Shown here: positions 1 to 64,000 of the stretch, piece by piece
How positions within the stretch are numbered: the first letter of the stretch is position 1
How the letters are laid out: every line of letters begins with the position of its first letter
NCBI GenBank assembly: GCA_030123565.1
Contig: CP126122.1
Span: forward strand, 4,540,800 to 4,604,799
From: Nitrospira sp.
GTDB lineage: Bacteria; Nitrospirota; Nitrospiria; Nitrospirales; Nitrospiraceae
DNA: 64,000 nucleotides
Reading direction: 5' to 3'
Made by a program: the position numbers and the translations under genes
The notes under the pieces: model-generated
Database searches by the model: none
What the model saw: only the letters and a program-made list of their open reading frames with translations
What the model was told of the DNA's origin: nothing

Positions 1-3208
<3,208 letters not shown>

Positions 3209-3379
3209 CTGCGCATCCTCCTTGTGCAAGTCGGCAAGGACCTGCCTGGCGAGGAATCATGGATCTCAGGCAGTGACGCCGGATCGGCTTGGTTCAAGCA
3301 ACCGCAGAACATAGCACTAGGCCTGTTTGTATCGGCAGGAATAGGACGAGACTAAAGAGGAAAGGGAGGAAGAGGCTGG

Positions 3380-4078
3380 TTAGTGGTGGTGATGCTGGCA
3401 ACCGGGCCCATGGACATGCGGCGCCTCCTGCGGTGGCGGGGTCAGTTGGCCAGGCAGGACGATACGGCCGCCTTCCTGTTGTTTGGTCAGGTGTGCGGCG
3501 ATCTCAGGATGGAAGGCCTTGACGTAACCGATCATGCCGTTCAGGAAGCGGCGTGACTGGAAGTCCCGGCCGGAAAATTCCGTGATCAGTGCCAAGGCCC
3601 GATCCAGAATTTCCGGGGCTGTGCCGGGGTCGGCGATCTGTTGGGGCTGCTGTTTGGCGAAGGTGTCATATTCCTTTTTGAGGCGCTCGGCGAAGACCGG
3701 CATGGGGGCCGACGGCACATGCAGGGGGCTCAAGGTTCGGCGAAGGGCTTGGATGGCCGCGATGACTTCGGCATCCTGGCCGTCGCGCCGATCGTGGAAG
3801 TAGCCGAACGTGACGACTTCGATGAGGTTGAAGAGGGCGGCGGCCTTCTCGCCGCCGGCCACGCTGAGTTGGCGATAGAGTTCACGCCGCACCGGGGCGA
3901 ACTGCTCGCCGAGCCGTTTCTGCTGGTAGTCGCTCCCGGTATCGAGGTAAGCGCAGTCGGGCGGGCAGGAAATCCGTGTCAGGCGGTGTTCCCCGCAACA
4001 TTGGCTGCAGATCAGGCCGCTGAGGGCGGGGCAGGATCGTTTCCCTTTGCGTTGCTCACAATATACACATCGACTCAT
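3380..4078 (-). CDS. Small Cys/His-rich putative zinc-binding protein
   Basis: A 232-residue protein beginning MSRCVYCEQRKGKRSC. The N-terminal 50 residues carry clustered cysteines (C4, C7, C16, C24, C27, C37, C41), suggesting a treble-clef or zinc-ribbon fold. The C-terminus ends HVHGPGCQHHHH, a natural His-rich metal-binding tail. The middle is helical without a recognised catalytic motif. ATG 4078 overlaps the stop of the upstream beta-propeller gene by 4 bases (ATGA), so translation is probably coupled. A frame extending 396 bases further upstream runs through that propeller gene and is not the real start. I do not recognise a specific function. Confidence 0.75.
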   Translation of the reverse strand: MSRCVYCEQRKGKRSCPALSGLICSQCCGEHRLTRISCPPDCAYLDTGSDYQQKRLGEQFAPVRRELYRQLSVAGGEKAAALFNLIEVVTFGYFHDRRDGQDAEVIAAIQALRRTLSPLHVPSAPMPVFAERLKKEYDTFAKQQPQQIADPGTAPEILDRALALITEFSGRDFQSRRFLNGMIGYVKAFHPEIAAHLTKQQEGGRIVLPGQLTPPPQEAPHVHGPGCQHHHH

Positions 4079-5106
4079 TTGCGAGGGGGTCCTTCTTTTC
4101 CCGATTTCGGTGGTTCGACGAACCCATAGTCCGCCAGCGTGCGTTTCGCTCGGTCCCCCGATGAGGCGACGGGAGATTCGAGGCCGTTGACTTCGGCGGC
4201 GTTCGACTCCTGATAGGGAACGAGAATCAGGTGGTTCACGCGGTCGATGCCCAAATCCGTGGGAGACGGAAGGTATTCCGCGATGACCTGAAACTTCTGG
4301 TTCGGGGTCATGCGCCAGATTTTGCCCTTCGTCGCGTCGGCGACATACATGCTGCCCCAGCGATCGAAATCCACGCCGCTGAGGTTCTGGAAGCGAGCGG
4401 TGAAAAAGCCGTTGGAGGCCAATTCGCTCAGGGCCCCCTCGGGGGTAATGTCGAAAATTTTTCCGGAGTCCCAACTCACGACGATCACATGACCGGTCTT
4501 GGGATGTACCGCCACCCCTGACGGCCCGGCCAGGTGATCACCCGACACATACGGTGAGAGGGTCAACGTTGGTGTGAGAGCGACGCGATAGACCGCATTG
4601 CCGCCCTGGTCGGCTAGGTAGAGATGGCCTTGGCCGTCGGAGGCGACATCGACGAGGGATTGGGACTTGCCGCCGCTGGTCTGGCGCGGGAGGACCAGGC
4701 TGGCAAGAGGTTTGCCCGTAGTCTTGTCGAAGGCGCGGAGCGTATCCAAGTCCGTCACATAGAGGACCTGATCCACCACGGCCATGCCCTTGGGCGCATG
4801 GAGCGTGACGTCTCCGCGGCCGCCTTCGATGAACTTGAACGCGGTGATGCGCCCATCGTCGCTCAGTTTGGTGATGAAACCATTGTTGTCGCGGACCTCG
4901 GACTCCCCATTGATGTTGGAGATAAAATACGAATTGGTCGCAGGATCGGCGAGGAAGCTGTGCGGGGATTCCAGCCCGCTGACTTGAAGGGCCCAGGCGA
5001 ACGAGCCATGGAGGAAAAATCCTACGGCCGCTGCGAAAGCCGGTCCAAGGCTGCGGCGGCACAGGGTCCGAATGAAAAGACGGTTGAAAGTTGTCTTGGA
5101 AGTCAT
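4075..5106 (-). CDS. Secreted NHL/SMP-30-like beta-propeller protein
   Basis: A 343-residue protein. Residues 1-40 form a basic then hydrophobic signal peptide ending near FAWA. The rest consists of repeated blades, seen as VDVASDGQGHLYLADQGG, GPSGVAVHPKTGHVIVV, GVDFDRWGSMYVADATKG and LGIDRVNHLILVPYQ, typical of NHL or SMP-30/gluconolactonase six-bladed propellers. It probably acts in the periplasm as a binding scaffold or lactonase-like enzyme; the catalytic metal ligands of true gluconolactonases are not obvious. It overlaps the Cys/His protein gene by 4 bases. No strong ribosome site precedes the ATG. Confidence 0.8.
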   Translation of the reverse strand: MTSKTTFNRLFIRTLCRRSLGPAFAAAVGFFLHGSFAWALQVSGLESPHSFLADPATNSYFISNINGESEVRDNNGFITKLSDDGRITAFKFIEGGRGDVTLHAPKGMAVVDQVLYVTDLDTLRAFDKTTGKPLASLVLPRQTSGGKSQSLVDVASDGQGHLYLADQGGNAVYRVALTPTLTLSPYVSGDHLAGPSGVAVHPKTGHVIVVSWDSGKIFDITPEGALSELASNGFFTARFQNLSGVDFDRWGSMYVADATKGKIWRMTPNQKFQVIAEYLPSPTDLGIDRVNHLILVPYQESNAAEVNGLESPVASSGDRAKRTLADYGFVEPPKSGKEGPPRK

Positions 5107-5214
5107 GAGCGAAAGGTGTCGCGCAGAAAATTCTGTCCTGCATCGTAGCCAACGGTCTCAGAGACTGTCAAGGAAGCCGCGGGAAACGGTGACTCCTCCC
5201 CGCCCCTTCCAGCG

Positions 5215-5244
5215 TTGACTTGTTGAAAAATTGCCTGCTATGGT
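5215..5244 (+). promoter_or_regulatory. Candidate sigma70 promoter for folD-metF-panB
   Basis: TTGACT at 5215-5220 and TATGGT at 5239-5244 are separated by 18 bases. The predicted transcription start is near 5251, about 35 bases before the folD GTG. Sequence match only. Confidence 0.45.
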
Positions 5245-5286
5245 GCCGTCACTTTTTTCGCTCATGTTCAGTCGAGGAGGATTATT

Positions 5287-6147
5287 GTGACCGCACGAAT
5301 CATCGATGGGAAGGCATTGGCGCAACAGGTTCGCGAAGGGCTTGCCAAAGAGTCCGCGGCGGTGTTGGCTAAAACGGGCATGAAGCCGGGATTGGCCACC
5401 ATCTTGGTGGGCGACGACCCAGCCTCCCATCTGTATGTCAAAAGCAAACAAAAGGCCTGCGATGCGGCGGGAATCTACATCGACGATTCGAAACTGCCCG
5501 CCAACACGACCCAGGCGGAGCTGTTGACGTTGATTTCTCAGAAGAATGCCGATCCGAAGATCCACGGTATTCTCGTCCAGTTGCCGCTTCCCAAGCACAT
5601 CGACAGTAAAGTCATTCTTGATGCGGTGTCCGCCCAGAAAGACGCCGATGGATTCCACCCCTACAATTTCGGCCGCCTCGTAGAAGGCAGTCCCATCTTT
5701 GAAGCCTGCACTCCCAAGGGGGTCATCAAGATGATCGAGTCGACCGGCGTGTCGATCGAGGGCAAGCGGGCGGTCGTACTGGGGCGCAGCAATATCGTCG
5801 GGAAGCCCCTTGCGCTGATGTTGCTCCACCGCAATGCCACCGTGACGATCTGCCATTCGAAGACGAAGGACCTGCCGGCGGTCTGCCGCGAGGCCGAGCT
5901 GTTGTTGGTGGCGATCGGGAAGGCGAAATTCGTCACGGCCGATATGGTGCGCGAAGGGGCTGTGGTGATCGACGTGGGCACGAATCGTCTCCCGGACGGC
6001 AAGGTGGTCGGCGATGTGGATTTCGAGGCGGTCAGCCAGAAGGCCGGCTGGATCAGCCCGGTTCCCGGTGGAGTCGGTCCGATGACGATTGCGATGTTGC
6101 TCGACAATACCGTTGAATCTGCTAAGAGAATGGCAGGGATGAAGTAG
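5287..6147 (+). CDS. folD: Bifunctional methylene-THF dehydrogenase / methenyl-THF cyclohydrolase
   Basis: A 286-residue FolD of normal length. It interconverts methylene-, methenyl- and 10-formyl-tetrahydrofolate with NADP in the cytoplasm. Family motifs are present: YVKSKQKACDAAGI with the catalytic Lys, HGILVQLPLPKHID, the Rossmann segment VVLGRSNIVGKPLALMLL and the C-terminal VPGGVGPMTIAMLLDNT. The start is GTG 5287, preceded by GAGGAGG. metF and panB follow on the same strand, so the operon supplies and uses one-carbon units. A structured repeat fills the folD-metF gap and begins on the last base of the folD stop codon. Confidence 0.97.
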   Translation: MTARIIDGKALAQQVREGLAKESAAVLAKTGMKPGLATILVGDDPASHLYVKSKQKACDAAGIYIDDSKLPANTTQAELLTLISQKNADPKIHGILVQLPLPKHIDSKVILDAVSAQKDADGFHPYNFGRLVEGSPIFEACTPKGVIKMIESTGVSIEGKRAVVLGRSNIVGKPLALMLLHRNATVTICHSKTKDLPAVCREAELLLVAIGKAKFVTADMVREGAVVIDVGTNRLPDGKVVGDVDFEAVSQKAGWISPVPGGVGPMTIAMLLDNTVESAKRMAGMK

Positions 6148-6238
6148 GGACGATCGAGACGATCCCTTTGCTCGCAGACCGCGCACGATCAGAATGTGCT
6201 CGGTCGATGCGCGCAATCGGGATGTCCCGACCATCCCT
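6147..6238. repeat. Structured intergenic repeat, copy A
   Basis: The left arm (6147-6166) and right arm (6219-6237) are complementary with a few G-U pairs. Inside, TGCTCGC (6169-6175) faces TGCGCGCA (6208-6215), and CGCGCAC faces GTGCTCG around an AGAA-containing loop. The same core occurs at 16609-16730 and 32434-32513 with different outer arms. It lies between folD and metF. Confidence 0.75.
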
Positions 6239-6291
6239 ATTTTTAAGGAAATGAGTAGAGGGAGATCACCGAACATGTGTAGGAGACCGCA

Positions 6292-7182
6292 ATGACCCGG
6301 GAGCCGCGGCGACTCAAGGATATATTGGCGCAGGGGCAGTTTGCCGTGACGGTGGAATACAATCCACCGAAGGGCACGAACCTGACCCATGTGCTGGAGA
6401 GCGCCAAGACGCTGGTCGGGCGGGTGCACGGGGTCAACGTCACCGACAATACGGCCGCGATCGTGCGGGCCGGGTCGTTGCCGGTCTGTCGCCTTTTGTA
6501 TGAGTTGGGGCATGACCCGGTGATGCAGCTGACCTGTCGCGATCGCAACCGCATCGCAATGCAATCCGATCTCATGGGCGCGCACATGCTCGGCATCCGG
6601 AACATCCTTTGTCTGACCGGCGATTATCCGACGGTCGGGGACCATAAGGAGGCTAAGCCGGTGTATGACCTGGATTCTGTACAGGTCATGCAGTTGGTGC
6701 AGGGGCTGAATCAGGGCAAGGACTATGCGGGGCACAAGCTCGACGGGTCCACGGCCTTCATGGTCGGCGGCGCCGTGACGCCGGAAGCGGACCCGGTGGG
6801 ACCGATGTTGGTGAAGTTCGAAGTCAAGGTGCGGGCCGGAGTTGATTTCTTCCAGACCCAGGCGATTTATCACCCGGAACAGTTCAAGACCTTCATGGAG
6901 GCGGTGCGCCCCTTCAAGCGGAAGGTCCTCGCCGGGATTCTCCTGCTGCGCAACGCCAAGATGGCGGAGTTCATGAACGCCAACATCCCCGGCGTCTGTG
7001 TGCCGCAGGAGATGATCGATGAAATGCGCGCGGCGGGCGACAAACATGCGCTCGATGTGGGGGTGGAGATTGCCGTGCGAACGATCAAGGCCGTGCGCCC
7101 CTTCTGCGACGGCGTGCACATCATGGCGATCAAGGCGACGGAACGGCTGCCGGAAATTCTCACAAAGGCGGAATTGGGGTGA
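6292..7182 (+). CDS. metF: 5,10-methylenetetrahydrofolate reductase (MetF family)
   Basis: A 296-residue TIM-barrel flavoprotein that reduces methylene-THF to methyl-THF for methionine synthesis. Motifs seen: the N-terminal TVEYNPPKGTN (family catalytic Glu region), LTCRDRNRIAMQSDLMGAHMLGIRNILCLTGDYP, and FFQTQAIYHPEQF. ATG 6292 follows AGGAGA by 7 bases. The stop overlaps the panB start. The length matches short MetF proteins without the C-terminal regulatory domain. A separate Cys-rich MetV-like protein is encoded at 10047-10295 and could be a partner. Confidence 0.93.
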   Translation: MTREPRRLKDILAQGQFAVTVEYNPPKGTNLTHVLESAKTLVGRVHGVNVTDNTAAIVRAGSLPVCRLLYELGHDPVMQLTCRDRNRIAMQSDLMGAHMLGIRNILCLTGDYPTVGDHKEAKPVYDLDSVQVMQLVQGLNQGKDYAGHKLDGSTAFMVGGAVTPEADPVGPMLVKFEVKVRAGVDFFQTQAIYHPEQFKTFMEAVRPFKRKVLAGILLLRNAKMAEFMNANIPGVCVPQEMIDEMRAAGDKHALDVGVEIAVRTIKAVRPFCDGVHIMAIKATERLPEILTKAELG

Positions 7183-7970
7183 TGACCGTCCCGGACCTGC
7201 AGAAGTACAAGCGCGACAAGCGGAAGATCATCGTTGTGACAGCCTACGATGCGCTGTTTACCCGTCTCGTTGAGCAGGCGGGGATCGACGTCATACTGGT
7301 GGGAGACTCGCTGGGGGTGGTGGTGCAGGGCAAGACCAACACCCTGTCGGTCACGATGGACGAGATGCTCTACCACACCAAACTGGTGGCTGGAACGGCT
7401 CAGCGGTCTCTGGTCATCGGGGATATGCCTTTCATGTCGTACCAAGCCTGTATGGACGATGCCTTGCGGAATGCCGGGCGGTTTCTCCAAGCCGGTGCGA
7501 CTGCGGTGAAGCTGGAAGGCGGAGCGGCGGTGGTCGATCGCGTGGAAGCGATGGCCAAGATCGGTATTCCCGTTGTGGGTCACTTGGGGATGACGCCGCA
7601 ATCCGTCCATCAATACGGCGGATACAGGGTCCAGGGGAAGGGGAAGGACCGGGCGCAGCAACTACTCGAGGATGCGCAGGCGCTTGACGCGGCTGGTGCC
7701 GTGGCGATCGTGCTGGAGGCGATTCCCTCGGGGCTGGCGAAGTCCGTGACCGAAACCATTGCGATTCCCACGATCGGCATCGGTGCCGGCCCGCACTGCG
7801 ACGGCCAGGTGTTGGTGCTCTATGACCTCTTGGGGCTCTTCGACGAGTTCGTGCCGAAGTTCGTCAAGCCCTATGCCCATCTGAAGGCTGATGCGCTGCA
7901 GGCTCTCCGTCGATACAAGGAAGACGTCGAACAGGGTAAGTTTCCTTCCGATGCCGAAAGCTATCACTAG
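7179..7970 (+). CDS. panB: 3-methyl-2-oxobutanoate hydroxymethyltransferase
   Basis: A 262-263 residue protein of normal PanB length. It uses 5,10-methylene-THF to hydroxymethylate 2-oxoisovalerate, the first step of pantothenate synthesis. Motifs: VTAYDALFTRLVEQAGIDVI, ILVGDSLG near residue 45, MPFMSYQ, VKLEGG and VGHLGMTPQSVHQYGG. The start is GTG 7179 or ATG 7182; both overlap the metF stop, so translation is coupled. Position after folD and metF makes sense because the enzyme consumes a folate C1 unit. Confidence 0.96.
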   Translation: MMTVPDLQKYKRDKRKIIVVTAYDALFTRLVEQAGIDVILVGDSLGVVVQGKTNTLSVTMDEMLYHTKLVAGTAQRSLVIGDMPFMSYQACMDDALRNAGRFLQAGATAVKLEGGAAVVDRVEAMAKIGIPVVGHLGMTPQSVHQYGGYRVQGKGKDRAQQLLEDAQALDAAGAVAIVLEAIPSGLAKSVTETIAIPTIGIGAGPHCDGQVLVLYDLLGLFDEFVPKFVKPYAHLKADALQALRRYKEDVEQGKFPSDAESYH

Positions 7971-8013
7971 CGGGCGGCCGAACGACACCTCACATAGTTC
8001 TCCTCCCGGTTCG

Positions 8014-8550
8014 TTAGACCGACAGGCTTCCCAAGGGCAGACTGTGCGCTGAGACGTCCAGCCGAATTGGTACGTATGGATAGCGATGGGTGTCCCGCCA
8101 CCGTCTGACGCTGTCGGCGAAGGCAGCAAGATCGATTCCCATATAGTGTGGCGGAACCTTCTGCAGGCGCTCGAGGCCGCGCTGCGAGAGGTTCGCGGTG
8201 GCAGCCTCCTTGCCAAGAACGTATTTCAGGTTGGCGGCGGCGAATTGGATGAAGGCTTGGAAGAAGATGCCTTCCTGGGTCTTGCGCCCGAATGCGTGCC
8301 ACAGCCCTTCAAAGACCTCGTGCGATTCCCACCAATAGGCGAAATTGTAGAGGTCTACCGCATAGAGATAGTCCTCTGAAGCGGACCACTCGTCCTGGTT
8401 GAAGCGAAGCGGACGCGGTTCTGCGAAGCCGAAGGAATGGCCGTGGGGATGGCGGCGTGGGTGAGGAGTTTGTCCCGGCACGAAGCGGTAGGCGGGGAAG
8501 GCCCTAGTGCTGTACCGAGGCCGGTCTGCCATGACAGGCGGTTCAGTCAT
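8014..8550 (-). CDS. DUF309 domain protein
   Basis: A 178-residue protein with the DUF309 signature YNFAYWWESHEVFEGLWHAFGR (about residues 67-88), where Glu and His of the ESHEVFE helix are the conserved polar residues, followed by a second helix pair (FIQFAAANLKYVLG). The family has no established activity. ATG 8550 overlaps the apaH stop by 8 bases; ATG 8532 is an alternative. It is translationally coupled to apaH upstream and converges with panB. Confidence 0.85.
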   Translation of the reverse strand: MTEPPVMADRPRYSTRAFPAYRFVPGQTPHPRRHPHGHSFGFAEPRPLRFNQDEWSASEDYLYAVDLYNFAYWWESHEVFEGLWHAFGRKTQEGIFFQAFIQFAAANLKYVLGKEAATANLSQRGLERLQKVPPHYMGIDLAAFADSVRRWRDTHRYPYVPIRLDVSAHSLPLGSLSV

Positions 8551-9376
8551 TCACACCGGTCCCCTGGCCCATCGATTCTCTGCAGGACACCTGAAAGACC
8601 TCGCGGCCTTCCAACCGTACGGCAGTGAGCCGCCCTCCGTACACGCAGCCGCTATCCAACGCCAACAGGTTCGCTGTGAGACACAGGCCCAGGGCCGCCC
8701 AATGGCCGCACACGATGGTGGCGGATGCATGTTTTCTTGCCGGAATCTCGAACCAGGGCTGGAATCCTTCCGGTGCCAGCTCAGGTGGTCCGGAGAAGGA
8801 TGATTCCATGACCCCGTCGCTCGAACAGGTTCTCAGTCTGGTCAAGACTTTCGTGATGCCGGCGAAGCGGGTCGGGCCGACAAGGTCGGATGCCCATTGC
8901 ACATGGCCGCTGGTGAGTAATGCCTTCAGCATCGCTGCCCACTGCTCCCCGCGGAGCGCCGTTTCGGCCTCTTCTGCAAGTTGCTGCGCCTCTTCGACCG
9001 TCCATTGCGGCAACAGCCCGGCATGGACCAGGACAAACGCTCCCTCTCGATAGAGCAACGGTTGTCGCCTGAGCCAGGCGATGAGTTCGTCTCGGTCCGG
9101 AGCCTCTAGAACCTGCGTCAGGGTGTCGCTGCGACGGAGGTTGCTCAGACCGGCTGCAACGGCAAGGAGGAACAGGTCGTGGTTGCCCAGGACCGTGACG
9201 GCAGCCGAACCGAGCCCCTTGATGTAGCGGAGGACCTGGAGCGAGTCTGGTCCGCGGTTGACGAGGTCCCCCACGAACCAGAGGCGATCCTGTCGGGGAT
9301 TGAATCGAATCGTTCGGATGAGCTGCTGGAGCGAGGCATAACAGCCTTGCACATCGCCGATCGCGTAGGTCGCCAT
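8543..9376 (-). CDS. apaH: Symmetrical bis(5'-nucleosyl)-tetraphosphatase
   Basis: A 277-residue calcineurin-like metallophosphatase that hydrolyses Ap4A to two ADP. The metal-binding series is complete: YAIGDVQGC (residues 4-12), FVGDLVNRGPDS, VTVLGNHDLFLL, VLVHAGLLPQW and a late GHWAALG. The length matches E. coli ApaH. It is followed by the overlapping DUF309 gene. The ribosome site is weak (GAGCGACC). Confidence 0.95.
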   Translation of the reverse strand: MATYAIGDVQGCYASLQQLIRTIRFNPRQDRLWFVGDLVNRGPDSLQVLRYIKGLGSAAVTVLGNHDLFLLAVAAGLSNLRRSDTLTQVLEAPDRDELIAWLRRQPLLYREGAFVLVHAGLLPQWTVEEAQQLAEEAETALRGEQWAAMLKALLTSGHVQWASDLVGPTRFAGITKVLTRLRTCSSDGVMESSFSGPPELAPEGFQPWFEIPARKHASATIVCGHWAALGLCLTANLLALDSGCVYGGRLTAVRLEGREVFQVSCRESMGQGTGVND

Positions 9377-9515
9377 AGGTCGCTCAGACTAGCGCGGGTG
9401 ACGCCTGTTCGCAAGCAGTGCATCCGGCTTTCTTTGAGTTGAATTCTTGTTGGAGTGCCTGAATCGGTTTGATGAGGATGTTCCGCTGGATGGGAGTGGC
9501 GAGTAAGTGGAGGCG

Positions 9516-9926
9516 TTAACGGTAGCGTGCTTCGATTTTGCTCGACAGTCCGCCGCGCGCAGTGAAGTCGCCGGTGACGCGAGCCCAGGCCGGGCGACAG
9601 GCTTTCACCACATCCTGGAGAATACGATTCACTGCATTCTCATAAAAGATGCCCAGGTTTCTGTAGGCATGGATGTACATCTTGAGCGCTTTGAGTTCGA
9701 GGCATGCTTTGTCGGGCATGTAGTGGATGGTGATCGTTCCAAAGTCCGGGAGATTGGTCTTGGGGCAAATCGCCGTGTACTCGGGAATGACGATCGTAAT
9801 TTCGTATCCTCTGTATTGGTTGGGAAAGGTTTCAATGTCCGGCAGCGGAGTGGAAATGCCGCTCTTCGCATGACGTTCGTTGTACCCTAATCGCGTCGTC
9901 TTCGACGTTCTCGTCTTGCTCGGCAC
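9516..9926 (-). CDS. queF: NADPH-dependent 7-cyano-7-deazaguanine reductase (short QueF)
   Basis: A 136-residue unimodular QueF that reduces preQ0 to preQ1 in queuosine biosynthesis. The catalytic Cys54 is in YTAICPKTNLPDFG with Asp61 as proton donor, and the NADPH-binding motif ELKALKMY is at 77-84. The start is GTG 9926, six bases after GAGGAG. No other queuosine gene is in the window. It is separated by about 120 bases from the MetV-like gene upstream. Confidence 0.95.
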   Translation of the reverse strand: MPSKTRTSKTTRLGYNERHAKSGISTPLPDIETFPNQYRGYEITIVIPEYTAICPKTNLPDFGTITIHYMPDKACLELKALKMYIHAYRNLGIFYENAVNRILQDVVKACRPAWARVTGDFTARGGLSSKIEARYR

Positions 9927-9954
9927 TCTTCACTCCTCAGTATCTTGGGCTTCA

Positions 9955-10040
9955 CGGATCGTCGGTCCTATTCGGTCCTATATTGTGAAGCGCATCTCGT
10001 TTCGCAGCCGGACGCTTCTCGCTTCACGAGAAACGTTTCA
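9955..10040. repeat. Palindromic GTGAAGCG/TTTCACG-type intergenic repeat
   Basis: Low-complexity sequence built from short related words on both strands (GTGAAGCGCATC, CGCTTCTCGCTTCACGAG, AACGTTTCACGGC, and the tandem TCGGTCCTATTCGGTCCTAT). Similar word usage recurs at 15009-15066, 24059-24129, 28672-28737 and 31149-31223. Confidence 0.5.
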
Positions 10041-10046
10041 CGGCTT

Positions 10047-10295
10047 TCACACCTGTTTCATCCATTCCAGTTGTCCCAGTTCGTTGAGTTTGTGATAGAG
10101 AGTGACCCAGGGGCAGGTCATTTCCGGGTAGACCTCGCAGAACCCGCCCTTGCGGACTCCTCCACAGGGACCGTGACTCATGAATTTCGGACATTCGGCT
10201 TTGAGCGAGCCGTCGGGGATCGGTGGTCGCTTGTGTACTCCCCCGACATGTTGCTCGGCCTGCTCTTCTCCGGGAACGAGGACTCGTATAGGCAT
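10047..10295 (-). CDS. Orphan MetV-like Cys-rich protein (MTHFR C-terminal domain family)
   Basis: An 82-residue protein. The segment AECPKFMSHGPCGG followed by GGFCEVYPEMTCPW (Cys35, 44, 53, 61) resembles the conserved Cys-rich core of the MTHFR C-terminal/MetV family, which in acetogens forms a subunit with MetF. Here it is a stand-alone protein far shorter than the roughly 200-residue MetV. It might bind a metal or cluster and pair with MetF (6292-7182), but that is inference. A perfect 16-base palindrome sits 4 bases upstream of its ATG. It could also be a remnant, although the frame is intact and all four Cys are kept. Confidence 0.65.
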   Translation of the reverse strand: MPIRVLVPGEEQAEQHVGGVHKRPPIPDGSLKAECPKFMSHGPCGGVRKGGFCEVYPEMTCPWVTLYHKLNELGQLEWMKQV

Positions 10296-10298
10296 AGG

Positions 10299-10314
10299 TT
10301 CAGTCTAGACTGAA
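10299..10314. promoter_or_regulatory. Perfect 16-bp palindrome at the MetV-like start
   Basis: TTCAGTCTAGACTGAA is fully self-complementary and begins 4 bases upstream of the minus-strand ATG at 10295, where a ribosome site or operator would lie. It could be a repressor operator or a small hairpin hiding the start. No other copy was noticed in the window. Confidence 0.45.
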
Positions 10315-10574
10315 ACGCATTAAGCAGCAATGTTTACTCGCTTGCCGCGTGAACTGCAACTGAATAGGAGCCCGGGAACTGCCGCAGATAAAAGAAAAAA
10401 TTCATGTTCAAGCGCACTTGGGGCCAAGGGCCTAGCGCTGTCGGCTCGACTAGGCCTTCTTTCGTCCAACGTGGGCCTTCTGCAAAGTTGCAATGCCGGT
10501 ATGGACCCTATAGACTTGTGATCGCCTTGGAATGATCGCCGCTTCTGTTTCCGCTGCGATGCATGAGCATGAGA

Positions 10575-10604
10575 TTGACAGGTTTTTTCGCCCTTTGTTA
10601 CACT
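10575..10604 (+). promoter_or_regulatory. Candidate sigma70 promoter of the por operon
   Basis: TTGACA at 10575-10580, an 18-base spacer and TACACT at 10599-10604. The predicted start is near 10611, giving a leader of about 150 bases that contains the hairpin CTTTCCTC (10703-10710) / GAGGAAAG (10727-10734). Sequence match only. Confidence 0.5.
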
Positions 10605-10764
10605 CTGCGGCGGAACATAAAGAAGAGCGCCGACATTCCTTTCCGTATCAGGAACACAACTCAGCACTCAGTCCGGTTAACGTCGATATAATCTGCACGT
10701 GGCTTTCCTCCGGCTGTGTCGGAACAGAGGAAAGTCAACAGCGAATAAAAGGGAGGGAATCCGT

Positions 10765-11664
10765 ATGAGCCTTGATTACGTCAAGTTTTCAAATGGCTTT
10801 GAAAAGTTCATGCCGAAAGAATATCGGGATATGGTGGAGCATGGCCCCTTCGGTAAGAAGGTATCCGTTTCGCAGATGGGGTCCTTCAAGGAAGTGTTGG
10901 AAGAGCATCCGATGTGCGCCGGTTGTGCCATGACCCTCTTCATCCGGCTCGCCATGATCGCATTCCCCAATCCCGAAGATACCATCACCGTTGGAACTGC
11001 CGGTTGCGGGCGGTTGGCGATTTCGCAAGCGGCCATTCCTTTCGTCTACGGCAATTATGGCGACCAGAATGGCGTGGCGAGCGGGTTGTCCCGTGGCTTG
11101 CGCCTCCGTTTCGGCGATAAGCCGAAAGACGTGGTCGTGATGGCGGGCGACGGTGGGACGGCTGATATCGGATTCCAGCAAGTGCTCCATTCCTGGTTCC
11201 GTAAAGAGCGGTTTACAACGATCATGCTGGACAATGAGGTGTACGGAAACACCGGCGGACAGGAGAGCGGAATGACGAATCGCGGTGCCGTACTCAAGAT
11301 GGCTCCGTTGGGGAAGAAGTTCGAGAAGATGGACATGCTGCAGATGGCAAAGGTCGCCGGTTGTGCGTATGTGGCGACGGTGGTGCCGAACAATCCCCGC
11401 CGTGTCGAGAGCGTCATCAAGAAGGCCGTGCTGATCGCCAGAGAAGTGGGATCGACTTACATTCAGGCCTACACGTCCTGTAACATCGAGTATGCCATCC
11501 CGACCGACAAGGTCATGGAAGACGCCAAAAACGTTGAAAACGATCGCTATCAGTTCTCCGAGTACATTACCGACGAAGCGAAGCAATTTCTCACTGAGCG
11601 GTATGGCTACAAGGAGTTTCTCCCGAAGCCGGCTGCTCCCGCTCCTGGTCTCCCCAAGGCCTGA
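10765..11664 (+). CDS. porB: 2-oxoacid:ferredoxin oxidoreductase, beta (TPP) subunit
   Basis: A 299-residue protein starting at ATG 10765 after GGGAGGG. It binds thiamine diphosphate and Mg: MAGDGGTADIGFQQVLHSW is the TPP motif, and LDNEVYGNTGGQESG follows, as in pyruvate and 2-oxoglutarate:ferredoxin oxidoreductases. CAGCAM near residue 53 supplies Cys for the proximal 4Fe-4S cluster. It is the first gene of a five-gene operon in the order beta-gamma-delta-epsilon-alpha. The complex carboxylates acetyl-CoA or succinyl-CoA in the rTCA cycle; sequence alone does not settle which, so korB/forB is an alternative name. Confidence 0.9.
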   Translation: MSLDYVKFSNGFEKFMPKEYRDMVEHGPFGKKVSVSQMGSFKEVLEEHPMCAGCAMTLFIRLAMIAFPNPEDTITVGTAGCGRLAISQAAIPFVYGNYGDQNGVASGLSRGLRLRFGDKPKDVVVMAGDGGTADIGFQQVLHSWFRKERFTTIMLDNEVYGNTGGQESGMTNRGAVLKMAPLGKKFEKMDMLQMAKVAGCAYVATVVPNNPRRVESVIKKAVLIAREVGSTYIQAYTSCNIEYAIPTDKVMEDAKNVENDRYQFSEYITDEAKQFLTERYGYKEFLPKPAAPAPGLPKA

Positions 11665-11687
11665 GCCACGTTCAAGGAGGATCGAGT

Positions 11688-12401
11688 ATGGCGAAACGGT
11701 TCAATATTCGTATGGCGGGTGTGGGCGGCCAAGGCGTTGTGACCGGCTCGCACATTCTCAGTACGGCGGTCATCAATGCCGGGGGGGAAAGTACGATCGT
11801 CCCGTTCTATGGGTCGGAAAAGCGCATGGCGCCCGTGGAAAGCTATGTGCGGGTGTCGGATGAGCCCATCTACGAAATCGGAGAGATCACCTTCCCGCAC
11901 ATCATTATCATTTTCCACCCACAGGTCATTACCCACGGCAAGTCCTACACGATGCCGTTCTATTTCGGGTTGAAGGAAGACGGGATTGCATTGATCAACA
12001 ACGATGGTCCGATGAAGCTTCACCGGGACCAGGCCCGCGAGCTCGAAGAGCGCCGTGCGAAACTGTATTATTTCCCGGCTACGAAGATCTCCCTGGAAGT
12101 GGCAGGTATGGACCTCGCCACGAATATGGCTTTGATGGGAGCCATCGGCGCCATTACGGGATTGACGACGATCGATGCGCTGTCTCAAGCGGTGAAGGAT
12201 CGATTCCTGGGCAAGGGGTTTGTCGTTTCCGGCGGGACGGCCGCGCTCGATAGCGTCGTTGAGCGGAAGTTTAAGAAGAAACAAGAATTGATTGAAAAAA
12301 ATGTGGCGGTTATTCGCGCCGGCTGGAATTATGCGGTGGACCACGGGTGGGCGGCTCCATCCGTGAAGCGTTCGGAAGCGGCGGAGGCCGTCACCGCCTA
12401 A
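11688..12401 (+). CDS. porG: 2-oxoacid:ferredoxin oxidoreductase, gamma subunit
   Basis: A 237-residue protein with the family N-terminal motif RMAGVGGQGVVTGSHIL (about residues 7-23), then PFYGSEKRMAPVESYVRVSD, typical of the gamma/catalytic-gamma domain. It contributes to CoA binding and subunit contacts in the cytoplasmic complex. ATG 11688 follows AAGGAGG. It lies 23 bases after porB and 24 before porD. Confidence 0.92.
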   Translation: MAKRFNIRMAGVGGQGVVTGSHILSTAVINAGGESTIVPFYGSEKRMAPVESYVRVSDEPIYEIGEITFPHIIIIFHPQVITHGKSYTMPFYFGLKEDGIALINNDGPMKLHRDQARELEERRAKLYYFPATKISLEVAGMDLATNMALMGAIGAITGLTTIDALSQAVKDRFLGKGFVVSGGTAALDSVVERKFKKKQELIEKNVAVIRAGWNYAVDHGWAAPSVKRSEAAEAVTA

Positions 12402-12425
12402 TCGAGTCAAGAACAAGGAGTTCTC

Positions 12426-12749
12426 ATGTATCTCGTAGCCGATATCAGCGTTGAGATCTGTGCCGCAAAGAGCTGCAAGCTCTGCACCCAATATTGCCCC
12501 GAAGCCAACACCATTCTGTACAGCGATGAGCTGGGCAAGGACAAAGGGTTCAAATACGGCTCGGCCTATGTGGCGGTGGATCGGTGCAAAGGCTGCGCAC
12601 AATGCGTGTGGGTCTGTGACAACATGGCGAAGAACAACGCCATTAAGATGATCATGATCGATCAGTTGCCGGTCGCGGCACTGACGGACAATGTTACCTA
12701 TGGGGAAAAGAGCACGACGGCGACCTTGGTCAGCCCCGTAGTTGGGTAA
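12426..12749 (+). CDS. porD: 2-oxoacid:ferredoxin oxidoreductase, delta (ferredoxin-like) subunit
   Basis: A 107-residue protein with two 4Fe-4S motifs. The first is C12-x4-C17-x2-C20-x3-C24 (ICAAKSCKLCTQYCPEA); the second is C54-x2-C57-x2-C60-x3-C64 (RCKGCAQCVWVC). The first has an extra two residues between its first cysteines compared with the classical CxxCxxC pattern. It passes electrons from external ferredoxin to the TPP site. ATG 12426 follows AAGGAG. Confidence 0.9.
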   Translation: MYLVADISVEICAAKSCKLCTQYCPEANTILYSDELGKDKGFKYGSAYVAVDRCKGCAQCVWVCDNMAKNNAIKMIMIDQLPVAALTDNVTYGEKSTTATLVSPVVG

Positions 12750-12770
12750 TTGCACGAAAGGGGAACGGGC

Positions 12771-13535
12771 GTGGGAACGACGCAAGATACGAGAGAGCGA
12801 ATTATCGTGCCGGGGCCGGCTGGGTTCCATCCACCTTCAGCGGCTCAGTTGGGAGTGTCGTTGCCTGATCCTGGGCAGGGGCTCTATTATGGATTGCTGG
12901 AGCCCGATGAAGACAAAGTGATTGAAGAGATGGCTCGGAAGATGCTGACGAGCCCGAATGCGACGATTTTCCCCGGACCTCTCGTCTTGTGGGCCTGGAA
13001 CGACCATGCCGTCGAGAAAGCGAAGGCGGTGCTTGAAATCGCCGCGCAGATCCCTGAGGTGATGATTATTCCCATGCCGGATTATCGTCCCAAGTACCCG
13101 AAAATCGACCCCGAAGAGGTCATCAATCCGAACCATCCCAACCTGACGATTTGGGGCAATAAGATTGAAGCCTGCATTTTCATCGGTGTTCACTGTCACT
13201 ATGCCAATCTCACGCTGAAGATGATTCGCGCAGGGACGAACTGCTGCACCATGGCGATTTGCGCCGAGCAAGGGCATGAAGATGCCATGTTGACCATTCG
13301 CGATTCGGACACGCTGAAGTTGAGAAAAACCGCCCAAATCTTCAAGAAAGTTCGTGAAGAGATGGGCATTAAGTTGCCGGATAACGGTGAAAATGTCCGA
13401 TTCACCGGAACTCAGTCTAAAGTTCATAACGGCAAGACTCATACTAATCCGATGACCTTCATGCCTTCTGCGGCAGGCCCGGGCAGCGCGTCGGCATTCG
13501 GCCACTCGCCCGAGCAGATGAAGAGAGAAGGCTAG
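12771..13535 (+). CDS. porE: 2-oxoacid:ferredoxin oxidoreductase, epsilon-type subunit
   Basis: A 254-residue protein from GTG 12771, which follows AAGGGG; a TTG 21 bases earlier, touching the porD stop, is less likely. It contains MLTSPNATIFPGPLVLWAW and IEACIFIGVHCHYANLTLKMIRAGTNCCTMAICAEQGHEDAMLTIRD and resembles the CO dehydrogenase beta-subunit-like family. A comparable extra subunit is known from the five-subunit enzymes of Hydrogenobacter-type rTCA bacteria. Its biochemical job is not established. Co-location supports membership of this complex. Confidence 0.75.
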   Translation: MGTTQDTRERIIVPGPAGFHPPSAAQLGVSLPDPGQGLYYGLLEPDEDKVIEEMARKMLTSPNATIFPGPLVLWAWNDHAVEKAKAVLEIAAQIPEVMIIPMPDYRPKYPKIDPEEVINPNHPNLTIWGNKIEACIFIGVHCHYANLTLKMIRAGTNCCTMAICAEQGHEDAMLTIRDSDTLKLRKTAQIFKKVREEMGIKLPDNGENVRFTGTQSKVHNGKTHTNPMTFMPSAAGPGSASAFGHSPEQMKREG

Positions 13536-13572
13536 GGGGCTAGGCAAGGCGATACAGTCAAGAGGTGCAACG

Positions 13573-14919
13573 ATGAGCGAAGCATTGGAACCCCAGCAAA
13601 AAACGAATCCACAAGGTGATCCTATTACGAGTGTGGCGGCGCCCAAGTCCGACGGCAAGAAGGATCCGCATGCGGAGGCGAAGCGGCAGAAGGTTGTGAC
13701 GCCGGAGTATATGTTTTTGGAAGCTCCACGGACCAAGGAGTTTATTACTGGTAGCGAAGCGGCGAAAGAGGCTATCCGTCGCTCCAACGTCGATCTCGCC
13801 ATTGCCTACCCCATTACGCCGCAAAGTGAAACCATGCAGTTGGTCGGGGTCTTGTATGGTGAAGGATACGTCAAAGAATATTACCGAGGCGAGGAAGAAG
13901 TCGGCGTCATGGCGGCTATCGCGGGCGGTTCGCGAGCTGGCGTCCGTTGTTATACCGCGACGGCAGGTCCTGGAACATTGAGAGGACTGGAAGGGATTGC
14001 TTCATGGCCCGGACATCGGTTACCCGTGGTGGCCATGTTTACCTGTCGGGTGGTGAATGCGCCGTTGGCGATCCAACCTGACAACATCGAAGTATCATAC
14101 TTGATCAATTCCGGCATGATCGTGTTCCATGCGGAAAATCAGCAGGACATGTTTGACTTTACGATGGCGGGGTTTGTCATCAGCGAGAAAAACGATGTCA
14201 CACTGCCGGTCGGTGTCTGCTGCGACGGGTTTTTTGTGACGCACGCGAGGGGTTATGTGCGTATGCAAGATCGTGGAATCAAACTGCCGCCGCGAGAACC
14301 ATGGCGAGGGGCTGTACCGGTTCTTGATGCCGAGAATCCGCCGGCCCGTCTGTCCCGTGACGCCCCGGTCCAGAAGTCGAATTTTATGGCCTACAACATT
14401 CACGCGGTTTGGCAGCAGGAAGTATGGGCGGCCGTTGAACGGTCCCGCAAATACATCAATAAGTACATGGGTGGATTGCTCACCGCCGAGAATATGGAAA
14501 ATGCGGAAGCGGTCATCATCGCATCGGGCAGCGCAGCGGCTCAGTCTCGGGAAGCGGCGCGTATTTGTGCGGAAAAGGGCATCAAGGTTGGGCTGATCAA
14601 GGTTCGGTCGCTCCGACCGTTCCCGACACAAGAACTGCGTCAGCTTTGTGCCAAGACCAAGCTTATTGTGGTGCCTGAGTTTAACTACGTTGGTTGGTTG
14701 GCTAAGGAAGTGGCGACGGCTATCTACGGATATTCGAATGCAAAGATCATCGGCGGTCCACGGGTCTACGGCGGCCAGTCGATGCCGGTCGAATTGATTG
14801 TCGATGAGGTTGAATCCGGCTTGACCGGAAAGAAATCGACCAACGTGGCGATGTCCCAAATCATGGGTTCGTCGTCGACCGACCATGAAGCCATGGGGCA
14901 CTTCATGCGCAGCATCTAA
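13573..14919 (+). CDS. porA: 2-oxoacid:ferredoxin oxidoreductase, alpha subunit
   Basis: A 448-residue protein. After a hydrophilic N-terminal extension of about 55 residues, the family domain begins with FITGSEAAKEAIRRSNVDLAIAYPITPQSETMQ, followed by YRGEEEVGVMAAIAGGSRAG and TATAGPGTLRGLEG, the pyrimidine-binding region of the alpha subunit. The C-terminal domain (about 310-410) is the transketolase-C-like domain (EAVIIASGSAAAQSREAARICAEKG region). It is the last gene of the operon and is followed directly by a terminator. The start is ATG 13573 after AAGAGG. Confidence 0.92.
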   Translation: MSEALEPQQKTNPQGDPITSVAAPKSDGKKDPHAEAKRQKVVTPEYMFLEAPRTKEFITGSEAAKEAIRRSNVDLAIAYPITPQSETMQLVGVLYGEGYVKEYYRGEEEVGVMAAIAGGSRAGVRCYTATAGPGTLRGLEGIASWPGHRLPVVAMFTCRVVNAPLAIQPDNIEVSYLINSGMIVFHAENQQDMFDFTMAGFVISEKNDVTLPVGVCCDGFFVTHARGYVRMQDRGIKLPPREPWRGAVPVLDAENPPARLSRDAPVQKSNFMAYNIHAVWQQEVWAAVERSRKYINKYMGGLLTAENMENAEAVIIASGSAAAQSREAARICAEKGIKVGLIKVRSLRPFPTQELRQLCAKTKLIVVPEFNYVGWLAKEVATAIYGYSNAKIIGGPRVYGGQSMPVELIVDEVESGLTGKKSTNVAMSQIMGSSSTDHEAMGHFMRSI

Positions 14920-14935
14920 CCGGGTGCGGGTTATT

Positions 14936-14983
14936 GAAACAGAAAGAGCCTGCCCGGCATGCCGGGCAGGCTCTTTCTGTTTC
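14936..14983. terminator. Perfect 48-base palindromic terminator after porA
   Basis: Two 24-base arms are exactly complementary without a spacer; the upper stem is GC-rich (CCTGCCCGGC) and the base is A/T-rich, so the plus-strand transcript ends in a run rich in U (CTCTTTCTGTTTC). It begins 17 bases after the porA stop and should also work on the minus strand against the gene at 15070. Confidence 0.88.
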
Positions 14984-15008
14984 TTGCGGCGCCCGGGGCA
15001 CCTCGTCG

Positions 15009-15066
15009 TACGTGAATCGTACCTCGTTACGTAATGACGAACAACGTTTCACGAGGTGCGAACGAC
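15009..15066. repeat. Palindromic ACGTGAA/GTTTCAC-type intergenic repeat
   Basis: Low-complexity words CGTACGTGAATCGTACC, CGTTACGTAATGACGAAC and AACGTTTCACGAGG recur on both strands. The word set resembles those at 24059-24129 and 9955-10040. Confidence 0.45.
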
Positions 15067-15069
15067 GAG

Positions 15070-15318
15070 TTAACCCTGCAGGTCCTCATCGATGAGGTCG
15101 GGACTCTCCGGCATCCCGTAGGCGACGAATTTGGCATAGGAAAGGTAAATCATCGCGCTGTCCCGCATCGCCTTGGCCCCGTGGGACATGCGTTCCAACT
15201 TGCTCGCGTCCTTCGGCTGGGCGGTTTCAAGTGCCTTCACTTGTTCGTCCAGGAGCAGCGTATATCGTTCCATTGCCATTTCGACTTCCCGATAGGCTTG
15301 TAGGATTGTGTCGGTCAT
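15070..15318 (-). CDS. Small hypothetical protein, 82 residues
   Basis: It begins MTDTILQAYREVEMAMERY with GAGGAGA upstream, which decides the start at 15318. The protein is predicted mostly helical and acidic at both ends (PESPDLIDEDLQG), has no Cys and no signal peptide. I do not recognise a family. It is divergent from the Rsm22-type gene across a 62-base spacer containing GGGGTA-aca-TACCCC (15337-15351). Confidence 0.7.
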   Translation of the reverse strand: MTDTILQAYREVEMAMERYTLLLDEQVKALETAQPKDASKLERMSHGAKAMRDSAMIYLSYAKFVAYGMPESPDLIDEDLQG

Positions 15319-15336
15319 AGTAGGGTCTCCTCTTGC

Positions 15337-15351
15337 GGGGTAACATACCCC
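15337..15351. promoter_or_regulatory. Inverted repeat in a divergent promoter
   Basis: GGGGTA and TACCCC are separated by ACA, placed between the starts at 15318 (minus) and 15381 (plus). Its size and place suit an operator for both genes. Confidence 0.35.
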
Positions 15352-15380
15352 ACGCTCTTTTTCGGGGTCAACAGAGCCGC

Positions 15381-16595
15381 ATGCCGTCATCCCGCGAACT
15401 CTCGCCTGCTGTGCTTGGAGCCCTGTCCGCCGTAAGCGGACTACGGCTCGGGACACCCTGCGAGGCGGTCCCTCAGCCGATTGCCGAAGCTGTAACCAGA
15501 CTCTCATCCATGTTCAACCGGGGCCGGGTGGCGGAGGGATTGCCGTACTTAGAAGAGCCATCACTGCGGGCGGCTTATCTCACCTATTTTTTTCCTGTGA
15601 ATTTGGTCAAGGGGCAGGTCCTCCTGGATGAAGCGGAGCCTGTGCTGGCCCTTCGAGCGGGAGAGCCCTTTCGCGTCCTGGATGTCGGTGGAGGCCCTGG
15701 CACTGGGGCACTGGCTCTGTTGGACTGGCTGTCCTCACGATCGAACGAGGATCGGCAGGCTGTGGAATGTACCGTGATCGACCATTCACCGAAGGCGCTA
15801 CGATTGTGCGAAGGACTGTGGCGGGAGTATCGATCCGAACGATCGGCAGCCGGGCCACGAAACCTGCATACCATCGTATGCGATCTGGAGAAGCGATTAC
15901 CCCGCGGACTGTTTGACGACCCCACACATCCGGCCTACGATCTGATCCTTGTTCAGAACGTTCTCTCAGAGTTGTACCTCAGGCAAGCGGAGACCATAGA
16001 GAAGAGGACGGCCCTGGTGGAGGCGTTGCTGCACCGTCTCTCGCCCCAAGGGACGCTCATCCTCATCGAGCCGGCGCTCCGTTCAGTCTCACGGGAGCTG
16101 CATCTAGTCCGGGATCGGTTGCTGCAACAGAGTAGTTGCACGGTCTATAGCCCCTGTTTGCATGAGCACCAGTGCCCGGCCCTGGTTAAACCGGACGATT
16201 GGTGCCATGAGGAGCGAGGCTGGATCAGGCCTGAATGGATCGAACAGGTTGATCGAACGGTGGGATTCATCAAAGATGCCCTGAAGTTCTCCTATCTGAT
16301 TCTTCGCAAAGACGGGAAGACGCTTGTGCCCCGCAGCTCGGATCTCCACCGTGTCGTGAGCGAACTACGTGTGATGAAGGGGGAGAAACGAGTCTGGTGG
16401 TGCGATGAGACAGGCAGACCGGAAGTCGGCCGGCTCGATCGGGAACGCTCACCGTCCAATGCAGTATTCGATGATTGGCACCGCGGCGCCATCGTGCGGG
16501 TCAGCGAGATCGTCCGCAAGGAACGGAAGGGCAGGCCGGGCACGGTCGGACGGATTCCCGCATCGGCGACAGCCGAAATAGTTCGACCTATCTAG
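15381..16595 (+). CDS. Rsm22-family SAM-dependent methyltransferase
   Basis: A 404-residue protein from ATG 15381; an earlier TTG at 15333 would overlap the divergent promoter. The SAM-binding fold begins at [20 protein letters not shown], followed by the VIDHSPKAL acidic strand end and DLILVQNVLSEL. CPALVKPDDWCHEERGW is the Rsm22 signature Cys-rich segment, with an upstream YSPCLHEHQCP. Eukaryotic members act on mitochondrial small-subunit ribosome assembly and bind an Fe-S cluster. A ribosomal target in bacteria is inference. A structured repeat follows the gene. Confidence 0.85.
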   Translation: MPSSRELSPAVLGALSAVSGLRLGTPCEAVPQPIAEAVTRLSSMFNRGRVAEGLPYLEEPSLRAAYLTYFFPVNLVKGQVLLDEAEPVLALRAGEPFRVLDVGGGPGTGALALLDWLSSRSNEDRQAVECTVIDHSPKALRLCEGLWREYRSERSAAGPRNLHTIVCDLEKRLPRGLFDDPTHPAYDLILVQNVLSELYLRQAETIEKRTALVEALLHRLSPQGTLILIEPALRSVSRELHLVRDRLLQQSSCTVYSPCLHEHQCPALVKPDDWCHEERGWIRPEWIEQVDRTVGFIKDALKFSYLILRKDGKTLVPRSSDLHRVVSELRVMKGEKRVWWCDETGRPEVGRLDRERSPSNAVFDDWHRGAIVRVSEIVRKERKGRPGTVGRIPASATAEIVRPI

Positions 16596-16608
16596 ATTAT
16601 GTCAAGAT

Positions 16609-16730
16609 GGGGGCAGCAACCGAACCGCCCTTCTTGCTCGCTGCCCGCGCACCAAGAAACAGTCGGATTCCCAAATTACGGGCGGTGCTCGGTCAATGCG
16701 CGCAGTGACCGGCAGTTCGGTCGCTGCCCC
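16609..16730. repeat. Structured intergenic repeat, copy B
   Basis: The outer arms 16610-16625 and 16715-16730 are complementary at 15 of 16 positions, the exception being able to form a G-U type pair. The core TGCTCGC (16635-16641), CGCGCAC, GTGCTCG and TGCGCGCA (16697-16704) matches copies A and C, with a longer inner loop. It begins 14 bases after the Rsm22-type gene. Confidence 0.8.
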
Positions 16731-17181
16731 AGAGGAGACCGAACGTATCGAATCGGCCCAGCCTAGCGCTAAACAACAAGTGTGTCGAAGACAAGACGCC
16801 AATAGGCCTGTCCTCGCCTCTGGCCTCGCCCCTTCTCGGATTAGCAGAACGGGGTTTCGGCACCGTAGGCTGCTGTCGATCGGCGGTGTCCGCGATACCG
16901 CGAGCCTCAGCGCGCATCTGTTTCACCTGGCATAAAGAGGAGGTGGTTAAACCGTGATTTGCCGCCTGGGCCAAAGTCGCTCGCCGCTGCGTCTTTCCTT
17001 GAGAGACAGTGGATCTAGGACCGGTCGATCACGGATCGGTCCTGCTGCTCGGACTAGAACACAGAACAGGCTATGCCGTGCTGTTGCTGCGGAAAGCGTT
17101 GACAAGTGATTGACCACGCGCAAGAATCGCCCCGAGTTTATAGTCTATGTTGGCGCACCATTCTGGTCGGGAAACTCACTT

Positions 17182-17188
17182 GTTGGGC
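17182..17188 (+). other. Possible integron recombination core (GTTRRRY)
   Basis: GTTGGGC lies 17 bases before the cassette gene ATG. It matches the GTTRRRY core where integrase cuts between G and TT. The motif is short and occurs by chance about once per kilobase; it gains weight only from its place opposite the attC-like site at 18078-18138. No matching RYYYAAC half-site was found upstream, so it would be an attI-like or degraded end. Confidence 0.35.
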
Positions 17189-17205
17189 TCCTATGGGATA
17201 GGGAC

Positions 17206-18063
17206 ATGAGCCACGATTCCCGAGAGAACCTGCTCAAGATGATCCGCGAGGCCTTCGCGGGTTCGAACAGTGAGTGGATGAGCCGCAAGCGGTTTCTTCA
17301 GGAGGCTGAGCTCAAGGACTCCGATCTCTTCCGCCACTTTGCCTCTTGGTCCGAGGCCGTGGCTGCAGCTGGCATCGACCAGCGTCCCTACAACCAGAAG
17401 ATTTCTATCGATGAGTTGTTTGAGGACTGGGGAAACCTTGTTCGGCGTGAGAGAGCCATCCCCACGAGAAATCGCTACAAGATCGATGGCGGCTTTTCAC
17501 CCGGCGTCTTTGAGTCGAACTTCGGTCCATGGTCCGAGATTCCCAGGCGATTTCGGGAATGGGCGCTAGAGAAGCGGGAATGGGCAGATGTCCTTGCCAT
17601 TCTTCCACCGGAAGCTCCGCACGAAGAGGCTGCCCCAACATCTGGCCGCCCAGCAGCGGCTAGCTTGCGGATGCGAGACCCTTTCAGCCGACATCGCAGG
17701 CTGAATGACCGACCCACTTACGGCGATCCGGTTGACTTCCGCGGCCTCCGGCATGCGCCGGTGAATGAGAATGGTGTCGTCTTTCTCTTCGGCATGGTTG
17801 CGAGAGAGCTTGGGTATTCAGTGGAGGCAATCCAGATAGGCTTTCCCGACTGTGAAGCCAAACGACAGCTTGCTCCCGGCAAGTGGCAGCGAGTTCGCAT
17901 TGAATTCGAGTTCGAGAGCCGCAACTTTGTTGAGCACGGCCACGACCCAAGTGGATGCGACGTCCTGGTGTGCTGGAATCACAACTGGGCCGACGCGCCG
18001 GACAGCCTTGAGATCGTTGAGCTTCGGAAGGTCATCAGCTCACTATCAAAGTCCGACGAATAG
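17206..18063 (+). CDS. Homing-endonuclease-associated-repeat protein with putative nuclease-like C-domain (cassette cargo)
   Basis: A 285-residue protein from ATG 17206; the frame stays open back to 17110 but that extension crosses the GTTGGGC boundary. The N-terminal 140 residues hold two or three repeats ending in F-x-S/P-W-x-E-A/I (LFRHFASWSEAVAAAGI, FESNFGPWSEI), as in DNA-binding repeats associated with homing endonucleases. The C-terminus has IGFPDCEAKRQL, VRIEFEFESRNFVEHGHD and CDVLVCWNHNW, a PD-(D/E)xK-like arrangement of acidic residues; nuclease activity is inference. An attC-like site follows the stop by 14 bases, so this is probably the cargo of an integron gene cassette. Confidence 0.7.
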   Translation: MSHDSRENLLKMIREAFAGSNSEWMSRKRFLQEAELKDSDLFRHFASWSEAVAAAGIDQRPYNQKISIDELFEDWGNLVRRERAIPTRNRYKIDGGFSPGVFESNFGPWSEIPRRFREWALEKREWADVLAILPPEAPHEEAAPTSGRPAAASLRMRDPFSRHRRLNDRPTYGDPVDFRGLRHAPVNENGVVFLFGMVARELGYSVEAIQIGFPDCEAKRQLAPGKWQRVRIEFEFESRNFVEHGHDPSGCDVLVCWNHNWADAPDSLEIVELRKVISSLSKSDE

Positions 18064-18077
18064 GTCATGACTCAGAA

Positions 18078-18138
18078 ACCTAACGATGACTAGCAGTGAA
18101 CGGTGCTTGCCCGCCGCTGCTGACCGGTGGTGTTAGGT
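18078..18138 (+). other. attC-like integron recombination site (59-base element)
   Basis: The site is 61 bases. R'' is ACCTAAC (18078-18084), fitting RYYYAAC; R' is GTTAGGT (18132-18138), fitting GTTRRRY; the two are exact reverse complements. Inside, TAGCAGTG (18091-18098) pairs with CGCTGCTG over eight positions including two G-U pairs, and a short CGG/CCG pair closes the tip. Unequal spacers between R and L boxes are as expected for attC. It starts 14 bases after the stop of the preceding gene. Confidence 0.65.
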
Positions 18139-18591
18139 GCTACGAATAGACGATAGTACTGCGGGCGAGACGTTTAGTTTCGAATAGGTGGACAGGCTGG
18201 TAGGGACACCTTGAACTCATCAGCCCACTCAGGCATTTCGAGACGCGCGTCTTGCGCATTGCAGGGCTGTATTCCTCGCGCAGGCGAAGGGGCTGTGAGC
18301 GATTCGTCACCGCCCACTCTTTTTTGTGCGGCGCTGGCCTGTTCTGCGTCGCGAATCGCAGAGGGGAGGGACCCGCACTTGCCGATCAGATGCGGTCCGC
18401 TCAGGCGGACGGCGAGGACTGTCCGAAGTTCCTTTCAGTCGAAGCCTGGGAGGAACAAGTTCCGCAGCCGAGCAGATGGAGGCTTAGGGCGGTCTGGCCG
18501 AAGTGTTGAGCAGGGCAGGGGCCCTCAGCGCGCTTATTCGGATCGAAAGGATGACTGATAGCTGAAGGCTGATTGCTGACTTCTTGAGAGT
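18139..18591. other. Intergenic stretch after the attC-like site
   Basis: About 450 bases without a supportable gene. Plus-strand frames at 18211-18558 and 18252-18509 have no ribosome site and low-complexity arginine/serine composition. The right end (about 18547-18583) is a CTGATAGCTGAAGGCTGATTGCTGA stutter repeat. No second attC-like site was found. Confidence 0.5.
18547..18583. repeat. CTGATAGCTGA-type stutter repeat, copy 1
   Basis: Three imperfect iterations of CTGATWGCTGA-like words. A related copy, with the same CTGATAGCTGAA word followed by CTGAT, lies at 61059-61104. Confidence 0.5.
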
Positions 18592-18780
18592 TCAGTCCGC
18601 TTCCGGCTCCGAACTTCCGTGCTGATGACTGACCCGATCTTCGTCAAACAACTCCGCCATTTCTTCGGCAATCATATCCCGATCATTCGGGACCGAGATC
18701 AGAGGAATTTCCTTCCGGGGCTTGGCCTCGGCAGTGGGCTGCTTGGGATCGTCAGGCTTGGGAGTCGGTGTGTCGCTCAT
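18592..18780 (-). CDS. Small acidic hypothetical protein, 62 residues
   Basis: It begins MSDTPTPKPDDPKQP at 18780. It has a Pro/Lys/Asp-rich disordered N-terminus and an acidic helix DRDMIAEEMAELFDEDR in the C-terminal half. No family is recognised. It lies 36 bases downstream of the zinc-ribbon gene on the same strand, so co-transcription is likely. The ribosome site is not strong. Confidence 0.55.
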   Translation of the reverse strand: MSDTPTPKPDDPKQPTAEAKPRKEIPLISVPNDRDMIAEEMAELFDEDRVSHQHGSSEPEAD

Positions 18781-18816
18781 ACTGTATGAGTATACACGAA
18801 ACATGGACACAAAGGG

Positions 18817-19176
18817 CTACTCGAATGCTTCAAGTGACGAACGTTCAGGAAACTGCGTTTTGCAGGCGTTGCAAGTGACGAAATACACCGCTTCCCGGAC
18901 CGACATGGTAATGCGAAAGTCGAGGCTCACACCTCGATGTTGGCAGCTTGGGCAGGAAATTTCCTTCAGGCGATATGGAACATCGGGCTGGGTTCGGAGG
19001 TAAAAATCCATGTCGGTATAGACCGGAAAATTGTACCGGCATTTCAAGCAGACGCCGCGGCATTCTCCATCGGCTTGCAAGGTCCGCCGGTCGATGCCGA
19101 AGGTGTTCGTTTTGCAAATGGCGCAACGCACCGACGACAGTCGTTTTTCCACTTCTTCGAGCGGGGTATGCGCCAT
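18817..19176 (-). CDS. Zinc-ribbon hypothetical protein
   Basis: A 119-residue protein starting MAHTPLEEVEKRL with GAAGAAGG upstream. Three CxxC knuckles are visible: CAICKTN, a GVCLKCRYN pair and SCPSCQHRG, plus a fourth CNACKTQF near the C-terminus, consistent with two zinc ribbons. No catalytic motif is seen and no family name is certain. It is divergent from the phosphatase gene. Confidence 0.7.
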   Translation of the reverse strand: MAHTPLEEVEKRLSSVRCAICKTNTFGIDRRTLQADGECRGVCLKCRYNFPVYTDMDFYLRTQPDVPYRLKEISCPSCQHRGVSLDFRITMSVREAVYFVTCNACKTQFPERSSLEAFE

Positions 19177-19270
19177 CAACCTTCTTCCCCTGAATAGAAA
19201 TAGAGGGGCCGAGTATACGCACCGATGCAGACAATCTTCAACCGCCTTGCTTTTGATTCCCAGGATTCCC

Positions 19271-19298
19271 TTGACCAGCAGCGGCCGCCCCCTATACT
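19271..19298 (+). promoter_or_regulatory. Candidate promoter of the phosphatase gene
   Basis: TTGACC at 19271-19276, a 16-base spacer and TATACT at 19293-19298. The predicted start falls within a few bases of the ATG at 19308, which would make a leaderless or near-leaderless mRNA. Confidence 0.4.
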
Positions 19299-19307
19299 AA
19301 CGAGACC

Positions 19308-19733
19308 ATGCACATGATCAACAAACGGCTTCTCGTCGGTAATGCCGACGATGCCGGGAATCCTCCTCCGCAGGTGAGCGCCGTCCTGATGGTGGCCGAA
19401 GAGCAGAACGTGGCGGTTCCTCCGAGGATTGTGTATGCCAAGATCCCGTTCAAGGAATTCGGCGAGCCGACGGTTTCAGCCCTGGCCAAGGCCGTGGGGT
19501 GGATCGAATCCCATGTCGCGGACCATCGAATTATGGTCTGTTGTCGAGCCGGCATGGGACGTTCGGTTTCGGTGGTGATTGCCTACCTCTGTTGCGTGGA
19601 GGAGATGTCCTATGCCGATGCACTCAAACTCGTACTGACCCGGCGTCCCGGCGGCATGCCGTTGCCGCGCCTCCAGGAAATTATCGAAGGCGTTCGCCGT
19701 CGTCGACAGCGCCCGCCCCAGCCGCCAGCCTAA
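19308..19733 (+). CDS. Dual-specificity-type protein phosphatase
   Basis: A 141-residue cysteine phosphatase domain. The P-loop is VCCRAGMGRSVSVV, giving the CX5R core Cys79-Arg85 followed by Ser. The His that normally precedes the catalytic Cys (HCxxGxxR) is replaced by Cys78. A general acid Asp is not obvious. The start is ATG 19308 or 19314. The substrate is unknown. The Pro/Arg-rich tail (RRRRQRPPQPPA) is probably disordered. Confidence 0.8.
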   Translation: MHMINKRLLVGNADDAGNPPPQVSAVLMVAEEQNVAVPPRIVYAKIPFKEFGEPTVSALAKAVGWIESHVADHRIMVCCRAGMGRSVSVVIAYLCCVEEMSYADALKLVLTRRPGGMPLPRLQEIIEGVRRRRQRPPQPPA

Positions 19734-19921
19734 AGGCGCATCAGCCTCAACTCTCCTGATTCTGTCCGCTCGCGCAATCCAGGATGTGCCTCCCGTTCCC
19801 GCCCTTTTTACGTCTCTACCCGATCGTCAGCCGAAGGAGTTGCATTTTATGCCGGCTCCATGGCGTAATTTAACGTCTGTGGTGCTCTGCCTCGTCATCC
19901 GCCGTCCTGGAAACGACATCG

Positions 19922-20818
19922 ATGCCTGAATTGCCGGAAGCAGAGGTCGCATCGCGCCAGTTGCGGGAACGAGTCGTGGGGGCAACCGTGCGTGATTGTT
20001 GGGTCGGCCGTGGTGATATTGTGCGGGAGGGACTGTCTTCCCTGGAGTGGTACCGCCGCACCAGGATTGCAGAGGTCGAACGAAGGGGCAAGAGCGTGAT
20101 CCTCACCTTTGTTCGCGGCGGGCAGGAGAGATTCCTCGCCGCCGAACTGGGCATGACAGGACTGCTGTTGTTTCGTTCCGCGCCGGCCAAACATCCCCAA
20201 CATACCCATTTTATTTTGCATCTTGATGGTGGTGCCGAACCGGAGATCCGATACTGGAATCCCCGGCGGTTCGGGCGTCTGTCGTTGCTCGACCAAGCGG
20301 GGCTGGACCGGTATACGGCACGCCGGTTCGGATACGATCCCCTGACGATCAGCCGGGAACAGTTTCTCCGGCTGCTCGGTTCTACGCGCAGCCGACTGAA
20401 GTCACTACTGATGCATCAACAGATGATTGCAGGGATCGGGAATATCTATGCGAACGAGATTCTCTTCCGCGCCGGGCTCCATCCCAACCAGGCGGCCAAT
20501 CAGCTTCGGGAGAAAGCGGTCGGGCTGCTCTACGAGGTCATGGGGGAGGTGTTGCGTGAAGCCATCGCAATGGGAGGATCCAGTGTTCGGGACTATTTTG
20601 CACCGGACGGGACGGAAGGCCGATACAAGGGCAGGCACCTGGTTTATGCAAAAACCGGTGAGCCCTGCCCGAATGATTGTGGGGCAGTGATCAGGCGATC
20701 TCTCGGCGAGCGTAGTTCGTTTTATTGTCCGACCTGCCAACGTGGCCGGCACCGTCGTTCCGCCACACCGTCGAAAAGTCCGGTGATTGGGTCGCGCGGA
20801 GAGAGGTCACAAGAATAA
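19922..20818 (+). CDS. mutM: Formamidopyrimidine-DNA glycosylase
   Basis: A 298-residue Fpg/Nei-family bifunctional glycosylase/AP lyase that removes oxidised purines. It has the catalytic N-terminal Pro2-Glu3 (MPELPEAE), Lys57 in RRGKS, the helix-two-turn-helix GIGNIYANEILFRAGLHP, and a C-terminal zinc finger with Cys249, 253, 269, 272. The first pair is CPNDC (C-x3-C) rather than the usual C-x2-C. It carries a basic tail of about 25 residues after the finger. Start ATG 19922, immediately read as MPELPE, is unambiguous because the mature enzyme needs Pro2. Confidence 0.95.
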   Translation: MPELPEAEVASRQLRERVVGATVRDCWVGRGDIVREGLSSLEWYRRTRIAEVERRGKSVILTFVRGGQERFLAAELGMTGLLLFRSAPAKHPQHTHFILHLDGGAEPEIRYWNPRRFGRLSLLDQAGLDRYTARRFGYDPLTISREQFLRLLGSTRSRLKSLLMHQQMIAGIGNIYANEILFRAGLHPNQAANQLREKAVGLLYEVMGEVLREAIAMGGSSVRDYFAPDGTEGRYKGRHLVYAKTGEPCPNDCGAVIRRSLGERSSFYCPTCQRGRHRRSATPSKSPVIGSRGERSQE

Positions 20819-20901
20819 ATTTATCAATTATTTATGATGATGAATCTTCAGTGCCCATTGTGGTAGGACTTCTGTGCTCGAAGCGTAGGCCCTTTGGAGG
20901 A

Positions 20902-20930
20902 TTGAGCTAATCAACAGAATTCGGTACTCT
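20902..20930 (+). promoter_or_regulatory. Candidate promoter of the acl operon
   Basis: TTGAGC at 20902-20907, a 17-base spacer and TACTCT at 20925-20930, about 40 bases before the aclB ATG. A moderate match. Confidence 0.35.
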
Positions 20931-20976
20931 GTCGCTCCTTTTCTCTGCCCTCTCACACACCAAGGAGTCGTCAACC

Positions 20977-22179
20977 ATGGCGAAAGTGCTCGAAGGTCCC
21001 GGGATGGGACTGATGAAGAAGTGGGGCATCCATGTCCCCAACTATGCCGTCGTCACCTCCGCTGAGGAACTTGCAAAACTCGGGCAGGCCAACGACTGGT
21101 TCAAGCAATCCAAGCTCGTGGCGAAGGCCCATGAGGCGCTCGGCTCCCGCTTCAAGCTTGGGCTGGTCAAGATCGACCTCGATTTGAAGGGGGCGGAGGC
21201 GGCCGCCAAGGACATGATCGGTCGTCAGGTGGGCAGCATCACCGTCTCGCAGGTCATTGTGTCGGAAATGATTCCGCACAAGGAAGAATATTATTGTGCC
21301 GTGAAATCGACCCGTGAAGGATCCGAGATTCTCGTCGCCAACTGCGGCGGCATCGAAGTGGAGTCGAATTGGGAGCGGGTCAAACGGTTGACGCTCGAAA
21401 TCGGCCAGGCTCCGACCGGTGAAGACCTTGAAAAGCTGGTGAAGGAAGCGGGCTTTACCGGGGCGCTCGTGAAGAAAATGGCAGAGTTCGCCGGGAAGAT
21501 GTTTACGTGCTTCGACAATGAAGATGCTCAATATCTCGAAGTGAATCCCGTCGTCCTACGCGAGAGCGACGGCGAACTGGTGGCGTTGGATGCGGTGACA
21601 TTGCTCGATGGGGACGCAAAGTTCCGCCATCCGGATTGGAACTTTCCGTTTGCCGCCGAGTTTGGACGGGCCTATACCAAGCACGAACTTGAAGTGATGG
21701 CTGTCGATTCGAAGATCAAGGGGTCGGTAAAATTCATCGAAATTCCCGGTGGTGATACGGCGATGTTGCCGGCCGGCGGCGGCGCCAGCGTGTACTACTC
21801 GGATGCGGTCGTGGCCCGCGGCGGGAAACTCGCCAATTACGCAGAATATTCCGGTGACCCACCGGATTGGGCGGTGGAGGTGTTGACGGAAAAAGTCTGT
21901 TCCCTGCCAGGGATCAAGAACATCATCGTCGGCGGCGCCATTGCCAACTTCACCGACGTCAAGAAAACGTTCGGCGGGATCATCAATGGATTCCGCAAAG
22001 CGAAATCCGACGGCAAGCTGAAGGGCGTCAAGATTTGGGTGCGCCGCGGCGGCCCTCGGGAAAAGGAAGGCCTCGATGCCATGCGGGCGTTGAAGGACGA
22101 AGGGTTTGATATCCATGTGTTCGATCGGAATACGCCGTTGACGGATATCGTCGATAAGGCAGTCCAGTCGAAGGGTTAG
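20977..22179 (+). CDS. aclB: ATP-citrate lyase, small (ATP-grasp) subunit
   Basis: A 400-residue protein homologous to the SucC-like N-terminal part of eukaryotic ATP-citrate lyase. It shows the ATP-grasp region (SKLVAKAHEALGSRFKLGLVKIDL), YLEVNPVVL metal ligands, and the CoA-ligase domain segment GGAIANFTDVKKTFGGIINGF. With AclA it cleaves citrate to acetyl-CoA and oxaloacetate using ATP and CoA, a defining rTCA step. ATG 20977 follows AAGGAG. aclA begins 56 bases downstream. Confidence 0.97.
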   Translation: MAKVLEGPGMGLMKKWGIHVPNYAVVTSAEELAKLGQANDWFKQSKLVAKAHEALGSRFKLGLVKIDLDLKGAEAAAKDMIGRQVGSITVSQVIVSEMIPHKEEYYCAVKSTREGSEILVANCGGIEVESNWERVKRLTLEIGQAPTGEDLEKLVKEAGFTGALVKKMAEFAGKMFTCFDNEDAQYLEVNPVVLRESDGELVALDAVTLLDGDAKFRHPDWNFPFAAEFGRAYTKHELEVMAVDSKIKGSVKFIEIPGGDTAMLPAGGGASVYYSDAVVARGGKLANYAEYSGDPPDWAVEVLTEKVCSLPGIKNIIVGGAIANFTDVKKTFGGIINGFRKAKSDGKLKGVKIWVRRGGPREKEGLDAMRALKDEGFDIHVFDRNTPLTDIVDKAVQSKG

Positions 22180-22235
22180 CCCGCTACGACCAATCACACG
22201 AACTGCGATCATAGAGGAACTAAGGGGAGATCCCG

Positions 22236-24056
22236 ATGAGTATTCTGGCAAACAAAGACACCCGCGTGGTGATTCAGGGTGGCGCTGCAGGTGTCAACGC
22301 GGCCCGCCGCATGGCCGAATTCTGCTATCTAATCAAGAAGCCGCTGAACGTCGAAGCCTTCGTATATCCGCCGGATGCAGGCAAGAGCAATGAAATTCCC
22401 TACGGCAGCGGGTTGATCGCGATTCCAGTCTACAAGACGATCGCCGAAGCCACGAAACATCACCCGCAGATCAATACCAGCCTGGTCTATATCGGTGCCG
22501 ATCGTGCCATGAAGGGCGGGATGGAAGCGCTCGACGATGCCCACATCAAGGTGGTTTCCATGATCACGGAAGGCGTGCCGGAAAAGGACGCCAAGTTGCT
22601 GGGCGCCCATGCCAGGAAATTAGGGAAGGTGTTCAACGGGCCTTCCTCGATCGGGATTATTTCGGCCGGTGCCTGCCGTCTGGGTGTGATCGGCGGCGCG
22701 TTCGACAACCTCGTGCTCTCCAAGCTCTATCGCGAAGGGTCGTTCGGCGTGATTACCAAGTCGGGCGGTCTCTCCAACGAAATCATCTGGATCTGCTCCC
22801 AGTTCGCCGACGGGATCACGACCGCCATCGGGATCGGCGGCGATGCCTATCCCGGTACCGATTACGTGTCGTACCTGGAGATGTTCGAGCGGGATCCCCA
22901 GACGAAGGCAGTGGTGATCGTCGGTGAAATGGGCGGTGACCTCGAAGAGCGGGCGGCTGAGTGGTATGGGGCGAAAAAGCGGCGGATCAAATTGATCGCC
23001 GTGGTGTCGGGCTTCTGCCAGGAAAGTTTGCCGAAGGGCATGAAGTTCGGGCATGCCGGTGCCAAAGAAGGGATGAAGGGCGAAGGGTCGGCCAGGTCAA
23101 AATCCGATGCGTTGAAGAAGGCCGGCGCACTCGTTCCTGCTACGTTCGGTGCCCTTGGTCCTGCTATCAAGGAGACCTATCAAGAGCTACTCAAGTCCGG
23201 CCAAGTGAAGGAAGTGATCGAGCCGGCTACGTTACCCAAGCTGCCGAAATCCGTCGAAGAAGCCATGAAGGCGGACGAAGTGATGGTTGCGCCCTTGATT
23301 CGCACCACCATCAGCGATGACCGCGGTGATGAGCCCTGTTATGACGGGTATCCGGCCTCCGAACTGATCAATAAAGGGTACGAAATTCCCCACGTCATTG
23401 GATTGCTGTGGGACAAACGATTGATCTCCAAGCAGGAGGCGGAAATCGTCAAGCGGATCATGATGCTCTCAGCCGATCACGGTCCTTGCGTCAGCGGCGC
23501 CTATGCGACGATCCTGGCAGCCTGCGCGGGGATCGGGTTGTCGCAGTCGGTTGCCGCCGGCATGATCATGATCGGGCCTCGTTTCGGCGGTGCCGTGACG
23601 GATGCGGGACGTTATTTCAAACATGCGGTGGACAACAAGATGTCGGTGGATGAATTCCTGGCCTATATGAAGAAAAATGTCGGACCCGTGCCCGGAATCG
23701 GCCACCGTGTGAAGAGTCTTCGGAACCCGGACAAGCGGGTGAAAGAATTGGTCGGCTACGTCAAAAGCCTGAACATCAAGACACCCTGCTTGGATTTCGC
23801 CTTGGAAGTCGAGAAGGTCACCTCGGCGAAAAAGGACAATCTCATTCTGAACGTCGACGGAACGATGGCCGCGGTCCTCGTCGATATCGGATTCCCGATC
23901 GACAGCTTGAACGGATTTTTCATTCTCTCACGCACGATCGGCCTGATCGGCCATTGGGTCGATCAGAAGCGCCAGGATAGCCGTTTGATCCGGTTGTTCG
24001 ATTACCTGGTGAACTATGCAGCACCCAAACGGCGGGAGGTTCCGCCTCTGAAATAG
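22236..24056 (+). CDS. aclA: ATP-citrate lyase, large subunit
   Basis: A 606-residue protein. Residues 1-300 are SucD-like, with phospho-acceptor His273 in GMKFGHAGAKEG. Residues about 340-606 are citrate-synthase-like, with LSADHGPCVSGAYATILAACAG and GPRFGGAVTDAGRYF and MSVDEFLAYMKKNVGPVPGIGHRV carrying the expected active-site His/Asp region. It forms the catalytic complex with AclB. Its N-terminus (MSILANKDTRVVIQGG) mirrors that of SucD (32588), reflecting shared ancestry. ATG 22236 follows AAGGGGAG. Confidence 0.97.
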   Translation: MSILANKDTRVVIQGGAAGVNAARRMAEFCYLIKKPLNVEAFVYPPDAGKSNEIPYGSGLIAIPVYKTIAEATKHHPQINTSLVYIGADRAMKGGMEALDDAHIKVVSMITEGVPEKDAKLLGAHARKLGKVFNGPSSIGIISAGACRLGVIGGAFDNLVLSKLYREGSFGVITKSGGLSNEIIWICSQFADGITTAIGIGGDAYPGTDYVSYLEMFERDPQTKAVVIVGEMGGDLEERAAEWYGAKKRRIKLIAVVSGFCQESLPKGMKFGHAGAKEGMKGEGSARSKSDALKKAGALVPATFGALGPAIKETYQELLKSGQVKEVIEPATLPKLPKSVEEAMKADEVMVAPLIRTTISDDRGDEPCYDGYPASELINKGYEIPHVIGLLWDKRLISKQEAEIVKRIMMLSADHGPCVSGAYATILAACAGIGLSQSVAAGMIMIGPRFGGAVTDAGRYFKHAVDNKMSVDEFLAYMKKNVGPVPGIGHRVKSLRNPDKRVKELVGYVKSLNIKTPCLDFALEVEKVTSAKKDNLILNVDGTMAAVLVDIGFPIDSLNGFFILSRTIGLIGHWVDQKRQDSRLIRLFDYLVNYAAPKRREVPPLK

Positions 24057-24058
24057 CG

Positions 24059-24129
24059 TGAAACGTGAAGCGTCATTCGTGAAGCGCGCAGGCCCCACGA
24101 GACACGTGTCGCGAAACATGAACGACGAA
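24059..24129. repeat. GTGAAACGTGAAGCGT-type intergenic repeat
   Basis: It begins just after the aclA stop and is built from AAACGTGAAGCGTCATTCGTGAAGCGCG-like words and ends with ACACGTGTCGCGAAACATGAACGACGAA. It resembles the repeats at 15009-15066, 28672-28737 and 31149-31223 in word usage, not base for base. Confidence 0.55.
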
Positions 24130-24164
24130 ATCATTCAGATAGAACCAGAGAACGGAGACAAGCC

Positions 24165-28666
<4,502 letters not shown>

Positions 28667-28671
28667 AGTCC

Positions 28672-28737
28672 GTTAGGGGTGAGGCGTCAGGCGTGAGAGG
28701 TTCGAGGAACGGTTCCCCTTACGCCTTACGTTTCACG
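28672..28737. repeat. GTTAGGGGTGA...GTTTCACG repeat, forward copy
   Basis: It runs from GTTAGGGGTGAGGCGTCAGG to CCTTACGTTTCACG, with complementary words (GAGGCGT / ACGCCTTAC) and the central AACGGTTCCCC. The copy at 31149-31223 has the same ends in inverse orientation. Confidence 0.65.
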
Positions 28738-28754
28738 CCTTGCGAAGGAAAGCA

Positions 28755-29465
28755 ATGGCCCACGAAGACACCAATGTCATTGATCAACCCGAGGTGCTCA
28801 AACCTCGGATGGTCTCGATCGAAATCTCCGGTAAGAAGTACGAGGTGCCGGAAGGCATCACCGTCATCAAGGCCCTGTGGTATACGGGACAAGAAGTCGT
28901 GCGCGGGGCCGGCTGTCTCGGCGGGTTCTGCGGAGCCTGTGCGACCTACTATCGGACGAAGGACGATCCCAAAGTCAGAACCTGTCTGGCCTGCCAAATG
29001 GCCGTGCAAGACGGCATGTCGTTCACGATCATGCCGCCCTTTCCGGCGCGCAAGGCGATCTACGACATTCAGACTCTCAAAGACCCGAAACAGGACCTGT
29101 TCAATTTGTACCCCGAAGCCCCGCTCTGCAGAAATTGCAATGCCTGCACCGAAGCCTGCCCGCAGAAGATCGATGTGCGTGAGGGTGTCTGGAAAGCCGT
29201 CTTCGGCGATTTTAAGAGCGTCTCGGAAATGTTCATGGACTGCGTCATGTGCGGCATGTGTACGCCGGTCTGTATCGCCGACATCGCCCCGAATCTCGTG
29301 GCCCTCTATGTGAGCCGCGCCCAGGGCGCGCATTTCACAGAGAAGCCGCAGGGGCTCGAGACGCGCATCAAGGAAATTCAAGACGGCCGTTTCAACGACG
29401 AATGGAACAAAGTGCTCGCGATGAACGAGAAAGAACTGGCCGATCACTGCGCCACTGTGAAGTGA
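28755..29465 (+). CDS. frdB: Fumarate reductase/succinate dehydrogenase-type iron-sulfur subunit
   Basis: A 236-residue protein. The N-terminal ferredoxin-like domain has Cys54, 59, 62 and 77 for a 2Fe-2S cluster. The C-terminal domain has two four-Cys motifs, 125-128-131-135 (CRNCNACTEAC) and 163-166-169-173 (CVMCGMCTPVC). It would pass electrons to the flavoprotein encoded next. No membrane-anchor subunit is in the cluster, which suggests a soluble enzyme. The start is ATG 28755 after GAAGGA; a TTG 15 bases earlier is in a repeat. Confidence 0.87.
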   Translation: MAHEDTNVIDQPEVLKPRMVSIEISGKKYEVPEGITVIKALWYTGQEVVRGAGCLGGFCGACATYYRTKDDPKVRTCLACQMAVQDGMSFTIMPPFPARKAIYDIQTLKDPKQDLFNLYPEAPLCRNCNACTEACPQKIDVREGVWKAVFGDFKSVSEMFMDCVMCGMCTPVCIADIAPNLVALYVSRAQGAHFTEKPQGLETRIKEIQDGRFNDEWNKVLAMNEKELADHCATVK

Positions 29466-29550
29466 GAAGTCATTGGTCACTGGTCATCGGTCGATGATGG
29501 CGGATTCGCCGGCAACCTTTTAACGACTCATGACCGTTGACTATTGACGG
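29466..29550. repeat. GGTCATTGGTCACTGGTC-type stutter repeat
   Basis: It starts directly after the frdB stop. Words TCATTGGTCACTGGTCATCGG on the left are partly complementary to GACTCATGACCGTTGACTATTGAC on the right, so the gap can form an imperfect hairpin with a central GGCGGATTCGCCGG stem-loop. Confidence 0.55.
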
Positions 29551-29559
29551 ATTCAAACG

Positions 29560-31143
29560 ATGGACATACACGCCCTCCAGCAAATCGTGCACAAGACGCG
29601 GGATGCCCGCCGGAAGCAGACGATCCCGAAGTTTTCTCCCGCCGATCGTGATGCTCTGATCGAGAAATACCATCCCGATTTTCGGAAGAGCGCCTATCGC
29701 CCGATCCGTTTCGGGCCCAATGCCGATGAGCAGACCGTCATCGAGCTGGCGACCTTGCTCGAAGGCGACAGCCCGATCGCGGATGATCTCGATGTGACTC
29801 CCCACTATCAGACCGATGTGCTGGTCATCGGAGGCGGGGGCGCCGGCTGCGCCGCCGCGTTGCACGCCCACGGGACGGGGGCGAAAGTCATCCTTGCCAC
29901 GAAGCTCCGGCTCGGTGATTCCAATAGCGTGATGGCTCAGGGCGGGATGCAGATCTCCGTCGCTCCGGAAGATTCCCCTGTGACGCATTTCCTCGATACG
30001 TTGAAGGGCGGCCACATGCAGAACGACCATGCCCTCTTGAAGGTCATGGTCGAAGAAGGCCCTGCGATCGCCAAGTGGCTGATCGAACTCGGTGTGTTGT
30101 TCGATCGGCAGGCCGACGGCAATCTGCATGTGAAGAAGGGCGGCGGCAGTTCCAAACCCCGTCTCCTGACTTGTTCCGACTATACGGGCCTTGAGATCAT
30201 GCGGGTGCTCAAGGACGAAGTGTTGAATCAAAAGATCCAGCTGCTCGAATTTTGCGCCGCGGTCGAATTGCTCAGCAATGATGAGGGACATTGCACCGGT
30301 GCGATCTTCAAGGATTTGGACAACCATCGCCTGGTGGTGGTGGCGGCCAAGTCGGTGATCCTGGCGACGGGCGGCATCGGGCGGCTGCACATTCAAGGGT
30401 TCCCGACCAGCAATCACTATGGGGCCACCGGCGACGGGCTCTGTCTCTCGTACCGCATGGGGGCGAAGCTGGCCCACATCGATACGTTTCAATACCACCC
30501 CTCCGGCGCCGTCTATCCCGAGCAGTTGATCGGAGCCTTGGTGACAGAAGGAATTCGATCGGAAGGCGGCCACCTGGTCAACTCCAAAGGCGAACGATTC
30601 GTCAACGAGTTGGACACGCGCGATGTCGTCTCCTCGTCGATCATTCGCGAATGTGAAGAGGGCCGCGGCATCAGGACCATGTCGGGGCGTGTCGGCGTGT
30701 GGCTCGACACTCCGCTCTTGGATGCCGAGCATGGGCCGGGGACGGTCGAGAAACATTTCCCGGCCATGATGCTCCAGTTCGAACGGTTCGGCATCGATAT
30801 CAGCAAAGATCCCGTCCTGATCTATCCGACGCTGCATTATCAGAACGGCGGGGTGAAGATCGACACCAACTCAGAAACCAATGTGAAAAATCTGTTCGTC
30901 TCCGGAGAGGCCTCCGGCGGATTGCACGGACGCAATCGATTGATGGGAAACTCGCTGCTCGACCTGATGGTGTTCGGCAAGCGCGCCGGTCTGACTGCGG
31001 CATCCCGTGCACAATCGATGGCACAAGGGAAGCTCACGTTGCAGCACCTCCGCCGGTTCCGTGCCGAAGCCAAGCAACATGGGAGTCCGAGCGGAGTCAT
31101 TTCTCCGATGGTGCTGCCGGCCTACACGCGCAAAGAGAACTAA
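29560..31143 (+). CDS. frdA: Fumarate reductase/succinate dehydrogenase-type flavoprotein
   Basis: A 527-residue FAD protein. The FAD-binding motif is VLVIGGGGAGCAAALHA (88-104). Active-site segments are FQYHPSGAVYPEQLIGALVTEGIRSEGGHLVN and the Arg-rich SGEASGGLHGRNRLMGNSLLDLMVFG. The usual covalent-FAD motif SHTxxAQGG reads SNSVMAQGG here, with Asn122 in place of His, so FAD is probably not covalently bound. It would reduce fumarate to succinate in the rTCA cycle; the electron donor is not encoded nearby. Confidence 0.88.
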   Translation: MDIHALQQIVHKTRDARRKQTIPKFSPADRDALIEKYHPDFRKSAYRPIRFGPNADEQTVIELATLLEGDSPIADDLDVTPHYQTDVLVIGGGGAGCAAALHAHGTGAKVILATKLRLGDSNSVMAQGGMQISVAPEDSPVTHFLDTLKGGHMQNDHALLKVMVEEGPAIAKWLIELGVLFDRQADGNLHVKKGGGSSKPRLLTCSDYTGLEIMRVLKDEVLNQKIQLLEFCAAVELLSNDEGHCTGAIFKDLDNHRLVVVAAKSVILATGGIGRLHIQGFPTSNHYGATGDGLCLSYRMGAKLAHIDTFQYHPSGAVYPEQLIGALVTEGIRSEGGHLVNSKGERFVNELDTRDVVSSSIIRECEEGRGIRTMSGRVGVWLDTPLLDAEHGPGTVEKHFPAMMLQFERFGIDISKDPVLIYPTLHYQNGGVKIDTNSETNVKNLFVSGEASGGLHGRNRLMGNSLLDLMVFGKRAGLTAASRAQSMAQGKLTLQHLRRFRAEAKQHGSPSGVISPMVLPAYTRKEN

Positions 31144-31148
31144 ACGAT

Positions 31149-31223
31149 GTGAAACGTAAGGCGTCAGGCGTGAGGTGAACAGTGTGACGCGCTTCCCCTT
31201 ACGCCTCACGCTTCACCCCTAAC
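31149..31223. repeat. GTTAGGGGTGA...GTTTCACG repeat, inverted copy
   Basis: It runs from GTGAAACGTAAGGCGTCAGG to CGCTTCACCCCTAAC. Read on the minus strand its ends match those of the copy at 28672-28737. It fills the frdA-sucC gap. Confidence 0.65.
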
Positions 31224-31239
31224 GGAATCCAGGAGCCCT

Positions 31240-32418
31240 ATGAACGTTCATGAGTTTCAGGCCAAGTCGTTGTTCGCGCAGTTCGGAGTGCCGGTGCCGC
31301 GAGGGAAGGAAATCACTTCTCCCGAGGCGGCGACGGAGTGGGCGGCTCAGTTGAATACGCCGGTCTTCGTCGTCAAGGCGCAGATCCACGCCGGCGGTCG
31401 AGGGAAAGCCGGCGGGGTCAAGATTACCAAGGACAAGGCGGCCGTCGCCGGCATCGCCAAAGAATTGATCGGCAAGACGCTGGTGACGCATCAGACCGGA
31501 CCGAAAGGCCGCAAGGTGCATCGCCTGCTGATGGAAGAAGGCGCGAACATCGCCAAAGAGTTGTACCTTTCCATTTTGGTGGACCGCGACACCGGTTGGC
31601 CGACGTTTATCGCCAGCACCGAAGGCGGCATGGAAATCGAAGAGGTGGCGGAGAAGACGCCGGAGAAGATCATCAAGGAAGCGATCGATCCTGCCGTCGG
31701 ATTCCAAAGTCACAATGGGCGCAATGTGGCCTTCGCCTTGGGGTTGCAGAACATGGAGCCGGCCGTCATCAATCCCTTCGTGCAGATGCTCGGCAATCTC
31801 TATCGGCTGTTCATGGAGAAAAATGCCGCGCTCGTCGAAATCAATCCGCTGATCATCACCAAGGAAAAGACGTTGGTGGCCCTGGACGGCAAGGTCTCGT
31901 TCGACGACAACGGGATCTTTAAACATGACGATGTGCAGAAGATGCGGGACCTCAATGAAGAGGACCCGCTGGAGATCGAAGCCACGGCCAACAACCTGAA
32001 TTACGTCAAGCTGGACGGTAACATCGGCTGCATGGTGAACGGCGCGGGCCTGGCGATGGCCACCATGGACGTCATCAAGCTGGCGGGAAGCGAACCGGCC
32101 AACTTCTTGGACGTGGGCGGCGGCGCCACGAAGGAGACGGTGGCGGCCGGTTTCCGGATTCTGCTGAAGGACCCGAACGTCAAGGGGATTTTCATCAATA
32201 TCTTCGGCGGCATCGTCCGGTGCGAACGGATCGCGCACGGAGTCATTGAAGCGGCCAAGGAAGTGAAGATCAACGTGCCGCTGGTGGTCCGACTTCAAGG
32301 GACCAATGCGGAAGAAGGCCGCTCGCTCCTCCAACAATCGGGCTTGAAGCTGGACGTGGCCGACGATTTGTGGGAAGCGGCGCAGAAGATTGTGAAGATG
32401 ACCGGGAAGGCGGCGTAA
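31240..32418 (+). CDS. sucC: Succinyl-CoA synthetase, beta subunit
   Basis: A 392-residue ATP-grasp protein beginning [22 protein letters not shown]. It has the nucleotide-binding [18 protein letters not shown], metal ligands around [11 protein letters not shown] and [10 protein letters not shown], and the CoA-ligase segment [14 protein letters not shown] with [17 protein letters not shown]. With SucD it makes succinyl-CoA from succinate in the rTCA direction. ATG 31240 follows a weak CAGGAG site. It is separated from sucD by repeat copy C. Confidence 0.97.
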
Positions 32419-32433
32419 GAGCTATTGAGGCGC

Positions 32434-32513
32434 GGGGCCTAGTCCCCATGCTCGCGCAACGCGCGCCCTCAGAAGGGCCTCGTTGGACGCGCGCAGTGGG
32501 GGGACCTAGCCCC
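32434..32513. repeat. Structured intergenic repeat, copy C
   Basis: Arms GGGGCCTAGTCCCC (32434-32447) and GGGGACCTAGCCCC (32500-32513) are largely complementary. The core TGCTCGC (32449-32455), CGCGCGC, a TCAGAA loop, and GCGCGCA (32489-32495) match copies A and B. It lies inside the sucC-sucD operon. Confidence 0.78.
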
Positions 32514-32587
32514 ATACCTCTTGTGAACTTGAGCGATTAGAAGCCTTCCCGTGGTGAGGCGGAAGGCGGGAAAGAAGAGAGGGACTT

Positions 32588-33460
32588 GTGAGTATTCTCG
32601 TCAATAAAAACACACGGGTGGTGGTGCAGGGCATCACGGGGAAAGAGGGTTCGTTCCACGCGACGCAATGCAAGGCCTACGGCACGAAGATGGTGGCAGG
32701 GGTCACGCCGGGGAAGGCCGGGCAGGAGGTCGAAGGCATTCCCGTGTTCAACACAGTGGTCGAGGCCGTCAAGAAAACGGAATGCGACACGTCGCTGATT
32801 TTTGTGCCGCCTCCGTTCGCCGGCGATGCGATCCTCGAGGCCGCCGATGCCGGCATCAAGCTCATCATCTGCATCACCGAAGGCATTCCCGTCAACGACA
32901 TGGTCAAGGTCAAGCGCGCGCTTCGCGGGAAAGATGTTCGCCTGATCGGCCCGAACTGTCCCGGAGTCATTACCGTCGATGAAGCCAAGATCGGCATCAT
33001 GCCCGGTTTCATCCACAAGCGCGGCGTCGTCGGCGTGGTCTCACGCAGCGGCACCTTGACGTATGAGGCGGTTCACCAACTTTCGACGCTTGGGTTGGGG
33101 GAAACGACCTGCGTCGGCATCGGCGGCGATCCGGTCAACGGTACCGGGTTCGTCGATGTCTTGCCGCTGTTCGAAAAGGATCCTGAAACTCAGGCCGTCG
33201 TCATGATCGGCGAAATCGGCGGTGATGCCGAAGAGAAGGCCGCTGAGTACATCAAGAAACACGTCAAGAAACCGGTCATCAGCTTCATTGCCGGCATCAC
33301 GGCGCCTCCTGGTCGCCGGATGGGCCACGCCGGTGCCATCATTTCCGGCGGCAAGGGCACCGCGACCGAAAAGATGAAGGCCCTCGAAGCGGCCGGAGTG
33401 CGGGTGGTGAAGAATCCCGCCGAGATCGGCCATGCAGTGAAGGCGGCGCTCGGCCGCTGA
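32588..33460 (+). CDS. sucD: Succinyl-CoA synthetase, alpha subunit
   Basis: A 290-residue protein with CoA-binding [28 protein letters not shown], and phospho-acceptor His247 in [18 protein letters not shown]. The start is GTG 32588, preceded by GAGAGGGA. It is the last gene of the acl-to-suc block and is followed within 20 bases by a terminator hairpin. It shares its N-terminal sequence pattern with AclA. Confidence 0.97.
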
Positions 33461-33478
33461 CGCTACGGAAGTTTCGCT

Positions 33479-33511
33479 AAGAGGGCGTCGGATGCGCTCC
33501 GACGCCCTCTT
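33479..33511 (+). terminator. Terminator after sucD
   Basis: A perfect 14-base stem (33479-33492 with 33498-33511, AAGAGGGCGTCGGA) around loop TGCGC, followed by GGTGTTTCC. The U-tract is weak, but position 18 bases after the sucD stop fits. Confidence 0.8.
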
Positions 33512-33716
33512 GGTGTTTCCAGGCACGACAGTCGTTGCAGAATCTTTCCTTCCTCCCCCGCAAGAGACGTGATACTGTACAGGAACGTATCAACGCCGAA
33601 CGGCCCTAGGAATGTACCCTGTTCGCCGATAAACACGAGATAGGATCGGCCTCCCTTTAGAAGACGCGCGGCGATGTAAGGAGCCCCGGTTACTGTCCAT
33701 ATGAAAGGACGCCACT

Positions 33717-35351
33717 ATGCTCGTGTTCCTCATCCATGTGCGTGATCCCCAGTTTTACGCCCTTCCTGCAAAGACCCGCGCCAAGAATGGACGCATCAGG
33801 GTGATGGGCTTCCCGCCCATCGGCATCATGTCCCTGTCGTCCGTGCTCAAACGGGCGGGGCACGAATGCGTGATGTTCGACCAGGCCAATCCGGAGACCC
33901 CCAACGATTTCATTATCGAACAGATCAACCGGCGGAAGCCGGCGCTGGTCGGGATGAGTTTTCTCAGCACCACCAGTTATCCCTATGCCAAGGTCTTGGC
34001 TCGCCAGATTCGGGCGACCGACAGCACCGTGAAGCTGGCCTTCGGCGGAGTGTTCGCCAGTCTCAATGCCGGGCTCGTCAAACTGCAATGTCCGGAAGTT
34101 GATTTCGTCTGCCGGGGGGATGGCGAGCAACTGTTGCTGGATTTGCTCGATCGCATCGACGATCCGGAGGAGGTGGGCGGTGTGACTTGGGCGAAAGACG
34201 GCCAGGTGATCAACAATCCCAACCGAACCATGGAGCGTCATCTGGATCAGTGGCCCTTCCCGGATCGGGAAAGTTTGGAGTTGGACTTCGTCGAATCCAT
34301 GCCCCTGGATGTCCCGGCCGTCTTGTCCATGGAGCGGTTTACGACCATGCAGACGTCTCGCGGGTGCCCCTGGCCCTGCGTTTTTTGTGACATCCCGATC
34401 TTCAACGAAGGTAAGTGGCGGGCGCGCACGGCGCAGCATGTCGTCGAGGAACTCAAGTATCTTGAGGCCAACGGGTATGGATCCGTGTACTTCGTCGATG
34501 ATCACTTTCTGTTGCAGCCGAAGCGGATCGATGCGATTTGCACCGGCATTATCGGCGCAAACCTCTCCATTCAATGGGGGATCGAAGGCCGGGTCGACTC
34601 AGTCGCGCAGCACCTCTTCCCCGCGATGGCCAAGGCCCATTGCAGGACGGTGATGTTCGGTATTGAAAGCGGAAGCCAGAAGATTCTGGATCGCCTTCAG
34701 AAGGAGCAGACCCTGGCAGAAGTCGAAACCGCCGTGAACAATGCCAAGAAGGCCGGGGTCGAAATCGTCCATGGCTTCTTCACCGTGGGTAATCCCGACG
34801 AAACCGTTGAGGACATGCAGAAGACGTTCGACTTCGCGTCGAAACTGCCGTTGGATACCTTCGGATTCAACCGACTCTGCGTCTATCGAGGCACGCCCCT
34901 GTGGCAGGAATATCTCAAACGCGGGCTGGTGAGCGACGCCACGGATTGGTACAAGTATTTCAAGTGTTCGGAGATCGATCCGACCTGTTTGTCGGGAGCG
35001 GTCATCAATCAGGTGCGGCAGGAAGGCCTGAAGAAACTCTTCCTCTACAAACTCACCCGCTATCCGGTCCAGACCTTCAAATTGCTGCGGCGTTTTCTGC
35101 GGTACATGCCCTTCCGGGATGTGGCTTACCTCATCATCAAACCGTTCTTGGGGCAGAAAAAGGGGGCGACCAAGGCCGAGGTGTTCTCGCGGGCGGTCGA
35201 GCATGCGGAGTTGAAAGACGCCGCTGCGCAACTGACCCAACTCGGCGATGAGTTATTGCACAGTGTGCTGAAAGAGTCGAAAGCGGAGCGGCGGCGCATT
35301 CAGCAGGAAGCAGAAGGCTCCCGCGAGCTTCCGATGGTCAATGTGCGGTAG
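33717..35351 (+). CDS. B12-binding-domain radical SAM protein
   Basis: A 544-residue protein. Residues 1-150 form a cobalamin-binding-like Rossmann domain (PPIGIMSLSSVLKRAGHE, IRATDSTVKLAFGG). The radical SAM motif is C217-x3-C221-x2-C224 (RGCPWPCVFCDIP), followed by the DDHFLLQPKRIDAI and GIESGSQKILDRLQKEQ strands. The C-terminal 90 residues are helical and basic. Relatives include BchE-type cyclases and hopanoid methylases, but no specific product can be assigned. It follows the sucD terminator and converges with the VIT1 gene across 12 bases. Confidence 0.87.
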   Translation: MLVFLIHVRDPQFYALPAKTRAKNGRIRVMGFPPIGIMSLSSVLKRAGHECVMFDQANPETPNDFIIEQINRRKPALVGMSFLSTTSYPYAKVLARQIRATDSTVKLAFGGVFASLNAGLVKLQCPEVDFVCRGDGEQLLLDLLDRIDDPEEVGGVTWAKDGQVINNPNRTMERHLDQWPFPDRESLELDFVESMPLDVPAVLSMERFTTMQTSRGCPWPCVFCDIPIFNEGKWRARTAQHVVEELKYLEANGYGSVYFVDDHFLLQPKRIDAICTGIIGANLSIQWGIEGRVDSVAQHLFPAMAKAHCRTVMFGIESGSQKILDRLQKEQTLAEVETAVNNAKKAGVEIVHGFFTVGNPDETVEDMQKTFDFASKLPLDTFGFNRLCVYRGTPLWQEYLKRGLVSDATDWYKYFKCSEIDPTCLSGAVINQVRQEGLKKLFLYKLTRYPVQTFKLLRRFLRYMPFRDVAYLIIKPFLGQKKGATKAEVFSRAVEHAELKDAAAQLTQLGDELLHSVLKESKAERRRIQQEAEGSRELPMVNVR

Positions 35352-35363
35352 AGGCAGGGCCGT

Positions 35364-36362
35364 CTAGATGGAAATTCCCCAGAGCCGAGTCGCGGCCAAG
35401 CCGATGGCATAACTCACGCCGACTGCGACGGTGATGATGGCCAGGTTGAGGACGATCCGCCGTCGGATGTCCATTCCGGCCAGGAACGCGAGGATGGTCG
35501 AGACCAGAATGACCATGAGCCCGGCGGTGAGGATCGAGACCAGCGCGGTCGTCGCTCCAAGCAACACCGGCAGCACCGGAACCAGCGCTCCGGCGAAGTA
35601 CGCGGATCCCACAAGCAGCGCCGACTTCAGCGGTGGTTCCCCCGTCTCACTGTCCGCTTGGTCTTCTTCCAGGAACAGCTTCTTCGCGCGTTCCGTCATC
35701 GTCACTTCCTGCTCAGAGTTCAAAGCGAGAAACGCGCCCGCCCCCATGGAAATGGCCCCTGCGACCGCCGTAGTGGCTGCGGCGACCAGGACCGCGCCGG
35801 CGTTTCCGAAGGCTCCGAAGAATCCGCTCACCGCTCCCAGAATCTCGACCAGCCCGTCGTTCAACCCCAGGAAGATGTTTCGGATCTTTTCCGCATTGAT
35901 CTTGCGGGCGGTCAATTGCGTGACCAGCGCGTCTTCGTGCTTGAATTCGTCCATCAGAATGCCTTGCAGTGCCTGCCCCAACGGCTGGTCCCGATAACCC
36001 TTCCACAAGGCAAGGTACTTGCGGACCCCGTGTACCTCGATCGCCTCGAGCACGAGGTGAATGGCGGTCGTGCCGAACAACCGACAGGCCAGCAACAAGA
36101 TGTGCAGTTTGATGCGCCGTCGAAAATCCAGGCGGTCGATCTTCGCTTCAAAAAAATTCTGCCAGAAGGCGAGATGCCGGACTTCGACTGCGACCAATTC
36201 ATCCAACGTGTTGCGCGAGTCTGGGTCGGTCGCGATGTCCCGCAATGCCTGATAGAGCGATAAATCGAACAACTCGTCGAGGATGAGTCCTCGCGCCATC
36301 GTCGAATTGCCGGTGGTGGCTGCCATCATGATGGGTTGGCTTTCGGCAAAGAGGGCACACAC
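35364..36362 (-). CDS. Ferritin-like/VIT1 fusion iron transporter (MbfA-like)
   Basis: A 332-residue protein. The N-terminal half is a ferritin-like four-helix domain with two ExxH-type ligands (VAVEVRHLAFW and MDEFKHEDALV). The C-terminal half is a VIT1/CCC1 membrane domain with the LGLNDGLVEILGAVSGFFGAF signature and about five transmembrane helices. This matches membrane-bound ferritin MbfA, which exports iron in rhizobia; iron export here is inference. The start is GTG 36362 or ATG 36326; neither has a strong ribosome site. A 41-residue membrane peptide gene lies 55 bases upstream. Confidence 0.85.
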   Translation of the reverse strand: MCALFAESQPIMMAATTGNSTMARGLILDELFDLSLYQALRDIATDPDSRNTLDELVAVEVRHLAFWQNFFEAKIDRLDFRRRIKLHILLLACRLFGTTAIHLVLEAIEVHGVRKYLALWKGYRDQPLGQALQGILMDEFKHEDALVTQLTARKINAEKIRNIFLGLNDGLVEILGAVSGFFGAFGNAGAVLVAAATTAVAGAISMGAGAFLALNSEQEVTMTERAKKLFLEEDQADSETGEPPLKSALLVGSAYFAGALVPVLPVLLGATTALVSILTAGLMVILVSTILAFLAGMDIRRRIVLNLAIITVAVGVSYAIGLAATRLWGISI

Positions 36363-36417
36363 AAACCCCCCAGCCTTCGAAAGGCTGTTTGAAGGAAGGC
36401 GACCAGCGACTATTCGA

Positions 36418-36543
36418 TCAGCCGATCAAAAAGTAGGCACCGAAGCCGACGGCGGCAAGCAAAGCGACGCTCAGCATCACCTTTTCATGGCCGCACATTC
36501 CCTCTTGGGCCCTACAGACCGCCAGAGAGCACATGACCGACAT
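36418..36543 (-). CDS. 41-residue Cys/His membrane peptide
   Basis: Reading minus-strand from ATG 36543 to TGA 36418 gives MSVMCSLAVCRAQEGMCGH, then a basic EK and a hydrophobic helix (VMLSVALLAAVGFGAYFLIG) to the end. GGAGGG lies 6 bases before the ATG. Cys5, Cys10, Cys17 and His19 are clustered before the helix and could bind a metal. It lies just upstream of the MbfA-like iron transporter on the same strand and is probably co-transcribed. No family is recognised. Confidence 0.6.
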   Translation of the reverse strand: MSVMCSLAVCRAQEGMCGHEKVMLSVALLAAVGFGAYFLIG

Positions 36544-36759
36544 GGCGCTCCCTCCATTCTTTACAGGGCATGCAAAACGATACGCCGGTTGTGAGGACGA
36601 GTCAACGAGTGCCTGGCGACTGCCGCTGTTCGGCCAGTGCGACGCCCTTGTCTCCGCTCAATTCGTAACACAGGCCTGATCACAGTTTTCCCTGATCAAC
36701 TTCGCCGCGGAGTGGGGACTCATTGAGACTTTACTGGAGGAGAGCAGAAACTGCCCAAG

Positions 36760-36790
36760 AGGAAAGGTCACCATCACAGGTGGCCTTCCT
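36760..36790 (+). terminator. Possible terminator of an unassigned transcript
   Basis: AGGAAAGGTCACC and GGTGGCCTTCCT pair with one mismatch and one bulge, followed by a T-rich tract. No plus-strand gene precedes it, so it may end a small RNA or be fortuitous. Confidence 0.3.
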
Positions 36791-36885
36791 GATTTCTCTT
36801 TTCCCAATTGGTCTGAAGTGGGGAATGGCCGGGGGTGTTCTGCGATTTCAGCGCAGGCTCGGGGCACCGTACTTGCCGAAAAAGA

Positions 36886-36913
36886 GGGGGCCGCCTCGAC
36901 TGAGGCGGCCCCC
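36886..36913 (-). terminator. Terminator of the metK-ahcY region
   Basis: A perfect 12-base GC-rich stem (GGGGGCCGCCTC / GAGGCGGCCCCC) with a 4-base loop. On the minus strand it is followed by TCTTTTTCGG. It lies about 150 bases after the ahcY stop. Confidence 0.82.
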
Positions 36914-37059
36914 TTCACGAAGTGTTATTCTCGCGAGGCATGGTGCGGATTGCTCTCCGGTGCGCACGTCCATCGAGCACCGCCCTCTGTTTACAAATTT
37001 GGTTGGTCTTGTGTGCCCCGATGCGTGAGCATGGAGAGCATCCGCACTGCACCTCGCTC

Positions 37060-39577
<2,518 letters not shown>

Positions 39578-39980
39578 TGTTCCCCCTGGAATTGAAGTGA
39601 GTCGAGGATTCGGCGGTTGAGTTCAGGTAGCACGGCGACTGAACGTGGAAGACGCTGTTTTCAGAATGATCAGGTAACTCAGCAGAAAGCTGAGGCAATA
39701 GTAACTGACCGGCCCCTGTTTGTCCACCGCTGTCAGTGAATCGATCGATTTTCGCGCAGGACCGGTCTCTTGCTTGACAGCCCTTCAAAGCGACTTGTAA
39801 GATAGCTTACTTTTCGCGTATTTGGAACCTTTTTCATATTAAACAGTCTGCTCCGGCTATTCCAACCTCGTGGTACCGGCCTCCAGTGGCGCAGGATCCC
39901 ACAAGCAGCAAGCCATCGTTTATTTTATGATGATGGGGTCTGTATGATGGCCGGGTCGAAGCAGGTAGGTCCATAGATTC
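39578..39980. other. Divergent intergenic region metK / resB
   Basis: About 400 bases. The half next to metK is its leader, with short inverted words (CTCAGC/GCTGAG near 39678-39694) but no recognised riboswitch. The plus-strand promoter candidate for resB lies at 39774-39803. No gene is seen. Confidence 0.5.
39774..39803 (+). promoter_or_regulatory. Candidate promoter of the cytochrome c maturation operon
   Basis: TTGACA at 39774-39779, an 18-base spacer and TAAGAT at 39798-39803, about 170 bases before resB. Confidence 0.45.
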
Positions 39981-41417
39981 ATGAACGGTAAACCAGACGC
40001 AGTATCCGAGTCGAGCACCACCGGTCCGTCCACATCCGGATTGGGCTGGGAGGAGTTTTCGCGCGAAGTCGTGGAGTTCTTCGCCTCGATCAAGCTGGCG
40101 ATGTTCCTATTCATCGTGCTCGCCATGACCGCGACCATCGGCACGGTCATCCAGCAGGGCGAACGGGCGGAAACCTATGTGCAGGAGTATGGAGAAGAGG
40201 CGTATCGCTGGTTCCTCCGCTTAGGATTCACCGACGTCTACCACACCTGGTGGTTCACCAGCCTGCTGGGACTCCTCTGTGTGAATTCTCTCACCTGCTT
40301 CTACAAACGATTCCCAGGCGTGTGGCGGTCCATGCGTCAGGACAAGGTCAGTGTGTCGCTGGCCTTCATCCAGGGCATGAAGCAGCAGACGACCCTTTCG
40401 CTCAATCAGCCGAAAGAATCGGCGGCGGAACAGTTGGTGAGGCTGTTTGCCGAGAAGGGCTATCGCGTTCTGGCAAAGAGCGACCCCGGCGAGGTCACGG
40501 TCTATGCGACAAAAGGGATCATGGGCCGAGTCGGAGCCCACGTCGCCCACCTCAGCGCGACGGTCATCGTGCTGGGCGGCCTGCTGGGCAGTTACTACGG
40601 ATTCCAGGAGTTCGGCGTATGCCTGGAGGGCCAGACCTACCATATTCCGCGCGGCAACTTCGATCTCCGGGTGGACAAATTCTGGATCGACTACCATGAA
40701 AACGGATCGGTCAAATCCTACAACAGCACCTTGACGGTGATCGATCAGGGGACGCCGACCACGACCAAGACGATTACGGTCAATGATCCGTTGGTCTACA
40801 AGGGGATCTGGTTCTACCAGTCTAGTTACGGCGATGCCTGGGATCAGATCGAAGCGGCGCGGATCAACATCAAGGAGAAAGCCAGCGATAAAATCGTCGC
40901 CACGGTCGACCTGGAGTGGAACAAAGAGAAAGCCGTCGACGGCCTTCCCTTGAAGATGAAGATGACCGATTTCGTGGCCGACTTCGCATTCAATTCGACC
41001 GAGAAAAAAGTGTTTTCCAAGACCGCCGAACATGCCAATCCGGCGATCAGGCTGGCGGTCGATGAACGGAGCCGCGTGCAGTCCACCCCCTGGGTGTTTT
41101 ATCATTACCCGGATCTGTTCGAGATCAAGGATTCCGCGTACCAGTTCGAATTCATCGGATACCAGCCGAAGAAATTCACCGGTCTGCAAATTGCCAGAAA
41201 TCCCGGCATCAATATGGTGTGGATCGGGTGTACGATGTTGGTGGTGGGGATGACGCTGTCGTCCCTGATTTACCATCGCCGGTTATGGGCGAAGATCGTT
41301 CCGAACGAATCCGGCGTCACCCTCCATATGGGCGGGACGACACACAAGAGTCAGATCGACTTCCAAAAAGAATTCAAGAAACTGACGGAGAAGATCCTGT
41401 CGAAGCCCTCATCTTAA
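39981..41417 (+). CDS. resB: System II cytochrome c biogenesis protein ResB
   Basis: A 478-residue membrane protein. The first transmembrane segment starts near SIKLAMFLFIVLAMTATIGTVIQQ, the family hallmark; others follow at about 85-100 (WWFTSLLGLLCVNSL), 180-200 and 430-450, with a large periplasmic domain between the last two. ResB works with CcsA to bring haem across the membrane and attach it to apocytochromes. It heads the operon resB-ccsA-tlpA-tlpA-ccdA. The ribosome site is weak (AGGTAGG). Confidence 0.93.
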   Translation: MNGKPDAVSESSTTGPSTSGLGWEEFSREVVEFFASIKLAMFLFIVLAMTATIGTVIQQGERAETYVQEYGEEAYRWFLRLGFTDVYHTWWFTSLLGLLCVNSLTCFYKRFPGVWRSMRQDKVSVSLAFIQGMKQQTTLSLNQPKESAAEQLVRLFAEKGYRVLAKSDPGEVTVYATKGIMGRVGAHVAHLSATVIVLGGLLGSYYGFQEFGVCLEGQTYHIPRGNFDLRVDKFWIDYHENGSVKSYNSTLTVIDQGTPTTTKTITVNDPLVYKGIWFYQSSYGDAWDQIEAARINIKEKASDKIVATVDLEWNKEKAVDGLPLKMKMTDFVADFAFNSTEKKVFSKTAEHANPAIRLAVDERSRVQSTPWVFYHYPDLFEIKDSAYQFEFIGYQPKKFTGLQIARNPGINMVWIGCTMLVVGMTLSSLIYHRRLWAKIVPNESGVTLHMGGTTHKSQIDFQKEFKKLTEKILSKPSS

Positions 41418-41490
41418 AGACAGACGCGGTACGGCCGTGGGAAACGTTTCATCCGGTCGGCGCTGCAATCTACGATAGACGGAGGCCCGT

Positions 41491-42405
41491 ATGATGCGAT
41501 CACTGTTTCTCTTCGATATGACGTTCTGGCTGTACTTGGCTGCGTTGGGATTGTATGTGGCCTATCTGTTTGCCAAACGTCCTGCCATGCAGCTGGCTGC
41601 CGCCGGCCATCCGATCGACAACATAGAAGAACGCGACGGCGCCTGGGCCACCCAATTGGGACAGGTCGCCACGCTGGTCACCGTCTTCGGGTGGGTGCTG
41701 AACACCCTGGCCTTGACGACGCGCGCGTTCGAGCGCATGCAGCATTCCGGTACCTTTGCGCCCTGGTCGAACCAGTTCGAAGCGATGGCCTACGTGTCCT
41801 GGGCGATTATCTTGGGGTACGTGCTCCTGGAATTCCGATACAGGATCAAGGCCGTGGGGGCCTTCGTGGTCGGCATCGGATTTATTGCCATGGGGGCGGC
41901 GTCCCTCCTGCCCTATCGGTACCAGACCGCCGAGCCGCTCGTGCCGGCTTTGAACAGCTACTGGATTTACATCCACGTGTCGGTCACCTTGACCAGCTAT
42001 GCCGCATTCGCCATGGCGGGAGGGCTGGGCTTGATGTATCTGTTCAAAGAGCGGGCGGTGAATCGTGGAAGCCAGTCCCGGTTCTACGCCGCCTTTCCGG
42101 ATCTCGAGACCATCGATGAACTCGGGTACAAGGCCATCATGTTGGGCTTTCCACTGCTGGCCTTCGGGATCATTCTCGGCGCGATGTGGGCCAACTATGC
42201 TTGGGGCGGCTACTGGAGTTGGGACCCGAAAGAAACCTGGTCGTTGATCGTGTGGTTGATCTACGGCGCCTATATCCATGCCCGCATGACGCGGGGATGG
42301 GAGGGACATAAGGCGGCGATCTATGCGATCTTTGGGTTTCTCATGGTGATTTTCTGTTTCTGGGGAGTGAATTTCCTGCTCTCCGGGTTGCACGCGTACG
42401 CCTAG
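41491..42405 (+). CDS. ccsA: System II haem-handling protein CcsA/ResC
   Basis: A 304-residue membrane protein with about eight transmembrane helices. The haem-binding WWD motif is WGGYWSWDPKETWS (near 245), flanked by conserved His residues (IYIHVSVTLTSYAAF and the C-terminal GWEGHKAA). It forms the cytochrome c synthase with ResB. Two ATGs lie at 41491 and 41494 after GGAGG. Its stop is immediately followed by the start of the next gene. Confidence 0.95.
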   Translation: MMRSLFLFDMTFWLYLAALGLYVAYLFAKRPAMQLAAAGHPIDNIEERDGAWATQLGQVATLVTVFGWVLNTLALTTRAFERMQHSGTFAPWSNQFEAMAYVSWAIILGYVLLEFRYRIKAVGAFVVGIGFIAMGAASLLPYRYQTAEPLVPALNSYWIYIHVSVTLTSYAAFAMAGGLGLMYLFKERAVNRGSQSRFYAAFPDLETIDELGYKAIMLGFPLLAFGIILGAMWANYAWGGYWSWDPKETWSLIVWLIYGAYIHARMTRGWEGHKAAIYAIFGFLMVIFCFWGVNFLLSGLHAYA

Positions 42406-43029
42406 ATGGCTGATCAATCGATTCAGAGCCCCGTTGGTACGGTTGCACGGACCGGTCCGTCTCGAACGATCGTCGTGCTTGCCGCCGCCGCCATTCTCGG
42501 GGTGATGTTCCTCGTCGTCTGGCTGCAGAGTTCGAAGTACGAGCCGTTGATCGTGGGAAAGGAGGCGCCGGATTTTCAGTTGCCGGATTTGAACGACAAA
42601 CAGCTGCGGCTTTCCGACTATCGCGGCAAGGTCGTCTTTTTGAATTTCTGGGCGACCTGGTGCAAGCCTTGCCGTGAGGAAATGCCGTCGATGGAGGTCC
42701 TGTATAAGAATTTCGAAAAGGACGGGTTGGTGATCCTCGCGGTCAGCATCGATCGGGTCACCACGAAGAAGGAAATTCCGCCGTTCGTCAAGGGGCTCAA
42801 CCTCACCTTCCCCGTGTTGGTCGATTCCTGGGGCCAGACGGACAAGCGCTACAAGTTGATGGGGGTTCCCGAAACCTACATCATCGATCAGCAAGGCATC
42901 CTCCGCGAAAAGGTGATCGGGCCTCGTGATTGGACCAGGCTGGATAACCTCAAGGTGCTGACGCAACTCCTGAAGTCGAGTGAAAAGGCCGCGCGCGCAT
43001 CCTCTGCGCAGGATGTTCCGGCGCTGTAA
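42406..43029 (+). CDS. Membrane-anchored thioredoxin-like protein (ResA/TlpA)
   Basis: A 207-residue protein with one N-terminal transmembrane segment (about 21-40) and a periplasmic TlpA-type thioredoxin domain. The redox motif is WCKPC (Cys86, Cys89) in FLNFWATWCKPCREEMP; MGVPETYIID holds the cis-Pro loop region. It probably reduces apocytochrome haem-binding cysteines using electrons from CcdA. The ATG directly abuts the ccsA stop. WCKPC rather than WCEPC is unusual for ResA. Confidence 0.92.
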   Translation: MADQSIQSPVGTVARTGPSRTIVVLAAAAILGVMFLVVWLQSSKYEPLIVGKEAPDFQLPDLNDKQLRLSDYRGKVVFLNFWATWCKPCREEMPSMEVLYKNFEKDGLVILAVSIDRVTTKKEIPPFVKGLNLTFPVLVDSWGQTDKRYKLMGVPETYIIDQQGILREKVIGPRDWTRLDNLKVLTQLLKSSEKAARASSAQDVPAL

Positions 43030-43031
43030 GT

Positions 43032-43598
43032 GTGGCGATGGACCGCTGGTCGTTCTTCTCCATGATCGGTGCCGCCATGATGTTCGGGGCGTTCGCCGTT
43101 GCCGATGCCTACGGGGTCGATTCCCTGCGGACACCCTCTCCTCTCGCCGTTGTCGAGCGCGTTCCCCAGGTCAATGAGGAAGCGCCGAACTTCCTGCTCA
43201 AAGACTCCCAGGGGTTCAACGTCACGCTCGATCAGTTTCGTGGAAAGGTGGTCCTGCTGAATTTTTGGGCGACCTGGTGCGGCCCCTGCAAAATTGAGAT
43301 GCCGGCGATGGAACGACTCTATCGATCGTTCAGCCGTAAGGAGTTTGAGATCCTGGCCGTCTCGACCGATGCCCAAGGCGCGGCCGTCACCCGTCCTTTT
43401 CAGCAGGAGACCGGCTTTACCTTTCCCGTGCTCCATGACGCCGATTTTCGCATCGGCCTCCGATATGGCGCGCGTACCCTTCCGATGACGTTTCTCATCG
43501 ATCGCAACGGGATCATTCGCAACCGGATTCCCGGGGCCCGCGATTGGAATACGCCTGAGGGGAAACGACTGGTCGAATCGCTCTTGCAGGGGTCCTGA
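43032..43598 (+). CDS. Second thioredoxin-like protein (TlpA family)
   Basis: A 188-residue protein with an N-terminal hydrophobic signal or anchor (about 8-26) and a thioredoxin domain with WCGPC (Cys83, Cys86) in LNFWATWCGPCKIEMP and ARTLPMTFLIDRNG as the cis-Pro loop. It is about 35-40% like the preceding gene by eye, so the pair looks like an old duplication with different active-site dipeptides (KP versus GP). The start is GTG 43032 or ATG 43038, 2 to 8 bases after the previous stop. Confidence 0.92.
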   Translation: MAMDRWSFFSMIGAAMMFGAFAVADAYGVDSLRTPSPLAVVERVPQVNEEAPNFLLKDSQGFNVTLDQFRGKVVLLNFWATWCGPCKIEMPAMERLYRSFSRKEFEILAVSTDAQGAAVTRPFQQETGFTFPVLHDADFRIGLRYGARTLPMTFLIDRNGIIRNRIPGARDWNTPEGKRLVESLLQGS

Positions 43599-43600
43599 CC

Positions 43601-44347
43601 ATGACCGAATCGGTGCAGTCGATTTCATTGGTGGCGGCCTTTTCCGCAGGACTGTTGTCCTTCGTGTCTCCCTGTGTGTTGCCGTTGGTCCCGTCCTACA
43701 TTTCCTACATCACCGGTCTCTCGGTCGAACAGCTTACCGATGTTTCGGAGCGGAGCCGGTTCCGGAAGGCGATCATCTTGAACTCGCTGCTGTTTATCGC
43801 CGGGTTCTCGACGGTCTTCGTCGCCTTCGGGGCCTCGGCCAGCCTGCTGGGCCAGGCCTTGATCACCTATCAGGAACATGTACGGCGGATCGGCGGGATC
43901 GTGGTGATCCTGTTCGGCCTGTATTTGCTCGGCATTTTGAATCTGAATTTCCTCAAAATGGAGCATCGGTACCAGTTTCGGAACAGGCCTGCAGGGTTTC
44001 TCGGGTCCTTCTTGATCGGCATTGCGTTCGCGGCTGGCTGGACTCCCTGTGTGGGACCGGTCCTGGGGACGATCCTTCTCTATGCCAGCACCACCGAATC
44101 ATTGCTCAGCGGGGTGGTCCTGCTGACGTTCTATTCGTTGGGGTTGGCCCTGCCGTTGTTCTTGACGGCGCTGGGCGTGGATCGGTTCCTCAGCTACTTC
44201 AAGGAAGTGCGTGCGTATCTCTGGGGTGTATCGACCGTGAGCGGAGTGCTGCTCATCCTGGTGGGCGTGATGATCTATGCGAATTCGCTGACCATGATTA
44301 CAAGTTTTCTCGAACGGTACGGGATCGGCTGGTACCTGGGGCAATAA
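43601..44347 (+). CDS. ccdA: Thiol-disulfide transmembrane electron carrier CcdA
   Basis: A 248-residue protein with six transmembrane helices. The two redox Cys are in the family motifs SFVSPCVLPLVPSYISYI (first helix) and AAGWTPCVGPVLGTIL (fourth helix). It moves electrons from cytoplasmic thioredoxin to the two periplasmic TlpA-type proteins encoded upstream. It starts 2 bases after the previous stop and is the last gene of the operon. Confidence 0.95.
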   Translation: MTESVQSISLVAAFSAGLLSFVSPCVLPLVPSYISYITGLSVEQLTDVSERSRFRKAIILNSLLFIAGFSTVFVAFGASASLLGQALITYQEHVRRIGGIVVILFGLYLLGILNLNFLKMEHRYQFRNRPAGFLGSFLIGIAFAAGWTPCVGPVLGTILLYASTTESLLSGVVLLTFYSLGLALPLFLTALGVDRFLSYFKEVRAYLWGVSTVSGVLLILVGVMIYANSLTMITSFLERYGIGWYLGQ

Positions 44348-44463
44348 ATCGGACATGGTTCTTCCTCTCTTTCAGGTCTTTTTCTGAATACCCACAGCTC
44401 GTCGGTCTCTCCCCTGGCCTCGACCGGCCGGGAGGCGCAGGCTTCAACAGCGGTAGGTAGTCC

Positions 44464-45672
44464 ATGTATCTTGGGTCGACAAACACAATCTACGATGTGG
44501 TGATCGTCGGAATGGGGCCGGCCGGGGCGGCCGCCGCGGCCACACTCAGCCGGGGCGGCTTGGCCGTGCTCGGGCTCGATAAGGAGGCGCATCCACGCTA
44601 TAAGGTTTGTGGCGGGGGGCTGTCGGCCCGCGTCGACCAGCTCCTGGAGCCGGAGTTTCTCTCGGTCGTCGAGCATAGGGTGAACGGGGTGCAGTTCGTC
44701 TATTGTGGGCAAGATCCCCTGCTCATCGAATCGTCGCAACCCATCGCCTATATGGTCATGCGGGATCGCTTCGACCATTATCTTGTCCAGCAGGCGGTTC
44801 GTGCCGGGAGCGAGATCCGCAACGGCGAAGGGGTAGTCGGCGTCCGTCAAGGACCGGACGCCGTAGAGATTACGACCGAACAGGGCCGATATCGCGCGAA
44901 GATCGTCATCGGTGCAGACGGGGCCAATAGTGTGGTGGCGCGGCACCTCTTCCCCGAACGTTCCCTGTATCGCGCGCCGGCCTTGGAAAGCGAGGTCTTC
45001 ATCGGGGGCGACCGGCACTTTCCCGGCCCCACGACGATTCTGGTGGATGTCGGTGCCGCCCGCAATGGATATGGGTGGATCTTCCCCAAGCAGGAGCGCC
45101 TGTCCGTGGGGGTCGGAGAGTTTCGCCGCAAATCCACCGGGCTGCGCGAGACGTTCGACCGCTTCGTACGCGGGGCTCGAGGGCTGACCGGATGGGCCGT
45201 GCCTCGCCCTGTGGGGCATCCGATTCCCGCCTTTTCGGAGGGCGAGGATGGGCGGGGCGAGCGGAAGGACAGTCAGTTCGTCAACGGCCGTGCGTTACTG
45301 GTCGGGGATGCGGGCCATTTGGTCGATCCGCTGTTCGGCGAGGGCATTTATTATGCGATCCGCTCGGGACAATTGGCTGCCCGTGCGATCCTCGCCAACG
45401 CCCTCGACCATCGGTTGTCGTTGGCGGAATATCAGGCGGCGCTGGATCGGGACATCCTGCCGGATTTCCGGGTCACCGCCCGCATTGCCCGGGTGATCTA
45501 TGCCTTCCCCCGCCTGGGTTTCAAACTACTCCGCCGTTATCAGGACGTGGTCCAGTCCTACTTTGAAGTGCTGCAGGGTCGTATCACTGCCGAACGATTT
45601 ATGGCCGAGGCCAAGACACGCCTCAGGACGTCGGTCAACGATCTGCTGCTCGAAGCGTTATACCTCCGGTAG
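44464..45672 (+). CDS. Geranylgeranyl-reductase-family flavoprotein
   Basis: A 402-residue FAD enzyme. The FAD motif is VVIVGMGPAGAAAAATLSRGG (12-32), followed by YKVCGGGLSARV, the P-x-Y-K-x-C-G-G-G-L signature of geranylgeranyl reductases, and GADGANSVVAR and ALLVGDAGHLVDPLFGEGIYYAI. It could saturate isoprenoid chains of quinones or lipids, consistent with other isoprenoid genes in the window (ispH, shc). The exact substrate is unknown. ATG 44464 follows GGTAGG. Confidence 0.85.
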   Translation: MYLGSTNTIYDVVIVGMGPAGAAAAATLSRGGLAVLGLDKEAHPRYKVCGGGLSARVDQLLEPEFLSVVEHRVNGVQFVYCGQDPLLIESSQPIAYMVMRDRFDHYLVQQAVRAGSEIRNGEGVVGVRQGPDAVEITTEQGRYRAKIVIGADGANSVVARHLFPERSLYRAPALESEVFIGGDRHFPGPTTILVDVGAARNGYGWIFPKQERLSVGVGEFRRKSTGLRETFDRFVRGARGLTGWAVPRPVGHPIPAFSEGEDGRGERKDSQFVNGRALLVGDAGHLVDPLFGEGIYYAIRSGQLAARAILANALDHRLSLAEYQAALDRDILPDFRVTARIARVIYAFPRLGFKLLRRYQDVVQSYFEVLQGRITAERFMAEAKTRLRTSVNDLLLEALYLR

Positions 45673-45702
45673 GGAGGTCGATTGTGGAAGCGTCGTTCGT
45701 CG

Positions 45703-46623
45703 TCAGCACCAGGCGCCGAGCCGGCAGGAGACGAACGGTTGGCGAAGGGACAGGCCTGTCGAACTCTGTAGGCTCGGGATGTTTGATGGGGAGGCTGCCT
45801 TGAAACCGGCCGGCGGCGCGACGGCGGCCAGTAGGTCGGCGGGTGGTGGAGTCTGGGGCGCCGGCTCTTCCGCTTTGGCCACTGTCGCTGGAGGAGCCGA
45901 AGATGGTTTCTTTTCCAGCTTGGCCAGCAAGCGACGGCCACTGCTCGCGACATCGCTGTTCGGATATTTCTCCGCCAGGAGTCTCAGTTTTTCCGTCGCC
46001 CAATCGTCGGCGCCGAGTTCCTGGTAGGTCAAGGCCAGGTAATACAGGGCCTCCGGCGCCACCTTCTTATCCGGATACTCTTTCATGATGCGATCGAATC
46101 GATGGGCCGCCGCAAGATACGACGAGCGCCGGTAGTAAAACTGTCCGACGAACAGATGGGTCTGTGCCAGCCAATCGTGGCAATCCTCCAATCGCTGGAG
46201 GGCCTGGGCTTCGTACTTGCTGCCGGGGAATTCTTTCCGCAATTTTTCAAAGGCCGCGATGGCCTTTTGGATCGGCTCCGGGTCCCGATCGATGGACTTG
46301 GCCATCCGCAGGTGGCTCTCCGCCAGTCGAAACTGTGCATAGACCGCGAGCTGATGTGATCGATGCAGTTCAAGGAAGTGCTGGTACTCGACGATGGCCT
46401 CCGCAAATTCTTCCTTGTCGAAGAACGCTTCGCCGCGCTTCATGATCACATTGGGGTCGTAGTTCTTTTCGATGGTGTCGCCGAGGAAGATCTGCTCGTC
46501 GGTGCCGCTGATGGGTTTGCCTTGAGCGGTGGATTTCGGTTTGCTCGAGCAGCCGCCCGCAAGCCAAAGCAAGCTCACCAGTGCACTGAGACAGATACAC
46601 AAACCCCTGGAATGCATCCGCAT
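45703..46623 (-). CDS. bamD: Outer-membrane assembly lipoprotein BamD (YfiO)
   Basis: A 306-residue protein. A lipoprotein signal peptide ends in the lipobox LAGGC with Cys25 as the lipidated residue. TPR repeats follow (about 55-240): VIMKRGEAFFDKEEFAEAIVEYQHFL, FRLAESHLRMAKSIDRD, ALQRLEDCHDWLAQTHLFVGQFYYRR and EALYYLALTYQELG. The last 70 residues are Ala/Pro-rich and probably disordered, an extension compared with E. coli BamD. It faces the flanking genes on both sides. The start is ATG 46623 after GGGAG. Confidence 0.9.
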   Translation of the reverse strand: MRMHSRGLCICLSALVSLLWLAGGCSSKPKSTAQGKPISGTDEQIFLGDTIEKNYDPNVIMKRGEAFFDKEEFAEAIVEYQHFLELHRSHQLAVYAQFRLAESHLRMAKSIDRDPEPIQKAIAAFEKLRKEFPGSKYEAQALQRLEDCHDWLAQTHLFVGQFYYRRSSYLAAAHRFDRIMKEYPDKKVAPEALYYLALTYQELGADDWATEKLRLLAEKYPNSDVASSGRRLLAKLEKKPSSAPPATVAKAEEPAPQTPPPADLLAAVAPPAGFKAASPSNIPSLQSSTGLSLRQPFVSCRLGAWC

Positions 46624-46820
46624 CCGACGACTCCCGATTGAAGATGGAAAGTGAATCGTAACTGCATAATTTCTCTAGCAGATCGAAGCGTGAAAAGCAA
46701 CGAATTCAGCATCTAGTGGTTGACCCTCCGGGGCCTGGGTCCTATAATCGCGCCGCATCTCGCAAGGTGCGGCGACAGGTCGCCGCAGGCGAATCACAAC
46801 AAGGCTTCAGCAGGGATCCC

Positions 46821-47813
46821 GTGACGCGCAGTCGCATCGTCGGAACCGGTTCGTTCGTTCCCTCCCGGGTCGTCGGCAACGAGGAGGTGGCAGGGCCGCT
46901 CGGTCTGGATCCTGATCAGATCACGGCGTTGACCGGTATTCGCAGCAGGCATTGGGCGGAGCCGGGGCAGGCCTCTTCGGATTTAGCGGCGGTGGCGGGA
47001 CAACGGGCCTGCGAGGCGGCGGGGTTGGCCTCCTCCTCCGTCGAGGCGATTCTGGTCTCGACGACGTCACCGGACAGCGTCTTTCCCTCAACGGCATGCC
47101 ATGTGCAACGGTTGTTGGGTGCCAAGACCGTCATGGCGTTCGACCTGTCGGCCTCCTGTTCGGGGTTTTTGTATGGATTGTCGATGGCCGATGTCATGAT
47201 CCGAAGCGGACAGATCCGTTCCTGCCTGGTCATTGCGGCGGAAGTGAAGTCGCAGTCTCTCAATCCTCTGGACAAAGAAACAGCCATTCTGTTCGGTGAC
47301 GGAGCCGGCGCCGTGTTGGTCGTGAGGGATGAAAGTTCCGGTCTGAATGCGCCCGGCGTACTCGGGATACGCCTGTATGCGGATGGTGCGGGCCATGCCC
47401 TCATCACCATTCCTGCCGGGGGGTCACGAAGGCCTGTTCGGGCGGAGACGATACGCGCCGACGAACACCGACTGCGTCTGCGAGGCGCCGCAGTATTTCG
47501 ATCGGCAGTGCGCCGGCTGGAGCAGGCGGCGACCGAGTTATTGAAGGAGTATAGCCTGACGGCAGGCGAGGTGAAGCAGGTGATCATGCACCAGGCCAAT
47601 GCACGAATTCTGGAGCAGCTGCGGCGCCGTCTGGGATTTCCGCAAGAAGCGCTGTATTCGGTCATCGAACGTTACGGGAACACCTCCTCGGCCTCCTTGC
47701 CCCTTGCGTTAGACCAGGCCGTGCGGGCAGGAAGGCTTGCGACCGGCGACCTCCTGTTGCTGGGCGCGTTCGGCGGCGGCTTGACCTGGGCCACCGGCTT
47801 GGTGCGGTGGTGA
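46821..47813 (+). CDS. fabH: 3-oxoacyl-ACP synthase III
   Basis: A 330-residue enzyme that condenses acetyl-CoA with malonyl-ACP to start fatty acid synthesis. The catalytic triad is Cys113 (DLSASCSGFLYG), His257 (MHQANARIL) and Asn287 (RYGNTSSAS). I chose GTG 46821, which gives the usual FabH length; an upstream frame to 46716 adds 35 non-homologous residues. No other fab gene is in the window. It could alternatively be a FabH-like synthase for a specialised chain. Confidence 0.9.
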   Translation: MTRSRIVGTGSFVPSRVVGNEEVAGPLGLDPDQITALTGIRSRHWAEPGQASSDLAAVAGQRACEAAGLASSSVEAILVSTTSPDSVFPSTACHVQRLLGAKTVMAFDLSASCSGFLYGLSMADVMIRSGQIRSCLVIAAEVKSQSLNPLDKETAILFGDGAGAVLVVRDESSGLNAPGVLGIRLYADGAGHALITIPAGGSRRPVRAETIRADEHRLRLRGAAVFRSAVRRLEQAATELLKEYSLTAGEVKQVIMHQANARILEQLRRRLGFPQEALYSVIERYGNTSSASLPLALDQAVRAGRLATGDLLLLGAFGGGLTWATGLVRW

Positions 47814-47837
47814 CCCCTCTCGGCTAGAAAGGATCGT

Positions 47838-48455
47838 ATGTTCGGTCTCATTCCCCGCGAAGAAGCCTTTTTCGACCTGTTCAAGAATGCGGCGCACAAC
47901 ATGATCGAAGGCAGTCGCCTCCTCAAGGATATGACGGAGGACTTCCGGAATCCGGTCGAGAAGGCGAAACGCATCAAGGAGGTCGAACATATCGGGGACG
48001 GCATTACCCACGAGATTGCGCGGAAACTGAATCAGACCTTCATTACGCCGATCGATCGGGAGGACATCCACGACCTGGCGAGCGCGCTCGACGACATTTT
48101 GGACGTGGTCGAGGCGATCGCCGATCGTTTCGTCCTCTACAAGGTGACGGCCCCCACGGAATCTGCGGTCAAGCTGGCGAATGTGCTCTATCAAGCGGCG
48201 GTGGAAGTGGGCGCCACGGTCGATTTGCTCGGTAAGTCGCATCCGGCCGTCATTGAGTGCAGCGTGCGGGTCAATAGTTTGGAAAATGAAGCCGACCGCC
48301 TCTCCCGCGATGCTATCTCGCTGCTGTTCGAGAAGGAAACCGATCCGATCACCGTCATCAAATGGAAAGAGATCTACGAGAATTTCGAAGCGGGAACCGA
48401 TCGTTGCGAGGATGTCGCCAATATCCTTGAACGCATCGCGCTGAAGCACACGTGA
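47838..48455 (+). CDS. DUF47/PhoU-like phosphate transport accessory protein
   Basis: A 205-residue all-helical protein. FFDLFKNAAHNMIEGSRLLKDM, IKEVEHIGDGITHEIARKLNQTFITPIDREDIHDLASALDDILD (E/D-rich helix pair) are the DUF47/PhoU-like metal-binding signature. Such proteins are encoded next to PiT transporters and probably gate phosphate uptake. The start is ATG 47838 after GAAAGGATC. The pit gene follows after 63 bases. Confidence 0.92.
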   Translation: MFGLIPREEAFFDLFKNAAHNMIEGSRLLKDMTEDFRNPVEKAKRIKEVEHIGDGITHEIARKLNQTFITPIDREDIHDLASALDDILDVVEAIADRFVLYKVTAPTESAVKLANVLYQAAVEVGATVDLLGKSHPAVIECSVRVNSLENEADRLSRDAISLLFEKETDPITVIKWKEIYENFEAGTDRCEDVANILERIALKHT

Positions 48456-48518
48456 GCGCCTCCCGCGTCTCCTTCGACAACAATCCAGATTACTGTCTGA
48501 TGGTAGGAACCGGCATGC

Positions 48519-49511
48519 ATGGCTGAACTGAGCGGACTGTTGTTGATCGTCGTCATCCTGGCGCTGCTCTTCGATTTTTCCAACGGCTGGCATGACAGCG
48601 CCAATGCCATCGCGACGGTGGTCTCGACCCGTGTGGTGAGTCCCTCCACGGCGGTGCTGGTGGCCGGCGCGCTCAACGTGGCGGGCGCCTTCATGTCCAC
48701 GGCGGTCGCCAAGATGGTCGGGACTGGCATCGTCGATCCCCAGTCGGTCACGCAGACGGTGGTGGCGTCGGCACTGGCCGGCGCGATCGTGTGGAATCTT
48801 TTTACCCTGTTGCTGGGGCTTCCGACCAGTTCGTCCCACGCACTCATCGGAGGGTTGGTCGGCGCCGCCCTCACGCACGGAGGGACGGCGGCAGTCAAAT
48901 TTTCCGGACTGCGGGCAGTGTTGGAGGCCATGGTCTTGTCTCCGTTTTTTGGGTTCGCGATCGGCCTGCTGTTGATGATCGTGCTGAGCTGGATGTTTTT
49001 CCGGGTGCCTCGCGCGCTCGCGCTCCGCCTGTTTTCGCGTCTGCAGCTGGTCTCCGCCAGCTTCATGGCATTCAGCCATGGGGCGAACGATGCCCAGAAG
49101 GCCATGGGAATCATCACCTTGGCACTCGTCTCGGCAGGGGTGCTGCCGACGGCCGAGGTGCCGACGTGGGTGATCGGTTCCTGCGCCGTCGCCATGGGGC
49201 TCGGCACGGCGGTGGGCGGGTGGCGGATCGTGCGGACCTTGGGCATGCGGATCGTCAAGCTCGAACCGGTCCATGGATTTGCCGCGGAAACCGGGGCCGC
49301 GATGGTGTTGTTGGCGACGGCCCATATCGGGCTGCCGGTCAGCACGACCCACACGATCACCTCCACCGTGATGGGCGTGGGAGCGGTGAAACGGCTGTCG
49401 GCGGTCCGGTGGGGCGTGACGAGGCGGATTCTGTCGGCCTGGCTTTTCACCCTGCCGGGGGCTGCGCTGCTCGCGACTATTTGCTACCTGTTCCTGTCGA
49501 AACTGACGTAG
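48519..49511 (+). CDS. pit: PiT-family inorganic phosphate transporter
   Basis: A 330-residue membrane protein with about ten helices and two PiT repeats. The signatures FSNGWHDSANAIATVVSTRV (N-terminal) and FSHGANDAQKAMGIITLALV (middle) contain the GANDVANA-like phosphate motifs. It is a low-affinity, metal-phosphate or cation symporter in the inner membrane. Its 3' end overlaps the convergent phoR gene by 35 bases. Confidence 0.94.
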   Translation: MAELSGLLLIVVILALLFDFSNGWHDSANAIATVVSTRVVSPSTAVLVAGALNVAGAFMSTAVAKMVGTGIVDPQSVTQTVVASALAGAIVWNLFTLLLGLPTSSSHALIGGLVGAALTHGGTAAVKFSGLRAVLEAMVLSPFFGFAIGLLLMIVLSWMFFRVPRALALRLFSRLQLVSASFMAFSHGANDAQKAMGIITLALVSAGVLPTAEVPTWVIGSCAVAMGLGTAVGGWRIVRTLGMRIVKLEPVHGFAAETGAAMVLLATAHIGLPVSTTHTITSTVMGVGAVKRLSAVRWGVTRRILSAWLFTLPGAALLATICYLFLSKLT

Positions 49512-51336
49512 GCGATTCCTGCGCGGTCGGCAGATGGACCACGAACCGGCTGCCCCTGGGCACATTGCCCTCCACCCACACCTGCCCGCCGTGGGCCTCG
49601 ACGATATGTTTCACGATGGCAAGGCCGAGCCCGGTTCCGCCGAGTTCGCGCGAACGGGCCTTGTCCACACGGTAGAACCGTTCGAAGACGCGCGGCCGGT
49701 CCGCGTCCGGAATGCCGATCCCCGAATCCGCCACCACGATCTCAACCATGGCGCGTTCCGCGGTCCCCCGGCTCTGCGTGACGGAACGGATGCCGACGGT
49801 GATCCGGCCGTCGTCCGGTGTGTATTTCACCGCGTTTTCCAGCAGATTGATGAAGACCTGCACCAGACGTTCTTCGTCGCCCTCGATCACCACGAACTCG
49901 TCCGGCAGGGCCAGGTCGAGTGTGTGACGCTTCTTGTCCGCCAATGGCTTGATCACGGCGACGGTTCGTTCCAGCAGCGCGCGCAACTCCACCGGCTCGT
50001 GCCGGAACAGGACTTGCCCCGATTCGATCTGTGACAGCTGCAGCAGGTCGTCCAGAATCAGATTGAGGCGGTTGCTCTGCCGCATGATGATTTCCAGGAA
50101 CGCCGCCGCCGTCTCCGGTTCATCCTTGCCTCCGTCCAGCAGCGCTTCCACGTAGCCCTTGATGGAGGTAAGGGGAGTGCGCAATTCATGCGAGACGTTG
50201 GCGACGAAGTCTTTGCGGATCTTCTCCAGACGGCGCAGTTCCGTCATGTCGTGAAACACGAACACCGCGCAGGCCTCCTGTTCGCGGCTGCCCCCGGCGA
50301 TGGAGGCTTCGACCCGCAGGCATCGCCCGCTCGGCGACAGGGTAATTTCGCCGCCCTGACCAGAACGGGTTTCCAGCACCGAGGACACGATCTGGTTGAG
50401 CCCCTCGTGCCGGATGAGGTCGGCATAGTGGCGTCCCCGCGATTCGGTCAGCCCCAAGGCGAACATCCGCTCCAGCGCCGGATTCACCTGGACCACGGTG
50501 CCGCGATAGTCCAGCACCATGACGCCCTCGACCATCGCGATCAACATGGCCAGGAGTTGTGCGCGGTCGTCGGAGACTTCCTTGATTTTCATCTCCAACT
50601 GGTCGGTCATCTGGTTGAGCGTCTGCGCGAGCAGCCCGACTTCGTCCGTCGAGGAGACGACCAGGCGGATTCCGGGAGTGCCGCCGGCGAGGCGGCGGGC
50701 GGCGGCGGCCATTTCCGACAGCGGCTTCGTCAGATTGCGCGAGACCCACAGGCTGAGGACCATGGCGATGAGGAAGGCGAGGCCGAAGGCGGCGGCCAAA
50801 TCCTGTTGGATGTGCCGCACGCGTTCGTCGATGGCCGTCAGCGGCATCCCGAGTCTGATGACCGGGATCCCAGGATGCAAGGCGGTCTGGTCCGACAGGA
50901 GGAGCGCGACGTAATAGGTGCGTTCTCCGGTGGTGTGACTGGCCCTGATGTCCATGCCGCGTCCGGACGCCAGCGCCTGCGCCACCTCGGGGCGGGAGAG
51001 ATGGTTGTCGATGCCGGCCAATCCCTCTGTCGGGACGGCGCTGTCGGCCAAGACGACGCCGTCCTGCCGGATGACGGTGATGCGGACGCGGGCATGCCGG
51101 CTCAGTTCACTGACGGTCGAGTGAAGGACGGAGGAGGACGGGGTCCTGCTCGGCTGATCGAACAGCGGTCTGAGCGACATGGCGGCCAAACTGCCGCGAG
51201 CTTCCAGCGTGTCGGCGATGCGGTGGAGTTCCGTTTGTTCGACCGAGCGGATGACCAGCCAACCGGCGACGGCGAGGCCGACGAGGACGGCCGCAATGGT
51301 GCCGAGGGTGACTTTCCACCGGATGCCGAGGTTCAT
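49477..51336 (-). CDS. phoR: PhoR-type phosphate-regulon sensor kinase
   Basis: A 619-residue membrane kinase. A transmembrane segment at about 8-28 is followed by a periplasmic sensor domain (about 30-170), a second transmembrane segment (about 175-195), HAMP (about 200-250), PAS (about 260-360), HisKA with His383 (NVSHELRTPLTSIKGYVEAL) and HATPase with FERFYRVDKARSRELGGTGLGLAIV. I chose ATG 51336, which overlaps the phoB stop by 4 bases (ATGA); an upstream frame runs into phoB. The periplasmic domain is longer than in E. coli PhoR. Proximity to pit and DUF47 supports phosphate sensing. Confidence 0.9.
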   Translation of the reverse strand: MNLGIRWKVTLGTIAAVLVGLAVAGWLVIRSVEQTELHRIADTLEARGSLAAMSLRPLFDQPSRTPSSSVLHSTVSELSRHARVRITVIRQDGVVLADSAVPTEGLAGIDNHLSRPEVAQALASGRGMDIRASHTTGERTYYVALLLSDQTALHPGIPVIRLGMPLTAIDERVRHIQQDLAAAFGLAFLIAMVLSLWVSRNLTKPLSEMAAAARRLAGGTPGIRLVVSSTDEVGLLAQTLNQMTDQLEMKIKEVSDDRAQLLAMLIAMVEGVMVLDYRGTVVQVNPALERMFALGLTESRGRHYADLIRHEGLNQIVSSVLETRSGQGGEITLSPSGRCLRVEASIAGGSREQEACAVFVFHDMTELRRLEKIRKDFVANVSHELRTPLTSIKGYVEALLDGGKDEPETAAAFLEIIMRQSNRLNLILDDLLQLSQIESGQVLFRHEPVELRALLERTVAVIKPLADKKRHTLDLALPDEFVVIEGDEERLVQVFINLLENAVKYTPDDGRITVGIRSVTQSRGTAERAMVEIVVADSGIGIPDADRPRVFERFYRVDKARSRELGGTGLGLAIVKHIVEAHGGQVWVEGNVPRGSRFVVHLPTAQESPTSVSTGTGSK

Positions 51337-52049
51337 GCAGGCATGTCGGATTCGCGAAGTTTGTACCCGAGTGATTTGATCGAAATGATGGCGTCGTTCA
51401 AGAGCGGAAGCTTTTGTTTGAGCCGGCGTACGTGGACATCGACCGTGCGGGTGGTGCCGTAATAATCGTAGCCCCACACGGCGTTGAGCAAGACGTCGCG
51501 CGTGAGCACCCGTCCGACGTTGCGCAGCAGGTGCTCCAGCAGGCCGAACTCCTTGGCGGTAAGCGCCACCTCCTGTCCCTGCAGCCGGACTTCATGGCGG
51601 GACAGATCGACGACCAACGGACCGTAGTGATACAGCGTCTGGGGATTGGTGGCATTCCGTTCCAGCCGCCGGAGCAGGGCCTTGACCCGCGCCACCAGGG
51701 CCTTGGGGCTGAAGGGTTTGGTGACGTAGTCGTCGGCTCCCAACTCGAGGCCGATCACCGTGTCGGACTCTTCCGCCTTGGCGGTCAGCATGAGAATGGG
51801 GAGAAGCGCCGTGTCTTGATTGAGACGGAGCTTCTTGCAGACTTCCAGCCCGTCCATTTCCGGCAACATCAAATCGAGGATGATCAGATCGGGGTGCTCG
51901 GCCTTGACCTGGCGGAGCCCCTCCGTGCCGGTCATCGCGGCGACCGTGCGAAATCCTTCTTTTTCCAGGTAGAGTTTGACGAGCTGAAGAATGTCCTTCT
52001 CATCCTCGACGATCAGGATTTTTTTGTTGTTGGGCGCGAAGGGTGACAT
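51333..52049 (-). CDS. phoB: PhoB-type response regulator
   Basis: A 238-residue OmpR/PhoB-family regulator. The receiver domain has acidic EDEKD (15-19), phospho-acceptor Asp59 (LIILDLMLPEMDG), Thr and Lys of MLTAKAEE and DDYVTKPFSPKAL. The C-terminal winged helix includes LTAKEFGLLEHLLRNVGRVLTRDVLLNAVWGYDY and VDVHVRRLKQKL. The start is ATG 52049 (MSPFAPNNKKILIVEDE). It forms an operon with phoR. Confidence 0.93.
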   Translation of the reverse strand: MSPFAPNNKKILIVEDEKDILQLVKLYLEKEGFRTVAAMTGTEGLRQVKAEHPDLIILDLMLPEMDGLEVCKKLRLNQDTALLPILMLTAKAEESDTVIGLELGADDYVTKPFSPKALVARVKALLRRLERNATNPQTLYHYGPLVVDLSRHEVRLQGQEVALTAKEFGLLEHLLRNVGRVLTRDVLLNAVWGYDYYGTTRTVDVHVRRLKQKLPLLNDAIISIKSLGYKLRESDMPA

Positions 52050-52117
52050 GGGCGGATTCTCCCACAACCGCTGAACGGCCTCAACCCCATGGCGACGAGA
52101 AGGACGGGACGAATCTG

Positions 52118-52147
52118 TTGACGGCAAGGGCGGGTCTGACGTAAGGT
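52118..52147 (+). promoter_or_regulatory. Candidate promoter of ispH
   Basis: TTGACG at 52118-52123, an 18-base spacer and TAAGGT at 52142-52147 in the 171-base divergent gap between phoB and ispH. No clear Pho box was seen. Confidence 0.4.
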
Positions 52148-52220
52148 GCCTGTGGTGAACCACATGACTCTTCCGGCAGCCCATCCTCGGTCCAGCGATC
52201 GTGAGGGGGAACAACACAAT

Positions 52221-53183
52221 ATGAAAATTTATTTAGCCAATCCTCGTGGCTTTTGCGCGGGCGTCGACCGCGCCATCGATATCGTCGATCTCTCGCTCAA
52301 AAAATACGGCGCGCCCATCTATGTGCGCCATGAGATCGTCCACAGCCGGCATGTCGTGAACTCGCTCCGGCAGAAGGGCGCCGTGTTCGTGGAGGAGCTG
52401 AACGAAGTGCCCGAAGGGTCGGTGGTCATTTTCAGCGCCCACGGCGTGGCGAAGTCGGTGTGGGAAGAGGCGCAGAGCCGCCGCCTGCACGTGATCGATG
52501 CCACCTGCCCGCTGGTCATCAAGGTTCACAACGAGGTCAATCGCGACTACACGCAGGGGTATGAATTGATCCTGATCGGCCATGCGGGGCACCCGGAGGT
52601 GATCGGGACGCTGGGGCAGATTCCGGATAAGTTCCACCTGGTATCTTCGGTGCAAGATGTGGAAAAGCTGCATGTCGAGAAGACGCAGAATCTGTCCTAC
52701 GTGACCCAGACCACGCTGAGCGTCGATGAATGCCGGGACATCGTCGAGGCCTTGCATCGGCGGTTTCCCAACATCAAGGGGCCGCACCAGGAAGATATTT
52801 GTTACGCCACGCAGAATCGCCAGAACGCGGTCAAGGCCTTGTCGAAGCTGGTCGATGTCATCCTCGTGATCGGGTCGCCGAACAGCTCGAATTCGAATCG
52901 GCTTCGCGAACTGGGGGAGCATTGCGGCATACCGTCCTATCTCATCGACGCGGCATCCGACATCGACCCGGCTTGGTTGAAGGATGCCAAGAGCGTCGGC
53001 CTGTCGGCCGGGGCTTCTGCGCCGGAAGTGCTGGTCACGGAAGTGGTGGCCTATCTGAAGCGCCTCGGCTCCTCGGAAGAAGTCGAGGAGCTGACCGTCA
53101 TCGAAGAAGATGTGGAGTTTCTCCTCCCGAAGGAATTGGTCACGATCGAGTCCGCCACGCGCGTCACGGCCTCGGCGAACTGA
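52221..53183 (+). CDS. ispH: 4-hydroxy-3-methylbut-2-enyl diphosphate reductase
   Basis: A 320-residue Fe-S enzyme, the last step of the MEP isoprenoid pathway (HMBPP to IPP and DMAPP). Cluster cysteines are Cys12 ([13 protein letters not shown]), one in [15 protein letters not shown] and one in [13 protein letters not shown]; substrate residues lie in [14 protein letters not shown] and NSSNSNRL. The start is ATG 52221 after GAGGGG. The C-terminal extension after [13 protein letters not shown] is short. It supplies precursors for the hopanoid genes downstream. Confidence 0.97.
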
Positions 53184-53289
53184 GTTCGCCGAGCGTCTTT
53201 CGTCTTCAAGCTCGGATTCTTCTGCCCCCTCAATATATTGGGGGAGAGGGATCAATGTTCCCCCATATCAGGTGTTTTTCTTTGCTTTG

Positions 53290-53310
53290 CTTCTATCGCT
53301 GTGATAGAAG
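53290..53310 (+). terminator. Probable terminator between ispH and smc
   Basis: A perfect 8-base stem CTTCTATC / GATAGAAG with loop GCTGT, followed by ATTTTCGTTTC. A second, weaker CCCCTCAATATATTGGGGG hairpin lies at about 53222-53245. Confidence 0.55.
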
Positions 53311-53368
53311 ATTTTCGTTTCATTCCCAACAATCCGTCCCATCCAACCTTCTAGTCGGGAGGTCGCCG

Positions 53369-56300
53369 GTGTATCTGAAGTCATTGGACATGCTCGGCTT
53401 CAAGTCGTTCGCAGAGGCGAAGATTCAATTTCCGAAAGGGATCACGGCCATCGTGGGGCCGAACGGCAGCGGCAAAAGCAACGTCGTGGATTCCATCCTC
53501 TGGGTGCTGGGTGAGCAAAGTACGAAGACGCTTCGGAGCGAGCGCATGGAAGATGTGATCTTCAACGGCACCGAGGTGCGGAAGCCCTTGGGACTGGTGG
53601 AGGTATCGCTCGTCATCGGCGGGCTGGGAGAGTTGCGGTTGGATACGATTTCCGGACTACCGAGCCAACTCAGCGAGTATCAGGAACTGATGATCACTAG
53701 GCGGCTCTACCGCAACGGCGACAGTGAATACCTCATCAACAAGACGCCCTGCCGGCTCAAGGACATTCGAAACGTATTGATCGAAACCAGAGCCGGATCC
53801 AAGGGCCACACCGTCATCGAGCAGGGACGGATCGAGCAGATCCTGCAGGCGTCGCCGCAAGACCGCCGGGAATTGATCGAAGAAACCGCCGGCATCGTTC
53901 GCTACAAGAAACAAAAGAGCGAGGCCCTTCGCAAACTCGAATCCACCCAGCAGAACCTGTTGCGGGTGCGCGACATCGTGGCGGAAGTCAAAAAGCAGCT
54001 GAATTCACTGGAGCGCCAGGCCCGCCAGGCCCGTTCCTACCAAACCTTGCAGCAGGAAGCCCGTGGCTTGGAGATCGAACTCCTGTCCCGCGACTACCGC
54101 ACGATGCGGACGGACCTCGATACCGTGGAGCGGGAAGCGCGAGAGGTGGAATCGCATGAAGCGGAGCAGGCGGCCGAACAGGCCCGTTTGGATTCGGAGC
54201 AGGAGGCCATCAAGCTCCGCATGAACGAGGCGGCGGAGGCGATCGGACTGGTGCGTGAGCGGTTAGCCGTTACGGAACAACGGCAATCGCAGGCATTGAC
54301 GGCGGCGGAGGTCGAGCGGAATCGAGCCGAACTGTTCGAACGGCAACGGGTCCAGGCCGCGCAGGAAATGGACCGGCTGGCGGCGGACCAGGCACAGGCG
54401 CAATCGGAGATCGAAGACCTGCGTGCGATGTTGCTGCAACTGGAAGGGGATATCGTCGAACAGGAGGGGCAGTTCCAGAAGTTGGACGTCGAGGCGAAGT
54501 CCCTGGCCGGCCATCGCGCGGCTGCGACGGCGGAGGAAGAACGGGCGCGAAAAGATGTGTTGAATCTGGCGGTCCTCGTCGCCAATACGGAGCAGAGTCT
54601 CACGCAGGTGACGGCCCGTCAGCAGGAAGCCGGTGAACGGGCGGAGAAGGTCTCGCGCGAGCGGGAGGCCCTGACGGAGCAAATCGCCCTGTTGGATGAA
54701 CAGCGCCACCTCCTCATCGCGCAGCGGGATGAGGCAGGGCAGCGCATCCAGGGTCTCATGGCCGAACGCCGTGCGGTGATCGAGCGCATAGAGGGACTCG
54801 GCGGGCAGATCGCCGGTCTCGATCGCGATATCGTCCGATTTTCGGAAGATGTCGCCGGAGTGGAATCGCGGCTTGGTGCGCTGCAAGGCGTGGTGCGGGA
54901 AGAAATGGGATACGGCAGGGAAGGCGAGGAAGAGGGCACCGCGCTGAAGACCTGCGACGGCGTGCGGGAGGCGCTGGCGGAATGGCTGGTGATTCCTCCC
55001 GGGCTGGATCGCGCCGTCGAGACGATCCTCGGCGATCGGGTGCACGGCTGGTTGGTCGATGGACCGTCGGCCGCCTGTCGCGCCCTGGAATTTTTGAAGG
55101 GGAAGGAACTGGGCCGCGGAGCCTTCATCCCGCAGCCATTGCGATGGACATTCGATGCGGCGGCCGATTCGTCGGCCTCCTGGTGGCAGGCGCTCGCCGG
55201 CCGGCCAGGGGTGGTCGGCCGTGCGATCGACCTGATCCGTGCGGAGGGTGAGTCCTCATCCACGCTGGGGTATTTGTTCGACGGGATCGTGATCGTGGAG
55301 TCCTTGGCCGTGGCCCTGCAATTGTGGGAGGAGCACCAATGGTCCGCCCCGTCCGGTCCGACCTGCGTGACCCTATCAGGTGAAACCTTGGATGCGGCCG
55401 GCGTCATCAGCGGGGGCGGCGGCAACGCCGCCGGCGGGTTGCTTCAGCGCCGCCGGGAAGTGTTGGAATTGGACGCAAGGCGAACCGAGGCGGTTCAGGC
55501 GCTCGAACAGGCTCGATTCGCACGTGACGAAGCCTCTGCCGAGTCGGTGGTGGCGCGCGAAGAGGAGCAGCGCCTCGCCCGGGCCATCCGCGAGGCGGAG
55601 ATGTTGGAGTTGTCGCTGCAAAAGGACGATGACGGTGTGGAACGTCAGCGTGGAGAGTTGCATCGGCGGGTCGATCTGTTGGCTGAAGAACTTCAGCGGA
55701 ACCTTGGCGAGCAGGCGCGGCTGCGGGAGGAACTCCATTCGAGTCAGGCGCAACTGGGACAATGGATGTCTGAAAAGACCGGACAGGAAGCCAGCTTGCT
55801 TCAGGTGAGAGAACGGTTGAGTGCGATCGAGAGTCAGGGCATGGCGGTTCAGCAACGGCTGACCGAGGTCCGATTGTCGCTGGAGGGCATGCGCGGGCGG
55901 CGGGATCACGGCACCAACGATGTCGCACGGTTCACGCAACGACTGGACGCAGCGCGGCAGCGGGCTCTCGACTTGGAGGAACAGGTCGCGGGGTTGGTCC
56001 GGTCCATCGAGCAGAGCCGGGAGGAGCAGGCCAGGCAGGAAGGGCTGTGTCGGGAATTGGGGGCCGAGGCGGACGGCATCAAGGCGGAGTTGGTGTCGGC
56101 GCAGGAACGTCAGGCGCAGGAAATGACCGGGCTGCATGCGGTGGAAGAGTCTCTCACGGCGGTACGTCAGACCCTGTCTGCGTTGCACGACCGGAGGATG
56201 GCGGCGGAGGTGCGTAAGGCGGAGGTGAAGACGCAGCTCTCGGTGATCGAGAGCACGCTCGCCGGAACCTATCAAATCGATCCGGCCACGCTCCTCGCGC

Positions 56301-57049
56301 CGGCGACCGAGGAGCAGGTTGCGACCAACGGAGAGGAACCGCCGGTCCCCGCGTCGATCCTTGAGACCGCTCAGTTGCGGGAGCAGATTCAAAAAATCCG
56401 TGAGCGGTTGGATCGGATGGGCGCGATCAATTTGGCGGCGATCGACGAGCATCGTGAACTGGAGGAGCGCTACCGGTTCCTCACGACACAAGAGCAGGAT
56501 CTGTCCGCCTCCATCGCGTCGCTCAAGGAGATCATCCAGCGGATCAACCGGACGACCAAAGACATGTTCGTGGAGACCTTCAATGAACTGCAGGAAAAAT
56601 TCCGCGAGGTCTTCGCGCAATTTTTCCCCGGCGGCCGCGCCGAGTTGCAATTGATCGAGGCGCCGCCGGAAGAGGGTGCCGAGGACAATGGGGCGCGTGA
56701 GCCGGGCGTGGAGATCGTGGCCCAGCCGCCGGGGAAGCGGCTGAAGAGCATTACGATGTTGTCCGGAGGAGAGAAAACGCTCACCGCGATGGCCCTCTTG
56801 ATCGCCAGCTTCCTGATTCGCCCGACGCCGTTTTGTGTGTTGGACGAAATCGACGCGCCGCTCGACGAAGAAAACATCGGGCGGTTCACGGCGGTCTTGC
56901 GAAGCCTGTCGACCTCGGCCCAGTTCCTGGTCATTACCCACAACAAGCGGACGATGGCGATGGCGGATTCCCTGTTCGGGGTGACGATGGAAGAACCGGG
57001 CGTCTCGACCTTGATTTCAGTCAAGCTCGGCGACCTGCAGCCGGCGTAG
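53369..57049 (+). CDS. smc: Chromosome segregation protein SMC
   Basis: A 1226-residue condensin ATPase. The Walker A motif [11 protein letters not shown] is at 30-40; the ABC signature [15 protein letters not shown] and Walker [17 protein letters not shown] are near the C-terminus. Long coiled coils (about 170-510 and 680-1040) flank a hinge (about 520-670). I chose GTG 53369 (after GGGAGG), which gives the standard N-terminus [15 protein letters not shown]; a frame open back to 52730 crosses ispH. No scpA or scpB lies in the window. Confidence 0.95.
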
Positions 57050-57100
57050 GGCGGCGACGATCCGGAGGCCGTCGGCGGTGCGCCTGCGAGTCTCCGTCCC

Positions 57101-57129
57101 TTGACTGGCTTGGACGAGTTTGTTATATG
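57101..57129 (+). promoter_or_regulatory. Candidate promoter of the shc-hpnG operon
   Basis: TTGACT at 57101-57106, a 17-base spacer and TATATG at 57124-57129, about 55 bases before the shc start. Confidence 0.5.
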
Positions 57130-57185
57130 TTCCCGAAATGGTAAGAACTAGTACTGTGCGGTTTCGTGTGATCGCTGCCTGATTG

Positions 57186-59420
57186 ATGGAACCGTCTCGG
57201 CTATCGATCCTGCCGTCCTTTTCAGATTCACGGCATCACGTTATGCGACTTCTCAAGAACCTGTTCAATCGTCTGTCCGACAGCCTGCTGGTCCAGGTGC
57301 CCAGCCGAATCAGGGCGGCTCGGGAATTCGCCTCTGCACCGGTATTGCGACTCGTCTCCAACAAAAAGGCCCTTCCGGTTTCCGGTGAAAGTGTCGCCAA
57401 GCGCGCGCCGGCCCATTCCACCGGTCAGCTCGAAGCGCTGGAAGAGGCCATCCGGAAAAGTCAGGCCTGGTTTCTGGCGCGACAGGATGCGTCCGAAGGC
57501 TATTGGGTCGCAGAACTGGAAGCCGATACGACCCTGACTTCCGAATACCTGATGTTGCGCCGCTTCATGGATTGTGTGGATCCCGAGCGCGAGCGCAAAG
57601 CGGTTCGTTATTTGAAGTCCGCGCAGCTTCCCGGCGGCGGGTGGCCCATTTATCATGGAGGGCCTGCCGAGATCAGCGCGTCGGTGAAGGCCTATTTCGC
57701 ATTGAAACTCTCCGGCGTCTCTCCGGACGAGCCCTGTATGGTGGCGGCCAGAGAATGCATCCTCAGCAAGGGCGGTGTCGTCGCGGCCAATGTGTTCACG
57801 AAAATTGCCTTGGCGCTCTTCGGCCAGTATGACTGGCGTGGCGTCCCCAGCATGCCGCCGGAAATCATGCTGCTGCCCAAGCGATTCTATTTCAGCATCT
57901 ATGCGATCTCGTACTGGTCGCGCGCGGTGCTGATTCCCCTGTTGATCATTTTCGCGAAGCGACCGTTGTGCCGGATTCCGAAGGAGCAGGGGATCGACGA
58001 GCTCTACACGGAACCGCCCGCGCTGATCGACTACGGCACGGTTCCTCCGTTCAAGAAGGACCGCACCTGGTGTACGGCCAGGAATTTTTTCATTAACCTC
58101 GACGCGCTCCTCAAGATCTATGATCGTTCGCCGGTCGAGTGGGTGCGGCAGAAGGCGCTCAAGTGCGCCGCCGGCTGGATGCTCGACCACATGAAGGGGA
58201 GCGGCGGCCTCGGCGCGATTTATCCCGCGATGGCCAATTCCGTCGTCGCCCTGCATTGCCTTGGGTACAAGAACGACGATCCCCTGGTGGTGAAGGCGAT
58301 GCGGGAGATCGAAGAACTTGAAATACACGACACGGTGCATGAGAACGGCCAATGCGTCGATGCCATGCACCTGCAGCCCTGCCACTCTCCGATTTGGGAC
58401 ACTGCGTTGTTGATCAACGCGCTGTCGGAGGCAGGCATGCCGCAGGACCATCCGGCGCTGCAGAAGGCGGCCGCGTGGTTGTTGTCGAAGCAGACGAAAA
58501 CCGTCGCGGATTGGATCATCTCCTCGCCCGGCGCGGAGCCGGGCGGGTGGTATTTCCAATTCGAAAACGAACTGTATCCCGATGTGGACGATTCGGCGGT
58601 GGTGTTGATGGCGCTGGCGAAGGTTCGGCTTCCCGATGAGGAGCAGCAGCGCGCGGCGATCCGGCGAGGCTGCCGATGGGTCGTCGCCATGCAGGGCTCC
58701 GACGGCGGCTGGGGGGCCTACGACGTCGACAACAATCGGATCGTGTTCAACTACATTCCGTTCGCCGACCATCGAGCCCTGTTGGATCCCAGCACGGCCG
58801 ACCTCGCCGGGCGCTGTCTGGAAATGCTTGCGACGTTGGGCTATGACTGGACCCACCCAGCGGTGGCGTCGGCGCTGGCGTTCTTGAAGAAAGATCAGGA
58901 GCAAGACGGCAGTTGGTATGGTCGGTGGGGGGTGAATTACATTTACGGGACCTGGTCCGTCCTGTCCGGGCTGCGGGCCATCGGAGAAGATATTTCCTCT
59001 CCCTATATCCGCCGCGCAGTCAGTTGGGTGGAGTCCAAACAGAATCCCGACGGCGGGTGGGGTGAATCGTGCCTGTCCTACGGCGACGTTTCGCAGAGCG
59101 GACGAGGCGAGAGCACCCCGTCGCAAACGGCCTGGGCCCTGCTGGCCCTGATGACCGGCGGTGTGACGGACTCCTTCAGCCTGGCGCGGGGCATCCATTA
59201 CCTGATTCGTAATCAGCGGAAGGATGGGTCATGGGAAGAGGTGCGCCATACCGGGACCGGCTTCCCTCGCGTGTTCTATCTCCGTTACCATTGGTACTGT
59301 CAGTACTTCCCCCTCTGGGCCCTGGCCATGTACCGCAATCTCAAAACTCGTGGAACGACGAGGGCCGATGAGTTGCGGCGACAGGCCTATCAAACAGGAC
59401 AGTTCCGGTCGCCACACTGA
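57186..59420 (+). CDS. shc: Squalene-hopene cyclase
   Basis: A 744-residue membrane-associated cyclase that turns squalene into hopene/hopanol. The catalytic acid is in D466-V-D-D469 (LYPDVDDSAVV). QW repeats are present (QLPGGGWPIYHGG, QGSDGGWGAYD, QEQDGSWYGRWGVNYIYGTW, QNPDGGWGESCLSYGD, QRKDGSWEE). The N-terminus is about 60 residues longer than minimal SHC proteins; ATG 57243 is a possible later start. There is no strong ribosome site. hpnG follows. Confidence 0.96.
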   Translation: MEPSRLSILPSFSDSRHHVMRLLKNLFNRLSDSLLVQVPSRIRAAREFASAPVLRLVSNKKALPVSGESVAKRAPAHSTGQLEALEEAIRKSQAWFLARQDASEGYWVAELEADTTLTSEYLMLRRFMDCVDPERERKAVRYLKSAQLPGGGWPIYHGGPAEISASVKAYFALKLSGVSPDEPCMVAARECILSKGGVVAANVFTKIALALFGQYDWRGVPSMPPEIMLLPKRFYFSIYAISYWSRAVLIPLLIIFAKRPLCRIPKEQGIDELYTEPPALIDYGTVPPFKKDRTWCTARNFFINLDALLKIYDRSPVEWVRQKALKCAAGWMLDHMKGSGGLGAIYPAMANSVVALHCLGYKNDDPLVVKAMREIEELEIHDTVHENGQCVDAMHLQPCHSPIWDTALLINALSEAGMPQDHPALQKAAAWLLSKQTKTVADWIISSPGAEPGGWYFQFENELYPDVDDSAVVLMALAKVRLPDEEQQRAAIRRGCRWVVAMQGSDGGWGAYDVDNNRIVFNYIPFADHRALLDPSTADLAGRCLEMLATLGYDWTHPAVASALAFLKKDQEQDGSWYGRWGVNYIYGTWSVLSGLRAIGEDISSPYIRRAVSWVESKQNPDGGWGESCLSYGDVSQSGRGESTPSQTAWALLALMTGGVTDSFSLARGIHYLIRNQRKDGSWEEVRHTGTGFPRVFYLRYHWYCQYFPLWALAMYRNLKTRGTTRADELRRQAYQTGQFRSPH

Positions 59421-59474
59421 CGCCGTGCGTCCTCCCGTTTCAGCTTTCCTTGCCATCCTCCCTCGGGAGCATCC

Positions 59475-60248
59475 GTGACCGCGATCGGAGTATTCGTGGC
59501 GACTCGATGGGAAATGGACGCCGTTCGTCGGGCATTCGCAACGATCGAACGGCGATCGGTGGGGGGAGTCGGCTGTATCGTCGCGCGGGCGGCTCAGGCA
59601 GACTGGTGGATCATTCCGATGGGCGTCGGTCCTGAACGGGCTGCAGCGACCGCGCGGAAGGTGCTCTCGCAGGAACGGTTTGCCTCGGTCTGGTCGACGG
59701 GGTTTGCCTGTGCCCTAGGGCCGGCCGGCATCGGCGAGGTGTTGATCGGCACCCAGGTGACCATGGAAGCAGAGGCAGGTGTGGAGTCTCCGGTCGGCTG
59801 CGCCCCGGCGATCGTGGAATGGACAAGACAGGCCATGGAGCAGCAGCACCGTCCGGTTCAGGTCGGACGGTTCGTTTCGGTTCCTCAGGTACTCTGGCGG
59901 GCGGCGGATAAGCAGGAGATCGCCGGCCGCATCGGAGGCATCGGGCTGGACATGGAGAGTGCGGCGCTGGGGCTGGCGGCAGCGGAACGGCAGATTCCGT
60001 TTGCGATCATCCGGACCGTGTCGGATCTGGTCGATGAAGATCTTCCGCTTGACTTCAATCTGTTTCTCAGGCCATCTGGATGGGCCAAGGGTGTGGCCGC
60101 CTGCCTGGTTCATCCGACGAGCCTGGTCGGACTCAATCGACTGCGGGTTCAAAGTCGTGTCGCCGGGACACAACTCACGGCGTTGTATCGGGTGCTTGCC
60201 GAGTTGGCTGTGCCGGAGGGCGGATCTGACAGGGGCGGAACGTCGTAG
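59475..60248 (+). CDS. hpnG: Hopanoid-associated phosphorylase HpnG
   Basis: A 257-residue nucleoside-phosphorylase-like protein. It has the N-terminal strand AIGVFVATRWEMDAVRRAF, a GVGPERAAATARKVL glycine segment and the late GLDMESAALGLAAAERQIPFAIIRTVSD, the family substrate-binding motif. HpnG releases adenine from adenosylhopane during hopanoid side-chain synthesis. The start is GTG 59475 after GGGAG. It lies 54 bases after shc, which supports the assignment. Confidence 0.88.
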   Translation: MTAIGVFVATRWEMDAVRRAFATIERRSVGGVGCIVARAAQADWWIIPMGVGPERAAATARKVLSQERFASVWSTGFACALGPAGIGEVLIGTQVTMEAEAGVESPVGCAPAIVEWTRQAMEQQHRPVQVGRFVSVPQVLWRAADKQEIAGRIGGIGLDMESAALGLAAAERQIPFAIIRTVSDLVDEDLPLDFNLFLRPSGWAKGVAACLVHPTSLVGLNRLRVQSRVAGTQLTALYRVLAELAVPEGGSDRGGTS

Positions 60249-60288
60249 ATTCCCTCACCCCGGCCGATAGATGAGAGGAGGCGCTAGC

Positions 60289-61056
60289 GTGGAAGGCATT
60301 GCGCGCATCGGACGGTATACGCTCGACCTCACGGAGCAAATGGGGCGAATGATGCTGTTCGTCCTCTCCTCCTTTGCCTGGTTGACCCGCCCGCCCTTCC
60401 GCTTCTACCAGATCGTCAAACAGCTGAATTTTATCGGCTATAAATCCACCTTCGTGGTCGTCCTCACAGCTGTCTTCACGGGGATGGTCTTGGCACTCCA
60501 GGGGTACTATACGCTGCGGAAGTTCGGTTCGGAAGCGGTGCTCGGCTCCGCGGTGGCGCTCAGCATCATTCGGGAGCTGGGGCCGGTCCTGGCGGCGCTG
60601 ATGGTGACGGCCAGGGCTGGGTCCGCCATGACGGCGGAGATCGGCATCATGCGGATCACCGAGCAGATCGATGCCCTGGATACGATGGCGATCAACCCGC
60701 TGCAATACCTGATCGGCCCCAAGCTGGTGGCCAGTCTGATCGCCGTCCCTCTGCTGGTCGCCCTGTTCGATGTGGTGGGGATTTACGGCGGCTATGTCGT
60801 CGGAGTGCAGCTGCTGAACGGCAACGAAGGCGCCTATTGGAGTTCGATCGAATCGGCGGTGGAGTGGAAGGATGTGTACGGCGGCATTCTAAAATCCATC
60901 AGCTTCGGGCTCATTATCAGTTGGATCTGTTGTTATAAGGGGTTTCATACCAAGCACAGCGCGGAGGGGTTGGGCACCGCCACCACCGAGGCGGTCGTGT
61001 TGTCGGCGGTCTTGATCCTGGTGTGGGACTATTTTCTAACGTCGGTATTGCTCTAG
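60289..61056 (+). CDS. mlaE: MlaE-family lipid ABC transporter permease
   Basis: A 255-residue permease from GTG 60289, chosen because GAGGAGG lies 7 bases upstream; an ATG at 60271 would overlap that site. The MlaE signature runs through FTGMVLALQGYYTLRKFGSEAVLGSAVALSIIRELGPVLAALMVTARAGSAMTAEIGIMRITEQIDAL as five or six helices. It forms the inner-membrane core of the Mla phospholipid transport system. It lies 40 bases after hpnG. Confidence 0.93.
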   Translation: MEGIARIGRYTLDLTEQMGRMMLFVLSSFAWLTRPPFRFYQIVKQLNFIGYKSTFVVVLTAVFTGMVLALQGYYTLRKFGSEAVLGSAVALSIIRELGPVLAALMVTARAGSAMTAEIGIMRITEQIDALDTMAINPLQYLIGPKLVASLIAVPLLVALFDVVGIYGGYVVGVQLLNGNEGAYWSSIESAVEWKDVYGGILKSISFGLIISWICCYKGFHTKHSAEGLGTATTEAVVLSAVLILVWDYFLTSVLL

Positions 61057-61058
61057 AG

Positions 61059-61104
61059 CTATCAGCAACCAGCAGCTCCGAGCTGATAGCTGAAAACTGA
61101 TCGC
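61059..61104. repeat. CTGATAGCTGA-type stutter repeat, copy 2
   Basis: AGCTATCAGCAACCAGCAGC followed by GAGCTGATAGCTGAAAACTGAT can fold as an inverted repeat (AGCTATCAG / CTGATAGCT). It shares its words with 18547-18583 and separates mlaE from mlaF. Confidence 0.55.
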
Positions 61105-61125
61105 CGTCATAGTTGGACTGTTTGG

Positions 61126-61887
61126 ATGATTAAACTGGTCGGGGTCGAAAAGACATTGGGCGGCCAACCGGTGTTGCGGGGGGTGGACCTGGCGATTCCC
61201 GCGGGGAAACTCACGACCATCATCGGGCGCAGCGGCGAGGGGAAGAGCGTGCTGCTGAAGCACATCATCGGCCTCATGCAGCCCGATCGCGGCGAAGTCT
61301 GGGTCGACGGGACGGACATCGCCCGCCTCAAGGGGAAGGCGCTCAACGAGGTCCGCAAGAAGTTCGCCATGTTGTTCCAGAGCGCGGCGCTGTTCGATTC
61401 GATGACAGTGTTTGAGAATGTGGCCTTTCCCCTGCGCGAAAAGCTTCGCTTGAAGGGGGACATCGTCACCAGCCGGGTCGAAGAGAAGCTGGCGCAGGTG
61501 GGGTTGGCCGGCATGGGGCACAAATTTCCCGCGGAACTCAGCGGCGGCATGCGCAAGCGGGCCGGCTTGGCTCGCGCCCTGGTGATGGAACCGGAAATCA
61601 TCCTGTTCGATGAGCCGACGACGGGCCTCGATCCCTTGATGGCCAAGTCCATTCACGATCTGATCGTGGCGATGCAGCGGCAGTTCGGCTTTACCGCGGT
61701 CATGGTCAGTCACGAGATCCCGGAGATCTTCGGCATCTCGGATTATGTGGCGATGCTCAAGCATGGGCGGATCGCCGAGATGGCGCCGTCGAGCGAGTTC
61801 GTGAAAACCAAGGACGAAGAGATTCGAGATTTTATTTTTGTCGGAGGCACCGTCACGACGAAAGGTGCGCCGGCCGCATCCCTCTGA
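61126..61887 (+). CDS. mlaF: MlaF-family lipid ABC transporter ATPase
   Basis: A 253-residue ATPase. Walker A is GRSGEGKSVLL (34-44), the signature is LSGGMRKRAGLARAL and Walker B is IILFDEPTTGLDPLMAKSI, followed by the switch His in VSHEIPEIFGISD. It powers lipid transfer with MlaE. It lies 69 bases after mlaE across the stutter repeat; mlaD begins 11 bases after its stop. Confidence 0.95.
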   Translation: MIKLVGVEKTLGGQPVLRGVDLAIPAGKLTTIIGRSGEGKSVLLKHIIGLMQPDRGEVWVDGTDIARLKGKALNEVRKKFAMLFQSAALFDSMTVFENVAFPLREKLRLKGDIVTSRVEEKLAQVGLAGMGHKFPAELSGGMRKRAGLARALVMEPEIILFDEPTTGLDPLMAKSIHDLIVAMQRQFGFTAVMVSHEIPEIFGISDYVAMLKHGRIAEMAPSSEFVKTKDEEIRDFIFVGGTVTTKGAPAASL

Positions 61888-61898
61888 GAGGAGACGAC

Positions 61899-62342
61899 AT
61901 GGAACGTGCAAAGCTGGAGTTGCTGGTGGGCGTCTTCGTACTCGTCGGGGTGGCTTGTCTGGGCTATCTGTCCATCAAGTTGGGGAGGTTGGAAGTGATC
62001 GGAGGAAACAACTACACGGTCGAAGCGGAGTTTACGTCGGCCTCAGGACTCAAGTCCGGCGCCTCGGTGGAAATAGCCGGCGTCGAGGTGGGGCGAGTGC
62101 GGAACATCGGCCTGAACAGCGACCGCGCCCTGGTGACGCTGGCGATTCAGGACGGCGTGAAGTTGTACTCGGATACGATCGCCTCGATCAAGACACGCGG
62201 GATCATCGGCGACAAGTACCTGGCCCTGTCCGTCGGTGGAGGGGGCGATCCGTTAAAGCCGGGGGATAAGATTCGCGATACCGAATCGGGGCTTGATCTA
62301 GAGGAATTGGTCAGCCAGTATGTGCACGGGAAGGTCAATTAA
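61899..62342 (+). CDS. mlaD: MlaD-family MCE protein
   Basis: A 147-residue protein with one N-terminal transmembrane segment (about 7-25) and an MCE domain: NNYTVEAEFTSASGLKSGASVEIAGVEVGRVRNIGL and IKTRGIIGDKYLALSVGGG with the pore-loop region. It forms a periplasmic ring that carries lipid between MlaFE and MlaC. The start is ATG 61899 after GAGAGGAG. It is short but complete for the family. Confidence 0.94.
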   Translation: MERAKLELLVGVFVLVGVACLGYLSIKLGRLEVIGGNNYTVEAEFTSASGLKSGASVEIAGVEVGRVRNIGLNSDRALVTLAIQDGVKLYSDTIASIKTRGIIGDKYLALSVGGGGDPLKPGDKIRDTESGLDLEELVSQYVHGKVN

Positions 62343-62429
62343 CGTGTGCAGAAGATGGGGCGGGGGATGGGGATGAATAACCGAGAGCGGTGGGGACGCT
62401 GGATCACCACTCACAGGAGAGGTGTCGGG

Positions 62430-63044
62430 ATGGATGGAACGCGGTGGACGATCATCGGGGGGATGTTGGCGTTGCAGTTGTTCATGGGGGGGCTGCCCTC
62501 CGCAATGGCAGGACCCGCGACCGACTCGATCAAGAGCACGATCGACGAGGTGCTCAAGATATTGCACGATAAGGAATTGAAGGAGCCGGCCCGCCATGCA
62601 GACCGGCGGCAGAGACTGGAGACGGTGGTCGGGGCGCGATTCGACTATTCTGAAATGTCGCGGCGGTCTTTGGGCGCTCCGTGGAACCAGTTATCCGACA
62701 AAGACAAGCAGGAGTTCGTCGATCTCTTCAGAACCCTGCTGACCAACACCTATGCGGATCGGGTGGAGACCTATTCCGGCGACGGCGTGCAGTATCTCAA
62801 CGAGCGAACCGAGAAGGACTACGCGGAGGTGCGCACCAAGGTCCTATCCGGAAAAACGGAAATCCCAATGGATTACCGGTTGCTGCAGAAGAACAACGAC
62901 TGGCGTGTGTACGACGTGGTGGTCGACGGCGTCAGTCTGGTGAACAACTACCGCGGGCAATTTTCTAAGATCCTCCACACCTCCTCGTATCCCGACCTCG
63001 TCGATCAACTCCGCAAAAAATCCGAAAAGATCAAAGCCCCGTAG
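62430..63044 (+). CDS. mlaC: MlaC-family periplasmic lipid-binding protein
   Basis: A 204-residue protein with a signal peptide (residues 1-27, ending AMAG). The mature part has SIKSTIDEVLKILHD, RFDYSEMSRRSLGAPWNQLSDKDKQEFVDLFRTLLTNTYADRVETY and VYDVVVDGVSLVNNYRGQFSKIL, the MlaC/Ttg2D fold. ATG 62430 is favoured by AGGAGAGG 7 bases upstream; the frame is open to GTG 62346. It shuttles phospholipids across the periplasm. Confidence 0.93.
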   Translation: MDGTRWTIIGGMLALQLFMGGLPSAMAGPATDSIKSTIDEVLKILHDKELKEPARHADRRQRLETVVGARFDYSEMSRRSLGAPWNQLSDKDKQEFVDLFRTLLTNTYADRVETYSGDGVQYLNERTEKDYAEVRTKVLSGKTEIPMDYRLLQKNNDWRVYDVVVDGVSLVNNYRGQFSKILHTSSYPDLVDQLRKKSEKIKAP

Positions 63045-63076
63045 TCCCGGTAGGGACGACCGATTCCGGCAGCGCC

Positions 63077-64000
63077 ATGCAGGGTGATCACTTGCTTTCG
63101 ATTCGTATTCTCCTGGCGCTGGCCGGAGTCCTGCTGCTGGGCCTTCCGGTTCCGGCCCTCGCAGACACGCAAATCTTCCCCATTCCCTCGGTCTCGACGA
63201 GTAAAAACGACGGCAACGATGCCGGCCTGATCATGCCGATCCTGATCGCGGACCCGGACGGCGAGTTGAAATATCTCATGGCGCCCATGCTCATCCAGAA
63301 TTCGATCGTCGGCACCCGCGGCGTGTTCAATCTTTTCAAATACGAACCCGGCGGGCGGCAGATGCGGTTCATCGCTTCGCTGACCGAACGGATCGAGCGC
63401 AAGCTGTTGTTCGACTACGTCGATCCGGCCTTCGGCAACGGGCAATATTTCCTCAACTTCGGCGGCACGTTCTTCAAGAACGCGACGTCGCGGTTTTTCG
63501 GGCTCGGAGAGAAAACCGTGCTGGAGGACCAGACGAATTACACGGCTCGGGAGGCGCGCGCCTACTGGCGGCTCGGTCTGTATGCGAACGAAGTGACGCA
63601 GGTCTCGGTGGGGCAGCGGGTGCGGCAGATGCACATCCAGCGGGGCGCCACGGGCCTCCCCTTTTCGGGCGAACGGTTTCCGACGGTCGATGGGATGCAG
63701 GGCGAATCCATCATCGTGGGGCATCGGGTGACCTTCCACTACGATACGCGCGACAGCCTGGTCACGCCCACCGACGGCATGGCCGTGACCGCCTATGCCG
63801 AGGTGAACCAGAATGTGAGAAACAGCGACCATCCGGTCTATTCGCGATACGAGATCGAGGTCAAGAAGTTGTTCCCCAGTGAATCGAAACGCGCCATTCT
63901 CGTCGTGCGCGCCGATTTGCAGGCGACGTTGGGGACGCAGGTCCCGTTTTTCGAACAGTCCTCGCTCGGGGGACAGAACAACCTGCGTGGGTTCGGTGTC
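63077..64000 (+). CDS. Omp85/surface-antigen outer-membrane protein, 3' end outside window
   Basis: From ATG 63077 the frame is open to the right edge (308 codons). Residues 1-30 are a signal peptide (LALAGVLLLGLPVPALAD). The rest shows alternating beta strands, and the visible end SSLGGQNNLRGFGV carries the conserved (L/V)RGF motif of the Omp85 barrel. No POTRA repeats are seen before the barrel, so it resembles POTRA-less BamA-like barrels (surface antigen D15 only). It may act with the Mla genes at the outer membrane. Confidence 0.85.
   Translation, partial: MQGDHLLSIRILLALAGVLLLGLPVPALADTQIFPIPSVSTSKNDGNDAGLIMPILIADPDGELKYLMAPMLIQNSIVGTRGVFNLFKYEPGGRQMRFIASLTERIERKLLFDYVDPAFGNGQYFLNFGGTFFKNATSRFFGLGEKTVLEDQTNYTAREARAYWRLGLYANEVTQVSVGQRVRQMHIQRGATGLPFSGERFPTVDGMQGESIIVGHRVTFHYDTRDSLVTPTDGMAVTAYAEVNQNVRNSDHPVYSRYEIEVKKLFPSESKRAILVVRADLQATLGTQVPFFEQSSLGGQNNLRGFGV

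Follow-up and report, generated by a model that had tools for sequence, protein, structure and literature searches.

Chromosomal integrons of the Treponema type carry an intI gene transcribed towards attI (PMC3607928), and archaeal integrons place attI downstream of intI, with a semi-conserved sequence and a canonical insertion point (PMC9668308). Clusters of attC sites without integron-integrases (CALINs) are thought to arise from intI loss or off-target insertion (PMC9024848, PMC8618304). The IntegronFinder 2.0 paper lists only two CALINs in Nitrospirota; this version dropped the default attI search because descriptions of attI beyond class 1 are poor, and it detects attI in that class only (PMC9024848).

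The locus described here shares features with each of these systems. As in the Treponema type (PMC3607928), intI, attI and cassettes follow one another in that order on one strand in Nitrospiraceae relatives, with intI transcribed towards attI, whereas the locus itself holds no intI and one cassette, and its attI family has its own sequence together with a conserved promoter-like sequence. Like archaeal attI (PMC9668308), the site is recognised by a semi-conserved sequence and an insertion point just behind intI, but Nitrospiraceae attI belongs to another phylum, has another sequence and is mostly integrase-less. The absence of an integrase is shared with CALINs, which are however defined by attC (at least two in IntegronFinder 2.0); the diagnostic part here is attI, the only attC is poor, and with at most one candidate attC the locus falls short of the two-site definition. 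IntegronFinder-type software would probably not call it.

The window, meaning the whole 64,000-nucleotide stretch analysed, covers positions 4540800-4604799 of a 4.62 Mb single-contig genome. Its 2-oxoacid oxidoreductase and ATP-citrate-lyase-like open reading frames (ORFs), neighbours of the remnant, suggest a Nitrospira-like nitrite oxidiser. The stretch 17094-18138 is very probably the remnant of a chromosomal integron, consisting of an attI with promoter and one cassette, with intI gone; a remnant is favoured over an out-of-integron insertion because the left boundary is an attI. The features are as follows.

16590..18593, no strand: lineage-specific segment between two convergent genes, delimited by congener junctions
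16611..16707, no strand: dispersed intergenic repeat left of attI, with copies elsewhere in its own genome and in congeners
17094..17188, + strand: Nitrospiraceae-type attI whose last bases are the crossover GTTGGGC; based on profile match and TTGACA-to-GTT distance
17099..17127, + strand: Pc-like promoter of presumed activity, TTGACA (17099-17104), 17 bp, AAGAAT (17122-17127)
17182..17188, + strand: crossover heptamer GTTGGGC (G^TT), left cassette end, where conservation stops in 28 attI copies
17183..18132, + strand: putative gene cassette, 950 bp, G^TT at both ends
17206..18063, + strand: cargo gene, 285 aa, nuclease-like, two HNH repeats and a conserved C-terminal domain
18078..18138, + strand: putative attC, with R'' 18078-18084, L''-like 18091-18098, L'-like 18115-18122 and R' 18132-18138
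18343..18519, no strand: another dispersed intergenic repeat, to the right beyond the attC-like site, with copies in its own genome and in congeners

The attI site at the left boundary

An attI profile was built from 27 copies in other genomes of the same family, none from the source genome. With nhmmer it matches 17094-17187 at 62.4 bits (E 1.6e-18), the next match in the window having an E of 9.2. When 28 copies are aligned, a conservation of about 0.9 persists as far as GTTAG and is down to background a few bases on; family-wide matches likewise usually end at that motif or immediately before it. Comparison of the insert with congeners at the DNA level found 17095-17128 to match two places elsewhere, one of them on contig 28 of G028, and in both, as in the window, TTGACA and GTT stand 83 bp apart. 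Among the copies examined, IntI sequence ends 58-73 bp upstream of attI in seven loci, G028 included. Judged from sequence, GTTGGGC at 17182-17188 is identified as the crossover of a genuine attI because of the profile match, the IntI-adjacent copies and the conservation boundary.

In a promoter consensus scan, TTGACA-N17-AAGAAT scores 10/12 and is the sole match in 16500-18700. Both hexamers are conserved across the attI family, and this attI-borne sequence may act as the cassette promoter.

The cassette, its cargo and the right-hand attC-like site

The initial annotation had proposed a single-gene cassette ending in a 61-base attC. Its geometry was reproduced exactly: GTTGGGC precedes the ATG at 17206 by 17 bases, the attC-like site begins 14 bases past the stop codon at 18063, and an excised circle would comprise exactly 950 bases, from TT (17183) to G (18132), with one gene. 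One gene with a 17 bp leader between two G^TT junctions is the organisation by which a gene cassette is recognised.

The homing (HNH) repeat noted earlier in the cargo protein was borne out, since PF18780 gives an E of 1.7e-5 here, just below the Pfam cut-off, and 3.9e-18 and 6.3e-15 in homologues, far over it. The C-terminal domain carries the motifs FPDC, RIEFE and CDxxVCW, which on a motif reading only resemble the PD-(D/E)xK arrangement; no PDB or Pfam match was found for this domain, and the predicted structures bearing on the question have pLDDT values of 53 and 40, too poor for fold comparison. The cargo is thus a putative nuclease. PADLOC and NCBIfam searches yielded nothing informative. 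The gene was not found in 28 congeners, no phage or viral relatives were found, plasmid relatives amounted to short, weak haloarchaeal matches, and no attC lies close to a homologue from Planctomycetota. In another Nitrospirota genome (locus L188), a full-length homologue is followed 5 bp behind its stop by a canonical attC of 26.1 bits; the cargo gene family therefore does travel as a cassette. The cassette interpretation is supported chiefly by this attC and by the attI, both new to the present analysis.

In relatives, integron contexts hold two more nuclease genes with HNH repeats, whose catalytic domains are different. Like the cargo, these Nitrospirota cassette proteins combine PF18780 with a nuclease-type domain, and they are either closed by attC (L188, L045) or have an attI-like neighbour (L195). 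Their C-termini differ, being MUG113/T5orf172 GIY-YIG-like in L045 and HNH in L195, while L188 has the FPDC domain of the cargo. Three different nuclease-type C-termini thus occur on HNH-repeat cassette proteins of Nitrospirota integrons (L188; L045, 13842-14582, minus strand; L195). At two further loci (L191, L192), an FPDC/RIEFE/CDxIVCW domain lacks HNH repeats and is fused to another C-terminal domain of unknown family.

The right-hand site begins and ends in R boxes, ACCTAAC (18078-18084) and GTTAGGT (18132-18138), which are exact complements (7/7 pairing) fitting RYYYAAC/GTTRRRY, just as had been reported. No other 7/7 pair of this kind with a length of 50-130 occurs in the window. Random sequence would yield 0.32 per 64 kb, so the pair alone lacks significance; when only the 100 start positions that follow a given stop codon are considered, the expectation is about 5e-4. 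The L boxes of the initial annotation, TAGCAGTG and CGCTGCTG, pair no better than chance, and its description of the locus is confirmed in part, for the geometry, the R boxes, the HNH repeat and the lack of intI. This inner stem contains two G-T wobbles with spacers of 6 and 9, and 35% of random inserts of 47 nt placed between these R boxes equal or beat it. Scored in canonical geometry it reaches 0 as given and 2.8 reversed, the latter attained by 35% of random inserts, and the score of 0 compares with 3-10.3 in 34 other Nitrospirota attCs. The reference attCs came from plasmid-borne class 1 integrons, an array in Gemmatirosa and integrons of Nitrospirota; in nearly all of them the spacers measure 5 and 6, and position 4 of the L'' arm holds an extrahelical base. 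The site has neither the L''/L' stem nor the canonical extrahelical base nor the 5/6-nt spacers that mark the interior of an attC.

The covariance-model check proposed earlier was run with a purpose-built attC model, trained on 23 of the collected attCs and able to find many outside the training set, and gave a mixed answer. The site scores 12.2 bits, with an E of 0.33 over 64 kb and of 0.012 over a 2.3 kb segment; the R boxes and the positions adjoining them supply the whole score, which is below that of every attC recovered; reference-locus attCs listed at E up to 1 score 14-55 bits. An Rfam search matched nothing. A repeat-family origin of the 61-bp site was rejected, as no further copy was found in the source genome. 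Taken alone, 18078-18138 would not qualify as an attC.

These figures leave a real, if low, probability that the attI remnant is genuine and the palindrome fortuitous, the true attC having been lost and only the left boundary preserved. The low score, an inner stem no better than random and the fact that no recovered attC has so poor an interior all favour a chance origin, but perfect R boxes so close behind the stop codon are expected only 5e-4 times, and the L188 homologue likewise has an attC just behind its gene. The same low score, chance-level stem, and missing 5/6 spacers and extrahelical base also count against the integron-remnant reading as a whole. Under that preferred reading, the attC half of the cassette is probable, and 18078-18138 is probably a divergent or decayed attC. 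Excision between two attC sites is blocked when both lack extrahelical bases, while their removal lowers attC x attI integration only about 6-fold (PMC2727003); such a site could therefore have integrated, yet would be hard to excise. Present mobility of the cassette is unlikely because attC x attC excision requires extrahelical bases (PMC2727003).

The attI family, integrase relics and the genomic junction

The attI element occurs in 71 of 175 family genomes (about 40%), with up to five copies per genome. Its IntI-side region shows graded truncation in other copies. On contig 28 of G028, attI lies directly behind an internally deleted IntI and is followed by ...ACTCAATAGTTAGCC and a gene, and in G262 a full-length IntI, attI and a 52.9-bit attC occur together; these are the only two of 32 cross-checked attI-positive genomes for which full-length intI is listed. 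Of 31 attI loci, eight are accompanied by attCs at E < 0.01, and in five of these eight no IntI was found within 1.5 kb upstream. An ORF begins within some tens of bp of most other attI copies, and integrase-less units of attI plus gene recur within the family. No description of this attI family was found in the literature searched, which is not proof of novelty. Across the phylum, a full-length integron integrase is present in 63 of 295 Nitrospirota genomes sampled, far above what the published phylum count implies.

Copy numbers of up to five per genome, most without an integrase nearby, could also be expected if the 94-bp element were a dispersed Nitrospiraceae promoter repeat and not an attI, with the gene merely using its promoter. 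This is improbable, as the element stops exactly at GTTRRRY with unrelated genes beyond, immediately follows the end of an IntI in seven loci and precedes attC-closed genes in eight.

As the initial annotation stated, the window contains no intI. TIGR02249 has no match over its cut-off in the whole genome, and the two proteins that score highest against the IntI profile, both recombinases of 319 aa, were rejected as IntI, being XerC/XerD-like. The genome-wide intI search recommended earlier recovered C-terminal relics only, at 1239731-1239924 and 3766630-3766740, neither within the insert; together with the lack of an intact gene, they support the earlier suggestion of a relic. The failure to detect any IntI remnant in 16400-18700 speaks against an integron remnant there. 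The relic at 1239731-1239924 (L005 1477-1700) is frameshifted and 79-87% identical to intact congener IntI; about 190 bp past it come TATAGTTAGC, which resembles the end of an attI, and a TIR-domain-like ORF (L005 ~1917-2699), and these three elements constitute a second integron remnant in the source genome. A canonical attC of 28.7 bits (L154) lies at 3771926-3772013, 5 kb from the relic at 3766630-3766740.

The 2.0 kb segment 16590-18593 is missing from all 28 congeners, in most of which the flanking genes nearly abut, several with about 13 bp between the homologous ends. The closest relative (G021) has 254 bp at the orthologous junction (2294465-2294718, L048), which showed no meaningful similarity to the insert on comparison; within these 254 bp, GCAGCGCGTTAGAC resembles the R' end of an attC. 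The two dispersed repeats that bracket the remnant (16611-16707 and 18343-18519) are unrelated to each other and have several copies each. In the related-genome comparison suggested earlier, the gene proved to be missing at this junction, and the absent stretch is 2.0 kb and not 950 bases; exact secondary-site insertion of 950 bp was accordingly rejected. Insertion of a lone cassette at a secondary genomic site by a trans-acting integrase, an option raised earlier and compatible with the window's lack of intI, its single gene and the relics elsewhere of a former integrase, is highly improbable and largely refuted by the attI homology, since the left edge is a 94-bp attI and not an arbitrary GTT and the segment absent from congeners is no clean 950 bp.

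Proposed history and significance

The earlier interpretation therefore stands in part, for the cassette and the relic and not for an out-of-integron insertion. In the integron-remnant reading, an ancestral intI would have lain just upstream, transcribed towards attI as in intact relatives, and its integrase would have inserted a circular cassette by recombination at the G^TT of attI, so that the cargo gene came under the attI promoter. The intI gene may then have been lost, or may never have arrived with the segment. The site at 18078-18138, if it is the cassette's own attC, would have diverged or decayed, keeping its R boxes and losing the L stem and extrahelical bases, and the cargo gene would now be a permanent resident transcribed from the attI promoter. 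The capture itself and this order of decay are inferred as the most likely course; the attI homology, the position of the element behind the IntI ends of relatives, its promoter-like stretch, the lack of any intact intI, the lineage-specific presence and the homologous gene in a canonical cassette elsewhere are observed.

A bolder and rather doubtful proposal is that solo attI "expression docks", integrase-less, with a built-in promoter and one captured gene each, are a standing feature of the family, possibly still open to an integrase that arrives from outside or works in trans. If true, such docks would escape attC- or intI-based surveys. Counts of integrons normally rely on the integrase or on attC clusters, and an attI search reveals remnants that both criteria miss, making the Nitrospiraceae attI family a means of seeing dead integrons. 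A captured gene can apparently outlast its dead integron by becoming fixed under the integron promoter, which would be one route by which accessory genes, nucleases for example, become residents of the genome.
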